Positions 1 through 64,000 of a DNA stretch of 64,000 nucleotides are shown one piece after another. Position 1 is the stretch's first letter, and each line of letters opens with the position of its first letter. This DNA comes from Candidatus Goldiibacteriota bacterium HGW-Goldbacteria-1 (GTDB lineage Bacteria; Oederibacteriota; PGYV01). The notes below the pieces were generated by a model, which was given only the letters and a program-made list of their open reading frames with translations, was not told where the DNA came from and made no database searches. The DNA lies in assembly GCA_002839855.1 (NCBI GenBank), contig PGYV01000004.1, forward strand, positions 141,988 to 205,987, given 5' to 3'. A program made the position numbers and the translations under genes.

Positions 1-205
1 TACAACTGACAAGTTACAACTGACAAGTTACAACTGACAAGTTACAACTGACAAGTTACAACTGACAAGTTACAACTGAGTCCTGCAACATGTTAGCTGT
101 TACTTGTAACTTGTTACCTGCCACCTGCCACCTGCCACTTGTACCCTGTAACCTGTAACCTGTAACCTGTAACTTGCAACCTGTTACTTGTAACTTGCTC
201 CTATA
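1..205. repeat. Heptamer inverted-arm repeat array 1
   Basis: The left part (1-80) repeats two heptamers, TACAACT and GACAAGT. After a switch near 81-105 the sequence continues as reverse-complement heptamers such as TACTTGT, CACCTGC and AACCTGT. The two arms are therefore self-complementary and could form a long imperfect hairpin. The array ends about 19 bp before the Shine-Dalgarno site of the lipoprotein gene starting at 237. The same architecture recurs at 18971-19117 and 49264-49690. The left end may continue outside the window. Confidence 0.9.
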
Positions 206-236
206 TTTGTTATATTATTTTACAGGAGGCGAAAAA

Positions 237-740
237 ATGAAAACAGCAATACCGGCGCTTATTTTGTGTTTTATCTTTATTTCATGTGCCTCCATGTCCG
301 ACTATGAAAATACCCTGAAAAACTTTAATTACCCCAATAAAATTCCCGGGACCGGCCTGATAAAAATGGAAGACGGCTATTTTGAACAGGAATTAAAACC
401 CGGCTCTATGAATATGGCACAGTCTTCATACATCTGCGGGGCGCACGGCTACCTTGACGATGATGCCGTGGAGGATATGGCGTCTGTTATCGCGGTTTCA
501 GGCTCCGGAGAAGGCACATATTATTATCTGTACATCCTTGTAAAATCCGGGGAAGAGTATAAATACAAAGCCAGCGCACTTTTAGGCGACAGAATAAAAA
601 TTAAAACTATCAAAATCGGCAATAAGAAAATAGGAATTCAATACTTAACTCACGGCGCTGATGATGAAAAAAATAACCCCACTGTAAGCACAGCATCAAT
701 TTTCGCCCTTTACGGGGACAGGATAAAAAAACTTAAGTAA
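237..740 (+). CDS. Lipoprotein of unknown function
   Basis: This 167-residue protein begins with a lysine, a hydrophobic stretch and a lipobox ending FISC at about residue 19, so it is a predicted lipoprotein of the cell envelope. The start is the ATG at 237, which has AGGAGG at 224-229; an upstream in-frame ATG at 174 lies inside the heptamer array and lacks a ribosome site. The mature part is polar, has no recognised domain, and has a segment (VEDMASVIAVSG) resembling a beta strand core. It is followed 13 bp later by a small membrane protein, probably co-transcribed. Function unknown. Confidence 0.8.
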   Translation: MKTAIPALILCFIFISCASMSDYENTLKNFNYPNKIPGTGLIKMEDGYFEQELKPGSMNMAQSSYICGAHGYLDDDAVEDMASVIAVSGSGEGTYYYLYILVKSGEEYKYKASALLGDRIKIKTIKIGNKKIGIQYLTHGADDEKNNPTVSTASIFALYGDRIKKLK

Positions 741-753
741 CGGAGGATACAAA

Positions 754-1185
754 ATGGCTGAAGAAATTAGCACACAAAAAGAAACACCAAAACCCCCAAA
801 AACGGTAGAACTGGCGGTGCTGTTTACGTTTCTGGCGATTATGACAGGGATGACAGAGTTTATCCTTGAACTTGCCGGAATAGGACAGCAGACAATAGAA
901 ATGGAAAATTATGAGATAACGGCGATAATTGGTTTTGCGATAAATTTTATATTCATGATTCTGTTTCTAAAAAAGCAGAACTGGGCAAGAATACTATTTA
1001 CGGTGTTTTTCTTCCTGGGGCTGCTGGCACTTGTGCCGATAGTGAAAGAGGAGTTAAAAAGCGACCTTATAGGGGCAACATCAAGTATACTTCAGACAGT
1101 TTTTGAACTTATTGCAATAATGATGCTTTTTTCAAAAACCTCTAATATCTGGTTTAAAAAAGATAAAACCGTTATAAAACTTTAA
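754..1185 (+). CDS. Small four-helix membrane protein
   Basis: This 143-residue protein has four predicted membrane helices at about residues 18-42, 54-73, 79-97 and 108-127, with a short charged N-terminus rich in Lys, Pro and Thr and a basic C-terminus. A GGAGGA ribosome site lies just before the ATG. It follows the lipoprotein gene by 13 bp and converges on the transglycosylase gene 4 bp further on. No family was recognised and no function is claimed. Confidence 0.75.
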   Translation: MAEEISTQKETPKPPKTVELAVLFTFLAIMTGMTEFILELAGIGQQTIEMENYEITAIIGFAINFIFMILFLKKQNWARILFTVFFFLGLLALVPIVKEELKSDLIGATSSILQTVFELIAIMMLFSKTSNIWFKKDKTVIKL

Positions 1186-1189
1186 TATT

Positions 1190-1903
1190 TTATTTTTTGT
1201 AAATTTCAGGGAAATACGAAGCGGGCGCAAGCCCGCTTTTTGCTTCTTCTTCGCTAAGCTCCCCATAGTACAAATCCATAAGCCCTTTGGGCTTGTATTC
1301 ACCCGATATTACTTTTTTCATGCGTTCAACCCTTTGCTTATTGGCTTTTGGTTTATTTATCGCGTGAAAAGCCTCCGGTGCAATTACCATTGCCAGGATT
1401 GATAAAAACTGCTCCCTGTTAATGTCTTTAAAAGGTTTGCCGAAAAAAGCCCGCGCCGCGTTTTCAAAGCCGATTATAACCGCGCCGTTATGTTTTCCAA
1501 GATAAGCCTGATTTAAGAAAAGCGTAAGCTGGTCGTTTTTTGATACCAGCGCGTTTAAAGCAAACTTTGACACAAGCATAAGTTTAAGTTTTCTTATCCC
1601 GGGCTTAAACTTTTTAAAATAAAACTTCTTGCCAAGCCCCTGCGTTATTGTGGTGATACCCGCACCGGGAGATTTTAAGTCTATTCCGTCGTGGGTGAAA
1701 AATGCCGGGTCTTCAATTGCCAGTATTGCGTCAAGCTGCTCTTTACTTAAATCCGCGTAAGTAATTACCGCGCCCTGAAGCAGCGGCTTTACAATTGCGT
1801 GGGTATCAGAACGCGCTTTTATGACAACAGCGGAGTAATAGATGATAATTGCGGCAATAATAATCAGCAGTACCCTTCCCGTGAGTTCTAATGCCTTTTT
1901 CAT
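1190..1903 (-). CDS. GT51-type monofunctional peptidoglycan transglycosylase-like protein
   Basis: This 237-residue protein has one N-terminal membrane anchor (about residues 9-29) followed by a GT51 transglycosylase domain. Motif 1, EDPAFFTHDG, is present with Glu64 and His71, and motif 2 reads GITTITQ at about 82-88. The family member would polymerise lipid II into glycan strands on the outer face of the inner membrane. Motif 3, normally RKxxE, reads RKLKL at 104-108, so the second conserved acidic residue is absent. The motif 4 equivalent LFLNQAYLG is recognisable. There is no transpeptidase domain. Its start overlaps the xthA stop as ATGA, indicating translational coupling. It may be a weak or altered enzyme. 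Confidence 0.8.
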   Translation of the reverse strand: MKKALELTGRVLLIIIAAIIIYYSAVVIKARSDTHAIVKPLLQGAVITYADLSKEQLDAILAIEDPAFFTHDGIDLKSPGAGITTITQGLGKKFYFKKFKPGIRKLKLMLVSKFALNALVSKNDQLTLFLNQAYLGKHNGAVIIGFENAARAFFGKPFKDINREQFLSILAMVIAPEAFHAINKPKANKQRVERMKKVISGEYKPKGLMDLYYGELSEEEAKSGLAPASYFPEIYKK

Positions 1904-2661
1904 TTTATCTCCACAAATACCGGTGCGTGGTCAGAACCCATCACATCGCTTAAAATACCGGCTGATTTTATTTTTGGTTTTAATTCTTCGTTGACGTAAA
2001 AATAATCTATCCTCCAGCCTATATTCCTCTGCCTTGCGCCGCTTTTATAATCCCACCAGGTGTAATTATTCCCGTCTTTATTGAACATCCTGAACGTATC
2101 CAAATAACCTTTAGACACAAGTTTATCCAGAAACGCGCACTCCTGCGGCAGAAAACCTGATGTTTCCCTGTTTTCTTTCGGCCGCGCAAGGTCAATTTCT
2201 TTATGTGCCGTGTTCACATCTCCGCAGATTATAATATCTTTCTTCTTTCTGTTTTTTTCGGCATTTTTTAAAAACTCTTCATAGAAGGCAAGTTTTTTAT
2301 CCACAAATTCCGGGCCTCTGCCGCCGTTGGGAAAATAGATGTTATATAAGAAGAACGTTTCATACTCCGCTACTATTGTCCTGCCCTCGTCGTCAAACTG
2401 CGGTTTGCCAAGGCCGTATTTTACATTTAGAGGTTTTTGTTTTGACCACAGCGCCGTCCCGCTGTACCCTTTTTTAACAGCCGATGACATGTAAAAATTA
2501 TACCCTTTGATATTTTTTAACCCTTCCGGAAATGTCTCTTCCTGCGCCTTTGTTTCCTGCACACAGAAAACATCCGGATTTTCTTTTTCTATGAAAGGTA
2601 TTAATAACCCTTTATTATGCACCGCCCTTATACCATTCACATTCCACGAAATAAATTTCAT
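1900..2661 (-). CDS. xthA: Exodeoxyribonuclease III
   Basis: This 253-residue protein matches the exonuclease III / AP endonuclease family along its full length. Visible landmarks are SWNVNGIRA at the N-terminus, QETKAQ carrying the metal-binding Glu, GDVNTAHKEIDLARP, and the C-terminal GSDHAPV with the catalytic Asp-His. It would cut DNA 5' to abasic sites and degrade 3' ends in base excision repair, in the cytoplasm. The ATG has AAGGAG 6 bp upstream. It is first in a two-gene unit with the GT51-like gene, which overlaps it by 4 bp. Confidence 0.95.
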   Translation of the reverse strand: MKFISWNVNGIRAVHNKGLLIPFIEKENPDVFCVQETKAQEETFPEGLKNIKGYNFYMSSAVKKGYSGTALWSKQKPLNVKYGLGKPQFDDEGRTIVAEYETFFLYNIYFPNGGRGPEFVDKKLAFYEEFLKNAEKNRKKKDIIICGDVNTAHKEIDLARPKENRETSGFLPQECAFLDKLVSKGYLDTFRMFNKDGNNYTWWDYKSGARQRNIGWRIDYFYVNEELKPKIKSAGILSDVMGSDHAPVFVEIK

Positions 2662-2711
2662 AAATCTCCTTTTCGCACAGGTTTTCGGTTTAAGTCTTAA
2701 TTTTTTCGTTT

Positions 2712-2787
2712 TGGTAGCCGCGCCTTTTAAGGCGCGTTGTTTTTATTTAGCGTTTTAACTGCCCCGGGCTAAAGCCCGCGCCTACCA
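2712..2787. repeat. TGGTAG...CTACCA nested palindrome element
   Basis: The element starts with TGGTAGCCGC and ends with GCGCCTACCA. The left half holds the palindrome CGCGCCTTTTAAGGCGCG and the right half the GC-rich palindrome GCCCCGGGCTAAAGCCCGCG, joined by a T-rich spacer. The outer ends are also complementary. It lies between xthA and gpmA and belongs to a family with at least seven members here; 63628-63695 is a clean full copy. Confidence 0.85.
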
Positions 2788-2796
2788 GATCTAAAC

Positions 2797-2830
2797 AAAG
2801 CATCTAAGCATCCAAACTTCCAAGCGTCCA
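2797..2830. repeat. Octamer array, single right-type arm
   Basis: About four octamers of the type CATCTAAG / CATCCAAA / CTTCCAAG / CGTCCA run up to the gpmA stop codon. Only the arm reading CCAAGC on the plus strand is present. It directly follows a TGGTAG palindrome element. The family is best seen at 16063-16265. Confidence 0.75.
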
Positions 2831-2831
2831 T

Positions 2832-3578
2832 CTATTTTTTCTTTCCCTGATTTTCCACTTTCTCCATTGACTTTTTTATCTCTTCAGGGTCGCCAAGGTA
2901 ATAATGTTTTAACACCCTCATCTCATCATCAAGTTCATATATTAAAGGTATGCCCGTGGGGATATTCAGTTCTGTGATATCCGCATCAGAGACGTTATCA
3001 AAATATTTTACCAGGGCGCGCAGTGAATTGCCGTGCGCGGATATTATTACCGTCTTGCCCTGTTTAATATGCGGGATGATATTTTCCCGGTAATACGGCA
3101 CTGTCCTTGCAACGGTGTCTTTAAGGCATTCGGTTGAAGGTAATAAAACCGGATCAAGGTCTTTATATAATTTATCATTTAAAGGGTGGCGCGGGTCATT
3201 TAGTTCAAGGGCGGGCGGGCGTGTGTCATAGCTTCTGCGCCATATTTTTACCTGGGCTTCGCCGTATTTTTCAGCCATCTCCGCTTTATTAAGCCCCTGC
3301 AGCGCGCCGTAGTGGCGTTCGTTTAACTGCCACGCTTTTATGACAGGAATATGCTGTAATTTCATGTCATCCATAACTATGGATAAAGTCCTTTCCGCGC
3401 GTAATAAAACAGAGGTGAATGCGATGTCAAAATTCAGATTTTCTTTTTTTAAGGTTTCCGCGGCTTTGTGGGCTTCTGCAATTCCTTTTTCAGACAGGTC
3501 AACATCGGTCCAGCCCGTAAACCGGTTTTCCTTGTTCCACTGTGATTCCCCATGGCGCAACAGTATAAGTTTATGCAT
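2832..3578 (-). CDS. gpmA: 2,3-bisphosphoglycerate-dependent phosphoglycerate mutase
   Basis: This 248-residue protein is a full-length cofactor-dependent phosphoglycerate mutase, interconverting 3- and 2-phosphoglycerate in glycolysis and gluconeogenesis. The catalytic LRHGESQWN with its phosphorylated His is at residues 6-14. The [19 protein letters not shown] and AHGNSLRAL motifs are also present. No Shine-Dalgarno site is visible. A TATAAT box sits only 6 nt before the ATG, so the message may be leaderless. A second, unrelated mutase (gpmI) lies 1.5 kb away in the same orientation, separated by msrAB. Confidence 0.95.
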
Positions 3579-3584
3579 GAATTA

Positions 3585-3590
3585 ATTATA
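3585..3590 (-). promoter_or_regulatory. TATAAT -10 box abutting gpmA start
   Basis: On the minus strand TATAAT is followed by 6 nt and then the gpmA ATG, placing the expected transcription start at or next to the start codon. No good -35 hexamer is seen at 17 bp spacing and no ribosome site precedes the ATG. This suggests a leaderless transcript. Confidence 0.5.
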
Positions 3591-3627
3591 CAACAGAATA
3601 TAAGAATTTAACCCATATATAAAACAC

Positions 3628-3823
3628 GAGGGACAGAGGGACGGAAGGAAAGCCGTAGCTGGGCGGCTAAGCAGCTTGGCAGCTGGGAAATAAAAACGCG
3701 AGGGACGGAAGGTTGGTTTGGATCTGGTAGGCGCACCTTTTAAGGTGCGTTGTTTTAATTTTTATTTTTTAATAATCAAAATCAACACCAGCTGCCATGC
3801 TGCTCAGCCGCTTAGCTACAGCC
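3628..3823. repeat. Composite repeat cluster between gpmA and msrAB
   Basis: In order the cluster holds GAGGGACA/GAGGGACG octamers (3628-3648), a left-type arm of AGCTTGGC-like octamers (3651-3688), another GAGGGACGGAAGG (3700-3712), half of a TGGTAG palindrome element (3725-3758, GCGCACCTTTTAAGGTGCG), and the complementary right-type arm CAGCTGCCATGCTGC... (3788-3823). The two AGCT arms are inverted relative to each other and flank the other modules, so the whole cluster can fold back on itself. Confidence 0.8.
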
Positions 3824-3850
3824 TTTATTTATGGGATATGGGTTAACAGT

Positions 3851-4876
3851 TTATTGGTTAAATATTTTTATATATTCCCCATACCCTTCCTTATATAAAT
3901 CCTCTTTGGGGATGAACCTTAAAGACGCGGAGTTTATGCAATACCTCTCCCCTGTAGGATTAGGCCCGTCATTAAAGACATGGCCAAGGTGAGAGCCGCC
4001 TTTTTTACTTTTAACTTCCACGCGCGTCATATAACCGCTTTTGTCCTCTTTTTCTATTACTGATGCTTTATCAATGGGCTTTGTAAATGACGGCCAGCCC
4101 GTACCGGAATCAAACTTGTCAGTTGAACTGAACAGCGGTTCTCCTGTCACCACATCCACATATATGCCCTCTTTATGATTATCCCAGTATTCATTTTTAA
4201 AGGGCGGCTCTGTCCCGCATTCCTGCGTAACTTTATACTGTATGGATGTGAGCATCTTTTTAAGGTCAGGCTTTTTTTCATCTTTCCACGTCTTCTTTAA
4301 GAATGCTTCCCTGCCGGAGCCTTTTTTGTACATCCCGTAATGGAAAGGGTTTGTCTTGTAATAATCCTGGTGATACTCTTCGGCGTCATAAAATTCAAAT
4401 GCCGCCTTTATTGAAGTCACAATTGGTTTATTAAATACCCCGGATTTTTCAAGCTCTGTTTTTGATTTTTCCGCGGCTTTTTTCTGCTCTTCATCCAGAT
4501 AAAATACGGCCGTAATATACTGGCTGCCCTTATCCGCAAACTGGCCTTTGGCGTCAGTAGGGTCTATCTGATGCCAGAATATTTCAAGCAGCCGTTCGTA
4601 TGATACTTTTTTAGGGTCGTAAGTAACTTTTATTGCTTCAATATGCCCTGTGCTTCCGGTAGAGACCTCTTTATACGAGGGGTCTTTAGTAGACCCCCCG
4701 GTATAACCAGCCCTTACATCAATCACGCCATTTTCTGCTTCAAACGGGCCTTCCATACACCAGAAACATCCTCCCGCAAATATCGCTGTTTTATTCATAT
4801 TATTCACCGCTCCCTTCGCCAATATGGCTGCAGCTGTTAAAATCAACACCGCTGTAATTACGATAAGTTTTTTCAT
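3851..4876 (-). CDS. msrAB: Exported bifunctional methionine sulfoxide reductase MsrA-MsrB
   Basis: This 341-residue fusion repairs both S- and R-methionine sulfoxide. A cleavable-looking signal sequence (about residues 1-20) sends it out of the cytoplasm. The MsrA domain follows, with [13 protein letters not shown] at about 34-46. The MsrB domain spans about 205-335, with [17 protein letters not shown] and the catalytic RYCINSASL. The MsrB part lacks the CxxC zinc pairs, and Thr stands where many MsrBs have the recycling Cys in DSGCGWPSF. The Cys of CGTEPPF may substitute, which is an inference. AGGAGAG precedes the ATG, and a near-consensus promoter with a possible operator lies upstream. 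Confidence 0.93.
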
Positions 4877-4890
4877 CTATCTCTCCTATA

Positions 4891-4909
4891 TATCACCTTT
4901 GTAGTGATA
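4891..4909. promoter_or_regulatory. Candidate operator at the msrAB promoter
   Basis: TATCAC and GTGATA form a perfect 6-bp inverted repeat with a 7-bp spacer immediately downstream of the -10 box, between promoter and ribosome site. Its position over the transcription start suits a repressor. The regulator is unknown. Confidence 0.45.
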
Positions 4910-4937
4910 TTATAGCAGGCAGAAATCACAAAGTCAA
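4909..4937 (-). promoter_or_regulatory. Sigma70-type promoter of msrAB
   Basis: On the minus strand TTGACT (4932-4937) is followed by a 17-bp spacer and TATAAT (4909-4914), about 33 bp before the msrAB ATG. This is close to the bacterial housekeeping consensus. Confidence 0.8.
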
Positions 4938-4978
4938 GTTTTTGGGGTTGCAGCAGAATATATTCTCATCCTTTTAAA

Positions 4979-5049
4979 GTAGAGACGCATCATGATGCGT
5001 CTAGGGTTTGGTATTTCAAAACCGGAGACGCAATATATTGCGTCTCTAC
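4979..5049. repeat. AGACGC double-palindrome element
   Basis: The element opens with GTAGAGACGCATCATGATGC and closes with the palindrome GAGACGCAATATATTGCGTC followed by TCTAC. The two internal palindromes have different cores (ATCATGAT and AATATATT), while the outer ends GTAGAGACGC and GCGTCTCTAC are complementary. A second full copy is at 55434-55505 and a half copy at 57765-57789. Confidence 0.85.
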
Positions 5050-5080
5050 ATTTAAAAAAAACACCGCCAATAAAAACAAA

Positions 5081-5117
5081 AAGCCGCGGGTACGTGCGAC
5101 ACACATACCCACGGCTT
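5081..5117 (-). terminator. Rho-independent terminator of gpmI
   Basis: On the minus strand a 12-bp near-perfect stem pairs AAGCCGTGGGTA with TACCCGCGGCTT around a 13-nt loop, followed by TTTGTTTTTA. It starts about 18 bp after the gpmI stop codon. Confidence 0.85.
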
Positions 5118-5134
5118 TAATTCTATTATGTAAT

Positions 5135-6685
5135 TTATTTAATGATTAACGATTCTGCTGTTGCTTCCACAGGTTTTTTAACATCAAGTAAATCCAATAC
5201 TGTTGCGCCTATGTCCGCTAATACGCCTTTTGCCTTTAACTTCACCTTATCCGCATCTTTATCCACATATATCATTTCCACCGGATAAGTGGTATGCGCT
5301 GTCTTAACCGCGCCTGTTGCCGCGTCTGCCATCTCTTCCGCGTTGCCGTGGTCAGCCGTTATCAGAACCGTGTAGCCGGCGTCAAGCGCCGCTTTTGTTA
5401 CAAGCCCTGTGCATTCATCCACTACTTCCACCGCTTTTTTTGCGGCTTCATAAACGCCTGTGTGGCCTACCATATCGCAGTTGGCAAAATTAATTGTTAC
5501 AAAATCGTATTTTCCTGTTTTTAATTCTTCAATCGCCCTGTCCTTTACAAAATACGCTTCCATTTCCGGGTGTTCCGCGAAAGCCGATGGGTCAAAACGC
5601 CCTTTTAATTCTATGCGGTCTTCGCCTTTATACGGTTCCAGCATCTTGCCGTTAAAAAACGATGTAACGTGTTTAAACTTCTGTGTTTCGGTTATGCGCA
5701 GCTGTTTTAAACCTTTTTTTGAAACCTCTTCGCCTACCAGATTCGCCATATCGCCGCCTTCGTCAAGCGGGGGCAGTACATTAAATTTAAACGCGTCATA
5801 ATACCTGGTAAGCCCGCAGTACGCGATGTCCAATTTTTTATCGCGCTTTCCGGCGTACACATCATCCACAAACGCGTTGGTAAGCTGTATCGCGCGGTCC
5901 TGCCTGTAATTAAAGTGAATTACGCCGTCGCCGTCCTTTATGCCGGGGTAATCGCCTATTACTGTCGGCGGAATGTATTCATCTGTCATATCTGTTCCGT
6001 CCGGAACCTTGTCGTTTTTATAGCTTTGTTCAATTGCCTCGCGCGCGGAATTTGCTTTTTTGCCTTCGCACTTTACCATGCAGTTATACGCCATATCTGT
6101 TAAGTCCCATTTTTTTCCGCGGTCCATAGCGAAATAGCGCCCCATTAACGTGCCTACAACGCCTTTATTATATTCCTTAAACTTTGCTTCCAGTTTTTCA
6201 AGGTAGGTAAGCGAGGAACGCGGGTATGTGTCGCGGCCGTCCGCGAAGAAATGAACGTAAACATTTTTTATATTCTGCGCTGCAGCTTCCTTTATTATGG
6301 CAAACAGGTGTTCCTGATGCGCGTGCACGCCTTCATCCTGAACAAGCCCCATTGCGTGAAGGGCCCCTGATTTTTTTGCCGCTTCAAAAGCGCGCTTCAT
6401 GTTGGGATTGCCGAATACCGTACCCTCTTCAATGGCCTCATTAATACGCACCACTTCCTGTTTTACAATCCTTGCCGCGCCCATGTTTAAATGTCCCACT
6501 TCGGAACTTCCCATGTATCCAGCGGGAACGCCTACAGACAATCCGGAAGCTTCAAGCACACTGTGCGGATATTGTTTTAAAAGCGCGTCAGTATAAGGTT
6601 TATTCGCGTTTTTTACTGCATTATAAGGCGAGTCGGGTCCAATTCCCCATCCGTCGCGGATGATAAGAAGTACTTTTTTAGCCAT
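5135..6685 (-). CDS. gpmI: 2,3-bisphosphoglycerate-independent phosphoglycerate mutase
   Basis: This 516-residue protein is a full-length cofactor-independent phosphoglycerate mutase of the alkaline-phosphatase superfamily. The N-terminal metal-binding motif (VLLIIRDGWGIG), the catalytic Ser in GSSEVGHLNMGAGR-like GSSEVGHLNMGAARIV at about 63-78, the HFFADGRDT region, and the C-terminal ITADHGNAEEM metal site are all visible. It performs the same glycolytic step as GpmA but needs a divalent metal, typically manganese. The start is the ATG at 6685, preceded by GGAGGT; a longer frame reaching 6727 has no ribosome site. It has its own promoter and terminator. Confidence 0.96.
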   Translation of the reverse strand: MAKKVLLIIRDGWGIGPDSPYNAVKNANKPYTDALLKQYPHSVLEASGLSVGVPAGYMGSSEVGHLNMGAARIVKQEVVRINEAIEEGTVFGNPNMKRAFEAAKKSGALHAMGLVQDEGVHAHQEHLFAIIKEAAAQNIKNVYVHFFADGRDTYPRSSLTYLEKLEAKFKEYNKGVVGTLMGRYFAMDRGKKWDLTDMAYNCMVKCEGKKANSAREAIEQSYKNDKVPDGTDMTDEYIPPTVIGDYPGIKDGDGVIHFNYRQDRAIQLTNAFVDDVYAGKRDKKLDIAYCGLTRYYDAFKFNVLPPLDEGGDMANLVGEEVSKKGLKQLRITETQKFKHVTSFFNGKMLEPYKGEDRIELKGRFDPSAFAEHPEMEAYFVKDRAIEELKTGKYDFVTINFANCDMVGHTGVYEAAKKAVEVVDECTGLVTKAALDAGYTVLITADHGNAEEMADAATGAVKTAHTTYPVEMIYVDKDADKVKLKAKGVLADIGATVLDLLDVKKPVEATAESLIIK

Positions 6686-6749
6686 TACAGAACCTCCGGT
6701 TATTTTCGCGGAATGCCGGGGGCACACCGCAGTTTTTTCAACAGGTCAT

Positions 6750-6778
6750 ATATTACAACAAAGAAAGGGTTATGTAAA
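6750..6778 (-). promoter_or_regulatory. Sigma70-type promoter of gpmI
   Basis: On the minus strand TTTACA (6773-6778), a 17-bp spacer and TAATAT (6750-6755) lie about 65 bp before the gpmI start. Confidence 0.65.
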
Positions 6779-6796
6779 CAACGGGCTTGGGAGGAA

Positions 6797-6908
6797 AGCA
6801 GCTCGGCAGCTCGGCAGCTTAGCAAGGACATAAAGGCGCGGCTCGGCGGCTTAGTGGCTTAGTATTTTGCTCCAACCAAGCTGCCAAGCTGCCAAGCTGC
6901 TGAGCCGC
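6797..6908. repeat. Octamer inverted-arm array, AGCTCGG type
   Basis: The left arm (6797-6868) repeats octamers such as GCAGCTCG, GCAGCTTA and GCGGCTTA. The right arm (6873-6908) is CCAAGCTG repeated three times, then CTGAGCCG. The arms are reverse complements. The region 6686-7000 otherwise holds only the gpmI promoter and shows no gene. Confidence 0.85.
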
Positions 6909-7000
6909 ATGTTTAAAAACAGCGCAACCTTTTCCCCTTATCCTATGTCTAATATATTGAAGAGCAAAAGTGGTGACGCTTTACAACGGAGTGTGCGGCC

Positions 7001-7195
7001 ATGAAGGTAAAAATAGCCAAGATAAACATTCAGAAAAAGCCTTCAGAGATAACCTTAAAAGAACTTCTTGAACTTGACGCAGTAGAAGAGCCGTTTTTGG
7101 GCACGCTTTGCGACCTTGATAAAGATGCCTTTTCCACTGAAATAGTCCAGATTTCCTCCCGGTCTTTAAGGACAGTTTATATTAGTGAGAATTAG
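7001..7195 (+). CDS. Small hypothetical protein
   Basis: The frame encodes 64 residues, acidic in the middle (LKELLELDAVEEPFLG), without membrane segments or a signal peptide. A weak ACGGAG site lies about 11 bp before the ATG. It stands alone between repeat arrays. No homologous family was recognised. Its amphipathic, non-repetitive composition argues for a real gene, but it could be chance. Confidence 0.45.
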   Translation: MKVKIAKINIQKKPSEITLKELLELDAVEEPFLGTLCDLDKDAFSTEIVQISSRSLRTVYISEN

Positions 7196-7203
7196 TAACG
7201 GCG

Positions 7204-7418
7204 GAGGCTTGGACGCTTAGAGGCTTAGAAGCTTAGAAGCTTGGTTAAAACTAATACCGTAAAAAATCAGGCCGGCAAAAGCACAGAGGGACAGAAGAAG
7301 TGAAAATAAAGCGATTTAAGCTATAAGCAATTAAGCAGAAGCGATAAAATAAACAACATCGAACGCTGAAAAAATATAGGTTTTTCCAAGCATCTAAGCA
7401 TCTAACCATCCAACCATC
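7204..7418. repeat. Octamer inverted arms flanking other repeat modules
   Basis: The left arm (7204-7244) is GGCTTGGACGCTTAGAGGCT and further octamers. The right arm (7386-7418) is CCAAGCATCTAAGCATC and further octamers. Between them lie a GAGGGACAGAAG module (7286-7297) and a module reading TTAAGCTATAAGCAATTAAG (7311-7345) that recurs near 42.8 and 43.4 kb. The 230-bp gap has no gene. Confidence 0.8.
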
Positions 7419-7427
7419 AATTACTTA

Positions 7428-8399
7428 CTACTTGCTTTCCTTCATCTTACCCAACGCTTTGAAAACTTTTTCCCTTACCTCTTTTAACGTGTTTTCGTTT
7501 TCTGCGGAAATTCCTATGACAAACGGCATCTTTGAATAATACTTTATCTTTGCCCTTCTTATGTTTTCACCCGGATAAAAATTACCATAAAAACCAAGCT
7601 TATCTTCAGAAATATACTTAAGCTTCTTTTTCATATTCTGCTTATCCTGCGACCACCCTAAAAACACAAGATAAGACGGCCCTTTAAGGGCTATTGAACC
7701 ATAACTATTCATGTCTTCTTCCTGTTCTATACTAAACACCAGACCGGCTTTTTTTAAGACGTCAACAGCACCCCTTAAATCTTCATAAAAACCTTTTGGG
7801 ACTTTGTCAGCTTTAAGATATACCACTAATTTCCCGTCCATATAAACAGCCTCTCCCGAAGGCTGATCCCTAAACTCTTCTGAAAACAGCTGCGCAACAC
7901 CTTCCCTTTTATTGCCGGTCATTTTTCCGTTTACACTTTTATTGCCGTTTTGAAAATAGCAGGTAAAATCAGAGGCGTTACCCCCGGAATAATTGTATTC
8001 ACACTCCACACATCCTTTGCAGCGGCTGTAAAAAGTCTTTACAACACCTTCAAGTTTCCCGTTTTTGTAATTTTCTTCCAGAAAAGGAGTGCCGCTGTTA
8101 ATTTTCCACAAAACCTTGCCGTCAGCAAATTCATTGTCTTTAAAAACAACTTCAGCATAGCGGTGCTCCGCGTAGGAAAACTCCCATTCTATCTCAGCCA
8201 ATCCGTTTATGATTTGCCCTTCTTTCTGAATAGTGCCGTCATCTTTATAAGTCCACGAGGCTATTTCTTTATACTTTGAGTCTTTAAAAATTAATTTATT
8301 TTCATCAATGTTTTTAATAGCGTGAATTGTGGGTTCCGAGGAAAAAACTGAAATAACAAAGATAAGCGCAAACAGAGAAACAAAGAATACCTTTTTCAT
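7428..8399 (-). CDS. Secreted protein with MORN-like repeats
   Basis: This 323-residue protein has a clear Sec signal peptide (about residues 1-21). The first 170 residues hold repeated motifs of the type FKDxxFADGK, YKNGKLEGVVKTF and FQNGNKSVNGKMTGNKREG, resembling the MORN-variant repeats of many secreted bacterial proteins. The C-terminal half is unrelated to anything I recognise. The ATG at 8399 has GGAGG 7 bp upstream; a GTG two codons earlier is too close to that site. Four Cys residues in the centre (CKGCVEC and a further Cys) could form disulfides. Function unknown; probably periplasmic or exposed. Confidence 0.75.
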   Translation of the reverse strand: MKKVFFVSLFALIFVISVFSSEPTIHAIKNIDENKLIFKDSKYKEIASWTYKDDGTIQKEGQIINGLAEIEWEFSYAEHRYAEVVFKDNEFADGKVLWKINSGTPFLEENYKNGKLEGVVKTFYSRCKGCVECEYNYSGGNASDFTCYFQNGNKSVNGKMTGNKREGVAQLFSEEFRDQPSGEAVYMDGKLVVYLKADKVPKGFYEDLRGAVDVLKKAGLVFSIEQEEDMNSYGSIALKGPSYLVFLGWSQDKQNMKKKLKYISEDKLGFYGNFYPGENIRRAKIKYYSKMPFVIGISAENENTLKEVREKVFKALGKMKESK

Positions 8400-8491
8400 G
8401 AACACCCCTCCATATTTTTTTATAATATTAACAAAAAAATATAAAACATCAAGTTTTTATTTTATCAGCGGAAAAAACAGGCGGATTAAAG

Positions 8492-9211
8492 CTAAGGTCG
8501 TCCCGATTTTATTTTAGCGGCGATATTACCAAAGGTGTCTGTCAGGATGGTATCGCGGTTTTGGGAGAGGTACTGTACAAGTTCCCTGTGCGCGCGGTCT
8601 GTGACGGAGATATAATCGCCTTCAATTCCGTGAAATAAAAATACAACCCACATACCGTTCTGCGCGGCTTTCTTTACCATTTCTATCATCTGTGCGCCGT
8701 CACATTCCACCCCAAAACACGGCACCTCGTACAGATCAACAGACACAGGGTCAGCGTAAATGCTTTGCACGCCCCTTGCGGCTATGAACTTTTCTTTTAT
8801 TAAAGGTTTATAGCTTATCTCCCTGCTCTTACCAAGAGAGCTCTGCCCGCACGGGTAAGCAAACACATATTTGTCGGCTTTATAATTAAATTCATCTTTT
8901 ACTATCCTTAAATTTTCATCAATCTCTTCACGCATTCTTGCCATGTCATAATCCTGCAGGGCAAAGCCCTTAGGTACAAAATCAAAGGAGATGTCACACG
9001 GGTGGTTTATTGTATGAATGCCTATTTCGTGGCCGTCAGCTGCGGCGCCGCGCCAGGCAGGATATTTTTCCGGATTTTTAAGCGCTTCGCCCGACACAAA
9101 GAAGGTTCCTTTTAACCCGGATTCATTTAACGCGGGAACCGCGTATTTAAGCTGTGAATCAAGGCCGTCGTCATAGGTTAAACTTACCATTGCGCTGTAA
9201 TCAATAATCAT
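8492..9211 (-). CDS. Polysaccharide deacetylase (NodB-type) family protein
   Basis: This 239-residue protein has a NodB-homology deacetylase domain. The TYDDG metal motif is at about residues 12-16 and the two metal His lie in GIHTINHP at about 64-71. FAYPCGQ and VVFLFHGIEG are the later conserved motifs. Such enzymes remove N- or O-acetyl groups from sugars. No signal peptide is present, so it may act in the cytoplasm on a lipid-linked or nucleotide precursor. Its start overlaps the stop of the upstream radical SAM gene by 4 bp, suggesting that the two act in one pathway, for example glycan tailoring. Confidence 0.88.
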   Translation of the reverse strand: MIIDYSAMVSLTYDDGLDSQLKYAVPALNESGLKGTFFVSGEALKNPEKYPAWRGAAADGHEIGIHTINHPCDISFDFVPKGFALQDYDMARMREEIDENLRIVKDEFNYKADKYVFAYPCGQSSLGKSREISYKPLIKEKFIAARGVQSIYADPVSVDLYEVPCFGVECDGAQMIEMVKKAAQNGMWVVFLFHGIEGDYISVTDRAHRELVQYLSQNRDTILTDTFGNIAAKIKSGRP

Positions 9212-10701
9212 CTTACCGGCTTCTTCATAATAACAGCGCCAATGCGCTGCATTATTTTTTTTGCCCCTTCAATGTTCCACTTCCAGTCAAAAGGCCTTAC
9301 TTTGCGTAAAAGGTATAAAGGCCTGAAAAGAAGTTTCCTGTATATATGATTCCTTAATTTCTTTAAATCATCCGCTGTAAGCGCCTGCGTCCTTATTACC
9401 GGCTCTTCCGCAAGCGGGAAATATTTTGACCAGTCTTTTGTAAGCAGAAAGCCGTTTTCTTCGTAATATTTGTAAATATCCGTGTTGGGAAAAGGCGTGG
9501 AAAAGCACACCTGCGTGTAGAACGGGTCTATCTCTTTTATGAATTTTATTGTCTCTTCAACGGTCTCTTTTGTTTCACCGGGAAGGCCTATAATCACAAG
9601 CGCGTAGAACATTATGCCAAGCTCTTTGCACCATTTTGCAGCCTGCCGGATATCGTCAAGGGTCACGCCTTTTTTAATATTTTTCAGAATTTCCGCGGAA
9701 CCGGTTTCCACACCTATCGCTATTTCTTTCATGCCCGCTTTTTTCATGGCTTTTAACATTTCATAAGTTACAAGGTTTGCCCGTGTGCAGCAGACCCATT
9801 CAAGGGAATTAAGCCCTTCTTCTACCATCCTTTTAGACAGCTCTTCCACCCTGCCGCCCTTTATGGAAATGGTATCGTCAAAGAATAAGAATGATTTTAT
9901 GCTGAAATTTGACTTCAAGTATTTAATTTCCTGAATTACGCTTTCAATGTTTCTTTCCCTGCAGCGCGACTTCCCATAAGCGCAGAACGTGCAGTTAAAA
10001 GGGCAGCCGCGCGTTGTCTGAACAAGCGCAAAAGGCGCGGACATAACACCGGTATGATAAGGTTTTAAGGACGGCAGCAATTCATAAGCCGGAAAAGGCA
10101 GCTTATTGATATCTTTTATTTCCGCGGCTTTCTCATTTGTAAACACGCGCCCGTTACAGCGAAAAGAGATTCCGGGCACTTTAGCCAGAAAAGTCAGGCA
10201 GCCTTCAGCTCTGTCTTCGGCGCTTAACAGCCATTGGCCGGGTTGCAGGTCTTTTGTTTTTTTATGCACCATAACTTCCCTGCATAGGGCGCCAATCACG
10301 GCTTCCGGTTCTGAATCTATAAAGACATCCACAAAGTTTTTCTTAAAAATTGAATCCCTTATTTCCGTGACATCCGCTATTATTTTATTTCTAAGCACAG
10401 TCAAGGCGCCAAGGCCGTGCGCTATTTTTAGAACTTCCAGATCCTGTTCCTGCGTGTCAAACCCGCAGCGCGAAACCACAATATCAGGGGCAAATTTTAT
10501 CATTTCTTCGGTTACCGTCTGAATTCCCATATCAAACCCGTTAGCATCAATCAGCTTAACTTCATAATCCGCCTCTTTATTAATAACCGAAGCCATATAT
10601 AACAATGAAAGCGGCGGATAAACCGACCCCATATCCTTATGCTCAAACCGCTCTTCCCTTACCACAGGAAAACCATCCACCCGCGGCGGGTTTATAAACA
10701 A
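9208..10701 (-). CDS. B12-binding-type radical SAM protein
   Basis: The protein has an N-terminal Rossmann-like cobalamin-binding-type domain (about 1-160) and a radical SAM domain whose CxxxCxxC motif is CPFNCTFC (Cys233, 237, 240 from the TTG start). A C-terminal extension follows. The DxHxxG cobalamin motif is not obvious; DANGFD stands at its place. Related proteins act on lipids, hopanoids or tetrapyrroles. The start is uncertain. Reading continues upstream in frame as KLKVLFINPP, the usual N-terminus of this family, and an ATT at 10719 lies 7 nt after GGGAG. A rare ATT start is thus possible. Confidence 0.88.
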   Translation of the reverse strand: MFINPPRVDGFPVVREERFEHKDMGSVYPPLSLLYMASVINKEADYEVKLIDANGFDMGIQTVTEEMIKFAPDIVVSRCGFDTQEQDLEVLKIAHGLGALTVLRNKIIADVTEIRDSIFKKNFVDVFIDSEPEAVIGALCREVMVHKKTKDLQPGQWLLSAEDRAEGCLTFLAKVPGISFRCNGRVFTNEKAAEIKDINKLPFPAYELLPSLKPYHTGVMSAPFALVQTTRGCPFNCTFCAYGKSRCRERNIESVIQEIKYLKSNFSIKSFLFFDDTISIKGGRVEELSKRMVEEGLNSLEWVCCTRANLVTYEMLKAMKKAGMKEIAIGVETGSAEILKNIKKGVTLDDIRQAAKWCKELGIMFYALVIIGLPGETKETVEETIKFIKEIDPFYTQVCFSTPFPNTDIYKYYEENGFLLTKDWSKYFPLAEEPVIRTQALTADDLKKLRNHIYRKLLFRPLYLLRKVRPFDWKWNIEGAKKIMQRIGAVIMKKPVR

Positions 10702-10806
10702 TACTTTAAGTTTGTTAATCGTTCTTCTCCCATCTTTTTTCTTAACTGACTATATCACCATGGGTTAATTTTGTAAATTGCGGGTTTTTAAACAAATCCT
10801 CCACCG

Positions 10807-11271
10807 CTACCTATAAGGGTCTACTAAAAAACGAATCAAAAATACCGAAATAATTATGACCACTCCCAAAACAAACAAATTACCAGTTTCCAAGAACGCC
10901 GCCAATAAAAGAAATACAAAAAAACTTGATAAACTTAAAAGTGTTCGATCGCTAGGATTGAACTTCGAATAATTCCGCCAAATTTTCAACCTTTTAGATA
11001 AAGCATTTGACCACGAACCTTTAAAATAGAAATCATCAAATAAGAATCTTTTTTCATTATATTGAAAAACAAATGTATCAGCAGGTCCATCAAATGGATC
11101 TTTATACCTCTTTACAGATAATTTATTTATCTTTATCTCGTACTTCTTAAATAACCCAATTAATACAATTGTATTTTTACGTATTACAATTTTTCTAATA
11201 AAATAAGGCGGCGCAAACAACGCACGTAAAAAAAACGCCTTGAATTCATTATTATCACTTTTCCTAACCAT
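10807..11271 (-). CDS. Hypothetical membrane protein
   Basis: This 154-residue protein has a basic N-terminal half that may form a PH-like beta domain (KNTIVLIGLFKKYEIKINK) and two membrane helices near the C-terminus (about 110-148). AGGAGA precedes the ATG. It is followed by no gene for 100 bp and preceded by another PH-like membrane protein gene with the helices at the opposite end. No function assigned. Confidence 0.7.
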   Translation of the reverse strand: MVRKSDNNEFKAFFLRALFAPPYFIRKIVIRKNTIVLIGLFKKYEIKINKLSVKRYKDPFDGPADTFVFQYNEKRFLFDDFYFKGSWSNALSKRLKIWRNYSKFNPSDRTLLSLSSFFVFLLLAAFLETGNLFVLGVVIIISVFLIRFLVDPYR

Positions 11272-11318
11272 TAATCACATTCTCCTCTTGCTGATTAAAA
11301 TTATATTGTTAAATATGA

Positions 11319-12101
11319 TTATCCCGTAAAAGAGCTTCCACATTCACCACAAAACTTACTGTCGCTCCGGTTTATTACGCCACATTGTTTGCAAATATTG
11401 TTTGAGGTTGCCGCTTTAATAATAAAATAGAGTTCCGGCAAATTGCGCCTTCTGTAGATTTTTACCTTATTACCTGACTTTGTCGTAATAAAAATACGCA
11501 CGGATTGATCTTTAACACCATATCTAACAAATTCTTCACAGCCATATTTCAATTCAGATATCTCATTATATTTTATTACATGTTTTCCCCAGTAGTTTAT
11601 TAGCGTCAACTCATCCTTATCAAGCATCACATATGTGAATCCGTTTTTGTCTATAGTCATTGAATTTTTTGAATTAATACTGTATTGCCGAGGAACTCTA
11701 TTTACACCAGACTCTAAATTAACTCTGCTTAAAATTTTGTTTATCAAATCATCATAATTTTCCATTTGATAATCAACAAACATAAGCATTTTCTTGTTTC
11801 CATCAAACATTTCAATGCGTCTCATAGGAATATTTTCATATAAATATTTAATCTCTTCCCATTTTAAAGTTTTCCTGCCTGACACACCCCTAAATTCTAT
11901 TATATCCTGATCAATAGTAACTTTCCTGTAAGAATCAATTAAACCCCATATCAAGAAAAACGATACCATTATGGCTATAAATTTAATTTTTCCCGAACTT
12001 ATACTATCCGTCAAAAAAGCATCTGCACCAAATACAAAAACCAATAATGAAACCCCGGTCAAAAAAATACTATAATCAAATTTATATACTTTTTTCTGCA
12101 T
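11319..12101 (-). CDS. Membrane protein with C-terminal zinc ribbon
   Basis: This 260-residue protein has two N-terminal membrane helices (about 10-50), a middle beta-rich region that looks PH-like, and a C-terminal zinc ribbon CKQCGVINRSDSKFCGECG. The start is the ATG at 12101 after GGGGAGAG; a frame extended to 12173 overlaps the preceding acetyltransferase gene and has no ribosome site. Such proteins are common and mostly uncharacterised. It lies in a run of minus-strand genes with short gaps. Confidence 0.75.
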   Translation of the reverse strand: MQKKVYKFDYSIFLTGVSLLVFVFGADAFLTDSISSGKIKFIAIMVSFFLIWGLIDSYRKVTIDQDIIEFRGVSGRKTLKWEEIKYLYENIPMRRIEMFDGNKKMLMFVDYQMENYDDLINKILSRVNLESGVNRVPRQYSINSKNSMTIDKNGFTYVMLDKDELTLINYWGKHVIKYNEISELKYGCEEFVRYGVKDQSVRIFITTKSGNKVKIYRRRNLPELYFIIKAATSNNICKQCGVINRSDSKFCGECGSSFTG

Positions 12102-12132
12102 CCAACTCTCCCCTGTCAATCTATAAATTCTT

Positions 12133-12699
12133 TTATTTCCTCTCTTTAATGTACTCCCCTGCCAGTATTGCATAGCTTTTCATGTCCCTGAAACTGCTTC
12201 CCTTATAAGCGTATTGTTTTAAGATACCTTCACACTTCATGCCGCATTTTTCCAGTACTTTCGCGGAGGCGTCATTTTCCGCGTCGCAGTATGCTTCTAT
12301 GCGGTTAAGTTTTATTTCGTTAAACCCAAATTCAATTGTTTTGGCGACGCCTTCTGTCATATACCCTTTGTTCCAGCAGTCTTTGCGGATGGCAAACGCA
12401 ATCTCTGCCCTTTTATTGGCGGAGTAATAGGACACAAATCCACAGACGCCTATTAACTGATTATTTTCTTTAAGAATAACCGCCCAGTTGGAAGGTTTGT
12501 TATCTGCGTAACGTTTTGTAATAAACCTTACCAGCACTTTTGAATCTTCAATTGTCTTATGGGCGTCCCATGAAGTGTATTTTGCCACATCCGGGTCGGA
12601 TGCGAATTCAAACACCGCTTTATAATCATCCGCCTGCACCGGGCGCAATATAAGCCTTTTTGTTTCCAGCACCGGAAGATTTACAAAATGTTTTTTCAT
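12133..12699 (-). CDS. GNAT acetyltransferase, RimJ/RimL type
   Basis: This 188-residue protein fits the RimJ/RimL-like GNAT family. LETKRLILRP is the usual opening, AEIAFAIRKDCWNKGYMTEG contains the acetyl-CoA binding region, and NxxSAKVLEKCGMKCEG is the conserved C-terminal motif (here NDASAKVLEKCG). It would transfer an acetyl group from acetyl-CoA to an amine, often a protein N-terminus. The substrate cannot be read from sequence. It overlaps the upstream membrane protein gene by 4 bp. Confidence 0.9.
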   Translation of the reverse strand: MKKHFVNLPVLETKRLILRPVQADDYKAVFEFASDPDVAKYTSWDAHKTIEDSKVLVRFITKRYADNKPSNWAVILKENNQLIGVCGFVSYYSANKRAEIAFAIRKDCWNKGYMTEGVAKTIEFGFNEIKLNRIEAYCDAENDASAKVLEKCGMKCEGILKQYAYKGSSFRDMKSYAILAGEYIKERK

Positions 12700-13475
12700 T
12701 TTCCATCCTTAGATGATGGCAGCAAGTATTTATCAACACTGCTCTTTGCGTCAGCAACAGCCTTAGGATTTTCATCCTTAATTACCGTCAACAACTCATA
12801 AATGTATTCACCATCATGAGAACCGGAATATTGATCCAAAAGGATCAAAAGCATGGCTGTATTGGCATCACCAAATACTTTTCTGTTTTTTTCTATGTGT
12901 TCAATTAAAATCAGCGCCTCGCCGCGATACACAGCATAATATTCATCATTTTTATTAGTACGCCTTTGAACAGCCGCTAAAACATAATCTAGAGTTTGCT
13001 CGTATGTCTTTAGATTATTTATATTTGTCTCTACTTCTTGCCTTTTGGGTTCCATTAGCGCAGACAGAGCGTCCTCATTTTTTTCAACACGTGATAAAAA
13101 TACCGGGCTTATAAGAAACAAAGAAAATACCTGAACATTTAAAAAAGTAAAAACCACTATATACAATAACGAAAAAAGTATTTTAAAAACTTTTCTATCA
13201 GCCAGCGTCCAAACTAAAAACATCCCTATAAACGGCAATAAAAACATACCAATACCCAAATAAAATTCAATTGCTACAAATGTGTTATATATAAATTCAT
13301 TGGTTATAAAAAGAAGCATCAGATTAATCAGAAGTAAAGGCACCCAAAAAATTAATGAAAAAATAGAAATATACAAAATATTATTTCGCTTTGTCTGTAT
13401 TCTCTTTGTTATTTCAACATTTCCCATTTTTCCCATCCCATTTATTAAATTCAAACCAAATCCTGCCAAACTCAA
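12696..13475 (-). CDS. Hypothetical membrane protein
   Basis: The protein has three hydrophobic helices (about residues 34-58, 66-92 and 98-124) and a cytoplasmic C-terminal domain that looks alpha-helical. No family recognised. The start is uncertain. A TTG at 13475 overlaps the previous stop as TTGA and would give 259 residues. ATG codons at 13436 and 13427, the latter after GGGATGGG, are alternatives. Overlaps on both sides place it in an operon with a radical SAM protein and an acetyltransferase. Confidence 0.7.
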   Translation of the reverse strand: MSLAGFGLNLINGMGKMGNVEITKRIQTKRNNILYISIFSLIFWVPLLLINLMLLFITNEFIYNTFVAIEFYLGIGMFLLPFIGMFLVWTLADRKVFKILFSLLYIVVFTFLNVQVFSLFLISPVFLSRVEKNEDALSALMEPKRQEVETNINNLKTYEQTLDYVLAAVQRRTNKNDEYYAVYRGEALILIEHIEKNRKVFGDANTAMLLILLDQYSGSHDGEYIYELLTVIKDENPKAVADAKSSVDKYLLPSSKDGK

Positions 13476-14938
13476 TAATCCTTTGTATGCCCCATTAACG
13501 ATTTAACTCCGCGAAAGGCAAGGGCAATTTCGCGCGGGCTGCGTATTGATAATAAGCTCTTTATCAAAAATAACGGGTGCTTGTGAATGTTCCACATCTT
13601 CTTGCACCAGTATTCATTATCATAGTTAGACTTTAATATATTATGCTCCATATCCATTTTTTCATAATCTTTGCCGTCTTTTGTCAGCCAGCCGTTGTTT
13701 TCCGCGTCTTTGTATAGCGGGGTGCCGGGATACGGCATAATTATGGACGCCTGCATGGAATCCCCAAAGTGTGTCTTATATAGCATAAGTTCTTTTGCCG
13801 CGGCGTATGTTTTTTTCACCGAATCCTCGTTTTCCCACGGATATCCCACCATCATTGTCAGCAGCACTTTAAACCCGTAGCGCTTTGCCCTTTTAACATT
13901 CTCTATAATATCTTCTATTTTTTCAAGTTTGCCTATCCTGTGAAGCGTGGCAGTGTCGCCGGATTCAAGGCCGACTTTTAATAGCCTGTACCCGATCTTT
14001 TTCATAAGCGCGCATTTTTCCTCTGTTAAATTTTCCGCGCGCGCGTTGGAACTTATTACAAACTTTCCCTTAATCCCCCGCTTTTCAATTTCAACTAAAA
14101 ATTCCTGCATCCACGCCGTATTCCATACAGCGCCGGATTCATTGTCGTCAAAAATCTCGTGAACGCCGTATTTCTTAACCAGCATTTCCACTTCGCCCGC
14201 CACATTAGCCGCGGAACGCAGACGCGCTTTTCTTGCCCAGAACGCGTGCTGCCAGATGCAGAACGTGCATACGCCGCCTGTGTCTTTTCCTTCACGGCCG
14301 CAGCCGCGCCCTGTTAAAATATACGCGCACGGCCTTAAAAGATACGCTTCGCCGTAAGTTTTCCAGTTTGTCAAATCGCGGTCAATATATGGAAGACTGT
14401 CAAGGTTATCATCAAGTTTAAATCTGCCGGAATTTTTTACTTCGCCGTTTTCCCTGTAATAAACCCCCGCAGGCATTTCCCCTTTACCGGACAGATGCGC
14501 TGCAAGCTGAACCGCCAGAATATCATAATCGCCGCCGGTTAAAATATAATCTGCCGGACAGTTGCTCATTGACTCTTCCGGAAAATACGTGACATGGTCG
14601 CCGCACAGTATAACTTTGCACGCGGGATATTTTAATTTGAATTGTTTTACCCATTCCCAGTGAAATTTAATTATGGGCGTCTTTGTTTCCACCATTACAA
14701 TTTCCGGCGCAAAGGTATCAAGCCTTTCGTCAAACCCTTCAGCTGTCATGCCTTCGTTTATTCCGTCAAGAAAAAGCACCTGATGCCCCTGTGCTTTTAA
14801 ATTGGACGCAGCGTGCGCGGGTATTAAAGGGTATATTTTTATCTGCCTTGAATGGGTGAATTTAAACTGCCTGTTCTGGCCTAAAAGCGGTATTTTTCCG
14901 CTGCGGTAAACCGGGGGATAAATGATGGCAAAACGCAT
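13472..14938 (-). CDS. Radical SAM protein with expanded cluster motif
   Basis: This 488-residue protein has an N-terminal B12-binding-type Rossmann domain (about 1-150) and a radical SAM domain. The cluster motif is unusual: Cys213, then ten residues, then Cys224-x2-Cys227 (CGREGKDTGGVCTFC), instead of CxxxCxxC. TGRG before it and the later NARAENL and LLKVGLESG segments match the family, so the domain is intact. Function unknown; such enzymes often modify lipids or cofactors. It opens a run of overlapping genes down to the acetyltransferase. Confidence 0.88.
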   Translation of the reverse strand: MRFAIIYPPVYRSGKIPLLGQNRQFKFTHSRQIKIYPLIPAHAASNLKAQGHQVLFLDGINEGMTAEGFDERLDTFAPEIVMVETKTPIIKFHWEWVKQFKLKYPACKVILCGDHVTYFPEESMSNCPADYILTGGDYDILAVQLAAHLSGKGEMPAGVYYRENGEVKNSGRFKLDDNLDSLPYIDRDLTNWKTYGEAYLLRPCAYILTGRGCGREGKDTGGVCTFCIWQHAFWARKARLRSAANVAGEVEMLVKKYGVHEIFDDNESGAVWNTAWMQEFLVEIEKRGIKGKFVISSNARAENLTEEKCALMKKIGYRLLKVGLESGDTATLHRIGKLEKIEDIIENVKRAKRYGFKVLLTMMVGYPWENEDSVKKTYAAAKELMLYKTHFGDSMQASIIMPYPGTPLYKDAENNGWLTKDGKDYEKMDMEHNILKSNYDNEYWCKKMWNIHKHPLFLIKSLLSIRSPREIALAFRGVKSLMGHTKDY

Positions 14939-14963
14939 GGTTAATTACTTCTTGCTTTTATTT

Positions 14964-15995
14964 CTACCACAGATAATCCAGCGGGTTTTTTACAGCGCCG
15001 TTTCTAAAAATTGAAAAATGAAGGTGCGGCCCTGTCGTGCGCCCCGTGTTTCCGGACTTGGCAATAAGCTGCCCGGCTTTTACGCGCTGCCCCTGCTTTA
15101 CGTGTATCTTGCTTAAATGGCCGTATAAGGTGGAATACCCGTTGTCATGCTGTATGCGTATGTAATATCCGTACCCGTTGGCAAAACCCGCTTCTGTCAC
15201 CCTTCCCGCGGCTGCGGCGCCTACCCACGTGCCTATCTTTGCGCGTATGTCCACGCCGTTATGCATTTTTGTAACGCCCTGAATTAACGGGTCGTTTCTT
15301 GTGCCGATAAGGGAAGTGTATTCACCGGCAAGGGGCGACCTGAAAAGGCGCCTTGTGGCAAAAAGTTTTGACATGTCTTCATTTAACAGCACCGGTTTTT
15401 TCCCCTGCATAAAAATAATATCGCCGGTCTTTACTTTGCGTTTAATATTGTTATATGTTTTTATATAGTCTTCTGTCACGTTATACAGCTCTGCTATTTC
15501 CTGTAATGTTTCCCCGTCTTTTACCTGATGAATTGTTCCGCCCAGATTTGGAAGTATTATCTGTTCGCCAAGGCCGGCGATAAGGTTTTTAAACTGCGGA
15601 TTACACCCTACTATCGTATCAATTGTATAATTTCTTTTTTTCGCGATTCCCCAGAAATTTTCCCCGGCTTTAACAGTGCATACGGAAAACCTGGCTTCTT
15701 TTGCCAAAGACTTCTTATTCAGGTAAACAAGGGCAAGTTCCAGGTCACGGCTGCAGACATCGGCATAGCTGTCATTCATAAGTTCTGAATAGTCCTGCTT
15801 GTCATCTGAAAGAAGCGTGTTGCCTGATGCCTTTGGCCTTAAAGGGGCGTTTGCCGCACTGTCGCCCGCGCTTAACAGGATACCCGCGAAAGTAATTACC
15901 GTAACAAAAGCTATAAACACAAAAAGCACCGCCACCCTCTGCAGCGACACATTTTTTAAATGCTTTTTAATAAAATTCTGTAACATTCCACACAT
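14964..15995 (-). CDS. LysM and M23 metallopeptidase, cell-wall hydrolase
   Basis: This 343-residue envelope protein has a short cytoplasmic segment, one membrane helix (about 20-42), two LysM-like repeats (about 104-150 and 152-196, the second as IHQVKDGETLQEIAELY), and a C-terminal M23 peptidase domain. The zinc ligands are seen in HNGVD and HLHF. It should bind glycan strands and cut or regulate peptide cross-links. The TTGPHLHFSIFRNG region is intact, so catalytic activity is likely. The first ATG at 15995 follows AAGG; a second Met three codons later is possible. Confidence 0.9.
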   Translation of the reverse strand: MCGMLQNFIKKHLKNVSLQRVAVLFVFIAFVTVITFAGILLSAGDSAANAPLRPKASGNTLLSDDKQDYSELMNDSYADVCSRDLELALVYLNKKSLAKEARFSVCTVKAGENFWGIAKKRNYTIDTIVGCNPQFKNLIAGLGEQIILPNLGGTIHQVKDGETLQEIAELYNVTEDYIKTYNNIKRKVKTGDIIFMQGKKPVLLNEDMSKLFATRRLFRSPLAGEYTSLIGTRNDPLIQGVTKMHNGVDIRAKIGTWVGAAAAGRVTEAGFANGYGYYIRIQHDNGYSTLYGHLSKIHVKQGQRVKAGQLIAKSGNTGRTTGPHLHFSIFRNGAVKNPLDYLW

Positions 15996-16062
15996 CCTTG
16001 AAGTTTTGTATTATGTATAAAAATATATAGCATATTTTGGGTTAAATCAAGCATAAAAACGG

Positions 16063-16265
16063 AGGCTTGTAAGGTTGGATGCTTGGAGGCTTGGATGCTT
16101 TGAGGCTTGGTAAGGCTTGGACGCTTGGAGGCTTTGACGCTTGGAAGCTTGGTTAGTTCGATTTTGCCGAGCATCTAAACATCTAACCGTCCAAGCATCC
16201 AGCTGAGCTTCTAAGCATCAACCAAGCCTCTAAGCTTCTAACCATCTAAGCATCCATCCAAGCAT
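16063..16265. repeat. Octamer inverted-arm array, GGCTTGGA type
   Basis: The left arm (16063-16157) repeats octamers ATGCTTGG, AGGCTTGG, ACGCTTGG and AAGCTTGG. The right arm (16170-16265) repeats CTAAGCAT, CTAACCAT, CCAAGCAT and CCAAGCCT. The arms are reverse complements around a short T-rich centre. This is the largest octamer array in the window and fills the gap of about 350 bp between the M23 peptidase and the citrate synthase-like gene, just upstream of that gene's promoter. Confidence 0.92.
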
Positions 16266-16268
16266 TTA

Positions 16269-16297
16269 TTGACGTACCCTGTTAAATAGGTTATAAT
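16269..16297 (+). promoter_or_regulatory. Sigma70 promoter of the TCA operon
   Basis: TTGACG (16269-16274), a 17-bp spacer and a perfect TATAAT (16292-16297) lie 47 bp before the citrate synthase-like start codon. It abuts the right end of the octamer array. Confidence 0.88.
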
Positions 16298-16344
16298 TTT
16301 TCAACTTACTTATGCACTTTATGTTACGCCCGGAGGTATTAAAA

Positions 16345-17745
16345 ATGCTTCAATACAACAAATCAAGGAAACTTTTTGAGGAAGAATTTTATCATTATGA
16401 GCTTCAGGATGTAACAGAACCCCAGCTTTACAGGGACTTCTTTCCTTATGATGATGTCCCCAAAATAGTTTTCAACAACAGGGTCATGCCTATGGACCCG
16501 CCTGATGATATCTGGATTACAGATACCACTTTCCGCGACGGACAGCAGTCGCTTCCTCCCTTTGAAGTTGATGATATTGTCCACCTTTATGACCTTATGC
16601 ACAAACTTGACGGCAATACGGGTTTAATACGCCAGACAGAGTTCTTTTTATACACAGAAAGGGACCGCGCCGCCATTGAAAAATGCCTTGCGCGCGGATA
16701 CAAATACCCGGAAATTACCGGCTGGATACGCGCCGTGGAATCTGACTTTAAACTTGTTAAAGCCATGGGCTTAAAAGAAACCGGAATTTTAACATCTGTT
16801 TCCGACTACCACATCTTTTTAAAACTTAAATGGACCCGCAGACAGGCTCTTGATAACTACTTAAAGATAGCAAGGACAGCGCTTGATAACGGCATAATTC
16901 CGCGCTGCCACTTTGAAGACATTACCAGGGCGGATATTTACGGTTTTGTAGTCCCCTTGGCCAACGAACTTATGAAACTTTCCAGAGAATACAATATGCC
17001 CGTTAAAATAAGGATGTGCGACACCATGGGCTACGGAATTGCAATGCCCGGCGCCGCCCTTCCGCGAAATGTCAACGGCATCGTTTACGCAATGCACCAT
17101 TTTGCCGGCGTGCCTTCCGAATGGCTTGAATGGCACGGGCACAACGATTTTTACCGCGGCCTTACAAACGGCATTTACGCCTGGATGTACGGCGCGTGCT
17201 CTGTAAACGCAGCGTGGCTTGGCATTGGCGAAAGGACAGGCAACACGCCGCTTGAAGCGCTTATCATGGAATACATTTCTTTCCGCGGGCGCGAAGGCAA
17301 AGAAACTCTTGACACAACCATCATCACGGAAATCGCGCGCTACATGAACCAGAAAATGGGTATTGAAATAGCCGCCAAACAGCCGCTTGTGGGCAAAAAC
17401 TTTAATGTCACCAAAGCCGGCATACACGCGGACGGGCTGATGAAGAACGAGGAAATTTACAACATATTTGACACCAAGAAAGTTTTAAACAGGCCTATAA
17501 TGGTGGGCATCACTGATAAGTCCGGCGTGTCCGGAATTGCGCTGTGGATAAATTCTTTCTTTGAAATTCCCGACGGGGAAAAACTTGCAAAGGATAATGC
17601 CGGCGTTGTAAAAATAAAGGATATCGTGGACAAACAGTATGTGGACGGCAGAATAATAGGCATTGCCGATGAAGAGATGATAACATGGGTAAAGGAATTC
17701 CTTCCCGATATTTATAAAAAATTCGGTCCGACCGTAGGAGTATAA
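16345..17745 (+). CDS. Re-type citrate synthase-like protein (HMGL family)
   Basis: This 466-residue protein belongs to the isopropylmalate/homocitrate synthase superfamily. ITDTTFRDGQQ with the metal-binding Asp is at about 59-69, and WHGHNDFYRG with the two metal-binding His is at about 269-278. The long N-terminal segment and the DTTFRDGQQ variant fit the Re-citrate synthases of anaerobes, which join oxaloacetate and acetyl-CoA. The neighbouring isocitrate dehydrogenase, malate dehydrogenase and fumarase strongly support a citrate role over isopropylmalate. The start is the ATG at 16345 after GGAGG; a longer frame from 16312 lacks a site. Homocitrate synthase remains possible. Confidence 0.82.
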   Translation: MLQYNKSRKLFEEEFYHYELQDVTEPQLYRDFFPYDDVPKIVFNNRVMPMDPPDDIWITDTTFRDGQQSLPPFEVDDIVHLYDLMHKLDGNTGLIRQTEFFLYTERDRAAIEKCLARGYKYPEITGWIRAVESDFKLVKAMGLKETGILTSVSDYHIFLKLKWTRRQALDNYLKIARTALDNGIIPRCHFEDITRADIYGFVVPLANELMKLSREYNMPVKIRMCDTMGYGIAMPGAALPRNVNGIVYAMHHFAGVPSEWLEWHGHNDFYRGLTNGIYAWMYGACSVNAAWLGIGERTGNTPLEALIMEYISFRGREGKETLDTTIITEIARYMNQKMGIEIAAKQPLVGKNFNVTKAGIHADGLMKNEEIYNIFDTKKVLNRPIMVGITDKSGVSGIALWINSFFEIPDGEKLAKDNAGVVKIKDIVDKQYVDGRIIGIADEEMITWVKEFLPDIYKKFGPTVGV

Positions 17746-17748
17746 AAC

Positions 17749-18972
17749 ATGGCTGAAAAAATTACAGTAAACGAAAAACACGAACTTAAAGTACCTGCCA
17801 ACCCGATAATATGCTTCATCGAAGGCGACGGCATAGGCCCTGACATCTGGCGCGCCACTCAGTCTGTCGTGGACGCGGCTGTTGAAATCGCTTACAGCGG
17901 CGCAAGAAAGATAGAATGGAAAGAGATTCTTGCAGGCGAGAAAGCAAAAAACGCAACGGATTCCTACCTTCCCGAAGAGACAATTGACGCGATAAAAGAA
18001 TACACAGTGGCAATAAAAGGCCCGCTTACAACACCGATAGGCGGCGGCATACGCAGCATTAACGTCACTTTAAGGCAGCGCCTTGACCTTTTCGCGTGCA
18101 TCAGGCCCGTGCGTTATTTTCAGGGCGTTGATTCCCCTGTTAAAAAACCGCAGGACCTAAACGTGATTATATTCAGGGAAAATACCGAAGACGTTTATTC
18201 CGGCATTGAATGGGAAGCAGGAAGCGAAGACGCAAAAAAAGTTATCTCTTTTATCAACACCAATTTTAACAAGACCATACTTTCCGAAAGCGGAATAGGC
18301 ATTAAGCCAATGAGCGAATTCGGCACAAGGCGCCTTATGCGCATGGCAATTCAGCACGCAATAAAAAATAAAAACAAAAGCATCACCATAGTCCACAAGG
18401 GCAACATCATGAAATTTACCGAAGGCGCGTTTGCAAAGTGGTGCTACCGCGAAGCGGAAGAAAACTTCCGGGATATAATTGTAAAAGAATCTGAAGCTGC
18501 AGCCGGCACGTCAACAGAGGGCAAGATATTAATAAAGGACAGGATAGCGGATGCCATGTTTCAGCAGATACTGTTAAGGCCGTCGGAATATGACATTATT
18601 ATCACCCCTAACTTAAACGGCGATTACCTGTCAGACGCCGCGGCAGCGCAGGTAGGCGGGCTTGGAATGGCGCCCGGCGCAAACATAGGCAAATACGCCG
18701 TGTTTGAAGCCACACACGGTACCGCGCCTAAGTACGCAAATCTGGATAAAGTAAACCCGGGCTCCCTTATGCTTTCAGCCGTTATGATGCTTGAACACCT
18801 TGGCTGGCCGGAAGCCGGCAAACTTACCATTGACGGAATTGAACGCACAATTTCAAACAAAACAGTGACATACGACCTTGCGCGCCAGATGGAAGGCGCC
18901 GTTGAACTTAAATGCTCGGAATACGGAAAAAAGATTGTTGAGAACATGAAACTTATATCAACTGGCATGTAA
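17749..18972 (+). CDS. icd: Isocitrate dehydrogenase, NADP-type
   Basis: This 407-residue protein is a homodimeric isocitrate dehydrogenase like that of E. coli, oxidising isocitrate to 2-oxoglutarate and CO2. [10 protein letters not shown] opens the fold, [13 protein letters not shown] follows, and [20 protein letters not shown] carries the metal-binding Asp residues. The coenzyme pocket keeps the Lys-Tyr of HGTAPKYA and the Tyr and Arg of TYDLARQ, which mark NADP preference. The Ser region of SINVTLRQ, the phosphorylation site in E. coli, is also similar. It begins 3 bp after the previous stop, with an AGGAG site inside that gene's end. Confidence 0.95.
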
Positions 18973-19117
18973 CAGGTGACAACTAACAGCTAACAGGTAA
19001 CAGCTGACAAGTTACAAGTAACAACTATCAGGTTAAAGTACAAGTTTTCAGCTGTAACTTGTAAGCTGTTACTTGTAAGCTGTCACCTGTTACTTGTTAC
19101 TTGTAACCTGTTACTTA
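18971..19117. repeat. Heptamer inverted-arm repeat array 2
   Basis: The left arm (18971-19035) is made of AACAGGT, GACAACT, AACAGCT and GACAAGT type heptamers. After about 19048 the sequence turns to GTAACTT, GTTACTT and GTCACCT type heptamers, the reverse complement. The array starts at the icd stop codon and ends 9 bp before the GGAGG of mdh, so it would form a hairpin leader in the icd-mdh message. Confidence 0.9.
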
Positions 19118-19139
19118 TCTCTCTTGGAGGTTTATTATC

Positions 19140-20072
19140 ATGAAACCAAAAATAGGAATTGTAGGCGCAGGAAACGTGGGCGCGTCTGTCGCGCACATCT
19201 CACTGATGAGAAACCTTGGCGATATTTATCTGCTTGACCTTTACGCGGACCTTGCCAAAGGCAAAGCCATTGATTTAAACCAGAGCAAGTTTTTGCTGGC
19301 TTCTGACTGTATGGTGGAAGGCGGCGGGGATTACGCTAAAATCGCGGAATGCGATTACGTGGTGGTAACAGCAGGCCTTGCAAGAAAACCGGGGATGTCC
19401 CGCGACGACCTTCTTTTTGCCAACTTTGACATTATAAAAGGCGTGGCAAATGAACTTAAAAAATCAAAAAAGAACCCTGTTGTAATAGTGGTTTCCAACC
19501 CCCTTGATGTTATGGCTTATACCCTGCAGAAAGTGACGGGTTTCCCAAAAGAACGCGTAATTGGAATGGCAGGCGTGCTGGATACATACCGCTTTCTTCA
19601 CTTCATACAGAACGCCACAGGCGCCGCCGCGGATAATATACAGTCAATAATTTTAGGCAGTCATGGAGATACTATGGTTCCCCTTTTATCCCACACATTT
19701 GTTAACGGAGAAGCGCTTGAAACTGTCATGCCCGAAGCTGATGCAGCCGCGCTTGCGGATAAGGCAGCCAACGGCGGGGCTGAAATAGTGGCGCTGTTAA
19801 AAACCGGAAGCGCGTATTACGCGCCCGCGGCATCCGTGGTTAAAATGCTGGAAGCAATTATTCAGGATAAAAAATCCGTTATCCCCTGTTCCGTGCTTGC
19901 GGAAGGTAATTTTGGAATAGACGGAATATACGTGGGATTACCCGCAGTGCTTGGTAAAAACGGCGTTGAAAAAATTGTTGCGCTTAAATTAACAGCGGTG
20001 GAAACAGAAAAACTTAAAAAATCCGCGGCAGCCATTAAAGAACAGATTGACAAAATAAACCCGCGTTTTTAA
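19140..20072 (+). CDS. mdh: Malate dehydrogenase
   Basis: This 310-residue protein is an NAD-dependent malate dehydrogenase of the LDH-like type. GIVGAGNVGAS is the dinucleotide-binding glycine motif at about 6-16. GLARKPGMSRDDL carries Arg at the position that selects oxaloacetate over pyruvate (Gln in lactate dehydrogenase). VSNPLDVMAY and the catalytic GSHGDTMVP are intact. It interconverts malate and oxaloacetate, feeding the citrate synthase-like enzyme upstream. GGAGG precedes the ATG, directly after the heptamer array. The fumarase genes follow 11 bp later. Confidence 0.95.
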   Translation: MKPKIGIVGAGNVGASVAHISLMRNLGDIYLLDLYADLAKGKAIDLNQSKFLLASDCMVEGGGDYAKIAECDYVVVTAGLARKPGMSRDDLLFANFDIIKGVANELKKSKKNPVVIVVSNPLDVMAYTLQKVTGFPKERVIGMAGVLDTYRFLHFIQNATGAAADNIQSIILGSHGDTMVPLLSHTFVNGEALETVMPEADAAALADKAANGGAEIVALLKTGSAYYAPAASVVKMLEAIIQDKKSVIPCSVLAEGNFGIDGIYVGLPAVLGKNGVEKIVALKLTAVETEKLKKSAAAIKEQIDKINPRF

Positions 20073-20083
20073 AGGATAATAAT

Positions 20084-20920
20084 TTGAGATTATTGCGTTC
20101 GGAAAAGATATCAGAGGCAATTGAACAGCTTGTAATTGATGCCAATTATTTCCTGCCCTATGACATAGTATCAGCGGTAAAAGAAGCCGCCGGGGAAGAA
20201 AAAGAAAGAAAAGCCAAAAACGTCCTTTACAAAATCGTGGAAAATTACAAGACCGCCAAAAAAGGCGAATACCCGCTGTGCCAGGATACCGGCATTGTGG
20301 TGGTTTTTCTGGAAGTGGGAAACGACGTAAAAATAGAGGGCGACATTTACAAAGCCATAAACCGCGGAGTGGAAGCCGGATATAATAAAGGCTACTTAAG
20401 AAAATCCGTGGCTGACCCCCTTACAAGAAAAAACACCGGCACCAATACCCCTTGCGTTGTACACACGGAGATTAAGCCGGGAAATATGCTTAAGATTTCA
20501 ATTATGACCAAAGGCGCGGGCGCGGAAAACAAATCCGCCGTTAAAATGCTTACCCCCGCCGACGGCGAAGAAGGAATAATTAATTTTGTGCTGGAAACGG
20601 TTAAAAAGGCCGGCGCTTCCGCCTGCCCGCCCTATATAATAGGAATAGGTATAGGCGGCAACCTTGAACGCGCGCCGTATCTTGCCAAAAAAGCGCTGCT
20701 GCGCGAAATAGGAAGTTCTAATACCAGCAAAGAAGCCGCAGTACTTGAAAAAAAGATACTTAAACTGATAAACAAACTTAACATCGGCCCGCTTGGGTTC
20801 GGCGGAATAACCACGGCATTATCGGTAATGGTGGAAACTTTCCCGTGCCACATAGCAAGCCTGCCCGTAGCTGTAAATATTCAGTGCCATTCTTCAAGGC
20901 ATAAATCAATAACAATATAG
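20084..20920 (+). CDS. Class I fumarate hydratase, alpha subunit
   Basis: This 278-residue protein matches the N-terminal, iron-sulfur part of class I fumarases, encoded separately from the C-terminal part as in many anaerobes. The cluster Cys lie in PLCQDTGIVVVF (about 66), TNTPCVVH (about 125) and SACPPYIIGIGIGG (about 185). It would, with the next gene, add water to fumarate to form malate. Tartrate dehydratase is a related alternative, but the mdh neighbour argues for fumarase. The start codon is TTG, after AAAGGA. Confidence 0.92.
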   Translation: MRLLRSEKISEAIEQLVIDANYFLPYDIVSAVKEAAGEEKERKAKNVLYKIVENYKTAKKGEYPLCQDTGIVVVFLEVGNDVKIEGDIYKAINRGVEAGYNKGYLRKSVADPLTRKNTGTNTPCVVHTEIKPGNMLKISIMTKGAGAENKSAVKMLTPADGEEGIINFVLETVKKAGASACPPYIIGIGIGGNLERAPYLAKKALLREIGSSNTSKEAAVLEKKILKLINKLNIGPLGFGGITTALSVMVETFPCHIASLPVAVNIQCHSSRHKSITI

Positions 20921-20938
20921 CTTTACCCGGAGGACGTT

Positions 20939-21475
20939 TTGAAAAAGATTACCACCCCGCTTGACGCGGAGACAATAGAGGATTTAACGACCGGCGACGA
21001 AGTGCTTATTTCCGGCACCATATACACAATGCGCGACGCGGCCCACGCCCGGATAGCGGAGATGGTGGCAAAAAAGGAAAAACTTCCGCTTGATTTTAAA
21101 AATCAGATTATTTATTACTGCGGCCCCACACCGGCACGCGACGGCAATGCCATAGGTTCATGCGGCCCCACCACATCATCGCGCATGGATAAATTCACCC
21201 CTATGCTTTTAAACCTTGGCATAAAAGGCATGATAGGAAAAGGCGAACGCGCCACACCGGTAAAAGACGCTATTGCAAAGAATAAAGCAATTTATTTTTC
21301 CGCGCTTGGCGGCTTAGGCGCGGAATACGCCAGGTCGGTTGTAAAGTCCGAAGTGGTGGCTTTCGCGGAACTTGGCCCGGAGGCAATTTACAAGCTGGAA
21401 GTGGAAGATTTTTACGCAGTGGTTATAGATGACACAAAGGGAAATGACTTATATTCAATGTTCCACTTCAGTTAA
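20939..21475 (+). CDS. Class I fumarate hydratase, beta subunit
   Basis: This 178-residue protein is the C-terminal half of a two-part class I fumarase. LTTPLDAETIEDLT-like opening (here ITTPLDAETIEDLTTGD), the MRDAAHARI motif and YYCGPTPARDGNAIGSCGPT are diagnostic. It pairs with the alpha subunit ending 18 bp upstream. The start is TTG with GGAGG before it. The stop codon converges with treY, with only 16 bp between them and no strong terminator visible. Confidence 0.93.
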   Translation: MKKITTPLDAETIEDLTTGDEVLISGTIYTMRDAAHARIAEMVAKKEKLPLDFKNQIIYYCGPTPARDGNAIGSCGPTTSSRMDKFTPMLLNLGIKGMIGKGERATPVKDAIAKNKAIYFSALGGLGAEYARSVVKSEVVAFAELGPEAIYKLEVEDFYAVVIDDTKGNDLYSMFHFS

Positions 21476-21491
21476 GCATAACCGGCCTTTT

Positions 21492-24266
21492 TTATTCCGA
21501 TATAACAAGCCCGCACGGAAATACCGCCAGAACATCCCTTAAATATAATTTCCTTCCGTCCGCCTTTACCGTTTTACCGGTTATCGCGCACGTAAAAACC
21601 TGCGGCGGATCTTCGGGCAGTATTATGTGAGTATCGCCCCAGACGTGTTCACCCGCGGGCATTTCATCTTCGCGTACCATCATAGAAGTAAACCTTGGCG
21701 CCGCAATCACGGCAAGTTTTTTATCCTTATCCCTTGCAAACGTAACAACTTTATCCGCGTGCCTGCCTGCGGTTTTTAAACTTACAAACCCGCCGTTTGT
21801 AAATAGCTGTTCTTCTTTGCGCCTTGCGTTAAGCATTTTAAATATTAAGAACTGCTTTACAAGCCCGCTTTTATACTTTGCTAAAATTTCCGCGGTAAAA
21901 GAAGGGTCATTTTCCCTTTCTTTTATTATCGCGGCGTTATTTTGAATTACGCCGTAATCCAAAGCCCTTCTGTTGTCCGGATCCACAAAAGCAAATTCCC
22001 ACAGCTCTGTGCCGCGGTAAAAGTCCGGGACTCCCGGCGCCGCTATTTTTATGCAGGCCTGCGATAAAGAATTTAGCACGCCGTAAAAAGAAACTTTTTT
22101 TACAAAAGGCAGAAAATCGTGCAGAAAATCCTTCCCCGTTACAGGGTCTGTTATCTTCATCGCAAAATCAGTTACAGCGTTTTCATAAATTTCATCCGGC
22201 TTTATCCATGCTGTGTATACTTTTGCTTCCCTTACCGCTTTTATCACAAAATCCTTAACCCTTTCCCTGAAACCCGGCACTTCTGCTTCATTAAACGGCC
22301 ATGCTGACAGTAAAGCCTGATACACCATGTATTCATCATTTTTGCTTATCACAGCCGGCCTTACCGCGTAATTGACAGACGCCCATTTTTTAGTTCTTTC
22401 CGACCATGCCTTCGGCATTTCCGAAAGCACATTAAGCCTTGCCCTTGAATCTTCCCCCCTTTTTGCGTCATGGGTGGACGTGGCATTCATGGTATGCGGC
22501 CAAAGCCTGGCGCGTTCCAGGCAAAAATTATTGAATTCCCTGATACTTATCCCAAATTTGTCAGGGCTGCTTCCCACTTCGTTTAAAGACAGCAGCCTGT
22601 TATATATGTATAAAAACGTGTCTTCAAAACCCTTTGCCATAAGCGGCCCTGTCAGCTGCTGAAGTTTCATGACCACTTTTATCCATCCCTGTTTTGCCGG
22701 TTCATCCATAAAATCATCAAATTCAAGCAGAAGAAACTTTTTCATGAAATCAAGTTCATACGACAGCCCCGGCGCGTTTCTCTTTGCCGCTTCTATCGTT
22801 TCCTTTATATACGCGGTATCCTTGTCTGTTACGTATTCATTATTTACATAAGCCCTGTAAACAGGGAAAAAAGCAAGCACTTCCACAAGGGCTCGCTTTA
22901 TTCCATACATTGTAATGTCGCTTCCATGCCTGTATTTTGACATTATATCTTTGATAGCAGAGGCCAAATTATCAACATCACCGGCCATTCTTTTTCCTAT
23001 AATAAGCCTCTTTTTCGCGGTCATAACGCCATAGTAATCAAACTGCGCGCCTGTAAATTTTTCATACGCCTTTGTCATCTCTTTTTCATTTTTCTGCATC
23101 ACAAAAATACCGTTCACATAATTCATAAAATCATATCCTGTCGTGCCCTGAACTGTCCAGTACGCGGGAAGTTTTTCCGTGCTTTCAAGTATTTTTTCCA
23201 CAACAATATATGCTTCAGGCGCGGCTTTTTTTAAAATTCTGATGTACGCGGTGGGGTCATACAGCCCGTCAATATGGTCTATCCTTAATCCTGATATAAG
23301 CCCTTTGGAAATAAGTTCAAGCACAAGCCTGTGAATGGCGTTAAATACTTCGGGTTCTTCAACCTTTACGGATATAAGCCCGTTTATGTTAAAAAACCTC
23401 CTGTAATTTATCTCTTCAGACGCCACTTTCCACAGCGCCAGGCGGAAATACTGTTCTTTTAAAAGCGCGTCCAGCAGGTTAAATGATTCAGGTTTCCCCG
23501 GTTCTCCGTTATACAAAGTTACAATCCCGTCAATATATGTTTTTATTTCCCCGCCCGATTCATACAGTTCCCACAAAATGGACTTGACAAAATCTATCTG
23601 CTCTTTCCTTTCGGTGACATCATCAATACCTTTCAGGTTCTTAAGCACATACAGCGCGCCGGTAAAACGCATATAGTCGTTATTTTTTCTGCCCAGCTTT
23701 TTTTTAAGTTCATCAATACCGCCGGTAAAGAAAGAATAATATGATTTTATGGCTATGGGAAAAGAGTGTTCATAATAACCGGCGGTTAGCCCGTCTTTTG
23801 AATATTGAACCTTTATTTTTCCGCTCTCAAGCGCTTCGCCGTATGGTTCTCCAAGAAAAGGCGCCAGCAGCCTGCCGTGCATGCTTTCAAATGAATGGCC
23901 CCAGGTAACATCAAAAAAATTTTTATATTTGGAATCTATCCCGCTTTCAAGGACATCCATAAGCATATAATTATCTTTTGTAAATGCCATATGATTGGGC
24001 ACAATATCCTGAACCCATGACACCCCCTGCGCCGCGCACGCTTTTACGGCTTTTTCAAACCCGGTGATACCGCCTATTTCGCAGCTTATCTTTCCCGGAT
24101 CCGTGACATCATAACCGTGCGTGGAGCCTTCCGCGGCTTTAAAAACAGGGGAAGCGTAAACATCAGAAAAGCCCATTAAAGACAGGTAGCCGGCAAGTTC
24201 CGCGGCCCGTGCCAGCGGAAAATCTTTATTAAACTGAAACCTGTACGTCGCGCGCGGTATATTCAT
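21492..24266 (-). CDS. treY: Maltooligosyl trehalose synthase
   Basis: This 924-residue GH13 enzyme converts the reducing end of maltooligosaccharides to a trehalosyl unit. PRATYRFQFNKDF and SHGYDV-like STHGYDVTDP are typical TreY openings. VQDIVPNHMAF, GLRIDHIDGLYDP with the catalytic Asp, and IVVEKILESTE with the catalytic Glu follow, and TSTHDAKRGEDSRAR is a strong TreY signature. The length is at the upper end of the family. It is last of a three-gene unit with a GH57 protein and treZ, with TGATG overlap at its start. Confidence 0.95.
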   Translation of the reverse strand: MNIPRATYRFQFNKDFPLARAAELAGYLSLMGFSDVYASPVFKAAEGSTHGYDVTDPGKISCEIGGITGFEKAVKACAAQGVSWVQDIVPNHMAFTKDNYMLMDVLESGIDSKYKNFFDVTWGHSFESMHGRLLAPFLGEPYGEALESGKIKVQYSKDGLTAGYYEHSFPIAIKSYYSFFTGGIDELKKKLGRKNNDYMRFTGALYVLKNLKGIDDVTERKEQIDFVKSILWELYESGGEIKTYIDGIVTLYNGEPGKPESFNLLDALLKEQYFRLALWKVASEEINYRRFFNINGLISVKVEEPEVFNAIHRLVLELISKGLISGLRIDHIDGLYDPTAYIRILKKAAPEAYIVVEKILESTEKLPAYWTVQGTTGYDFMNYVNGIFVMQKNEKEMTKAYEKFTGAQFDYYGVMTAKKRLIIGKRMAGDVDNLASAIKDIMSKYRHGSDITMYGIKRALVEVLAFFPVYRAYVNNEYVTDKDTAYIKETIEAAKRNAPGLSYELDFMKKFLLLEFDDFMDEPAKQGWIKVVMKLQQLTGPLMAKGFEDTFLYIYNRLLSLNEVGSSPDKFGISIREFNNFCLERARLWPHTMNATSTHDAKRGEDSRARLNVLSEMPKAWSERTKKWASVNYAVRPAVISKNDEYMVYQALLSAWPFNEAEVPGFRERVKDFVIKAVREAKVYTAWIKPDEIYENAVTDFAMKITDPVTGKDFLHDFLPFVKKVSFYGVLNSLSQACIKIAAPGVPDFYRGTELWEFAFVDPDNRRALDYGVIQNNAAIIKERENDPSFTAEILAKYKSGLVKQFLIFKMLNARRKEEQLFTNGGFVSLKTAGRHADKVVTFARDKDKKLAVIAAPRFTSMMVREDEMPAGEHVWGDTHIILPEDPPQVFTCAITGKTVKADGRKLYLRDVLAVFPCGLVISE

Positions 24267-26692
24267 CAGAACACCTTTACCCCAAGAAGTTCCCCGATTG
24301 AATTAAAGGCATCAAGCCACTTCATGGCGTCTGCATCGCCGGATGCCGCTTTTTCCGAATACAATCCGTAAAGCCTTTTTCCCATCCTGTAATAAACATT
24401 CTGAGCGCGCCAGAAATTAATATCCTTTTTCATATCATTTAAGACTTCAAGGGTCTCTTTTGTTTTTTCCATAAGCTGTGTGCCGTCTGTTTCTTCCAGC
24501 GCCATCTCCATTATATCGGCTATTTCGCCGCCCACAACCATTCTCATAATGTTCCTGTCCGGTTCAACCCCCCACTTTTTTATTTCCGTTACAACACGTC
24601 CAAGTTCTTCGGGCTGCGGCTCTTTTGTTTCCATCAGCTCTTTCATCCATTCATTTAATACAAATTCCACGGAGGTTAAAAAAGCTTTGGGCACATAAAT
24701 CCCTTTTTCTTTTATTACCGACATTATCTGGTAATTGGATTCGTAAATCTGTGAATAGAGCGCGGATATGTTGTTCATGATGGGCTGGAATATCTTGTTT
24801 AAAATATCGTTCTGCTCCGCCTTAAAAAGGTGCCACAGCGAATAGTTATATTTTTCAAACCTTTCATCAATTGCCCTTACCGAATCCTGAACACTGTTGC
24901 TTAAAAACGCTTCTTTTATGCTGCCGTGCATTTCATTAAACGTTTCTTCCGTGGTGTACGGCCTTACCCCTGCAACTATATTGTGGTCCCCCAGATGCAG
25001 CACGGCAAAACTTACTTTTTCCTCTTCAAAAGTAATGTCAGATTTCATATACGCGTGGCCTATTGCAAGCCTCTGCCTTCCGGCTTCCAGTTTTTCAAAA
25101 CTTCCCACATTTACGGAATAGCAATAAACTTTGGGATTTTCACGGTATTCTTCAAAAAGCGACGAAACCGCGAAATGCACGCTTACGCGGAAAAGGTCAA
25201 TCATGGCGGGTTTTACAAACTTTTCAAACACACGCGCCCCGTCTTTGTACTCGTGGATATTGCTCTTTGCTTTTGCTATTGTGTTTACAAATTCGGGTTC
25301 CAGGTCAGGGCCGCCGCACTGCCTTAAAAGCTGTATGGACCTTGCGGCATACTGCATTATCTGTGTTGTCTCTATCCCTGACACTTCGTCAAAAAACCAG
25401 CCGCAGCTTGTGTACATTAAAAGCGCGTTGTGCTGAAGTTCAAGCAGCCTTGCAGCCTCTGTCAGTTCTTTTCCTTCAACTTTCCTGCCGGAATGTTCCT
25501 GAAGCAGCTTCTGAATTGAATCTTCCCCCGGTTCCAGTATTACCTTTATATAATCATCCCTTAATTTCCACGGCTGTTGCGAATATTTTACGGCTTTTTG
25601 TTCATAAAAATCCGCCATTTTATCCCTTGCGCTGTCAAAAGCTTCCCTTAAAGGTTCGCGCCACTTCTGTTCCCATCCATGCTTTGTCCCGGAATTACAT
25701 CCGCAGTCCGACTTCCATCTTTCCACCCCGTGTATGCAGCTCCACGAGCTGTTGTCATATATTCTGACTTCATGCTGAGGCGGGAATTTTTCCAGATATT
25801 CCCCGAAAACAGTTATCTTAGCCAGCTGTTTTGTTTCAATTTCATAAACGCAGTACGCAAGCGCCATATCGCCATGCACCTGATGATGTCCGTAAGTCTC
25901 GCCGTCGGTGGCTATGCTTACGATTTCCGGCCCGGTTTCTTCCGCGGAAAAAGCCCCCATAAGCCTGTCCCTTAAAACCTCGCCGCTGCTTAAAAGCCCG
26001 CCAAAACCAATGTCCTGCGATATAGGGCCGTCATAAAAAAATATATCAATAAATTTTCCCGAAGGAAGAAAACACCTGTAAGGCCTTTTGGGGTCAACCC
26101 TGCCTTCGCTTACGCTTTCCCATTCCGTGCCGTTTATTTCCTTTATTTCAGATGCCTGCCTTGGCGCCAGTATTGTAAACTTAATATTTTCCTGCGCCAG
26201 AATTTCAAGGGTTTCCAGGTCAGCCGCGGTTTCAGCAAGCCACATGCCTTCCGGGTACCTTCCAAACCTGTGCTGAAAATCGGCAATACCCCATCTTACC
26301 TGTGTTTCTTTATCACGCTTTGACGCAAGCGGCATAATAATATGGTTGTATACCTGGGCAATGGCGGACCCATGCCCGCCAAAATAATTGCGGCTTAAGA
26401 TATCCGCTTCTATTATGGACCTGTACACATCAGGTTTTTTCTTTTCCATCCAGGATAAAAGCGTAGGCCCAAAATTAAAACTTATTTTAGAGTAGTTATT
26501 TACAATATCAACTATTTTTTTGTCCTCATCAAGTATCCTGGAAGCTGCATTTGGGGCGTAGCATTCAGCTGTTATCCTTTCATTCCAGTCATGATAAGGA
26601 AAAGCGGAATCCTGAAGTTCTATCTCTCTTAGCCAGGGATTCTCCCTTGGAGGCTGATAAAAATGGCCGTGTACGCATATATATTTGTTCAT
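24266..26692 (-). CDS. GH57 family alpha-glucan-active protein (DUF3536 type)
   Basis: This 808-residue protein opens with CVHGHFYQPPRENPW, the typical GH57 start, and has PEGMWLAETAAD with the likely catalytic Glu at about 168-178 and later IATDGETYGHHQ with the second acidic residue. The C-terminal half matches the DUF3536 type of GH57 protein. Related enzymes are amylases, branching enzymes or amylopullulanases. Placed between treZ and treY it may trim or branch the glucan that feeds trehalose synthesis. The start overlaps the treZ stop by 4 bp. Confidence 0.9.
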   Translation of the reverse strand: MNKYICVHGHFYQPPRENPWLREIELQDSAFPYHDWNERITAECYAPNAASRILDEDKKIVDIVNNYSKISFNFGPTLLSWMEKKKPDVYRSIIEADILSRNYFGGHGSAIAQVYNHIIMPLASKRDKETQVRWGIADFQHRFGRYPEGMWLAETAADLETLEILAQENIKFTILAPRQASEIKEINGTEWESVSEGRVDPKRPYRCFLPSGKFIDIFFYDGPISQDIGFGGLLSSGEVLRDRLMGAFSAEETGPEIVSIATDGETYGHHQVHGDMALAYCVYEIETKQLAKITVFGEYLEKFPPQHEVRIYDNSSWSCIHGVERWKSDCGCNSGTKHGWEQKWREPLREAFDSARDKMADFYEQKAVKYSQQPWKLRDDYIKVILEPGEDSIQKLLQEHSGRKVEGKELTEAARLLELQHNALLMYTSCGWFFDEVSGIETTQIMQYAARSIQLLRQCGGPDLEPEFVNTIAKAKSNIHEYKDGARVFEKFVKPAMIDLFRVSVHFAVSSLFEEYRENPKVYCYSVNVGSFEKLEAGRQRLAIGHAYMKSDITFEEEKVSFAVLHLGDHNIVAGVRPYTTEETFNEMHGSIKEAFLSNSVQDSVRAIDERFEKYNYSLWHLFKAEQNDILNKIFQPIMNNISALYSQIYESNYQIMSVIKEKGIYVPKAFLTSVEFVLNEWMKELMETKEPQPEELGRVVTEIKKWGVEPDRNIMRMVVGGEIADIMEMALEETDGTQLMEKTKETLEVLNDMKKDINFWRAQNVYYRMGKRLYGLYSEKAASGDADAMKWLDAFNSIGELLGVKVF

Positions 26693-28437
26693 TTGCCCTC
26701 CTTAACATAAAAACCAAAAGATAAAGGTTTTATTGTACCGTCATCTCCGGCCTGTACCGTGTATCCATCCGCCTTAAGTTTATACGCGGCCTCCCCAAAA
26801 TTAAGCGCAAGTATGCTGTTTTCCCCTTCACATTCGTATTTTATTATAACACAGGAATCTTCTATACTTACCTGCCTGACAGTTTTTTCATCATTAAAAC
26901 ACCGCGTTTTTTTACGTATGTCAATAAGGCGCTTGTATAAATCAAACATCTCCGCGCCCGCGCCATTTTCATGTTTTGAAAAATCAGGGGACGAATTAAG
27001 AAACGTGCTTTCAGAATAAGGGTCAGGCGGTTCTTCGCCGTCTTTTAAAAATCCCGCGAATTCTTTTTTGCGGCCTTCCCTTACCCCTTCTATAAGCCCT
27101 TTATCCGTATGGCTGATAAAGTATAAAAACGGCTTTGTCTCGCCGTATTCTTCTCCCATAAATAAAAGAGGCACAAAAGGGGAAAGCAGGCACGCGGCAG
27201 CCGCCAGCTTTGCTTTTTTTCCGCCGCACATTGAAATCAGCCTGTCGCCTTGTGCCCTGTTTCCAATCTGGTCGTGGTTCTGAATAAATGCCACAAACCT
27301 GCCCGGGTCTATGCCGCGCGCGGAAGTGCCGTGAACTTTTTTTCTGAAAGCTGAATATTGGCCGTCATAAACAAAAACACTTTCCACCGCTTTTGCCACA
27401 TCAGCCGCGCCATTAAAATCGCCGTAATAACCGCTGCTTTCACCCGTAAGCGCGCTGTGAACAGCGTGATGAAAGTCATCCGACCACTGCGCGTCAAGGC
27501 CGTATCCGCCGCTTTCAATATCCTTTACAAGGCGGCTGTCATTAAGGTCGCTTTCTGCAATTACATATGCTTTTCTCTGTCCCGCCAGGCAGAAATCCAA
27601 AACTTTTTCTTTTATCTCCTGCAGTATATGTTTTTTACTGCCGTCAAAAATAGCGTGAACAGCGTCAAGCCTTAACGCGTCCACGTGAAAACTTTCTATC
27701 CAGAATACGGCATTCTGAATAAAAAAATCCCTGACACCGGCGCTGTGTTCCCCGTCAAAATTAACCGCGTCCCCCCACGGGGTTTTATACCTGTCTGTAA
27801 AATACGGCCCATAACTGCCGGTATAATTTCCTTCCGGCCCAAGATGATTGTATACAACATCCATAATAACCGCGATATTATTTTTATGAAGTTCGTTAAT
27901 AAGATATTTAAGTTTTTCCGGGCCGCCGTATGTGTCCTGCGGGGCAAAAGGGTATGTACCGTCATATCCCCAGTTGCGCCCTCCCGGAAACTGCGCCACA
28001 GGCATTATTTCCAGCGCGTTTACCCCAAGTTTTTTCAGATACGGTATCATTGAAACAGCGGATTCAAAAGTGCCCTGCGGAGTGAAAGTACCTATATGGG
28101 CTTCATAGATAATCATTTTTTTTAAGTCCGGCGGAGAAAACCCGTCATCGCTCCAGGGGAATATGTTCTGATCGTATATAATAGAAGGGCCGTGAACGCC
28201 CTGTTTCTGCCAGAAAGACGCAGGGTCCGGCCTTTTGTCCCTGCCGTCAATAAGGTACATGTATTCCATTCCAACGGTTACATCCGGCACCATTGTCCTG
28301 AAATAGCCGTCCTTATCCTTTTCCATATACAAAATGGGCCGCGGATATCCCTTTATCACAAGTTCTATTCGTTCTTTAAGCGGAGCCCATACACAAAACT
28401 CACAGGCGCCGCCCTTAAAAAAGGCGCCGTGTTTCAT
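26689..28437 (-). CDS. treZ: Malto-oligosyltrehalose trehalohydrolase
   Basis: This 582-residue GH13 enzyme releases trehalose from maltooligosyl trehalose made by TreY. An N-terminal beta-sandwich (GACEFCVWAPLKERIEL) precedes the barrel. The conserved segments are DVVYNHLGPEGNY, DALRLDAVHAI with the catalytic Asp, AESDLND with the catalytic Glu, and FIQNHDQIGNRAQGDR. It is first of the treZ - GH57 - treY unit. A GGGGGAAAG site precedes the ATG and a TTGTTA/GATAAA promoter lies upstream. No treX debranching enzyme is visible nearby. Confidence 0.95.
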   Translation of the reverse strand: MKHGAFFKGGACEFCVWAPLKERIELVIKGYPRPILYMEKDKDGYFRTMVPDVTVGMEYMYLIDGRDKRPDPASFWQKQGVHGPSIIYDQNIFPWSDDGFSPPDLKKMIIYEAHIGTFTPQGTFESAVSMIPYLKKLGVNALEIMPVAQFPGGRNWGYDGTYPFAPQDTYGGPEKLKYLINELHKNNIAVIMDVVYNHLGPEGNYTGSYGPYFTDRYKTPWGDAVNFDGEHSAGVRDFFIQNAVFWIESFHVDALRLDAVHAIFDGSKKHILQEIKEKVLDFCLAGQRKAYVIAESDLNDSRLVKDIESGGYGLDAQWSDDFHHAVHSALTGESSGYYGDFNGAADVAKAVESVFVYDGQYSAFRKKVHGTSARGIDPGRFVAFIQNHDQIGNRAQGDRLISMCGGKKAKLAAAACLLSPFVPLLFMGEEYGETKPFLYFISHTDKGLIEGVREGRKKEFAGFLKDGEEPPDPYSESTFLNSSPDFSKHENGAGAEMFDLYKRLIDIRKKTRCFNDEKTVRQVSIEDSCVIIKYECEGENSILALNFGEAAYKLKADGYTVQAGDDGTIKPLSFGFYVKEGK

Positions 28438-28466
28438 CTTTCCCCCTTTTTTAACTGATAAATAAT

Positions 28467-28495
28467 TTTATCACACATGTACTGTTTATTAACAA
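28467..28495 (-). promoter_or_regulatory. Candidate promoter of the treZ operon
   Basis: On the minus strand TTGTTA (28490-28495), 17 bp and GATAAA (28467-28472) lie about 30 bp before the treZ ATG. Confidence 0.5.
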
Positions 28496-28510
28496 AAAAA
28501 AATGCTTTTT

Positions 28511-28538
28511 TAAAAAGAAAAACCGCGGGCTGCCGCGG
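28511..28538 (-). terminator. Rho-independent terminator after the YkgJ-like gene
   Basis: On the minus strand CCGCGG, a 4-nt loop and CCGCGG are followed by TTTTTCTTTTTTA. It lies 66 bp beyond the stop of the YkgJ-like gene at 28605. Confidence 0.75.
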
Positions 28539-28604
28539 CCGGGAAAGATTCACTTTTTTTCATTCGGTTTATACTTTAGGGTTTTCATCGGTTAAAAAAA
28601 CTTA

Positions 28605-28982
28605 TTACTTAATAATAATTTCGCCCATTTCCCTGCACCCTTTACAATAACTTTTAGCGTATTCCCATTCGTCATTATCGCCGGTTATCATATCCCAATA
28701 GGGAAAAGAACTGCACTGAACAGGCCTTGCCTTATATATTTCGCATCTGCCGTTCTTTAAGAAAGTGCAGGAACTGTTGACCCCCGCGGGCAGCACCCTG
28801 CCAATCTGATGCACCCACCGCACGTATTTATCCCTGAACTGCTTTTCTGTCATTTTAAGGTGCCGGCTGATATTTTTAATGTCAGTAATTGTAACGTGAA
28901 TATACCCTTCCACCTTGCAGCAGTCCCCGCACGCCTGACATTTAAAACTTTTATTGAATTTTCTTCTTTTATTCTTCTTCAT
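28605..28982 (-). CDS. YkgJ-family cysteine cluster protein
   Basis: This 125-residue protein has the Cys-rich pattern of the YkgJ (UPF0153) family, thought to bind zinc or iron. CQACGDCC lies near the N-terminus at about residues 12-19, followed by CTFLKNGRCEIYKARPVQC and a C-terminal CKGC. The start is the ATG at 28982 with AAGGAGG upstream; a longer frame from 29015 has no site. Some relatives are annotated as Fe-S oxidoreductases, but no activity is established for this type. Confidence 0.88.
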   Translation of the reverse strand: MKKNKRRKFNKSFKCQACGDCCKVEGYIHVTITDIKNISRHLKMTEKQFRDKYVRWVHQIGRVLPAGVNSSCTFLKNGRCEIYKARPVQCSSFPYWDMITGDNDEWEYAKSYCKGCREMGEIIIK

Positions 28983-29099
28983 AATATAAAAATCCTCCTT
29001 AATAATATTAACCACATTATCACAAGGAGGATTTAAAAGTATAGTTGTTTTTATTTTTTAACGCGTAAGGCCTGTCACATTGCGCCCGGATTCTTTAAA

Positions 29100-29128
29100 A
29101 AAAAAGGCGCACCATTCTGCGCCTTTAC
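29100..29128 (-). terminator. Rho-independent terminator after the 72-aa gene
   Basis: On the minus strand AAAGGCGCA and TGCGCCTTT form a 9-bp stem with a 6-nt loop followed by a run of T. It lies about 45 bp beyond the stop of the small gene at 29171. Confidence 0.8.
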
Positions 29129-29170
29129 ATTTATTATAAACACTGCCGGCAAATTAAACCGGCCTCGTAA

Positions 29171-29389
29171 TTATCCCATCATTATATTTATTAAATTGTC
29201 CCATTTATTGTGCAGGGCGTCCATGTCCGATAACCTGTAGAAATCCCTGTTGTACAGGTGGTGTAGGCGGACTTTTGTCTTTTCCCTTAAATTATTCTCA
29301 TGCGTTGCCTGTTTCTGCCTTATTACCGCGATAATGGCTTCCGCCGTTACCCCGCATATCTTTTTCCCTGAAAAATCCATAATCGTCAT
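29171..29389 (-). CDS. Small hypothetical protein
   Basis: This 72-residue protein is likely alpha-helical (ITAEAIIAVIRQ-like GVTAEAIIAVIRQ, then LREKTKVRLHHLYNRDFYR). A GAAGGTG site lies 5 bp before the ATG. It follows another small helical gene by 33 bp and is followed by a terminator, so the two form a compact operon. No function is claimed. Confidence 0.6.
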   Translation of the reverse strand: MTIMDFSGKKICGVTAEAIIAVIRQKQATHENNLREKTKVRLHHLYNRDFYRLSDMDALHNKWDNLINIMMG

Positions 29390-29422
29390 ATCAGCACCTT
29401 CTTCCTGCGTTATGCCTGTCTT

Positions 29423-29611
29423 TTATTTCCTGTCCACTTTTTTCATTTTATCCATTGCATCCCTTATATATTCCAGCCCGTATTTCCATTTCTGCTGAAA
29501 CATATTTAAGCCGGTTAACCGTTCTTCAAGATTTTCCATTCTCTCGTCGCTTATTGATTTAGGGTTATCTTTTTCTTTTCTTATTTCCGCCTGCGTTTTG
29601 TAATATCCCAT
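29423..29611 (-). CDS. Small helical protein
   Basis: This 62-residue, highly charged protein has a coiled-coil-like region rich in Glu, Lys and Arg (about residues 7-35) ending in DAMDKMKKVDRK. AGGAGG lies 8 bp before the ATG at 29611, a near-optimal site, so it is probably translated. It is followed 33 bp later by another small helical gene. Function unknown. Confidence 0.6.
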   Translation of the reverse strand: MGYYKTQAEIRKEKDNPKSISDERMENLEERLTGLNMFQQKWKYGLEYIRDAMDKMKKVDRK

Positions 29612-29713
29612 ATCCTTCACCTCCTGTTTCAGCTCTTCTTACATACCAATTATACCCTTTATATACAGCAATAGCAAATAAGGGGCGGTACAGCAGCAAA
29701 ACCGCGGGTTGAA

Positions 29714-31189
29714 TTAGAAAGGAAAATCGCCGCCCGAGGATGGTTTTTCATTTTTTATGGGGGTTAACTTCCATTCTCCCGGCCTGCTTGCTTTTACAGG
29801 GTCGCCGGCTTTGCCCTGCTTTTTCAATCCGTCAACAAAAATGGCTTTATGAGGGACAGCCGGGCATACATATTCGCATGCCCCGCACCCTATGCAGATA
29901 TCCGGCAGAATTTCCGGCGCGGCAATGCCGTTATTCAGCACGGAATATACCGCCTTTGTAGGGCAGTGTTCTGTGCATACCGTGCAGGGTTTGTGGTCAC
30001 TCCACGAGATGCAGTTTTCTTTTATAAGATGTACCCTGCCAAGCTGAACCGACTTTTTTTCTTTTATTAAAACCTGTTCAAGGGCGCCTGTCGGGCAGAC
30101 TTTTGTACATTCATTGCAGCTGTACAGGCAGTATGAAGCGGAATAATTCATAACCGGCTGCATTAATTTTAACGCGCCAAAATCCGCCACATTTGCCGCT
30201 ATCACCTTCTGCGGGCACGCGGATACGCAGGCGTGGCACGCGGTGCAATGGCTGTTATAATGATGAATGGAACCGGCGCCGGGAGGCAATACAGGCAGGC
30301 TCTTTTTTACGGGAATTACGGATTTAAAAGCAAAAAGGTCTTTACTAAAAAACGTAAGCCCTGCCGCAGCAACCGTAAAAAACGCCAGTTTTTTTATTGT
30401 TTTTCTTTTGGCATTATCCTTTTTTATAACAGATACTTTTTCATAACCTATGGCATCATCTTTACACGCGCTTATACAGTTAAAACACCCCACACACCTT
30501 TCAAAATCCACTTTTAAATTTTTATGGTCAATACATCCGGCTTTGCACGCGGCTTCGCACCTGTTGCAATGCGTGCAGTTATTTTCGTTAATTTTTATCT
30601 TATAAACAGATTTTTTAGCGATAAGCGCAAGCACCGCACCCGCAGGGCACAGCGTATTGCAGAAAAGCCTGCCTTTAATAAATGCGGCAGCCGCCATAAA
30701 CAATACAAAAAAAACTGAATACCAGAAAACTCCCGCAGACACGGCAGAGCGAGACAAAAACGAAGCCGCGCTTCTTGACGCGGCGCTGTAAGGCTCCAGA
30801 ACCGACATTATTGATATAAAACCCGCCGCATAGGCCAGAACCGCGGCCGCCAGTATTACAAGGTGAAAACCAAAGTAACTTTTTGAATACTTAAATTTAT
30901 TTTTCGGGCTAATTTTATACCTTAAAAATATAAAAAAATCCTGAAAAATTCCAAGCGGGCAGACAGCCGAACAATATACCCTTCCAAAAAACAAAGCCGC
31001 TAAAACGGAAACAAACACAGCCGCAAAAGAGGCAATGGTAATTCCTCCGACGCTCTTTAAAAGCGCGGGCATAAACTGGCTTTTGGGCACAAACTGAAGC
31101 AGCGCGTTATATTCGTGCACGGCGCCGGAAAAAAACACAACAAAAAGCGCGCCGTAAATAAGCGAAATTATTATTCTTGCAGGTTTCAA
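29714..31189 (-). CDS. Membrane polyferredoxin, NapH-NapG-like fusion
   Basis: This 491-residue protein starts with four membrane helices (about 5-22, 47-68, 105-128 and 150-172). NapH-type CxxxCP motifs follow helices 2 and 4 (Cys73/77 and Cys177/181). Two [4Fe-4S] motifs (about 205-219, 232-242) come next, then KRKTIKK with a fifth hydrophobic stretch (261-283) resembling an internal Tat signal-anchor. Four more cluster motifs follow (315-325, 354-365, 393-409, 432-442). This looks like NapH fused to NapG, passing electrons from quinol or cytoplasm to the periplasm. It overlaps the DUF362 gene by 4 bp. The redox partner is unknown. Confidence 0.85.
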   Translation of the reverse strand: MKPARIIISLIYGALFVVFFSGAVHEYNALLQFVPKSQFMPALLKSVGGITIASFAAVFVSVLAALFFGRVYCSAVCPLGIFQDFFIFLRYKISPKNKFKYSKSYFGFHLVILAAAVLAYAAGFISIMSVLEPYSAASRSAASFLSRSAVSAGVFWYSVFFVLFMAAAAFIKGRLFCNTLCPAGAVLALIAKKSVYKIKINENNCTHCNRCEAACKAGCIDHKNLKVDFERCVGCFNCISACKDDAIGYEKVSVIKKDNAKRKTIKKLAFFTVAAAGLTFFSKDLFAFKSVIPVKKSLPVLPPGAGSIHHYNSHCTACHACVSACPQKVIAANVADFGALKLMQPVMNYSASYCLYSCNECTKVCPTGALEQVLIKEKKSVQLGRVHLIKENCISWSDHKPCTVCTEHCPTKAVYSVLNNGIAAPEILPDICIGCGACEYVCPAVPHKAIFVDGLKKQGKAGDPVKASRPGEWKLTPIKNEKPSSGGDFPF

Positions 31190-32103
31190 AGGGTTATCCT
31201 TCTTATGTTTATTGAATCAAGGTTCATAGTGCCTATACCCTTGCCATCGGCAAGCTTTATATATTCAATATCCGAAGGGTCCGCCCCTGCTATCTTTGCG
31301 GATGCCGCGTCAGCTGCCACCATATCTTTTGACATTATAAGGGTTTTCATCAAAACGACGTCTTCCTTGGAAATACCTCTTGGCCCGTTGGCTTTCATTA
31401 CCCTGTAACAGTCCACAATATTCAAATCGGGTTTTCTGTACGCCGCAAAATCCGCTATGCACTGATGAAGCCCCGTGGCGTGCCAGCTCCAGCGGTTCCA
31501 CACTATTCCCATAAGATTTTTCATTGCAATGGTAAGCCCCGAAGATCCGTGATTTTTTAACACCGGCACGTTTATAAAAACGTCGCTTTCAACCGCAAGC
31601 TTGTGCACTTTTGTTTCTTTAAGGGTTTTACCCCCCGGCACTTTTACATCAATATAATCCGCCTCTGACGCGGCTGACACCACAAGCGCGCCCGCTTTTT
31701 TTGCCGCGTCTTCAATGCCGCTTGTCTTATATGTTTTTTTCCAGTTATCGCACGTGTGGTCAAACACATACACTTTTTTAGCGCCGGCATCAACACAGCT
31801 TTTTACCACCGCTTCCACAAGCTGCGGATTGGTATTGCCGCCAAGTTCAGGCGTTACATCCCAGCCGATATTGGGTTTAACAACCACCGTCTGCCCCCTG
31901 CGGACAAACTGCGAAATGCCGCCCATTGCAGCCAGGGCGGCGGCGTACATTTTAGCCGGGGTTGAATTTTTTACCGCCACAAGATACGGCGGTGTTTTGC
32001 CTTCAGCTGCGGCACCGAATAGTTTTGACGCGGGAAGCATTGTATACGCGCCCGCGGCTGCAGCGGCCTGAATTGATTTTTTTATGAATTCGCGCCTGTT
32101 CAT
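31186..32103 (-). CDS. Tat-exported DUF362 protein
   Basis: This 305-residue protein begins with MNRREFIKKS, a good twin-arginine motif, followed by an Ala-rich hydrophobic segment, so it should be exported folded by the Tat system encoded just upstream. The remainder matches DUF362 (VVVKPNIGWD, VFINVPVLKNHG, MKNLMGIVWNR). DUF362 proteins are often next to or fused to ferredoxin domains, and their function is not established. The ATG at 32103 has AGGGGTG before it; a GTG three codons earlier is an alternative. It overlaps the polyferredoxin gene by 4 bp. Confidence 0.88.
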   Translation of the reverse strand: MNRREFIKKSIQAAAAAGAYTMLPASKLFGAAAEGKTPPYLVAVKNSTPAKMYAAALAAMGGISQFVRRGQTVVVKPNIGWDVTPELGGNTNPQLVEAVVKSCVDAGAKKVYVFDHTCDNWKKTYKTSGIEDAAKKAGALVVSAASEADYIDVKVPGGKTLKETKVHKLAVESDVFINVPVLKNHGSSGLTIAMKNLMGIVWNRWSWHATGLHQCIADFAAYRKPDLNIVDCYRVMKANGPRGISKEDVVLMKTLIMSKDMVAADAASAKIAGADPSDIEYIKLADGKGIGTMNLDSINIRRITL

Positions 32104-32122
32104 TTTTTTCACCCCTGAATAT

Positions 32123-32869
32123 TTAATTTTTTAAAGCCCTGCCCGTAAGCAGCGAGATTTCAAACAGCAGATATAGCGGCACTGCAACAAGCATCTGCGA
32201 TATCACGTCCGGCGGGGAAAAAACCGCCGCTATGATAAATATGGCAATTATTATGTATGCCCTTGCCTTTGACACGGTTTCATATTTAAGTATACCCGTT
32301 TTCATAAGCAGAAGCATAACAAGCGGCAGAAGAAAAACCGCTCCGGTTACCATAATTACCGATGATAAAAAACCAAAATAATCCGTCATCCCCCACACAG
32401 GCTGTATATTATCCTGCCCTGCAAACCCCGCAAAAAAAGAAAACGCCGCCGGAAGCATAACTTTATACGCAAAAAAAGCCCCGCCGTAAAAAACCGCGGG
32501 CGCGGCAATAAGCCCCCACGCGAAAAAACTTCTCTCTTTGCTGTCAAGCGCCGGTTTCACAAACCCCCACAACTGGATTAAAAAGAACGGCACCAGGAAA
32601 AACAAGGCTGTTACCGCGGATACTTTAAGGTACGTTGTAAATTTCTCGTACACCCTGAAATAATAAAGTTTTTCCGCCGCGCCGGCAATAGGGCGCTGAA
32701 GAAATTCCATTATCGCTCCGCAGTAAAAAAAAGATATAAAAAAAGCGGCTATAAAAAAAGCAATAACCGCTATTATCCTGAAACGCAGCTCTTCAAGGTG
32801 TAAAACAAAATCCGGCAGCTTCTCAGCCGCCGGTTTCTTATTTATCTTTTTTTTCGCCGCTTTCTTCAT
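32123..32869 (-). CDS. tatC: Sec-independent protein translocase TatC
   Basis: This 248-residue protein has the six-helix layout of TatC, the receptor for twin-arginine signals in the inner membrane. LHLEELRFRII at about residues 23-33 carries the conserved Glu and Arg that bind the signal. Further family landmarks are the first-loop FYKPF-like region and the second half with RAYIIIAIFIIAAVFSPPDVISQ. A basic extension of about 20 residues (KKAAKKKINKK) precedes it. Its start overlaps the 3' end of tatA by 32 bp in another frame. Confidence 0.93.
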   Translation of the reverse strand: MKKAAKKKINKKPAAEKLPDFVLHLEELRFRIIAVIAFFIAAFFISFFYCGAIMEFLQRPIAGAAEKLYYFRVYEKFTTYLKVSAVTALFFLVPFFLIQLWGFVKPALDSKERSFFAWGLIAAPAVFYGGAFFAYKVMLPAAFSFFAGFAGQDNIQPVWGMTDYFGFLSSVIMVTGAVFLLPLVMLLLMKTGILKYETVSKARAYIIIAIFIIAAVFSPPDVISQMLVAVPLYLLFEISLLTGRALKN

Positions 32870-33008
32870 CTTTAATGTCCTTAACGCCTTTTTTAAATTC
32901 GGTCACGGCCTTTCCCATTGACTTTCCAATTTCCGGCAGCTTTTTCGCGCCAAAAATAACAAGCACGACAAGCAGTATTACAATTATTTCCCCGAATCCG
33001 ATATTCAA
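32838..33008 (-). CDS. tatA: Sec-independent protein translocase TatA
   Basis: The 56-residue frame starts at TTG 33008 after GGAGG and encodes MNIGFGEIIVILLVVLVIF, then GAKKLPEIGKSMGKAVTEF and a charged tail. This is the TatA/E pattern: a short N-terminal helix with a Glu, the FGxxxLPE-like hinge, an amphipathic helix and a Lys/Asp-rich tail. It forms the translocation pore with TatC. It is easy to miss because of its length. It heads the tatA - tatC - DUF362 - polyferredoxin unit. Confidence 0.93.
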   Translation of the reverse strand: MNIGFGEIIVILLVVLVIFGAKKLPEIGKSMGKAVTEFKKGVKDIKDEESGEKKDK

Positions 33009-33029
33009 AGCACACCTCCGTTATTGTTT

Positions 33030-34094
33030 TTATTTTTTCACGTAAAGCGTCTGGGTGGGATAGGCAAATTCTATGCCCTCTTTTTCAAACGCTTCGTAAA
33101 TTTTAAAGTTTATTTCCTGATTAATATCCATATACTTATTATAATCATTTCCTTCAACATAGTAAACAACTTCAAAATTAAGCGAGAAATCGCCGTACGC
33201 CGAAAAATGCGCCCTGTCAAACCTTGCCCCGCTTATCGCCGTTATTATCCCGCCGATTATTACGGGTATCTTTTCAAGTTTTTCTTTTGGCGTGCCGTAA
33301 ACCACCCCAAGTTTAAAAAGGACCCTTCTTGTAACCATTTTTTTGTAATTTTTTACCTTTGAATTGGTCAGCGCGGAATTTGAAACCACTATTTCCTCCC
33401 CGCTTAAGCTGCTTATACGGGTGGTTTTTATCCCGACGTTTTCCACGGTTCCCATGACATCGTCAAATATTATAAAATCCCCGATCTTAAACGGTTTGTC
33501 AAACATTATAGAGATATAACTGAACAAATCCCCCAGAACCGCCTGCGCGGCAAGCGCCACGGCTATACCGCCTATGCCAAGGCCTGCCACAACAGCCGAC
33601 ACTTTATATCCCAGATTATCAAGTACAAGGATTATTCCTATAATCCATATAACCATTTTTATAAGCCCCATAATGCCTTTCATGCTCTTTGCCCTTATTT
33701 CATCGTCTTCCCCTTTAACCGCAACTTTAACAATCATGAAATTAAGCACCATAATAACAGCGCGTATTGCAAAAATTGTAACCAGTATTATCCCGGTTTT
33801 ATTTACTAACGCTTTATATTGCCCGGCAACAGAGAGGTTATTAAAAGCAAGAAAAAACAGCCCGGCATAAATAAGGGGATATACTATCTTTTCAAACACG
33901 TCAACGGCAAAGTCATCTAACTTCCAGGAAGATTTACTTATCCATTTTTTTATCCTTGAAACTACAAACTTATTTAATACAAACAATAAAACCGCAGGCA
34001 CCAGAAACATGCCGATAGACACCAGATACCTTAACACCGTATTGCCAAAAATCACTTTATCAAGAAAACTTTCCTGCTGAAAAAAATCAAACAT
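33030..34094 (-). CDS. MscS-family mechanosensitive channel
   Basis: This 354-residue protein has four to five N-terminal helices and a conserved MscS domain. LGIGGIAVALAAQAVLGDLFSYI (pore helix, in the range 170-195), FDKPFKIGDFI and VGIKTTRISSLSGEEIVVSN are diagnostic. The C-terminal alpha/beta part is complete. It would open under membrane tension to release solutes in hypo-osmotic shock. The gene is 22 bp upstream of tatA in the same direction and may be cotranscribed. Confidence 0.92.
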   Translation of the reverse strand: MFDFFQQESFLDKVIFGNTVLRYLVSIGMFLVPAVLLFVLNKFVVSRIKKWISKSSWKLDDFAVDVFEKIVYPLIYAGLFFLAFNNLSVAGQYKALVNKTGIILVTIFAIRAVIMVLNFMIVKVAVKGEDDEIRAKSMKGIMGLIKMVIWIIGIILVLDNLGYKVSAVVAGLGIGGIAVALAAQAVLGDLFSYISIMFDKPFKIGDFIIFDDVMGTVENVGIKTTRISSLSGEEIVVSNSALTNSKVKNYKKMVTRRVLFKLGVVYGTPKEKLEKIPVIIGGIITAISGARFDRAHFSAYGDFSLNFEVVYYVEGNDYNKYMDINQEINFKIYEAFEKEGIEFAYPTQTLYVKK

Positions 34095-34207
34095 AACGTC
34101 CTCCTTAAATTATTGATATAAAGAATTATAAGATAATGCCCCGAAATGTCAACCTTACAACGCCGGAAGATACAAATAGCGTTTTAAAGAAATTTTAGAT
34201 ACGCCTT

Positions 34208-35580
34208 TTATCTAAGGCATGCCGCTTTGCCGAATATCTGCACCTTTTCGCCCTTGGCCGATGCCGCCTGTATCCGGTATATATACAGCCCGGACGCGAC
34301 AGGATTCCGGTTTTTATTCCTTCCGTCCCATAAAAAGCTGTTTATCCCGTGCAGCCCTTTAACCGGTTCTGATTCAAAAACAACCTCTCCGGATACCGTG
34401 TATATTTTCACAGTTACATCCGCTTCCGCGGTCAGGTAATATACTATCTGCGCCTCTTTTCTGAAAGGGTTTGGAAAAGTCCCCTTGCCCATAAGCATAA
34501 GCACCGGAGGAGTGGGAGATGCGGTCGGAGTTATTGTAGGAGAAGGAGTAAGCGTACCCGTTACAGTCACGGTGGGCGTGGCCGTTGTTGTTGCTGTTTT
34601 GGTCGGATAAAAAATATACTGTGTGTCAGACGCGGTCTCTGTTACATTGTCGGCGGAAATATACGCGGTATTGCTTATGAATCCCGCGTAAGCATTTGTT
34701 ATTATAGAAGGAAAGCATACCGTAAACGGCTGGCCTTTACCCACACTGCTGTACGTCCATATCACCTGCCCGCCGGTATAACTGCCGCCGCCGTAAGGGG
34801 CAATAGGCATTAATTCCGGAGGCAGGGGGTCTCTTATGACCACATTTGAATAAGTGCTTATTGCCGTTCCAATTTCTTCCAGAAATACATCCCAATCAGA
34901 CGAAGGAGTCCAATAATCCAGCCATATGCCGTGGGTAAGAGAGGGTAAATCTTTAGGATTGGAATACGTATAACCCATCATATCCGCGCATATTGCATGA
35001 ATCGCTACGCCTTCATCAGATAATGATTGCGCGGTATGTGTCAACGAATGAACCCCATTACCGTCTTCAATTGTTTTAACCGTGTTATCAGTTACAAGTA
35101 TTATTGTTTTTGAAGCGTCAGCCCTCCACGCGGATGACTGCGCGGACAAAAGCCCTTCAAGCCCGCTTTCCGGGCTGTCTCCGCCTGATAGAAGCGAAAT
35201 TCCGTTTATTGCCGACAGAAAATCCGCGTCAGACGGCATAAAGCCATAATTGGTAATAGGCTCACCTATATATATATATCGCTGTATGTTACAAGGCCCT
35301 GCCTGTAATCTATACCCTCCGCTGCCAGAAGGTTTGTCATATGACTTATATTATTTTTAATATTGGTTATACCTGTACTCATAGATCCGCTTATATCTAT
35401 CACCCATACAATATCCGCTTTTGGAACAGATGCCGAAGCTTCAATTTCCAGGCAGACAGTAACCGTATCCCCTATAAAGCCCACTGATGGTTCAATGGAT
35501 TTATTCAGCGTTAACGGCCCGGAAAAGGCCGCTGTATATAAAAATAAACTGACAAAAAAAATAAATATTACCTTTTTCAA
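34208..35580 (-). pseudogene. Secreted VWA-domain protein split by a TA-repeat frameshift
   Basis: The 5' fragment (35266-35580) has a signal peptide and the start of a von Willebrand A domain with the metal-site motif DISGS at about 62-66. It stops at TAG inside a 13-nt TA run (35267-35279). The 3' fragment (34208 to about 35265) continues the same VWA domain, then a Thr/Pro-rich linker, then a FlgD-like C-terminal domain (NPFRKEAQIVYYL, LWDGRNKNRNPVASGLY). Removing one TA unit restores a single frame of about 456 residues. It is either a phase-variable surface protein, a recent mutation or a sequencing error. Confidence 0.85.
35267..35279. repeat. TA dinucleotide run at the VWA frameshift
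   Basis: Thirteen nucleotides of alternating T and A lie exactly where the VWA gene changes frame. Loss of one TA unit would join the two halves, so length change by slipped-strand pairing could switch the gene on and off. Confidence 0.85.
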
Positions 35581-35635
35581 CTTCCCTCCCGCGTATATTC
35601 CGTGTCTTTTCTACATAATATATTATCGGCCGGCC

Positions 35636-36970
35636 TTATGCTATGCCGTATTCCTTTATCCTGTAAAGAAGCGTCCTTCTGCTTATACCAAGAATTTCCG
35701 CGGCTTTTGTCCTGTTACCTTCGGTCTTTTCCAGCGCCTGCCTTATAAGCGATACTTCAGCTTCCACCTTTTTATCCTTGCCGGCCCTAAACATAAGGCT
35801 GTTATCTGTTTTACACTCCGCTTTGCTTAAATATCTTGCCGCGATTTCTTCCGTGACTTCCGCGTCTTTTTCCATTATAAGAAGTTTCTGTATCACGTTT
35901 TCAAGTTCCCTGATATTTCCGGAAAACCTGCATTCCGATATGTATTCAACAGCTTCAGGGGTAAATTTCTTCTGCGCTATGCCGTATTCGTCCGAATACT
36001 TCTTATTAAAGAAATTTATAAACAGCCCCACATCCTCCCCGCGTTCACGCAGAGGAGGCACGGCAAATTCCACCACATTAAGCCTGTAATATAAATCTTC
36101 CCTGAACGTCTTTTTTTCAATGGCTTCCTTTATATTAATATTAGTGGCGGCTATTACGCGGGCGTCTATCTTAACGGGCTTTGTATCGCCCAGCCTGTTT
36201 ATTTCCTTGTCCTGCAAAGCGGCAAGCAGTTTTGCCTGAAGTTCATTTGGAAGTTCGCCTATTTCATCAAGAAAAATAGTGCCGCCTGTGCCAAGTTCAA
36301 ATTTGCCGGGTTTATCGCATGCAGCGCCGGTAAAAGCGCCTTTTCTGTAGCCAAAGAGTTCTGATTCCATAAGCGTTTCCGGAATTGCCGCGCAGTTAAC
36401 CTTAATAAACGCGCCCTGCCTTCCGCTTTTTTCGTGTATTATTCCCGCTAAAAGCCCTTTACCCGTGCCGGTTTCCCCCGTTATAAATACGGGCCCGCCC
36501 GTTGTTGCCACGCGGTCTATCACGCTGTTAATTTTTTCAATTTCCGGGTGGCGGGACTGAAAAAATATTTTTTCTATGCCGCCGGAAAACTGTATTTCCA
36601 TTTCAGAACTGCACCGCTCTGACACTGCTTTTTTTACTGTGTTTACAAGCTCGGACTCGTCAAAAGGTTTTGATATAAAATCATAAACCCCGCTTTTTAC
36701 CATATTCACCGCGGTTTCAATGGAACCAAAAGCGGTAAGTATTATAAAAACAGGCCCCAGTTTTTTTGCTTTTTCATAAAGCGCTATGCCGTCCATCCTG
36801 GGCATGTTTATGTCGCTGATAACCAGATCAACTTCATTGTCATTTATTTTTTCCAGCGCTTCCACCCCGTCAGCCGCTTCTATTATGTCGGTAAAGCCGT
36901 TTCTTGCCAGAAGCTGTTTTAAGACCTTTCTTATATTATCCTCATCATCCACAATAAGCAGTTTTGCCAT
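35636..36970 (-). CDS. NtrC-type sigma54-dependent response regulator
   Basis: This 444-residue protein has a receiver domain (1-120) with the phosphorylated Asp in VISDINMP. The AAA+ sigma54-activator domain (about 140-370) carries Walker A GETGTGKG and the diagnostic GAFTGA loop, which contacts sigma54. A Fis-type helix-turn-helix ends it (NRTKAAEILGISRRTLLYRI). It should activate promoters read by RpoN. The kinase gene ends 27 bp upstream. No -24/-12 sigma54 promoter was recognised in the adjoining gaps. Confidence 0.95.
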   Translation of the reverse strand: MAKLLIVDDEDNIRKVLKQLLARNGFTDIIEAADGVEALEKINDNEVDLVISDINMPRMDGIALYEKAKKLGPVFIILTAFGSIETAVNMVKSGVYDFISKPFDESELVNTVKKAVSERCSSEMEIQFSGGIEKIFFQSRHPEIEKINSVIDRVATTGGPVFITGETGTGKGLLAGIIHEKSGRQGAFIKVNCAAIPETLMESELFGYRKGAFTGAACDKPGKFELGTGGTIFLDEIGELPNELQAKLLAALQDKEINRLGDTKPVKIDARVIAATNINIKEAIEKKTFREDLYYRLNVVEFAVPPLRERGEDVGLFINFFNKKYSDEYGIAQKKFTPEAVEYISECRFSGNIRELENVIQKLLIMEKDAEVTEEIAARYLSKAECKTDNSLMFRAGKDKKVEAEVSLIRQALEKTEGNRTKAAEILGISRRTLLYRIKEYGIA

Positions 36971-36997
36971 TATGTCCTCCCCCGGTAAATCCGGTTT

Positions 36998-38950
36998 TTA
37001 TGACGGAAGCGAAACAGTGACTTCCGTAAATGTTTCCCCGTCGCTGTCTATAATTAAAAGCCCGCCGTGAGCCTTTACCAGTTTTTCCGACACAGCCAGC
37101 CCAAGCCCCGAACCTTTGGACTTGCTTGTATAAAGCGGCTCTTTTACTTTTTCTATAAGCGCTTTATTAATGCCGCAGCCGTTATCCCTGACTTTTATTT
37201 CCACTGACTCTTTCTTTTTTACCGTCTCTATTTTTATCACCGGACTCTGCCTGCCTTCCATTGCTTCAACAGAATTTATCAGCAGGTTATATAAAACCTG
37301 TTTTAACTTGTCCGGGTCAGCCATGACATTTACAGGGCAGTTTGTACCCGTAAGCTGAAAATCAACTGATGCGGCCTGCGGCTGCAGTTTGGAAAGTTTT
37401 ACGCATTCATCGGCCAGCGCGCATAAATCCGTCTGTTTAAGGTCAAGCCTGACCTCTCCCGAAAAGTCTTTCCACGTATCCAGAATTCCCGTAAGCCGCC
37501 TTACCTCTTTTCTTACTATTTCCACGTTTTCGCGGTCATCTTTCCTGTCGGGAATAATAAGCTGCACAGCGCCCCACAGCGCGGCAAGGGGATTTCTTAT
37601 TTCATGCGCCATCTGTTTTGCCAGAAGCCCTATACGCTTCATATTCTCTTCTTCCATTATTTTTTTCTTAAGGCGCATCGCGTTTAAAAGCACGGATGTT
37701 TCCATAGCCGCCAGATTAAACGCTTCGCATTCATCCTGCGTGAAAGAAATATCAGCGGTCTGTTTTTTCCCGGCAATAATACCGGTCACTTCGCCGCCGT
37801 ATTTAAGGGGCGATGCTATGTCCGCGTTTAAAACATTCAGAAAATTTTTCTCTGTTTCATCGGATAAACCGTAGCGTACCGCAACCCTGTCAGGGACAGC
37901 CATGGAATTTAAAACAAGCGGGAATTTGCCGGCTTTTTCAGGCTGAAGTATCGTAAAATACTCGCCTTCTTTTACATAAGATACAGTTTCCGTTTCAAGG
38001 TATTTTTCAAGCACACCCTGTATATAAAAAAGTTTTTCTTCTTCATCCGCCTGCATGGTTTTTGCCCCTTCAATGTGTTTGACCACAATTCCGGAAGGAG
38101 GCGACCCGGAAGCCTGTTCAAAAAAGTCCGAAAAAGAATTTCTGGTACGCGCCGAAAAAAATACGGCGCCAAAAGACAGAATGACAAAAACCGAAGCCAT
38201 GGCTTTCCACTCTCCGTTTAAAAGGTGCTCCGCAGCCAGAAATAAAAAAGCCACTATAAGCGACACAATTACGGAAGCCGCAAAATTTCTTATTATAATT
38301 CCGGTGTCTAAAAGCCTTAATCTGAAAATGGCAAAAAATATCATTAACCCGTAAACCATATTGGATACTATCCCGGCGTGCTGTATTTTATGAAAGCCAA
38401 GCCCGCCTGTAAGGTCCAGCATGCCGCCGGCAAAAAGCACAAGGAAAGCCGAAATAACAATACCTATTTTTATCCGCTCCTGCCGGAACTTGACAAGCCG
38501 GTAGTTGCTGATTAGCATATAAAATACGACAATAAGCGCCGCAAAGATATATATCATAATGCCGGTCTGATATAGAACGGATTTTTCAAATTCTTCAAAT
38601 GCCGGATTGAAAAAAACCATCAGAGCCGCCCCGGCAAGGATAAACGCGGGCAGCCCCACAAAAAAGGTGTATTTTATTGTTGTCTTTTTTTCAAGACGAA
38701 AAAGCGAACACGCAAAAAACATGCCTGCTGCCGGAATAAAAGAGGTTACTATCCTGTTGATTATTTCAAATTCTTCAATGCCGTAATGCTGCCAGAAAAG
38801 CACGCAGCCCGCCCATCCGGAAAGCAATAAATTCAAAAGCGCAAAAGATACGCTTAGCGGGTTAATTCCCTTTATAAGGGCTATTATTGCCAGAATGGCA
38901 TTAACAGCCGCGGCTATCGCGATAATGTTATAAATCATTGTAAATAACAA
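36998..38950 (-). CDS. Sensor histidine kinase, cognate of the NtrC regulator
   Basis: This 650-residue kinase has about eight N-terminal membrane helices (1-260), matching the 7TM-type histidine kinase input region, then a GAF-like domain. The HisKA domain has the phosphorylated His in QMAHEIRNPLAALWGA. HATPase_c follows with VRDNGCGIN and KGSGLGLAVS. It probably phosphorylates the regulator just downstream. A TTG start at 38950 follows GGTGATAAA; the ATG at 38938 is an alternative. A hairpin leader lies upstream. Confidence 0.93.
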   Translation of the reverse strand: MLFTMIYNIIAIAAAVNAILAIIALIKGINPLSVSFALLNLLLSGWAGCVLFWQHYGIEEFEIINRIVTSFIPAAGMFFACSLFRLEKKTTIKYTFFVGLPAFILAGAALMVFFNPAFEEFEKSVLYQTGIMIYIFAALIVVFYMLISNYRLVKFRQERIKIGIVISAFLVLFAGGMLDLTGGLGFHKIQHAGIVSNMVYGLMIFFAIFRLRLLDTGIIIRNFAASVIVSLIVAFLFLAAEHLLNGEWKAMASVFVILSFGAVFFSARTRNSFSDFFEQASGSPPSGIVVKHIEGAKTMQADEEEKLFYIQGVLEKYLETETVSYVKEGEYFTILQPEKAGKFPLVLNSMAVPDRVAVRYGLSDETEKNFLNVLNADIASPLKYGGEVTGIIAGKKQTADISFTQDECEAFNLAAMETSVLLNAMRLKKKIMEEENMKRIGLLAKQMAHEIRNPLAALWGAVQLIIPDRKDDRENVEIVRKEVRRLTGILDTWKDFSGEVRLDLKQTDLCALADECVKLSKLQPQAASVDFQLTGTNCPVNVMADPDKLKQVLYNLLINSVEAMEGRQSPVIKIETVKKKESVEIKVRDNGCGINKALIEKVKEPLYTSKSKGSGLGLAVSEKLVKAHGGLLIIDSDGETFTEVTVSLPS

Positions 38951-39224
38951 TTTATCACCGCTTTAAGTAATTATCAAGGATAATTACAGCCATTGGCACT
39001 CCCTTAAAATAAAAGTAGCAGGCCGGCATTTCTACCGGTCTGCTACACCCCTCGGACCCTGAACTTTGTTTCTTTAATTTCTGTATCGCCTCACTCCGGC
39101 TATAACTAAGCATAAAACATGCCGAATAATATCCTATATTTTATAGGGTTTTATTGAAAGGTTTATGCGCAAATCTTTGCACGTTGCACACTTTTGAGTT
39201 TTTCTTGCGCAGTTATAAATTGCT
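38951..39224 (-). promoter_or_regulatory. Kinase leader region with terminator-like hairpin
   Basis: This gap between the two kinase genes contains a 12-bp stem, GTAGCAGACCGG with CCGGCCTGCTAC, at 39014-39045, followed on the minus strand by TTTTATTTT. Upstream is an AT-rich stretch with TATAAAAT and TATTAT that could hold a promoter. The hairpin may end the transcript of the upstream kinase or act as an attenuator for the downstream kinase-regulator operon. No known riboswitch class was recognised. Confidence 0.6.
39014..39045 (-). terminator. Hairpin with T-run upstream of the kinase-regulator operon
   Basis: On the minus strand a 12-bp stem with one mismatch and an 8-nt loop is followed by TTTTATTTT. 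It is a good rho-independent terminator, located about 65 bp before the downstream kinase gene and about 180 bp after the upstream kinase stop codon. Confidence 0.75.
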
Positions 39225-41192
39225 TTATTTATAAGGAATTTCTATTCTTACCTCTGTATAGGCGGCGCCGTCGCTTTCCAGAATAAGCGTCCCCTTGTGC
39301 GCCTCCACAATTTTATCAGACACATATAAACCAAGCCCTGTGCCTTTTACCTTTGTGGTAAAAAGCGGCTGTTTTAACTTTCTCATTATTTCCGGATTAA
39401 TACCCGTACCGTTATCTTTTACCCTGATTTCAAAAGTTGTTTCCTTTTGAATTAAGGATACTTTCACCATTGGCGCGCGGCTTTTTTCACAGGCGTCTGC
39501 CGCGTTAAGAAGTATATTTAAAATTACCTGTTTCATCCTGTCTTTATCAAATTCCGCAGTAAAAGAAACCGCGGGTTTTTTAAAACTAAACTCCACATTC
39601 CGACCGGTTAACTGCGCCATCTTTACCGCTTCTTCCAGAAACATTATTACATCATTCGGCGACTTTTCCACTTTTATGCGGTCGGAAAAATCTTTCCACG
39701 ATTCAAGTATGCCCCTAAGCCGGTTAATTTCATCCCTTATTATGGCAACATTTTCCGCGTCTGTTTCGCTTTTGGGGTCAATTAACTGCGCCGCGCCCCA
39801 AAGGGCTGTAAGCGGATTTTTTATTTCATGCGCCATCTGCCTTGCCATTAAACCTATGCGTTTCATATTTTCTTCCGCGTCAAGCGTACGCCTTAAAAGA
39901 TAAGAGTTAATACACGCGGATATTTCTATTGCCCCGTCCGTAAAAAGGGAAATTTCATTTTCCAGAAAAGAAATATCAGCTGTCTGTTTTTTCGCGGCTA
40001 TAACCCCTTGTTCTTCGCCGGCGTAAAGAAGCGGCGCTATTATATCCGCTCCGAAAATCTTAAGGGTGCCATCCTGTACGCCGGCTTCATACTTAAGCAT
40101 TATGCCGCTTAATTTACCGCTGTAATCCACGGTAACACCGGAATCCGGCCCCATGCTCCACGACGGCACATAATAGTTTCCTTCCTTTATATATATAATG
40201 ACATCCATTTCCATAGTTTCAGACAGCAGCGCAATTATCGCTTTTATTTTTTCTTCATCGCTTATCTCTGAAACCTTCATTTTTTTAAGTTCCTGCGCGG
40301 CCAGTTCGGTGCCCGACGCGCCGCTTACGGAATCAACAAAAAGTTTTATTACCCCGTGAAGAAACCTTGCATAGTAAAAAACAGCAAAACTTAAAATAAA
40401 CAGCGCCATTATTCCAAAAAACCTGTCTTTGCCGTAAAAATAAGCGGCTATGGCATAAAACACCGTCGCGGCGCCTGCCGCTATGGAATAAATAATAAGA
40501 TTTTTCAGCACCACTCCGGCGTCAAACAGCCTGTGCCTGAAAATGGCGCCAAACAGTATCAGGCAGTACACCGCGTTTGCAATGTTTCCCATGTGGTTAA
40601 ACCTGTGAAGCCCAAGCGCGCCGGTTAATTCAAACAGGGCTCCCGTGAAGAGCACGACAAAAGCAAATATCACGTATTTTATCTTTATCTTTTCCTGCTT
40701 ATACTGAACTTTGCCGTATTTAAACAAAAGCACCATAAAGCCTGCCATGCTGAAAACAAGAACATGCATAAGCATCCACACTTTAAACGGCGGAGTATTA
40801 TAGAATGAATTCAACGCCGGCGAGAAAAACGTGGATATGCTGTACAGCGACAGCAGCGCGGAAAAAATTACGGATATTTTTAACAGGGATATACCCGGGC
40901 CTTTTGTAATTTTAAAAAAAGTAAGTATCAGAAAAATTCCGGCAGGCGGTATGAATGAAACCACAACCGCGTTTATTTTTTCAAGATAGTGTATCCCGCC
41001 GGGGCCCTGCCAAAGAATTACAAGTGCGTTCCATACCGCAAGCAGTATGCTTAGTATGGCAAATGAAATATTAAGCCTGTTTTTTCCTTTGGTTAAAGCC
41101 AGTATGCCAAGGACCGCGTTTACAGCGCCTGTTGCCGCGATAAGATAAAAAATTGTGCTGTTATATGATTCCACCATTGTGTTCATGTCCAT
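39225..41192 (-). CDS. Sensor histidine kinase, paralog of the neighbour
   Basis: This 655-residue kinase has the same layout as the kinase at 36998: about eight membrane helices, a GAF-like domain, HisKA with QMAHEIKNPLTALWGA, and HATPase_c with VKDNGTGIN and KGTGLGLYVS. Many stretches are alike (NMKRIGLMARQMAHEI, VIAAKKQTADISF), showing gene duplication. It has no regulator of its own, so it may share the NtrC-type regulator. GGGGTGATAAAGT precedes the ATG. The input signal is unknown. Confidence 0.93.
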   Translation of the reverse strand: MDMNTMVESYNSTIFYLIAATGAVNAVLGILALTKGKNRLNISFAILSILLAVWNALVILWQGPGGIHYLEKINAVVVSFIPPAGIFLILTFFKITKGPGISLLKISVIFSALLSLYSISTFFSPALNSFYNTPPFKVWMLMHVLVFSMAGFMVLLFKYGKVQYKQEKIKIKYVIFAFVVLFTGALFELTGALGLHRFNHMGNIANAVYCLILFGAIFRHRLFDAGVVLKNLIIYSIAAGAATVFYAIAAYFYGKDRFFGIMALFILSFAVFYYARFLHGVIKLFVDSVSGASGTELAAQELKKMKVSEISDEEKIKAIIALLSETMEMDVIIYIKEGNYYVPSWSMGPDSGVTVDYSGKLSGIMLKYEAGVQDGTLKIFGADIIAPLLYAGEEQGVIAAKKQTADISFLENEISLFTDGAIEISACINSYLLRRTLDAEENMKRIGLMARQMAHEIKNPLTALWGAAQLIDPKSETDAENVAIIRDEINRLRGILESWKDFSDRIKVEKSPNDVIMFLEEAVKMAQLTGRNVEFSFKKPAVSFTAEFDKDRMKQVILNILLNAADACEKSRAPMVKVSLIQKETTFEIRVKDNGTGINPEIMRKLKQPLFTTKVKGTGLGLYVSDKIVEAHKGTLILESDGAAYTEVRIEIPYK

Positions 41193-41230
41193 ACTTTATC
41201 ACCCCGCCTGCTTATTTTCAAGTTAAAGTA

Positions 41231-41264
41231 AAAAGGCGGGGATTGCTCGCCCCGCCTTTTTTAT
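41231..41264. terminator. Terminator between the barrel gene and the second kinase
   Basis: An 11-bp perfect stem, AAAAGGCGGGG with CCCCGCCTTTT, and an 8-nt loop has T-rich tracts on both sides. It lies about 15 bp after the stop of the barrel gene and 40 bp before the kinase start. Confidence 0.9.
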
Positions 41265-41275
41265 ACCCTTTATTT

Positions 41276-41872
41276 TTAAAACCTTATTGAAGTCAGAACC
41301 CCGAATACCGGGAATTCAAGGCCGTGATTGCCGTCATTTTCCACTATTTTCTGCTGCGACAGGGATTCAGAATATGACACGGAAGGCTGTGTGCCTATAG
41401 GGATAACCATAAGGTCAAAAGAATAGGTCTTGTTAAGTATGGCTCCCGCTTTTACAAGCACCCCCGCGTGGCCGCCGATAATTATGTCATAGTACGCGCC
41501 CACGCTTAAACGGAAGTCAATAGGCTTAACCGGCAGTATCAGGGCTATTTCCGCTTCCGGCATAAAATCATACAGCCCGAAAGACCAGCTGGCATCAAAG
41601 ATTCCAAGCGCTTTTTTGTTAACCCCTTCATAGGCCACGTATATCAGAGGCAGGGTGAACTTTGAAGAAGCCAGCGGCAGGCTGTTTACCGCGCCGCCCG
41701 CCCCAATAACCCAGAATCCGGTCTTATCTTCTTTCTCCGCGTATATATCCCTTTCCCACGACGGTACATTATCATTTGCCTGCATATATCCGCCCGCAAA
41801 AAGCGTCCCGCATAAAGCACCCACCGCCGCAGCTGTCATTACAAACTTTCTTACACCGTTTTTAATTCTCAT
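41276..41872 (-). CDS. Predicted outer-membrane protein
   Basis: This 198-residue protein has a signal peptide ending near ALCGTLFAGG. The mature part alternates in a way that suggests beta strands (FTLPLIYVAYEG, IDFRLSVGAYYD, HAGVLVKAGAIL) and ends in a terminal Phe, a common outer-membrane insertion signal. AAGGAG precedes the ATG. The start overlaps the 3' end of the lipoprotein gene by 11 bp, suggesting coupled translation of a barrel and lipoprotein pair. Confidence 0.7.
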   Translation of the reverse strand: MRIKNGVRKFVMTAAAVGALCGTLFAGGYMQANDNVPSWERDIYAEKEDKTGFWVIGAGGAVNSLPLASSKFTLPLIYVAYEGVNKKALGIFDASWSFGLYDFMPEAEIALILPVKPIDFRLSVGAYYDIIIGGHAGVLVKAGAILNKTYSFDLMVIPIGTQPSVSYSESLSQQKIVENDGNHGLEFPVFGVLTSIRF

Positions 41873-42626
41873 TGTTATTCTCCTTTTTCATTTTGTTTTG
41901 TCCTGAAAGCGCGTTCATTAACGCTTCAAGTTTTTTTATGGATTCGGTTGTTTCAAATATTACGGAATAAAAATCAAGTGCTGTTATCACCCCCAGTCCG
42001 GAACAGGCGGCAATCTTTGCCCCTTCATCCGGGTGAAATACCGCCGTTAAAAGGGCGGCTGCCTTTGCGGCTGTGAAAAAAGCGCCTACAATATTTTTTC
42101 CTATCGCGAAATTACCGCTGTACGCCGGAATAAGCGACAGCACCGCCTGATTGACGGGGTCATTGGACATTTCCTGCGCGAATTTTTCCTGAACCCAGAC
42201 CCCGATAGGTTTATTGCCTGTCATATAGTGGTCATAATATCTGGGCATACCCATAAGCTCCCATGTGTTAAAATTTCTAAAACCGGCATTGTCGGCAAGA
42301 AAATCAAACAGGTCCAGCGTATAGGTAAGTTCCGTTATATACCACCCGTTATTTTTTCCGGCTTTTACCACCCTGCTTTCAGACGCTATCTTTCTTTTTG
42401 CCTCTTCATCAAAATTAAACTTAAAATCCAGAAACCTGTCTATTGAATAAACCATTTCTTCCCTTGCGTACTGCAGCGACCTGTTCTGCGCGGATAAAAC
42501 ATCTGTGCCCGGTATTTCCGCAGTACCCCTGGAATTAATTGTATAAATTTTATTTCCGGTTGTAGAAGCGCATCCGCAGAGAACAATTACCGCCGCTGTA
42601 ACCACTGCCAGTTTTATTTTTTTCAT
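41862..42626 (-). CDS. Lipoprotein of unknown function
   Basis: This 254-residue protein has a signal peptide with lipobox LCGC at about residue 20, so it is a predicted lipoprotein. The ATG at 42626 has AAGGAG upstream; a frame extended to 42761 is unlikely. The mature part contains a moderately hydrophobic stretch (FAIGKNIVGAFFTAAKAAALLTAV) about 70 residues before the end, which might insert in a membrane. It overlaps the barrel gene by 11 bp. Confidence 0.75.
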   Translation of the reverse strand: MKKIKLAVVTAAVIVLCGCASTTGNKIYTINSRGTAEIPGTDVLSAQNRSLQYAREEMVYSIDRFLDFKFNFDEEAKRKIASESRVVKAGKNNGWYITELTYTLDLFDFLADNAGFRNFNTWELMGMPRYYDHYMTGNKPIGVWVQEKFAQEMSNDPVNQAVLSLIPAYSGNFAIGKNIVGAFFTAAKAAALLTAVFHPDEGAKIAACSGLGVITALDFYSVIFETTESIKKLEALMNALSGQNKMKKENNNEN

Positions 42627-42761
42627 TTTATTTTCTCCTTTTGGTATTTGTAACACCTGTGTAATAGCAACAAGCGTGCCGCGGCTTTTACCTATATTTT
42701 TAAGGGATTCTAAGGTGCATTTCCGCGCAACGCGTTGCGCGCACGGCAGATATGCGCTCAT

Positions 42762-43599
42762 ATAAAGAATTGCAGCGCAGGAAAACCGAGGGACAGAGGG
42801 ACGGATGATAAAAAATAGCTGTTTAAGCTATAGGCAGATAAGCAGAAGCGAAAGAAAAAATTTTTTATGCTATAGCTTAACTACTTAAAATGCTAAAGTG
42901 CTATGTTTTGTCGTGGTAGACGCGGGTCTTTAGCCCGCGGAAGTTGATTTTGATTTGAATTTTTTTGTCTTGGTAGCCGCACCCTTTAGGGTGCGTTGTT
43001 TAGATTTCGTTATTGCTTATCTGCCTTCGTCTTAATCGCTCGTTTTTTAAATCAACTGCCGCACCCTAAAGGGATGCGCCTACCACTACATATATCTAAG
43101 CCCGGTAAACACGGAGGGACGGAAGGAGAAACAAACATAAAACAAATATCGAGAATTCGAAATTCGAAAATCGGAATAAAACCACAGGGGTTGGGTGTGT
43201 TTTTTCAGTGCGTGCCGCGTAAGCATAGTATGTATGCGGCACGGGCGGTTTAATGCTGCGCCGGCAAATCCGGTTGTGCCGCGGGTTCCCGATTGCCAAT
43301 GAGTGAACACAGTATAGATTTCAAGGTTGTTTGGATACAAACATACCAATTTGCGGCGCGTGCTGAAAAAATACACACAACACCTGGAAGACTGCGGCTG
43401 GGCAGCTGGGAGGAGCGAAAGAACAGCGGTTTAAGCTATAGGCAGATAAGCAGAAGCGGAAAAGACAAATAAAACACGAGGGACAGAGGGTCGGATGCAC
43501 TGAGGGACGGAAGAAAAAACATAAAACAAATATAGAGAATTCGAAATTCGAGAATTGGAAGAAAACCACAGGGGTTATGTGTTTTTTCAAAAGCGGGAT
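42762..43599. repeat. Composite intergenic repeat island
   Basis: This 840-bp gene-free stretch is a mosaic of the repeat families in the window. Modules are GAGGGACA octamers (42788-42806, 43111-43124, 43478-43513), a TTAAGCTATAGGCAGATAAG module (42817-42857, 43423-43460), TGGTAG palindrome elements (42914-42945, 42971-43085), AGCTGGG octamers (43391-43410), and two copies of a block of about 72 bp (43135-43206, 43519-43588). Only about 43210-43390 is non-repetitive, and it holds a hairpin GTGCCGC/GCGGCAC at 43212-43242. No credible gene was found. Confidence 0.85.
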
Positions 43600-44289
43600 T
43601 TATCGGGAAAAGTTATCCATGAACTTTATCATCTGTTCGTTTATAAATGCAAACCTGTTCTTTTTTTCCATTACAGTGTCAAGCGTCCGGACATATTTAC
43701 CCGGTACAATTTCATTTTCACATCTGCTGTAAAGTTCTTTAACGCTTTCTTGTGTGGATTCAAGGTGGAACTGAAACGCGGCTATATCATTCCCACAAAT
43801 AAAACCCTGATTTTCACACGCGTCAGAATACGCAATACGCTCGCAACCGTCAGGTATTTCAAAAGTTTCACCGTGCCAGTGAAAAGCAGAAAATTCATGC
43901 GGGATGCCTTCAAGGACTTTTAAATGCCTTCCTGCTTCCGTAAGATAAGTATTATGCCAGCCTATTTCTTTCTCCCTGTTGGGATAAACCCTGCCCCCCA
44001 GGCATTCTGCCAGAAGCTGCGCTCCCAAGCATATGCCCAGCACTTTTTTGCATGAAGATATTGCCATTGATATAAAACCTTTTTCGCCTGACAGCCACGC
44101 GTATTTATCAATATCATTAACACTCATCGGGCCGCCCATTATTATAAGCATATCAAAAGCGTCCATTTCCAAAAATTTTTCATTTTCATATACCCTTGTA
44201 TATGTCAGCTTATGCCCCCTTGCCTTTGCCCACGGTTCTATTGTGCCGGGACCTTCAAAAGGCACGTGCATAATTATATGTATGTTCAT
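43600..44289 (-). CDS. Class I glutamine amidotransferase-like protein
   Basis: This 229-residue protein is a stand-alone class I glutaminase domain like those beside GMP synthase. The catalytic Cys lies in GICLGAQLLAECLGG (about 92) and the His-Glu in FQFHLEST (about 180). IIMGGPMSVND matches the family. No synthetase domain follows, so it is a member of the YfeJ/GuaA-like proteins whose acceptor is often unknown. It overlaps the membrane protein gene upstream by 4 bp. Confidence 0.9.
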   Translation of the reverse strand: MNIHIIMHVPFEGPGTIEPWAKARGHKLTYTRVYENEKFLEMDAFDMLIIMGGPMSVNDIDKYAWLSGEKGFISMAISSCKKVLGICLGAQLLAECLGGRVYPNREKEIGWHNTYLTEAGRHLKVLEGIPHEFSAFHWHGETFEIPDGCERIAYSDACENQGFICGNDIAAFQFHLESTQESVKELYSRCENEIVPGKYVRTLDTVMEKKNRFAFINEQMIKFMDNFSR

Positions 44290-44657
44290 TTTTCACGCCC
44301 GTTAAGCCTTACCATTATATACACCAGAAAAAGAAAATTAATCATAATCATAACGCCCAGTATCAGATCAGTTGCCGCCGACTTATTTTCCGCCTCTTTT
44401 ATCCTCTGCAAAGTAAGCGCTTCCCTTTCATCAATCATCTTTTCTTCAAGCACCCGGTCAAGTATCTCCCTTGTCTTCTTTATATCTTTCTGCTGAATCT
44501 GCTGCGCAGGTACAGGCACAAGCGTGGCGGCCGATTCTGCCGCGGGGGTCTTTTCAATATTTTCTATCAGTACCATTATTTTGTCTTCTTTTTCAAGCGC
44601 GAATAAAATCATTGAGGAAGATAAAACAATAACGCATGCCAGTATCTGTTTTTTCAT
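44286..44657 (-). CDS. Hypothetical protein with signal peptide and C-terminal helix
   Basis: This 123-residue protein has an N-terminal signal-like helix (about 5-20), a charged central region that may form a coiled coil (about 58-92), and a C-terminal membrane helix (about 98-116) ending in RLNGREK. It may be a bitopic envelope protein. No family recognised. Its stop overlaps the amidotransferase start. Confidence 0.6.
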   Translation of the reverse strand: MKKQILACVIVLSSSMILFALEKEDKIMVLIENIEKTPAAESAATLVPVPAQQIQQKDIKKTREILDRVLEEKMIDEREALTLQRIKEAENKSAATDLILGVMIMINFLFLVYIMVRLNGREK

Positions 44658-44702
44658 TTAACACCCCGTTTGTCCGTTTGATTAATTATACACCAAAAAT
44701 TT

Positions 44703-45509
44703 CTATATTTCTTTTAATCTTGACCGCCAAAAATGTTTATACACGGCAGACGCGCAAAAAATACCCGCCATAAAAATGACCACAGTTGCCCCCAGGGGCA
44801 GATTAAACGCGAAAGCCAGCAGGCTGCCAAACGCCCCTCCAAGAAATCCCGCCAGGCCTGATAATATTAAAAAAGACTTAAAACTTATGCACACCTGTTT
44901 TGCCGCGGCAGCCGGCAGGATTATCATTCCAAATATCATAAGCCCGCCCGCCGTATTAAGCCCCGCAGACACCACCGCGCCGGTTAAAAGCAGCATCATA
45001 TAATATATCCGTTTTTCTTTAATCCCGTTTGCCGCGGCCATCTGCCTGTTAAACAGCACAAACACAAGCCTGCTGTAGTAATAAACTATAAAAACGGTTT
45101 CTATTGCCAGGATAAAAACAGAAACAGCAATATCCGCCCAGCCGGAAAGAAAGACATTTCCCCAAAGTACCGAATACAGCATCTGCCTGTGCCCTTCAAA
45201 GATTCCCACACCTAAAAGCGCAATCGCCATTAAAAACGCGAACATCACGCTTAAAATTGAATTAACCGATGACTTAACCCTGTCAGAGACAGGCCCTAAA
45301 AGGGCCGACATTAAAATAGACGCGGCAAAAGCCGAAAGTTTACCGGGAAGCCCTAAAATAACCCCCCATACCCCGCCTGCCATTGCGGCGTGAGACACTG
45401 CCACGCCCACAAAAGGAATTTCCAGAAGCAAGATAAACGCGCCTGCAAGGCCGCACGAAGCGCCGGTAAAAACACACGATAAAAACGCCTTTACGTAAAG
45501 TTCATCCAT
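44703..45509 (-). CDS. Metal ABC transporter permease (ZnuB/MntB type)
   Basis: This 268-residue protein has about eight membrane helices and matches the ABC-3 permease family for zinc, manganese or iron. GVAVSHAAMAGGVWG-like and LNTAGGLMIFGMIILPAAAA segments are typical. It forms the channel of the transporter with the ATPase encoded just upstream. The start is the ATG at 45509, overlapping the ATPase stop by 8 bp; a longer frame to 45563 would overlap more. Metal specificity cannot be told from sequence. Confidence 0.92.
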   Translation of the reverse strand: MDELYVKAFLSCVFTGASCGLAGAFILLLEIPFVGVAVSHAAMAGGVWGVILGLPGKLSAFAASILMSALLGPVSDRVKSSVNSILSVMFAFLMAIALLGVGIFEGHRQMLYSVLWGNVFLSGWADIAVSVFILAIETVFIVYYYSRLVFVLFNRQMAAANGIKEKRIYYMMLLLTGAVVSAGLNTAGGLMIFGMIILPAAAAKQVCISFKSFLILSGLAGFLGGAFGSLLAFAFNLPLGATVVIFMAGIFCASAVYKHFWRSRLKEI

Positions 45510-46185
45510 ATATTTTTTCCATGGCGTTTTTTCCGCCAAACAGCTTATCTGCCATGCCGTCAAAAGAAATTTCCCCTTTTTTCAGCACAACCACGCGCGC
45601 CGAAGAGAACGGCATGGCGTTTATCATATGCGTTACAAATATAACGGTGATATTGTGTTTTTTATGTATTGAATCGGCAAGTTTAAGAAAATTTAAGTAC
45701 GCGTATGGGTCAAGGTTAAGATTAGGTTCATCAAGCACCAGCAGTTCCGGTTTTCTTACAAGCACCATAGCAAGCATCACTTTTTGTTTTTCCCCGCCTG
45801 ACAGTTCATAGAAACGTGATTTTAAAATTTTCTGTATTTTAAGTTCAGTTACTATTTCACTTATTTCTTTTTTTACCGCCGCTTTATCCATTCCCGTGCT
45901 TAACGCGGAATTTTCTATCAATTCCCACGCGGTGGCGGGAAAACCGCGTTCTTCACACGAAGACTGCGGAATGTAGCCGTATAATTTTGTGTTTAAAAAA
46001 ACCTTACCGCATCCCGGCTTTATAAGCCCCAGCAGGGATTTTACAAGCGTGGTTTTACCGGAGCCATTTGGCCCCACAATGGTTACAAATTCCCCCCGTT
46101 TTATTTTAAGATTTACCCGCGACAGTATTTTTTTTGAACCCAGTGTAATACCAAGATTTTCCACCGCGGCGAAAACATTGTTCAT
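45502..46185 (-). CDS. Metal ABC transporter ATPase (ZnuC/MntA type)
   Basis: This 227-residue protein is an ABC ATPase with Walker A GPNGSGKTT at about residues 38-46, the Q-loop, signature LSGGEKQ, Walker B LLVLDEPNLNLD and the switch His in VFVTHMI. It powers metal uptake by the permease and binding protein around it. It overlaps the binding protein gene by 4 bp and the permease by 8 bp. Confidence 0.93.
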   Translation of the reverse strand: MNNVFAAVENLGITLGSKKILSRVNLKIKRGEFVTIVGPNGSGKTTLVKSLLGLIKPGCGKVFLNTKLYGYIPQSSCEERGFPATAWELIENSALSTGMDKAAVKKEISEIVTELKIQKILKSRFYELSGGEKQKVMLAMVLVRKPELLVLDEPNLNLDPYAYLNFLKLADSIHKKHNITVIFVTHMINAMPFSSARVVVLKKGEISFDGMADKLFGGKNAMEKIYG

Positions 46186-46997
46186 TGCCTGCAGTCTCCT
46201 GCGGTCTGCTTTATAAGGTTAAAATTGTATCTCCACAGCGCAAGAAAAGCGCTGTCATCGCCGTAGGCGCCCGGAAAATTTAAAAGCACCGCTTTTTTAA
46301 CTTTCAGTTCCTTATTTATTATTTCAGCTGACGTATCGTGGCTGCCGTTTAAATTGCTTAAGATAACCGCGGCAGACTTGTTTCTGCCCTCTTTAATAAT
46401 TGATGCTATTTCATTTGCGGTAAGATTTTCCGCCTCCCCGAATAACGTTACAGGGACAAAGCCAAAATATTCCGCCAAATCCTTCTGAACCGCGCTTACA
46501 ACCGCTTTAACCTTCTTTTTCCTCATACAGCTTATGTACATCTGATCATCAGTCACATTTTCCATAATAGAAAAGACCACAGCCTGCCTGTTTTTTTCAT
46601 ACTGCTCAAAATTCCCCGGAAAATTCCCGTTTAAAAGCGCCGCCATTTCTGATAAACCGTTAAAATACCCTTCCGGCGTTGTAAGCGCGGATGCCTTTAA
46701 AACTTCCACCCTTGCTTTTTTATTTATCTTTTTTATCGCCTGCGCCAGCGCCTGCTGATACGGGTGTATTATTATAAGTTTTGCTTTTTTTACCGCAAGG
46801 GCGTCCTGAGGCTTTAAATCAAAATGTCCCGGGCAGGCATCCGGCGGGATAAGCACGGTATTTTTTATCCCCGGCGCTATATCCTTTGCCAGCGACGCAA
46901 TCATGGATGTGCCGCACAAAACATTCTGCTGCGCCGTTTTATCGCCGCACGATGAAAATATTATTACAGCTGCAAGTAAAACAAATATCTTTTTCAT
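46182..46997 (-). CDS. Metal-binding lipoprotein of ABC transporter (ZnuA type)
   Basis: This 271-residue protein has a signal peptide with lipobox FSSC at about residue 17 and matches the zinc/manganese-binding TroA superfamily. The first metal His lies in PGHFDLKP, the second probably in HPYQQ. It has no His-rich loop. It would deliver metal to the permease. The ATG at 46997 is preferred; a GTG two codons earlier is the alternative. The gene is 15 bp after the TonB-like gene, suggesting metal import. Confidence 0.85.
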   Translation of the reverse strand: MKKIFVLLAAVIIFSSCGDKTAQQNVLCGTSMIASLAKDIAPGIKNTVLIPPDACPGHFDLKPQDALAVKKAKLIIIHPYQQALAQAIKKINKKARVEVLKASALTTPEGYFNGLSEMAALLNGNFPGNFEQYEKNRQAVVFSIMENVTDDQMYISCMRKKKVKAVVSAVQKDLAEYFGFVPVTLFGEAENLTANEIASIIKEGRNKSAAVILSNLNGSHDTSAEIINKELKVKKAVLLNFPGAYGDDSAFLALWRYNFNLIKQTAGDCRQ

Positions 46998-47012
46998 AAA
47001 CACCCCATATAA

Positions 47013-47591
47013 TTAATTTAATTTAAAAACTATGGCTATCTGCAGGGCAAACGGCTCTGCTTTTATTGCATCCGGAAGCGGCGGATAAGGCGCGGCGCGC
47101 CATATATTCCGCACCGCTTCTTTATCAAGCATTTCATCACCTGACGATGTTAAAAGCCGCGCGTCTGCCACGGTGCCGTTACGGTTAATGGAAAAAGCCA
47201 CCACAGACTTTCCCGCAATTCCCTTTTGCCTGGCCTGCGGCGGATAAAAACGGTTTGCCTGTATCCTCTGTTTTACCGCGTCATTGTACGCGTAGACTGA
47301 ATTCTGTGTTTCAATATCTCCGCCGGCAGCAGCCGTGCCGCCGCCCATATCATTATTATCTGAAGTTTCGCTGCGCGCGGCCGTATCATTTTTAGCCAGT
47401 TCTGTTTTATGCCCGGTCTTTGCGACATACGGCATAAGTTCAAGCGTGACATCCACCGGCTGATTTGTAACCGTATGCTTCCCTTTAAATAAAGAAAACA
47501 TACCGGATGCAGTGCCTATTATTCCGGCGTGCAGCATGGCAGAAATTAATAACGCCGCGGCGGATACGGGTAAAGTTTTATTTTTTTTCAC
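47013..47591 (-). CDS. TonB-like energy transducer
   Basis: This 192-residue protein has an N-terminal signal anchor (about 9-32), a low-complexity Asp/Gly/Ala region, and a C-terminal TonB domain. QRIQANRFYPPQARQKGIAG and VAFSINRNGTVADARLLTSS are the typical TonB C-terminal motif. It should couple proton motive force to outer-membrane transport. ExbB and ExbD are not visible in the window. It sits between an acyl-CoA synthetase gene and the metal binding protein. Confidence 0.88.
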   Translation of the reverse strand: MKKNKTLPVSAAALLISAMLHAGIIGTASGMFSLFKGKHTVTNQPVDVTLELMPYVAKTGHKTELAKNDTAARSETSDNNDMGGGTAAAGGDIETQNSVYAYNDAVKQRIQANRFYPPQARQKGIAGKSVVAFSINRNGTVADARLLTSSGDEMLDKEAVRNIWRAAPYPPLPDAIKAEPFALQIAIVFKLN

Positions 47592-47606
47592 AATTTACCT
47601 TCATAT

Positions 47607-49253
47607 TCAGCTGTACAGGAACCTTTTTATTTTCTTGGAAGGCGTCTTTTCAAATTCCTGCGCGTGTATTTTAATGGCAGATACCTGGCTGTAAGCCGGC
47701 AGCTGCGTGTTAAGTTTTTTTCTTATATTTTCAATCTCTTTTTCAAGGCCCGCTTCGTCAAGCCCGTCTTTATCCGCGCCGTCCATATCCGGAAAAACAA
47801 GCGCTGTTATTTTTCCGCCCCTGTCCACCACAACGCATTCGCTTACATAGCGCATCACCGAAAGTTTTGTTTCTATCTCTTCAGGATAAATATTCTGCCC
47901 GGAAGGGCCAAGTATCATATTTTTCGACCTGCCGCACAGCGCGATATTGCCTTCGCTGTCCATAGTGCCAAGGTCGCCTGTCTTTAACCAGCCGTCCACA
48001 ATGGTATCGCGCGTGGCCGTCGGATTCTTATAATACTCTTTCATCACGCTTTCACCCTTAAGCAGAATCTCGCCGGGGACCTTTGCCGGGTCCGGCGAAT
48101 CTATCCTTGCCTGAAGATAGTTTATCAATTTTCCAACGCTGCCCTTTTTATGGTCTTTCCAGTTGGCGTAGGAAACAAGCGGGCCGCACTCTGTCATGCC
48201 GTACCCTATCGTGAACGGAAATTTAATAGATTTGAAAAAATCATCCACTTCCGGGCTTAAAGACGCGCCGCCTATTACTATTTCCATGAAGTTTCCGCCA
48301 AAAACATTCACTATCTTTTTCCTTATAACCGCTTCAATGCCTTTGCCCACAACCGGCACATTCAGTAAAAATCCCGTGGGGGTGCCGTCTATGCTCTTTT
48401 TTATCTGATTCCTGTAAATCTTTTCAAGCACAAGCGGCACAGAGAGGATAAGCCTTGGCTTTATCTTTGCAAACGCCTCCACAAGTACTGTGGGCGAAGG
48501 CAGCCTGTCAAGATACGTTATGTGGCATCCCGCCGCTGTGGGGAATAAAAATTCAAAAGCGCAGCCAAAAGAGTGCGCCAGCGGAAGAAACGACAGAACG
48601 TTGTCGCCCGGTTTTAAAGGCATGTTTTCCATGGCAAACCTTACGTTAATATAAAGGCTGCGGCGGCTTAACACCACTCCCTTGGAAAGCCCGGTAGTGC
48701 CGGACGTGTACACAATGGCGGCGGTTTCGCTGTCAGCGATGTCGCGCATAAAAAAATGCGCCGGTTCTTTTTCGGGTTTTTTTCTTGCAAAAATATTTTT
48801 AACCGCGGATACGGCTCTCATGAATAACGCGGCCTTTTTATTTAAGTATTCCCGCTCCATCGTGTCTATCCTGTACGCGGCGGCAAGTTTCTCGGTTTCA
48901 GTCAGTTCAAGCTGTTCTAATATCTCTTCAGAGGCGAATAAAAGCACGGAGTCTGAATGGTTTATTATGTGCTGAATTTCCGACGGTTTAAAATCCGCCA
49001 GAATGGGCACTATCACCGCGCCGTAAGTTATGGCAGACAGGTAAGTAAGCACCCAATTGGTGCTGTTACGCGCGGCAAGGGCTATCTTGTCGCCTTTTTT
49101 TAACCCCGCTTCGGAAAAAGATTCGTGCATCTTGGCCACTTTTTCCGCGGCTTGTGCATAAGTTATCGGCTCTTTGCCGTAATCCGAAAAAGCCGGCAGC
49201 GCCGCGTTTTGTTCAAAACTCTGCCTGTAAAGTTCCGATAATGTCTCCGCCAT
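47607..49253 (-). CDS. Long-chain acyl-CoA synthetase (AMP-binding)
   Basis: This 548-residue enzyme has the AMP-binding motif VYTSGTTGLSKGVVL at about residues 184-198 and the later GYGMTECGP and DGWLKTGDLG motifs. It should activate fatty acids with ATP and CoA. The ATG at 49253 has GGAGGG upstream; a frame to 49277 runs into the repeat array. The heptamer array 49264-49690 lies directly before the ribosome site. The TonB and metal transporter genes follow closely in the same direction. Confidence 0.93.
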   Translation of the reverse strand: MAETLSELYRQSFEQNAALPAFSDYGKEPITYAQAAEKVAKMHESFSEAGLKKGDKIALAARNSTNWVLTYLSAITYGAVIVPILADFKPSEIQHIINHSDSVLLFASEEILEQLELTETEKLAAAYRIDTMEREYLNKKAALFMRAVSAVKNIFARKKPEKEPAHFFMRDIADSETAAIVYTSGTTGLSKGVVLSRRSLYINVRFAMENMPLKPGDNVLSFLPLAHSFGCAFEFLFPTAAGCHITYLDRLPSPTVLVEAFAKIKPRLILSVPLVLEKIYRNQIKKSIDGTPTGFLLNVPVVGKGIEAVIRKKIVNVFGGNFMEIVIGGASLSPEVDDFFKSIKFPFTIGYGMTECGPLVSYANWKDHKKGSVGKLINYLQARIDSPDPAKVPGEILLKGESVMKEYYKNPTATRDTIVDGWLKTGDLGTMDSEGNIALCGRSKNMILGPSGQNIYPEEIETKLSVMRYVSECVVVDRGGKITALVFPDMDGADKDGLDEAGLEKEIENIRKKLNTQLPAYSQVSAIKIHAQEFEKTPSKKIKRFLYS

Positions 49254-49263
49254 AAGTCCCTCC

Positions 49264-49690
49264 GTTGCAACTGACAAGTTGCAGGTTACAAGTTACAGCT
49301 AACAGCTGACAAGTTACAGCTAACAGCTGACAAGTTACAGGTTACAAGTTACAAGTGACAAGTTACAGGTTACAACTGACAGCTTACAAGTTGCAGCTGA
49401 CAGCTGACAAGTTACAGGTTACAACTAACAACTTACAACTGAGAACTGACAGCTGTTACCTGTTACTTGTCACTTGTCACTTGTCACCTGTTACCTGTTA
49501 CTTGTCACTTGTCACTTGTCACTTGTCACTTGTCACTTGTCACTTGTCACTTGTCACTTGTAACCTGTAACCTGTAACCTGTAACCTGTAACCTGTAACC
49601 TGTAACCTGTAACCTGTAACCTGTAACCTGTAACAACCTGTAACCTGTAACCTGTAACCTGTAACCTGTAACCTGTAACCTGTAACCTGT
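49264..49690. repeat. Heptamer inverted-arm repeat array 3
   Basis: The left arm (49264-49450) is made of GACAAGT, TACAACT, AACAGCT and TACAGGT type heptamers. After a switch near 49440-49455 the right arm runs in reverse-complement heptamers, with about eight CTTGTCA units and about 18 AACCTGT units, broken once by an extra AAC. It fills the whole gap between the acyl-CoA synthetase and the DUF4139 gene and stops at the latter's stop codon. It is the largest array, and highly regular in its right part. Confidence 0.95.
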
Positions 49691-49691
49691 A

Positions 49692-51347
49692 TTACAACCC
49701 TTCCACGTTCATATCTTTCGGATATGTAACTTTTACCCTGTATGTAATTACCTTTTTCGCGCCCGCGCCAAGTTTAAACTTCAGCGTGCATATTCCTTTT
49801 TCATCTTTTTCCACGCACTCTTCGCTTGCTTTGTAAACTTCAACTTTAATCTTATCGTGCTGCGATACGGGCATGGGCTCTTTAATTTCCAGCTGTGCCT
49901 CTTTTTTGTTGAAATTTTCAACTGTTATCTTAAAGCCGTAATCAGCGCCGTTGTCGCCGCCAAAAAGGCCGCGGTCTCCGGTTTTCTTATCTGTTATTTC
50001 CCTTTTTATCTTTATGTTCTCGTCTATGCCAAAGGAGACCGTAAGTTTGTCCCCTGTGTTTATCACTTTGCCAATCTGCTGTTTGCCGGAATAATCGCCG
50101 TCAAGATACACGGCCATCTCGCCGGGCATTAAGGAAAGTTCGTCTTTGTTTTCTATTTCCGCGGTAAGGTAAGCCGCGTCGTTCTGCGAAGGCACGGCCG
50201 AATAGTACATTCCCGCGGTGTCAAATTTCATATTTTTTAAAAAGACGCTTTTAGGTTCCCCGTTTGACTGAACATTAAACCTTCCCTTCATTTCCACCTT
50301 CATGGAAAGTTCATTTTCCATTATAGCGTTGTAAGCCGCGGGCGCTTCGCCGTAAGCTTCTTCAGCTTCAGCCATTACCGCTGTGTCCATTGCCATTGCC
50401 GCGGGCGCGGCTTCCGCTTTCATAAGCATCTTCTGAGCCCTGTAAACCTGGCGTTCCCTTAAAATCCATGGCGCAGGCTGTGGGATATTAATATTGTGCT
50501 GCTTGTTTCCCGTAGATACGGTAAGTTTTATATTTTTCCAGTCTTCCCCGGACTGCTGGTAAACCACAGCGTTATATGCCACTTCCGCCGATAACGATTC
50601 CGGCGTATAATTTGCTTCATAAGACGGGTACCAACCCGCGTTATATACGGCGTACTTAACGGTTATTCCCGCGTCAGTTAACGCCGCGGAAGAATCTATC
50701 CTTATAAAAAGCACCTTATTGCGCTTTAGGTTACCCGCGCGCACGGAAGAAAGTTCAGATTCCATTACCGCGGCTTTTTCTTTTAATTCTTTAACTTTCT
50801 TTTCAGCCGCGCGCTTGTCTTTGTATGCCTGCTCTAACCCTTTGGACGCGAACTTTATTATGGCGTCAAGATTTGCCACAGACACGTCTTTTGTAACCAG
50901 CGCTTTTGAAACCTCATCCGCGGACTTGGCGTTTATTGATTCCAGCGCCTTTATCTTTGATTCATTTGCTTTTATCTTATCTTCAACTGCCGCTATTTCA
51001 GTTTTTATAGTTTCAAGAGTAACCCTTAGTTCTTTCTCTTTCTGCTCGAAAACCGCTTTTGAAAGCACCTCTTTGTATTCAAACTCTTTTACAAGAAAAG
51101 CGCCTGCCCCGGATTTTTTTACCGAAAGGGTGTTTTCCACCATTCCCACAGGCAGGTCGGTTATCGCAAGAAGCGTTTCGCCTTTGACAAGTGAGGCATT
51201 AACATTTCTTTCCACATATGCCGTGTTTGAATAAACAGTAACGCCGGATATCGGCGCCTTAATTTCCGCGGCATTTTCAAACCCCGGGATAGCCGCGTAC
51301 ACTGAAATACACGAAAATAAAGACAGTACCATAATAAGCTTTTTCAT
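49692..51347 (-). CDS. DUF4139 (MuiA-type) secreted protein
   Basis: This 551-residue protein has a signal peptide (about 1-18), a DUF4140-like N-terminal region (ISGVTVYSNTAYVERNVNA), a coiled coil (about 100-200) rich in Lys and Glu, and a DUF4139 domain (ITVKYAVYNAGWYPSY, VYQQSGEDWKNIKLTVSTG). This architecture is that of the mucoidy-inhibitor-like proteins; the function is not established. The ATG at 51347 has GGAGG upstream, and a TTGAAA/TAAAAT promoter lies before it. A frame extended to 51503 is not supported. Confidence 0.9.
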   Translation of the reverse strand: MKKLIMVLSLFSCISVYAAIPGFENAAEIKAPISGVTVYSNTAYVERNVNASLVKGETLLAITDLPVGMVENTLSVKKSGAGAFLVKEFEYKEVLSKAVFEQKEKELRVTLETIKTEIAAVEDKIKANESKIKALESINAKSADEVSKALVTKDVSVANLDAIIKFASKGLEQAYKDKRAAEKKVKELKEKAAVMESELSSVRAGNLKRNKVLFIRIDSSAALTDAGITVKYAVYNAGWYPSYEANYTPESLSAEVAYNAVVYQQSGEDWKNIKLTVSTGNKQHNINIPQPAPWILRERQVYRAQKMLMKAEAAPAAMAMDTAVMAEAEEAYGEAPAAYNAIMENELSMKVEMKGRFNVQSNGEPKSVFLKNMKFDTAGMYYSAVPSQNDAAYLTAEIENKDELSLMPGEMAVYLDGDYSGKQQIGKVINTGDKLTVSFGIDENIKIKREITDKKTGDRGLFGGDNGADYGFKITVENFNKKEAQLEIKEPMPVSQHDKIKVEVYKASEECVEKDEKGICTLKFKLGAGAKKVITYRVKVTYPKDMNVEGL

Positions 51348-51378
51348 ATTATTACCTCCAAAAGTAATTAATACGCTA

Positions 51379-51407
51379 ATTTTACACCCGTTAAACCTTA
51401 TTTTCAA
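51379..51407 (-). promoter_or_regulatory. Promoter of the DUF4139 gene
   Basis: On the minus strand TTGAAA (51402-51407), a 17-bp spacer and TAAAAT (51379-51384) lie about 32 bp before the ATG. The gap is shared with a divergent gene. Confidence 0.7.
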
Positions 51408-51430
51408 TTTAATAATATGCAAGTATGCTA

Positions 51431-51458
51431 TTGCTTTATACTGCGGATAAATTATAAT
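51431..51458 (+). promoter_or_regulatory. Promoter of the zinc-ribbon gene
   Basis: TTGCTT (51431-51436), a 16-bp spacer and TATAAT (51453-51458) lie 59 bp before the TTG start of the zinc-ribbon gene. Confidence 0.6.
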
Positions 51459-51517
51459 TAAAGATATATGAAATATGTCCGATATATAACAAAGAATCTG
51501 CAATAAGGAGCATTAAA

Positions 51518-51847
51518 TTGGCGCTAAAAAACTGTGAAAGATGCGGAAGGACAATGGATACAGGCCAGTCATCGGCAACTGTGTGCCCTGACTGCCTTAT
51601 GAAAGACGGCATGGACCTTGGAAAAGTGACTTTATACTTGAGAAAAAACCCCCTTGCCAGCGTGTCTCAGGTCTGCAAGGATACCGGCGTCCCCTTTTCA
51701 ACTGTCAACCGGCTTATAGATAAAGGCACGCTTAAAATTTCAAACAGGCCCAACTCTTCTGTATGCAGGTTCTGCGGAAAACCTGCAAAAGACAGCGTAT
51801 GCCCTTCCTGCCGCGACAAACTGAAAAATTCCGGCATAATAAAATAA
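51518..51847 (+). CDS. Zinc-ribbon/helix-turn-helix protein, YvyF-like
   Basis: This 109-residue protein has a zinc ribbon at each end (CERCGRTM with CPDCLMK; CRFCGKPAKDSVCPSC) and a helix-turn-helix in the middle (VSQVCKDTGVPFSTVNRLIDKGTL). The layout resembles the YvyF flagellar-operon protein family, though no flagellar gene is near. It may bind DNA or act as a post-transcriptional regulator. The TTG start has AAGGAG 7 bp upstream. It ends just before the flavodoxin-like gene. Confidence 0.8.
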   Translation: MALKNCERCGRTMDTGQSSATVCPDCLMKDGMDLGKVTLYLRKNPLASVSQVCKDTGVPFSTVNRLIDKGTLKISNRPNSSVCRFCGKPAKDSVCPSCRDKLKNSGIIK

Positions 51848-51850
51848 ATT

Positions 51851-52933
51851 TTGCAAAACATCCAAGCCTCTAAGCCTCTAAGCATCCAAGCATCATTTTA
51901 CTATATGTCCGGTACAGGCAATTCATTTAAGACAGCCGTCTGGGCGGGCGAAAAATTAAAGGAACACGGCTGTGCTGCGTCTGTCATACCAATGGAGAAA
52001 GCATCCCTTAAAAACAACCCGCCGTCAGATAATAACCTTACGGGAATATTTACACCCACTCACGCTTTCACCGCCGCATGGCCCGCGATTAAATTTGCTT
52101 TTATGATGCCCCGCGTAAAAAAAGCGCCCGCAATTATTATAGCCACCCGCGCCGGCGCTTACTACGGCCCGCTGCCCCTGCCCGGAATGGAAGGCACAGC
52201 GTGTTTGATTATCGCGTTAATACTTCTGCTTAAAGGTTATGACATACGCGGTTTCGCGGGAATGGATATGCCCACAAACTGGCTTGCCCTGCACTGGGGA
52301 ATGACGGAGAAACACGCGCAGTATTTTTACGACAAAACAAAACGCGAAATTTCCGCGTTTATGGATACGGTTGCATCAGGCAGGCGGATATTTAAAGGCA
52401 TTCCGTCATGGATAATGGGGCTGACGTTTTTACCGGTAAGTTTTGCGTATTTGATAGCCGGTCGTTTGATGCTGTCCAAGGTTATGTTTGCGGATGAAAA
52501 GTGCACAAGCTGCGGTATCTGCGCGGCCAACTGCCCTTACGGCGCGATTATAATGAAGGGTGAGAAGATAAAAAAACCTTACTGGACGTTTAAATGTGAA
52601 AGCTGCGAAAGGTGTATCGCTTACTGCCCGGAAAAATCCATTCAGGCGGCGCATTCATATTTAGTAATTGTGTGCTGGCTGCTTTTTGGGGCTGTTACAG
52701 CCGCGGTTCAGCAGGTAATAATACAGAACCCTGTTTTTAATAACGAATTTGCTTCAATGATTTTTATGTTGATCAGCTCGTTGGGGTTATTTTTTGTGTG
52801 CTATTGGGCGCTTTATCTTATTACCCGCTTTAAACCATTCGCGTGGCTGTTTTCCCACACCACCTTTACAAAGATATTCCGGCGCTACCACCAGAGCGAC
52901 GTAACCCTGCGGGATTTGAAGAACGGGAAATAG
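51851..52933 (+). CDS. Flavodoxin-ferredoxin fusion membrane protein (EFR1-like)
   Basis: The protein joins a flavodoxin-like domain (FYYMSGTGNSFKTA binds the FMN phosphate), two [4Fe-4S] motifs (CTSCGICAANCPYGA and CESCERCIAYCPEK) and two C-terminal membrane helices (about 268-330). It should carry electrons between flavin and iron-sulfur centres at the membrane. No Shine-Dalgarno site is seen. The first 15 or so codons from the TTG at 51851 are translated from octamer repeats, so the original 5' end may have been replaced. The ATG at 51905 is the next Met but would cut the flavin loop. Confidence 0.82.
   Translation: MQNIQASKPLSIQASFYYMSGTGNSFKTAVWAGEKLKEHGCAASVIPMEKASLKNNPPSDNNLTGIFTPTHAFTAAWPAIKFAFMMPRVKKAPAIIIATRAGAYYGPLPLPGMEGTACLIIALILLLKGYDIRGFAGMDMPTNWLALHWGMTEKHAQYFYDKTKREISAFMDTVASGRRIFKGIPSWIMGLTFLPVSFAYLIAGRLMLSKVMFADEKCTSCGICAANCPYGAIIMKGEKIKKPYWTFKCESCERCIAYCPEKSIQAAHSYLVIVCWLLFGAVTAAVQQVIIQNPVFNNEFASMIFMLISSLGLFFVCYWALYLITRFKPFAWLFSHTTFTKIFRRYHQSDVTLRDLKNGK
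51863..51895. repeat. Octamer array inside the flavodoxin gene start
   Basis: Four octamers, CCAAGCCT, CTAAGCCT, CTAAGCAT and CCAAGCAT, occupy the first codons of the flavodoxin-ferredoxin gene, in the reading frame as IQASKPLSIQAS. Only the right-type arm is present. Confidence 0.85.
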
Positions 52934-52938
52934 AAACC

Positions 52939-53231
52939 GAGGGACGGATGCACAGAGGGACAGAGGGACAGAAGATTACCGGCAGCTAGACAATCGGTTT
53001 GGCCTTGGTAGCCGCGGGCTTTAGCCCGGGGCAGTTGCAGTTGTTCTAAATTGGTTTTAGATTTGGTAAGCGCACCTTTTTAATACCGAGCCCATAATAA
53101 TATTACCCGGTATTATATGCGGCAGTTGATTTAAAACAACGCACCCTGAAGGGTGCGGCTACCAATACCAAACCATGTTGCCAAGCCTCCAAGCCTCTAA
53201 CCATCCAAGCCTCCAAATAGCCTCCAACCAT
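52939..53231. repeat. Composite repeat cluster before the MFS gene
   Basis: The cluster holds GAGGGACR octamers (52939-52972), a TGGTAG palindrome element (53006-53164) and CCAAGCCT octamers (53171-53231). Within the palindrome element, the right part of TGGTAAGCGCACCTTTT is interrupted by a hairpin TAATACCG...CGGTATTA (53081-53115), indicating an insertion of one palindrome in another. The 340-bp gap between the flavodoxin and MFS genes contains no gene. Confidence 0.82.
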
Positions 53232-53275
53232 AAAATCACTTTTATTCTCCCCCCATATACGGTATATTTATCATT

Positions 53276-54667
53276 ATGATTAACGAAAATACACTCCACG
53301 AATATGACAGCGAAACAAAAAACGCGGCGCTTATATCGGCAATGATAGCGGCTTTTTCCATGTCATTTATGGGTTCTTCGCTTAACGTGGCATTACCTTC
53401 AATAGGAAAAGAATTCGGCGTAAGCGCCCTTTTTCTTGGCTGGATTGCCACATCCTACCTTTTAAGTTCGGCAATCTTTCAGGTACCATTCGGCAGGCTT
53501 GCCGACATTTACGGAAGGCGCAGGTATTTCACCTTAGGAATGATAATTTTTACATTATCATCACTGGCCACCGTGTTTGTTACAAACGTCGTTTTATTTA
53601 TAACCCTGCGCGTGGTTCAGGGTATTGGAGGGTCAATGGTGTTTGGGACGGGTGTAGCGATTTTAACATCTGTTTTTAACGCCAGAGAACGGGGCAAAGT
53701 ACTTGGGCTTAACGTTGCCGCGGTTTATACGGGGCTGTCAGCAGGGCCTTTTTTAGGCGGCATTCTTACGCAGAATTTCGGATGGCGTTATATATTTCTG
53801 CTTAATACCTCAATGTGCGCGGCAGCTGTCTTTTTTGCCGCGTTTAAAATGAAAGGCGAATGGGCGGAATCGGGCGGCGAATCTTTTGACCTTATCGGCT
53901 CTTTAATTTTCGCGCCCGGAATGTTCTTTTTAATATTCGGGCTGTCGTCATTGCCTTCAACGACAGGCGCAGCGGCGCTTATACTTGGCATACTGCTTCT
54001 TATTTTATTTGTTATTGTGGAATTTAGAATAAAACACCCTGTTATGAATATGAAGCTGTTTTTTCACAACGCGGTGTTTGCCTTTTCAAATCTGGCCGCG
54101 CTTATTCACTACGCCTCTTCTTTCGCGGTCTCTTTCCTTTTAAGTTTGTACCTGCAGTACGTTAAAGGCTTTTCCCCGCAGGCGGCAGGGCTGGTGCTTA
54201 TGATACAGCCGGTAATTATGATGGCATTCGCCCCCGCGGCAGGAAAATTATCAGACAGGTTTAACCCGGGTAAAATTGCATCATCAGGAATGGCAATGAC
54301 AGCAGCCGGCCTTTTAATGCTTGTCTTTATTAACGCGCAGACGCCGGTGTATTACACGGCAGCCGCGCTTATTTTTATAGGGTTTGGGTTCGCGTTTTTC
54401 TCTTCGCCCAACACCAACGCGGTTATGAGCAGCGTGGAGAGAAAGGACTATTCAATTGCGTCAGCCGCGCTTGGGACAATGAGGGTGACAGGCCAGATGA
54501 CCGGCCTTGCCATAGGGATGATGGCGCTTTCAATATTCATAGGAACCGCAAAGATAGAACCTTCAAATATGGGCGAGTTTATAAAAGCCGTACAGGCGGC
54601 GTTTATGCTGTCAGCCGCGCTGTGTATTACGGGTATTTTCGCGTCATTGCAGAGAAATAAAAGATAA
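53276..54667 (+). CDS. MFS transporter, drug/proton antiporter type
   Basis: This 463-residue protein has the DHA2/EmrB-QacA pattern of the major facilitator superfamily. NVALPSIGKEFG, GRLADIYGRRRYF (motif A), LRVVQGIGGSMVF and the later GAPxxGG-like GLSAGPFLGGILT (motif C) are clear. It has about 14 hydrophobic stretches. It probably exports a small organic compound with proton coupling. No Shine-Dalgarno site is visible; TATATT lies 7 nt before the ATG, so the message may be leaderless. It converges on queC, with 4 bp between them. Confidence 0.92.
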   Translation: MINENTLHEYDSETKNAALISAMIAAFSMSFMGSSLNVALPSIGKEFGVSALFLGWIATSYLLSSAIFQVPFGRLADIYGRRRYFTLGMIIFTLSSLATVFVTNVVLFITLRVVQGIGGSMVFGTGVAILTSVFNARERGKVLGLNVAAVYTGLSAGPFLGGILTQNFGWRYIFLLNTSMCAAAVFFAAFKMKGEWAESGGESFDLIGSLIFAPGMFFLIFGLSSLPSTTGAAALILGILLLILFVIVEFRIKHPVMNMKLFFHNAVFAFSNLAALIHYASSFAVSFLLSLYLQYVKGFSPQAAGLVLMIQPVIMMAFAPAAGKLSDRFNPGKIASSGMAMTAAGLLMLVFINAQTPVYYTAAALIFIGFGFAFFSSPNTNAVMSSVERKDYSIASAALGTMRVTGQMTGLAIGMMALSIFIGTAKIEPSNMGEFIKAVQAAFMLSAALCITGIFASLQRNKR

Positions 54668-54671
54668 ACCT

Positions 54672-55343
54672 TTAATTGTGTTTCAGCGGGTCGGCAATGC
54701 CGGCTTCTTTAAAACCTTTCGCGCGGAGTCTGCACGCCGGGCATTTATTACAGGGCTTATTATTACCTTCATAACATGTGTGCGTATATTTCATCATATC
54801 AAGCACTTTCAATTCTTTCGCCAAAAGCACTGTCTGCATCTTGTTTTTGTTCAGTAAAGGAGTATGAATTTTTACAGGGTATTCCATCCCCAGCGATAGG
54901 CTTTTTTCCATTGAACGGATAAACTCCCCCCTGCAGTCCGGATATCCTGAATAATCCGCCTGCGACACGCCTATTACGATATTTTCCGCTTTGTTAACAT
55001 AGGCGTAAGCCGCGGCAGCAGTTAAAAACAGGATATTCCTGCCAGGTACAAAAGACGCCGGCAGTTTTTTGTTTATTTTATCGTGTTTATTAATTGATGA
55101 TGTCTTATCAAGCAAAGCGGAGTTTTGGATAGCTTCGTACTCTTTAACAACAATAACCGTGTGTTTTACCCCGGCAAGTTTGGCAATTTTAGCCGCGCTT
55201 TTAAGTTCTATTTTATGGCGCTGGCCATAGTCAAAGCTTACAGCCATAACGTTTTTGAATTTCTTCATCGCCCAAAAAAGCGCAGTGGTTGAATCCTGCC
55301 CGCCGGACAAAAGCACAACGCATCTGGAATTTATTTTTTTCAT
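54672..55343 (-). CDS. queC: 7-cyano-7-deazaguanine synthase
   Basis: This 223-residue enzyme makes preQ0, the precursor of queuosine and related deazapurines. The ATP-pyrophosphatase motif SGGQDSTTALFW is at about residues 13-24. SFDYGQRHKIEL and the zinc site CYEGNNKPCNKCPACRLR with four Cys are complete. It acts in the cytoplasm on 7-carboxy-7-deazaguanine. GGCGGAGA precedes the ATG. No queD, queE or queF neighbour is visible; the next gene codes for a secreted protein. Confidence 0.96.
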   Translation of the reverse strand: MKKINSRCVVLLSGGQDSTTALFWAMKKFKNVMAVSFDYGQRHKIELKSAAKIAKLAGVKHTVIVVKEYEAIQNSALLDKTSSINKHDKINKKLPASFVPGRNILFLTAAAAYAYVNKAENIVIGVSQADYSGYPDCRGEFIRSMEKSLSLGMEYPVKIHTPLLNKNKMQTVLLAKELKVLDMMKYTHTCYEGNNKPCNKCPACRLRAKGFKEAGIADPLKHN

Positions 55344-55433
55344 TTATCTCCGCCTTAAGTGTTTTAAGGATTTTACTATGTATCCCACCCGTGGTCAACA
55401 CGATTGATGTTTGCCATTGGCATTGTATTTAAT

Positions 55434-55505
55434 GTAGAGACGCATCATGATGCGTCTCTGATTTTGATTTTAAAAAATACGAGGCGCAATATATTGCGCC
55501 TCTAC
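55434..55505. repeat. AGACGC double-palindrome element, second copy
   Basis: The element starts GTAGAGACGCATCATGATGC and ends with the palindrome GAGGCGCAATATATTGCGCC followed by TCTAC. Its outer ends and the two internal palindromes match the copy at 4979-5049, with paired changes (GAGACGC to GAGGCGC on both sides), suggesting selection for pairing. Confidence 0.85.
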
Positions 55506-55527
55506 GTTATAAAACAAACCGAACAAA

Positions 55528-56547
55528 CTAAAACAAAACCATCTCAACCGCATCTTCATCCGCAGAAGTACTGCTATTTCTTATTTTACCTTTTATTTCA
55601 AATCTATCACCAAGCAGATTAAACTCTTTAACCCACACAAAATAATTTTCCATTTTCTTTTCATTGATAGCAAACCTGTCAGCGGATTTATCATACTTCA
55701 AACTAACCAGATATCCGGACTCATTGTGATTGCAAACAAAATAAACATCAGTATTTGATGCCCAAACAAATTTCCAGGACACATCATATCGTTCCTTCAA
55801 ATTCTCAAATTTCTTTTCCTCTCCATTTTCAAAAGGATATGCCACAAACATTTTTCTTGCTTTTAGATCTAAAACATCCACATAATCTGACATATACTCC
55901 TCAGGCATACCCATTCTCGGCATATATCTGAGCATACAAATAAATCGTTTATCAGGAGATATCGCAATACTTCTTGCAGGAAAATACATCATTTCTTTTT
56001 TCTTATTTATTTTAAACATCGTAAAAACGGCATTTTCATTCGAACCAAACGAATAACCTTTAACTAAAAATTCTTTATCTGTTATCCATATAATATCTTC
56101 TATTCTGTCCGTTAAATTTTTAACAATATGCTTTTTAGCGCCTTTCCCTGATAGTTTCATAGTCCATACTGTAAAGTATTCAAGATTGCCTTTTTTCGGC
56201 ACTATCTGATCCTTTTTATCAAAATACGCAACCATTTCTTTATTCGGCGAAAGTATAATATGCTTTTTCTCTCCCAATCGATCAAAAAGTTTAATTTTAA
56301 CCCCATCTATTTCCGCATAAACCTTTTCACCTTCCACTATAATCTCTTCACTGAAATTATATTTTGATTGCTCCTCTTCATGCGGTTCATCTTTTGTGTT
56401 AACAACAATAATATTTCTGCCTTTTTTCATTTCTTTTATTCTTTCATCTATTGCTTTTTCTTCTTCCTCCGTAAACTTAATATCTGCAGAAAAAACACAC
56501 TGCGTAAATAATAAAAAAATCACTGCAAGAATGTATTTGTTTTTCAC
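55528..56547 (-). CDS. Secreted hypothetical protein with beta-propeller-like segments
   Basis: This 339-residue protein has a Sec signal peptide (KNKYILAVIFLLFTQCVFSA). The rest contains short beta-rich repeats with the pattern IILSPNKEMVAYF, SIAISPDKRFICML and IWITDKEFLV, resembling the blades of TolB- or WD40-like propellers. The GTG at 56547 lies 4 nt after GAGGTGGG; an ATG at 56571 is an alternative. It resembles in plan, but not strongly in sequence, the next secreted gene. Function unknown. Confidence 0.7.
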   Translation of the reverse strand: MKNKYILAVIFLLFTQCVFSADIKFTEEEEKAIDERIKEMKKGRNIIVVNTKDEPHEEEQSKYNFSEEIIVEGEKVYAEIDGVKIKLFDRLGEKKHIILSPNKEMVAYFDKKDQIVPKKGNLEYFTVWTMKLSGKGAKKHIVKNLTDRIEDIIWITDKEFLVKGYSFGSNENAVFTMFKINKKKEMMYFPARSIAISPDKRFICMLRYMPRMGMPEEYMSDYVDVLDLKARKMFVAYPFENGEEKKFENLKERYDVSWKFVWASNTDVYFVCNHNESGYLVSLKYDKSADRFAINEKKMENYFVWVKEFNLLGDRFEIKGKIRNSSTSADEDAVEMVLF

Positions 56548-56598
56548 TTTTCCCACCTCATATGGTTTCATTATTAATTTAGCTTGTGCTTTTCGTTC

Positions 56599-56784
56599 TG
56601 GTAGCCGCACCCTTCAGGGTGCGTTGTTTTAAATCTATACTGTCCCTGCTTCTTCTGCCCGTAAACTCGCTTCATCGCAGGGATTTCCGCTGCGCATGCT
56701 CGCTCCAACCGCACCTTAAAAGGTGCGCCTACCAGGACAAAAATCTAACTGCCGCGGGCTGAAGACCCGCGTCCGCGTCTACCA
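56599..56784. repeat. TGGTAG palindrome elements with inserted loop
   Basis: The first element runs from TGGTAGCCGCACCCTTCAGGG (56599) to GGTGCGCCTACCA (56734), but the spacer between its two halves is about 70 bp, with CTGTCCCTGCTTC... at its centre. A second, half element with the GCGGGCTGAAGACCCGC palindrome follows at 56748-56784. Together they fill the gap of about 185 bp. Confidence 0.8.
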
Positions 56785-56808
56785 AAAATCAATCCTAAAT
56801 ACGCTCTT

Positions 56809-57663
56809 TTAAATCTCCAAAACAGCCATCACGGGTTCACCGTTATGATTTGTGCCGGTTATTCTTATTCTGTTATTAACCCATTCAAGTTTTTCTATTT
56901 TCATTATCGATTTATCAAATATTTTCAAAGTCTTTCCGGGATTCTTTATGTCTTTATGAAAATTCAACACAACCAGCTTATTATTTTTAATGCCTGCAAC
57001 TATAAACGCCACAGTATCCGGGTCTTTCCAAACAAAATCTGACAGCATGCCGATATCTTCGCTTTCAAATTGATAAACTACAGGTATGGGTTTTTCATCA
57101 AACTTTATCTTTTTATTGCCGGTCAGAGATAACAGTTTTACCGCCATTCTTATTGATTCAGGAGCCCCTCTTGGCGGCAATTGTATATAAATTATTTTAT
57201 CTGCAGATTTCGGCATGCTGAATTTCGCCCCCAACAAACTAAGAAACCTGCTTTTATCCTTTAACCAAGAAAATCTTATCTCTTCATATCCCTTGTCTTT
57301 GTCACAGCGGCAAAACAAAATATTATTATTGGGTATCTCCACATCCAATAAATCAAAGCAACTAACCCCGGAATTTACTATAAATTCTAAGCGCCCATTT
57401 TCGGCATTATGAACATAAACATCAAAGATTCCCTCGCCTTTCTTCTTTGCATATAATATTTTCTTTTTTGATATCGAAAACTTAATATTACGTTTTTCAT
57501 CCGTATCATCATTTATAATAACAGTATTTTTATCTTTTATTAAAAGGATTTTGTTATCATTGATAACTAATTCGCCGTCAACAGATTCAGCACTAAGTGG
57601 TAAAAAAGACAATCCAATTAAAGCGATAACCGCGATAAGTGAAAGTAATGTTATTTTTTTCAT
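56809..57663 (-). CDS. Secreted hypothetical protein
   Basis: This 284-residue protein has a signal peptide (about 1-25, ending SFLPLSAE). The rest is predicted to be beta-rich, with strand pairs such as KILYAKKKGEGIFDVYVH, IIYIQLPPRG and VAFIVAGIKNNKLVVLN. This recalls a TolB-like propeller, but no family is certain. The gene stands alone, flanked by repeats on both sides. The layout is similar to that of the gene at 55528-56547, so the two may act together or be distant paralogs. Confidence 0.7.
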   Translation of the reverse strand: MKKITLLSLIAVIALIGLSFLPLSAESVDGELVINDNKILLIKDKNTVIINDDTDEKRNIKFSISKKKILYAKKKGEGIFDVYVHNAENGRLEFIVNSGVSCFDLLDVEIPNNNILFCRCDKDKGYEEIRFSWLKDKSRFLSLLGAKFSMPKSADKIIYIQLPPRGAPESIRMAVKLLSLTGNKKIKFDEKPIPVVYQFESEDIGMLSDFVWKDPDTVAFIVAGIKNNKLVVLNFHKDIKNPGKTLKIFDKSIMKIEKLEWVNNRIRITGTNHNGEPVMAVLEI

Positions 57664-57764
57664 CCCAATTCCCTTTGTTTTGATATTTTATAATTACAAG
57701 GATATGTTAGCATAATTTCTTTAAAAAAGCGGTGAGATTTAGGATTTTGAACAAATACAAAACC

Positions 57765-57789
57765 GAGACGCAATGTATTGCGTCTCTAC
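57765..57789. repeat. AGACGC palindrome, half element
   Basis: GAGACGCAATGTATTGCGTC followed by TCTAC is the right half of the AGACGC element, without the left half. It lies between a secreted protein gene and the possible toxin-antitoxin pair. Confidence 0.8.
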
Positions 57790-57800
57790 GTTAACGTTTT

Positions 57801-58064
57801 TTAAAACAGGCACTTAAAATCCGCAATTACGATTTTCCCGTCTTTTAAAACAGCAAAAGCAATCTCAAAATGATTTTTATCATTATAGTGTACTTTTTTT
57901 ATCCCCAGCTTGCTGTCACAAACCACATTTATTATACCGGGAGTATTATTAAAGGTTTTAAGCCGGGATAACGCAAGGATAATTCTGCAGAATATTTTTT
58001 TCTTTTGCCCTGTCAGCATATTATATTTTAGTAACGCCTGTTCCAGAAAAGATATTAACTCCAT
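57801..58064 (-). CDS. Possible toxin component of a type II pair
   Basis: This 87-residue basic protein starts at the ATG immediately after the TAG of the upstream gene. Its C-terminal half (KKVHYNDKNHFEIAFAVLKD) could form the beta sheet of a RelE/ParE-like toxin. No catalytic residues can be assigned with confidence. The direct adjacency to a ribbon-helix-helix-like protein suggests a toxin-antitoxin pair. A simple pair of small genes of other function is possible. Confidence 0.55.
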   Translation of the reverse strand: MELISFLEQALLKYNMLTGQKKKIFCRIILALSRLKTFNNTPGIINVVCDSKLGIKKVHYNDKNHFEIAFAVLKDGKIVIADFKCLF

Positions 58065-58334
58065 CTATTTTTTTGCCGTTGTTTTGATTTTGGAAGGTAT
58101 TTTTTTACCTGTTACTTCAGAAAAACCTTTGGCTGATTTTAATTTCTCTTCAAAATTATCAAACGCGGATTCAAAGTTAAACGAATCTTCTTTAAGTTCC
58201 ACAATCCTCATCTCATCCAGCATGGCGCGTTCAAGTAATTTGTGTATTTTATACCCTTTTTCATCGCAAAAGTTCCTGAATTTATCCCTAACATCCTTAT
58301 CTATCTTGTTTGTAAAGGTCGCAAGTTTCGCCAT
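58065..58334 (-). CDS. Ribbon-helix-helix-like DNA-binding protein, possible antitoxin
   Basis: This 89-residue protein has a short N-terminal strand (MAKLATFTNKID) and two helices (KDVRDKFRNFCDEKGYKIHKLLERAML), as in ribbon-helix-helix repressors. The C-terminal tail is charged and likely flexible, as in antitoxins. GGGGTGA lies before the ATG at 58334; a frame extended to 58391 is unlikely. It sits directly before the small basic gene, without a gap. Confidence 0.65.
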   Translation of the reverse strand: MAKLATFTNKIDKDVRDKFRNFCDEKGYKIHKLLERAMLDEMRIVELKEDSFNFESAFDNFEEKLKSAKGFSEVTGKKIPSKIKTTAKK

Positions 58335-58462
58335 ATCATTCACCCCGTATGCTGTCAGTTTTTGTTTCCATACAAAGTATACCCGCGCCACAATTCAAAT
58401 TCAAGTACAAAATAATTATTTATTACGTGGTTTTGTTTTTTAGGTTTTAACCCCATAATTTC

Positions 58463-58610
58463 AAATCTACTGCCGCACCTTAAAAGGTGCGGCTACCAGT
58501 TCCAGTTCTTCCAAGCCTCCAAGCATCTAACCATCCAAGCCTCTACTTACCAAGCCTCCAAGCATCTAACCATCCATGCCTCTACTTACCAAGCCTCCGG
58601 CTTACAAAGT
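58463..58610. repeat. Half palindrome element and octamer array before comF
   Basis: A right half of the TGGTAG element (CCGCACCTTAAAAGGTGCGG then CTACCA, 58463-58498) is followed by octamers CCAAGCCT, CCAAGCAT, CTAACCAT and similar (58510-58610). The octamers reach the comF stop codon region and include a partial internal duplication (CAAGCCTCTACTTAC twice). Confidence 0.82.
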
Positions 58611-59297
58611 CCTCGCCGCCGTCAAACATATCACTTTCCCCGCTCCTGCTTTTTTTAACACGCGTGCGGCTTCATTTAGCGTCGCGCAGGTGGTGGCAAC
58701 GTCGTCAACCAGCGCGATTGGCATGCCCGTAACGTCAGACGAGGCTTTAAACGCGCCTTTTACGTTTTTTGCCCTGTCTTGCCTTTCAAGAAACCTCTGC
58801 TGCTGCGTCTCTTTTACTTTTATCAGAGCGTTAATTACCTTATTGCCGCTTAGCTTTGCCAATTCTTTTGCCAGCACTTCACTTTGATTATAACCCCGCT
58901 CCGCGCCTGTTAACCTGCTTACCGGGACGGGGACAAAAACAAAACCGGTTAAATCCACATCCGCGTTATTCATAAAATATTGCGCGATTACTTTTCCGGC
59001 TTTTGTCTTTTGATGAAATTTTAAGGAGTGTATAAGCGCCCTAAGCGCGCCTTCATACGCGCCGGCAGAACGCGCGTAATCAAAATACCTTTTGTTCACC
59101 CTGCACGCGGTGCATGTGTCAACGTGTTTGGACGGTAATGAAATACCGCAGATTTTACAGTAATTTTTGCCGATTGGTTTTATGGAATTGTAACAGGAAG
59201 GGCAGACATAACCGTATTGAAAATCCTTTATGTACCTGCCGCAGTTTGCGCATTCAGTGGGATAAAAAAGGCTTATAAGCCCGTTTACAAACTTCAT
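58602..59297 (-). CDS. comF: ComF family phosphoribosyltransferase-like protein
   Basis: This 231-residue protein has an N-terminal zinc-binding region (CANCGRY, CPSCYNS, CKICGIS, CTACR) and a C-terminal phosphoribosyltransferase fold, the layout of ComF, linked to DNA uptake in transformable bacteria. The PRPP motif IALVDDVATTCATLNE shows Cys where Gly is usual (TTGAT). FVPVPVSRLTGAERGYNQSEVLA is the usual ComF motif. It follows a glycosyltransferase gene by 24 bp. Confidence 0.9.
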   Translation of the reverse strand: MKFVNGLISLFYPTECANCGRYIKDFQYGYVCPSCYNSIKPIGKNYCKICGISLPSKHVDTCTACRVNKRYFDYARSAGAYEGALRALIHSLKFHQKTKAGKVIAQYFMNNADVDLTGFVFVPVPVSRLTGAERGYNQSEVLAKELAKLSGNKVINALIKVKETQQQRFLERQDRAKNVKGAFKASSDVTGMPIALVDDVATTCATLNEAARVLKKAGAGKVICLTAARTL

Positions 59298-59321
59298 CTC
59301 TACCCTCTATGTTTTAATATC

Positions 59322-60416
59322 TTACAGCAGCGCTTTACACAGCGCTATTATCTTCCCCGCGATTATTTCATTTGTATAATTTTCACTTACGCGTTTGTAT
59401 CCCTTTTCAACAAGTGAATTAAATAATTCTTTATTATTCTGCAGTTTTTCTATTGCTTCAGCAAGGCCAAAAGGGTTGCCTTCCCTGAAAATAAGGCCTG
59501 CGTCACCTATGACATTGGGTATTTCACCGGAATCAGAACCAATCACGGCTATTTTGGAAGCGAACGCCTCTATCAACACCCTTCCAAACTGCTCTTTCCA
59601 CCCTTCTGTCGTCACTGACGGTAAAATTAGCACCTGCATATTCTTTATACATTCGTTAAGCTGCGCCCTGTCCATATACCCGTGAAAAATAACCCGCTCT
59701 GATATATTTAGTTTTGCTGCGGAGTTTTTAAGCGTATTAACGTATTCTTCATTACCCGTACCCACAAGATTTAAATTAATATCTTTTACTTTTGACACCG
59801 CTTCAATAAGTGTATCCATGCCTTTTTCTTCTGTAAGCCTTCCTATATATACCGCCTCTTTAATCCCGCTGCCAAAACCGCATGCAGGTGAAAAATCACT
59901 GATATTTAAACCATACTGCGGTATTACCTCCAGAGGATTTACAAAACCTTTTACTTTAAGGATATCAGCGGCTTCTTTATTGCCCGCCACTGCCGCGTCC
60001 GCGTTTTTAAGGCAGTATTTTTCTATTTTATTGTAGATAAAGTTGTAGCTGCGGTGAATGTTTTCCCAAGTGAAAAATACGGTTTTTTTGCCCGCTTTTT
60101 TTGCGGCTTTTATGAACTGCCATGTCACAGCCACAAAAGGTTCTTCTTCAAGATAAACAATATCGGGGTTATGCTTTTTGATGATGTCATAGGCGTTAAG
60201 ATACAGGTGGAAGAAACGTTTTTTTATCATAACCGTTTTACCGGTTTCGTAAGTTATGGATTGATTACCCGTATATACAGGCGCATCTATGCCGCCTTCG
60301 GGCCAGTAAGGCGGGGTTACAAGTATAATTTCAGCGCCGAATTTTTCCGCCATAAGGCACAGCTTCTGCTGGTGGTACTGTAAAACAGAGCTGTGGGATA
60401 CAAAAAGTATTTTCAA
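59322..60416 (-). CDS. Glycosyltransferase family 4 protein
   Basis: This 364-residue protein has the GT-B fold typical of family 4. YIGRLTEEKGMDTLIEAVSK, FHGYMDRAQLNECI and EQFGRVLIEAFASKIAVIGS with the Glu that binds the nucleotide are clear. It would move a sugar from a nucleotide donor to a glycan or lipid acceptor. It lies next to sugar-nucleotide epimerase and dTDP-rhamnose genes, so a surface polysaccharide role is likely. The next gene begins 4 bp upstream. Confidence 0.9.
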   Translation of the reverse strand: MKILFVSHSSVLQYHQQKLCLMAEKFGAEIILVTPPYWPEGGIDAPVYTGNQSITYETGKTVMIKKRFFHLYLNAYDIIKKHNPDIVYLEEEPFVAVTWQFIKAAKKAGKKTVFFTWENIHRSYNFIYNKIEKYCLKNADAAVAGNKEAADILKVKGFVNPLEVIPQYGLNISDFSPACGFGSGIKEAVYIGRLTEEKGMDTLIEAVSKVKDINLNLVGTGNEEYVNTLKNSAAKLNISERVIFHGYMDRAQLNECIKNMQVLILPSVTTEGWKEQFGRVLIEAFASKIAVIGSDSGEIPNVIGDAGLIFREGNPFGLAEAIEKLQNNKELFNSLVEKGYKRVSENYTNEIIAGKIIALCKALL

Positions 60417-60420
60417 AACG

Positions 60421-61449
60421 CTACCCGATATCAGTAAACAGGTTCTTATGTTCTTTTACCCAGCCATAAAGTTTTTCCACGCCCTTTTCAGGCGAAGTTT
60501 TTGGCTGCCAGTTTAACATCTTTTTTGCCTTTGCTATATCGCAGACAAAAACAGGCTGGTCGCCGGGGCGCCATGGCCCAAACTTTGTGGGTATCTTTCT
60601 GCCGAAGAATTTTTCCAGAAATGCCAGAAGCTCCAGAAGCGACATTGTGTTTTTTGCGCCGCCGCCTATGTTAAAGGCCTGCCCTTTTACTTTGTCTATG
60701 TTTTTAATCGCCGCTTCATAAGCGTCAATTAAGTCCTCTATAAACAATACGTCGCGCACCTGTTTGCCGTCGCCGTAAATTGAAATTGTTTTGTTCAACA
60801 TGGCGGCTATGGTAAACCACGCCACCCAGCCCTGGTCTTCTATGCCAAACTGGCGGTAGCCGTAAATGCAGCTCTGCCGGAACACCACTGTCCTTAAACC
60901 GTATATCCTGCTGTAATCTATCATGTACTGATCCGCGGTTCCCTTGCTGCACCCGTAGGGGGAGTGAAAATCCAAGAGCCTTCCTTCGCTTATGCCTTTT
61001 GGGTAATCCCTATAAGCATATTTGCCTTTTTTTTCAACTATCTTAATATCTGTCATACCGCCGTAAACTTTGTTGGTGGAAGAATAAATTATAACAGGGT
61101 CAGACTTTGTGTTTCTTATTGCTTCTAACACATTAAAAGTGCCAAGCGCGTTAATTTCAAAATCTTCGCGCGGGTCGGTAACAGAAGTGGTAACCGCCAC
61201 CTGCGCCGCGTAGTGCAGCACCACGTCAAAATCCTTGTTCTTTTTAAAGACTTTTAAAAGGTCATTATAAATACGGGTATCGCCTTTTATAAATGTCAGG
61301 TTTTTGTGTTTTTTTAACATTGAAAGGTTCCAGTCCGTGCCCCTGCGCGACAGATTGTCAAACACATACACATCATGGCCCTGTTTTAAAAACCGCTCCG
61401 CGGCATTAGCCCCAATAAACCCCGCCCCGCCTGTAATTAATATTTTCAC
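60421..61449 (-). CDS. NAD-dependent epimerase, CDP-paratose 2-epimerase type
   Basis: This 342-residue protein belongs to the extended short-chain dehydrogenase family. GGAGFIGANAAE binds NAD near residue 7, SRRGTDWNLSML and SSTNKVYGGM are typical of the paratose 2-epimerase group, and YGCSKG carries the catalytic Tyr and Lys. The C-terminal GIEDQGWVAWF segment also fits. It would interconvert nucleotide-activated dideoxy-sugars or a related hexose, feeding the surface glycan. The exact substrate is inferred. Confidence 0.85.
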   Translation of the reverse strand: MKILITGGAGFIGANAAERFLKQGHDVYVFDNLSRRGTDWNLSMLKKHKNLTFIKGDTRIYNDLLKVFKKNKDFDVVLHYAAQVAVTTSVTDPREDFEINALGTFNVLEAIRNTKSDPVIIYSSTNKVYGGMTDIKIVEKKGKYAYRDYPKGISEGRLLDFHSPYGCSKGTADQYMIDYSRIYGLRTVVFRQSCIYGYRQFGIEDQGWVAWFTIAAMLNKTISIYGDGKQVRDVLFIEDLIDAYEAAIKNIDKVKGQAFNIGGGAKNTMSLLELLAFLEKFFGRKIPTKFGPWRPGDQPVFVCDIAKAKKMLNWQPKTSPEKGVEKLYGWVKEHKNLFTDIG

Positions 61450-61518
61450 ATATCACCTCGTATTTTTAATTTTGTCTTTATTGGTTAAACATTACCGCAT
61501 GCTAATCCCATTCCTGCC

Positions 61519-61587
61519 GGACAGCGCAGGAGCGCTGTCCCTATAAGGTCTATTGCTTTCGTAGGGGACGTGCTCCTGCGCGTCCCG
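61519..61587. repeat. Two GC-rich palindromes between epimerase and rfbD
   Basis: GGACAGCGC and GCGCTGTCC form a perfect 9-bp stem with a 4-nt loop (61519-61540). GGGACG and CGTCCC (61565-61586) form a second, looser one. They share the core CGCAGGAGC in opposite orientation. The organisation, two palindromes spaced by about 25 bp, recalls the AGACGC element. Confidence 0.7.
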
Positions 61588-61647
61588 CTGATCTTCTTTC
61601 TTAATTTATTATCTATGGGTTATGGGATAAAAGTTTATGGGTTAAAA

Positions 61648-62493
61648 TCATTCCCCAAACTTCGCCCTTATATACCTTTTAAGCGCGTCGCGCCATCCCG
61701 GCATTATGTCCTTGTCAATCAAGCCCAGGTGATAATTTCTTAAAGCGGAAAAAGCCGGCCTTTTGGCGTCCCTTTTCCACTGGCTCTGGTTTACCACTTT
61801 TACCTTGCCCGGCTTGTGCATTATTTTTATTATCTCTTCCACCATTTCCACGCGCGAACAATATCCTTTATTGGAAGCGTGAAACACGCCGCACTCTTTT
61901 GACAGTATAAACTGCTTTATCAGTTCCGCCAGATCTAATGAATACGTGGGGGAACTTACCATATCTTTTACCGCTATAATTTCATCGCCTTTATTTACGC
62001 CGTTTACAACGTAATCCACAAAATGGTTGCGCCTTTCGCCAAACACCCACGCCGTCCTTAAAATTACGCCGTTGCCCAGTATCTCCCTTACAAACCTTTC
62101 GCCTGCCAGTTTGGATTTGCCATAAAAATTGCAGGGATTTTCAGCATCAAATTCAATATAGGGCTCGTTTTTTTTGCCGTCAAAAACATAATCAGTACTT
62201 ATGTGTATCATGCGGGCGCAGTATTCCCTGCAGGCAATGGCGATATTCTTGGGGCCGATTGCGTTTACTTTCATCGCGCGGTCATTATCTTTTTCGCACG
62301 CGTCAACATCGGTAATGGCCGCGCAGTTTACAACCACAGACGGCTGTTTATTTGCCATATATTCAAGGACTGCGTCAAGGTCTGTTATATCCACATCCTT
62401 GCTTGAAAGCGCGCTTACCGCGTATGTTTCATCGCATACTTTTTTAACATCCGAACCTAAAAGTCCTGTACCGCCAAAAATAGCTACTTTCAT
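61648..62493 (-). CDS. rfbD: dTDP-4-dehydrorhamnose reductase
   Basis: This 281-residue protein matches RfbD, the last step of dTDP-L-rhamnose synthesis, reducing the 4-keto group with NADPH. GGTGLLGSDVK at the N-terminus binds the coenzyme. ISTDYVFDG and YGKSKLAGE give the catalytic triad pattern with the YxxxK. CIRTAWVFG-like LRTAWVFGERRN is also typical. It begins 12 bp after rfbB. A repeat-rich gap of about 200 bp follows before the epimerase. Confidence 0.93.
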   Translation of the reverse strand: MKVAIFGGTGLLGSDVKKVCDETYAVSALSSKDVDITDLDAVLEYMANKQPSVVVNCAAITDVDACEKDNDRAMKVNAIGPKNIAIACREYCARMIHISTDYVFDGKKNEPYIEFDAENPCNFYGKSKLAGERFVREILGNGVILRTAWVFGERRNHFVDYVVNGVNKGDEIIAVKDMVSSPTYSLDLAELIKQFILSKECGVFHASNKGYCSRVEMVEEIIKIMHKPGKVKVVNQSQWKRDAKRPAFSALRNYHLGLIDKDIMPGWRDALKRYIRAKFGE

Positions 62494-62505
62494 CTTTCCT
62501 CCGTT

Positions 62506-63507
62506 TTACTTATATGCTTTCTTAAAATAATCTTTAAACGCCCTGCCTTTTAACGCCGACCACCAGTTATTGTTTATTACGTACCAGTTGATTGTAAGTT
62601 TCAGGGCTTCGGTGAATGTGTGTTTGGGCTTCCAGCCAAGTTTTTTAATTTTGGCTGATGAAAGCGCGTAACGCCTGTCATGCGCAAGCCTGTCTTTTAC
62701 AAACCTCATAATGGACACGGGCTTTTTAAGCTGTTTGATTATGGTCTTTGCCACAAGTATGTTTGGCTCTTCCACATTTCCGCCCACGTTATAAACCTCG
62801 CCCGGTTTTCCTTTTCTTAAAACAATTTCAAGGGCGGCGCAGTTGTCTTCAACATATATCCAGTTGCGCACCTGTTTGCCGTCGCCGTAAAGCGGAAGCT
62901 CTTTCCCCTCAATTGCGTTGGTGATAAAAAGAGGGATAAATTTTTCCGGATGCTGAAAAGGTCCAAAGTTATTGGAACTTCTTGTGACAATAACCGGCAG
63001 GCCGAATGTTTTAAAATAAGCAAGCGCTATAAGGTCAGAAGCGGTTTTGGACGCGGCGTAAGGGCTTGTGGGTTCAAGCATATCTGTTTCAACAGATTTG
63101 CCCTTTTTCACGCTGCCGTAAACTTCATCGGTGGAGATATGAACAAACCTTTTAACGTTATGATTTTTTGCGGCTTCAAGCATGTTCATTGTCCCGCGCA
63201 CGTTTGTGTCTATAAATACACCCGGATCAAGGATAGACCGGTCCACGTGTGATTCCGCGGCGAAATGAACTACAGCATCCATACCCGCAACAGCTTTATC
63301 AACAGCACTAACATCACGGATATCGCCTTTGATAAATGAGAAGTTTGAGTATTTTTTGAATTCAGTTATAGTGTCAGGATTTGAAGCGTAAGTCAAAGCA
63401 TCAAAGACTATGATTTTGTATTTTGGATATTTCTTAAGCATAAGCCGTGTAAAACAACTGCCAATAAATCCCGCTCCGCCTGTGATAAGTATTTTCAAGT
63501 TGCCCAT
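62506..63507 (-). CDS. rfbB: dTDP-glucose 4,6-dehydratase
   Basis: This 333-residue protein matches RfbB, which makes dTDP-4-keto-6-deoxyglucose. GGAGFIGSCFTR binds NAD near residue 8. AAESHVDRSI, HISTDEVYGS with the catalytic Asp-Glu, and SPYAASKTASD with Tyr and Lys are all intact. NFGPFQHPEKFIP is family typical. The ATG at 63507 has AAGGAG upstream; a start at 63522 is less likely. Together with rfbD and the truncated rfbC it forms a dTDP-rhamnose or related deoxysugar set. Confidence 0.95.
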   Translation of the reverse strand: MGNLKILITGGAGFIGSCFTRLMLKKYPKYKIIVFDALTYASNPDTITEFKKYSNFSFIKGDIRDVSAVDKAVAGMDAVVHFAAESHVDRSILDPGVFIDTNVRGTMNMLEAAKNHNVKRFVHISTDEVYGSVKKGKSVETDMLEPTSPYAASKTASDLIALAYFKTFGLPVIVTRSSNNFGPFQHPEKFIPLFITNAIEGKELPLYGDGKQVRNWIYVEDNCAALEIVLRKGKPGEVYNVGGNVEEPNILVAKTIIKQLKKPVSIMRFVKDRLAHDRRYALSSAKIKKLGWKPKHTFTEALKLTINWYVINNNWWSALKGRAFKDYFKKAYK

Positions 63508-63530
63508 TCTCCTTATTAGCATTTGTCCCG

Positions 63531-63610
63531 TTCTGTCACCTTTCTCCTATCACCTTTCTCGTTCTATGTACTGTTCTGTCACCTTTCTCCTATCACCTAT
63601 CTCGCCTTAT
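63531..63610. repeat. Imperfect direct repeat upstream of rfbB
   Basis: The stretch TTCTGTCACCTTTCTCCTAT occurs twice (from about 63533 and 63574), with TCACCTWTCTCG parts between. It is a tandem repeat of about 40 bp rather than an inverted one. Confidence 0.7.
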
Positions 63611-63627
63611 CTCTTTGCTTTTCGCCC

Positions 63628-63695
63628 TGGTAGCCGCGCCCTTCAGGGCGCGTTGTTTCAAATCAACTGCCGCACCTTAAAAGGTGCGCCTACCA
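63628..63695. repeat. TGGTAG...CTACCA palindrome element, canonical copy
   Basis: This 68-bp copy is uninterrupted: TGGTAGCCGCGCCCTTCAGG, GGCGCGTTGTTTCAAATCAA, CTGCCGCACCTTAAAAGGTG, CGCCTACCA. Two internal palindromes are separated by TTGTTTCAAATCAACTG and the outer ends are complementary. It serves as the reference for the interrupted copies. Confidence 0.9.
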
Positions 63696-63705
63696 GATCT
63701 AAACC

Positions 63706-63738
63706 TAGCTGCCTAGCTGCCTAGCCGCCGAGCTGCCG
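63706..63738. repeat. Octamer array, CTAGCTGC type
   Basis: About four octamers, CTAGCTGC, CTAGCTGC, CTAGCCGC and CGAGCTGC, lie directly before the stop codon of the truncated rfbC gene. Only one arm is visible. Confidence 0.75.
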
Positions 63739-63740
63739 CC

Positions 63741-64000
63741 TTATCTGTCCTTCCTGCTCCAGTCGTACGGTATTTCGCTTCCGTGCGCGGGCAGCCTGAA
63801 TTCATCCGGCTCTTTGGGGTTGTACGTTTCCGTGGGGGTGTTGATTATAATTGCTTCATATTCAGAGGCGCCCTTAAAACCGTGATAAACATTATTTGGA
63901 ATCTGCACCATCTGCATATTGTGTTCGCCTATGAAAAATTCATTTATTTCGCCCTTTGTCTTTGAACCTTCGCGTGAATCATAAAGCACAAGCTTTATCA
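63741..64000 (-). CDS. rfbC: dTDP-4-dehydrorhamnose 3,5-epimerase, truncated by window end
   Basis: The C-terminal part of an RfbC-like epimerase is present. FIGEHNMQMVQIPNNVYHGF and INTPTETYNPKEPDEFRLP are family features. The gene runs past the window, so the N-terminus and catalytic His are not visible. It would turn dTDP-4-keto-6-deoxyglucose into the L-rhamnose series, consistent with the neighbouring rfbB and rfbD. Confidence 0.85.
   Translation of the reverse strand, partial: IKLVLYDSREGSKTKGEINEFFIGEHNMQMVQIPNNVYHGFKGASEYEAIIINTPTETYNPKEPDEFRLPAHGSEIPYDWSRKDR

Follow-up and report, generated by a model that had tools for sequence, protein, structure and literature searches.

The gene-free island described here lies in a 64,000-nucleotide stretch of DNA (the window) and is best read as a repeat mosaic that is ordinary in kind but unusually rich, and that holds a new, MITE-like element family. 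With a probability of roughly 0.6, we read it as an intergenic mosaic around a genus-specific, MITE-like element of 205 bp that spread in trans, can fold on one strand, keeps one orientation and was inherited vertically. The element is multicopy, restricted to the genus, nearly constant in length and polar; it has a strand-specific fold and occupies some orthologous sites but not others. Bacteria commonly carry small palindromic repeats, and the way in which such repeats spread is known for few of them; near-absolute orientation, a nearly fixed length and a one-strand fold, found together in three congeners, make this a testable case of strand-specific insertion versus selection on transcripts. 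The mosaic also illustrates how, within a single lineage, repeats of several families accumulate and break into one another.

Layout of the island and its repeat families

The lipoprotein gene probably starts at a candidate ATG ending at 42626, which has AAGGAG upstream and is equivalent to the methionine at which a sister gene begins; the gap of about 840 bp described in an earlier note on this DNA is therefore real but somewhat larger (Table 1). No convincing gene was found within it, the mechanical ORFs in the gap reaching at most 96 aa, and a coding core was rejected because no frame is open in all copies of the 205-bp element (best 22 of 41), which agrees with the description of the island as gene-free. 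All of the modules named in that note are present, and its reading of the island as a mosaic of five or more repeat families stands.

Table 1. Features of the island, in window coordinates.
Feature	Position	Strand	Remarks
Intergenic island (probable limits)	42627–43599	.	Lipoprotein gene (start codon 42624–42626, − strand) on one side; glutamine-amidotransferase-like gene (ends 43600, − strand) on the other
Octamer array (GAGGGACAGAGGGACGGA)	42788–42806	+	Member of a genus-specific array family
AGCTATAG module: TTAAGCTATAGGCAGATAAGCAGAAGCG, then inverted CTATAGCTTAA (42870–42880)	42823–42880	+	Further copies at L021, L022
GTAG-type REP hairpin 1	42914–42939	+	Family pattern count
GTAG-type REP hairpin 2	42971–42995	+	Pattern match G000:C4:184958
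GTAG-type REP hairpin 3	43060–43085	−	Opposed to hairpin 2, BIME-like dimer
Octamer unit and AT-rich GAAATTC-type array	43114–43182	+	Like the flank before 28/41 copies of the 205-bp element
205-bp MITE-like palindromic element	43184–43388	+	Includes the 'unique core' of the earlier note
Terminal stem arms of the 205-bp element	43185–43218 / 43353–43386		
AGCTGGG octamer pair	43397–43410	+	Other such arrays elsewhere
Second TTAAGCTATAGGCAGATAAGCAGAAGCG module	43431–43458	+	86% over 51 nt
Second octamer array	43478–43513	+	
Repeat of the octamer, the AT-rich flank and the element's left end only	43498–43589	+	Truncated copy; L023

GAGGGAC octamers occur in the island at 42788, 42796, 43114, 43478 and 43502, and TTAAGCTATAGGCAG at 42823 and 43431; no KOPS-like octamer GGGNAGGG was found there. 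The direct duplicate, previously put at 72 bp, is real but longer, since 43110–43207 and 43498–43589 align over 98 columns at 86.7% identity (E 6e-23; 86 nt ungapped). Its right-hand member carries a truncated element that stops ~10 bp short of the adjacent stop codon, and this copy gives partial support to the idea of a relic of a lost element. The GTGCCGC/GCGGCAC hairpin is present in the core of the complete element. The surrounding 43210–43390 had been taken for a unique core, but it has about 27 copies in the genome and its edges are inverted-repeat arms.

The TGGTAG hairpins bear a GTAG tag and have a short-looped stem of ~8 bp, and TGGTAGNCGCACCTTTTAAGGTGCG-type matches numbered 92 exact, with 0 in a reversed control. 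These units often stand in opposed pairs, as do those at 42971 (+) and 43085 (−) in the island. GTAG REPs are recognized by a GTAG tag beside a stem of 5–13 bp with a short loop (PMC3733652), and judged by such sequence features the TGGTAG hairpins belong to the GTAG-type REPs and form a BIME-like cluster in the island. They share tag, stem, short loop and opposed pairing with the REPs and BIMEs described before (PMC3733652, PMC2817692), but lie here among octamer arrays and other families, and neither of the two Y1_Tnp genes in the organism's own genome is a Y1 transposase gene flanked by GTAG REPs. REP-bearing species can be without a cognate REP-flanked Y1 transposase gene (PMC3733652).

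Patterns for the GAGGGAC-type octamer arrays gave 134, 193 and 189 matches in the three species of the genus and 0 in 14 other relatives (17 genomes searched). The short tandemly repeated repetitive heptamers of cyanobacteria are likewise degenerate intergenic tandem arrays of 7–8 bp; the arrays here differ from them in that they often lie in inverted, head-to-head pairs as the two arms of a hairpin, in some cases with REPs enclosed. Inverted pairs of GAGGGAC arrays, some enclosing GTAG REPs, were seen at L248–L253 (contigs C3 and C4 of the organism's own genome, G000, and C8, C13 and C21 of the congener G001). Degenerate heptamer or octamer arrays also lie head-to-head at 49264–49634, 16055–16260 and 7197–7424 of the window, where they could form very long hairpins, and one head-to-head pair in the window has arms of 179 nt that are 77% complementary. 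A further small palindrome family, GAGACGCAATATATTGCGTCTCTAC, occurs at 5019–5052, 55475–55508 and 57759–57792.

The modules recur together to different degrees. An AT-rich flank lies directly before 28 of 41 element copies, and an octamer stands within 200 bp on the left of 29 and on the right of 20, a linkage that makes a unit longer than 205 bp possible. Only 6 of the 41 have the AGCTATAG module nearby, so the shared module order that the earlier note had named as the mark of a composite element holds for flank, octamers and element but not for this module. We consider it very unlikely that a single composite mobile element with all modules inserted at the island. The co-occurrence of flank, element and left-hand octamers, and the fact that modules occur twice within the island, fit such an insertion, but the scarcity of the AGCTATAG module and the independent occurrence of REPs and octamer arrays at many places largely contradict it, leaving only the AT-rich flank plus element as a plausible unit. 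On the favoured reading, the island instead grew as small non-autonomous palindromic elements of several families accumulated downstream of a gene.

Copies, descent and fold of the 205-bp element

When the core and its flanks were compared with the organism's own genome (2.86 Mb, 18 contigs) 61 matches were found, ~20 of them spanning most of the core, and the core alone gave 27 matches in that genome and 28 and 27 in the draft assemblies of two congeners. Nothing credible was found in 38 other relatives; weak matches in G008 and G011 were examined as possible homologues outside the genus and look like chance. An 18-base motif search of viral contigs returned 46 stretches, none with the element. 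The copies have a near-constant length of 205–207 bp while their sequence drifts, and an alignment of 39 of them has 208 columns, a mean column identity of 86% and almost no indels. Many copies are truncated or internally deleted, and their spread over the organism's own genome is very uneven, with many in contig C1 and one fragment in C2. Several copies, mainly in the congener G002 (L191–L199), hold a ~67-bp repeat (GTTGGAGCGAGCC...GTTAGGGGAC) in constant orientation, which sometimes replaces part of the element and sometimes is present without loss of element sequence; this repeat has 22 matches in the organism's own genome, some adjoining REPs.

For many copies the flanking genes correspond between congeners. 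One or more congeners have the element at the sites orthologous to L008, L018, L021, L024, L027 and the window copy, and it was not found in the congener gap for L006, L010, L011, L013, L014 (a 26-nt fragment only) and L017, several of the compared sites lying at contig ends in one congener. Because some orthologous sites carry the element and others do not, it has been both gained and lost. The filled site L006, for example, corresponds to L168 without the element, with flanks 90–94% identical. The element-free gaps differ throughout in their other contents, so that no clean target-site duplication can be read.

At the window site the copy in the organism's own genome is complete, that in G001 is also complete but has an extra fragment, and that in G002 is truncated; descent from a common ancestor is the simplest reading of these sequences. 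The earlier suggestion of an insertion hotspot agrees weakly with a gap that is occupied in all three species; however, the element at this site is shared and similar mosaics occur genome-wide, so common ancestry explains the occupied gap. Once in place, copies would pass down by vertical inheritance and degrade as they lose internal sequence or take up other repeats.

The element ends in imperfect inverted arms of ~35 nt (in the island copy, 34-nt arms that are 82% complementary), which pair over 31 positions, with 95.7% of the alignment cells of the 39 copies being standard pairs. The covariation score and the percentage paired of this terminal helix were reached by 0 of 500 shuffles and its number of double-change cells by 1 of 500, counts that overstate the evidence because related copies are not independent; in slid controls pairing fell to 37–60%. 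Differences between the arms comprise 141 cells that are G.U on the + strand against 7 that are A.C (G.U on the opposite strand), but four positions inherited by most copies supply most of the G.U cells, so that independent G.U events are far fewer than 141, and as distinct states per pair the comparison is 13 to 7. The island copy folds at −93.7 kcal/mol on the + strand (z −6.6) and at −72.4 on the − strand (z −4.3), and in all 40 copies compared the + strand is the more stable one, also after correction against shuffled versions of each strand. One strand is predicted to form a long terminal stem enclosing smaller hairpins; selection probably keeps that strand foldable, and the folded + strand may matter during movement or as RNA.

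A transcribed structured RNA had also been suggested for the island, and the strand-specific fold and the covariation, both read from sequence, do favour a functional single-stranded form of the element. These two features, the nearly constant length and the AT-rich sequence directly upstream of 28 of the 41 copies would suit a multicopy gene for a structured non-coding RNA on the + strand, the surrounding repeats being incidental or including its promoter. We regard such a gene as unlikely, as no Rfam family came near threshold (two sub-threshold matches only, E ~1–3), promoter-like sites were not above shuffles, no terminator was found at the 3′ end of the island copy, most neighbouring genes lie antisense to the + strand, and many copies are truncated or internally deleted. 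A known structured RNA was rejected, being without Rfam support. The AT-rich flank was rejected as a promoter: a TTGAAA-17-TAGATT arrangement seen by eye in some copies fails across copies, and a scan of the island copy finds nothing.

Orientation and means of spread

With the element set as +, its neighbouring genes, called as longest ORFs so that single cases may be wrong, are oriented (−,−) in 30 cases, (+,−) in 6, (−,+) in 3 and (+,+) in 0. Between genes of the same direction 30 of 30 copies have one orientation, and of 40 copies for which a right-hand gene was called, 37 have the 3′ end of that gene facing them. In 464 kb sampled from the organism's own genome, where one strand often carries >90% of the coding bases, 21 of 21 matches lie opposite the majority coding strand. 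Element orientation tracks the sign of the GC skew, apart from a place with skew close to zero (C1:140000), and near the right end of C7 both reverse. Because coding strand and skew are tightly coupled, replication and transcription are inseparable in these data as the cause of this polarity, which is explained equally well if read-through transcripts are selected for having, or for lacking, a stable hairpin. We suggest that copies are inserted, or kept, in a single orientation with respect to the gene and to the direction of replication, through either strand-specific insertion or selection on read-through transcripts. At ~195–243 kb of G000:C7, GC skew and coding strand change from − to +, and this is possibly a replication origin region.

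Polarity this nearly complete, in a family several of whose copies are shared by two or three species at corresponding loci, might also be expected of polar chromosome-organisation sites, with a DNA-binding or translocating protein reading replichore orientation from the element or the octamer arrays. The very uneven distribution between contigs and the presence or absence of copies between congeners argue against such sites, and the direction of transcription accounts for the polarity equally well, so that we give this explanation very little credence.

Under the favoured reading, in which the mosaic formed around a MITE-like element, the 205-bp element was probably spread by a transposase acting in trans. 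A search with end patterns found no kb-spaced inverted pair of element ends, as an autonomous partner would have, in the three genomes (in G002, among the matches listed). The two Y1_Tnp genes (L031, L032) are bordered not by REPs but by inverted repeats of their own, which differ from the element ends (L031 880–926 and 1950–1994; L032 1349–1373 and 2464–2488), and one of the repeat pairs is self-complementary, with a GGGGTCAG motif. In these flanks both genes resemble the TIR-associated tyrosine transposases, to which repeat families have been tied (PMC3733652), but their repeats show no relation to the 205-bp element's ends.

A Y1 (HUH) transposase moving the element as single-stranded DNA would explain both the hairpin and a replication-linked polarity. 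Transposases of the IS200/IS605 type work on the lagging-strand template and have a replication-strand preference that the polarity resembles (PMC6006769), and the two Y1_Tnp genes, together with the known repeat families of TIR-flanked Y1 transposases, are in keeping with such a mechanism. We nevertheless think it improbable, given the different inverted repeats that flank both genes; moreover, the bias in coding and skew would make the better-folding + strand the template for leading- rather than lagging-strand synthesis, so an IS200/IS605-type model does not fit simply.

The MITE-like character of the element rests on a size within the MITE range (~70–300 bp, without coding capacity), terminal inverted repeats, multiple dispersed copies and presence or absence at orthologous sites, while an autonomous relative with the same ends was not found among the three genomes as searched. 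To our knowledge, many accepted MITE families also have no known autonomous relative. Bacterial MITEs such as ERIC/IRU, Correia/NEMIS, RUP and Bcr1 (PMC2229807) are, like the element, short, non-coding and intergenic, with terminal inverted repeats, many copies and strongly folded strands. The element differs from them in its near-absolute orientation and one-strand (G.U) fold signature; no related insertion sequence was found, no target duplication is readable, and TA stands at the left end of 16, the right end of 28 and both ends of only 10 of 40 copies. A plain MITE moved as double-stranded DNA would not be expected to show strong polarity and G.U asymmetry. We offer, as a tentative and rather doubtful possibility, a genus-specific palindrome of which the single-stranded form of one strand (RNA or DNA) is selected and which is polarised by replichore, through a strand-specific process undescribed for MITE-like elements.

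Contigs C4, C7 and C14 end inside copies of the element, and such ends were considered as a sign of a longer, unassembled element. Long, repetitive, Thr-rich, coding-like sequence makes up several contig ends and a gene resembling those for surface proteins (L073, L075, L078, L084, L087 and the L012 flank).
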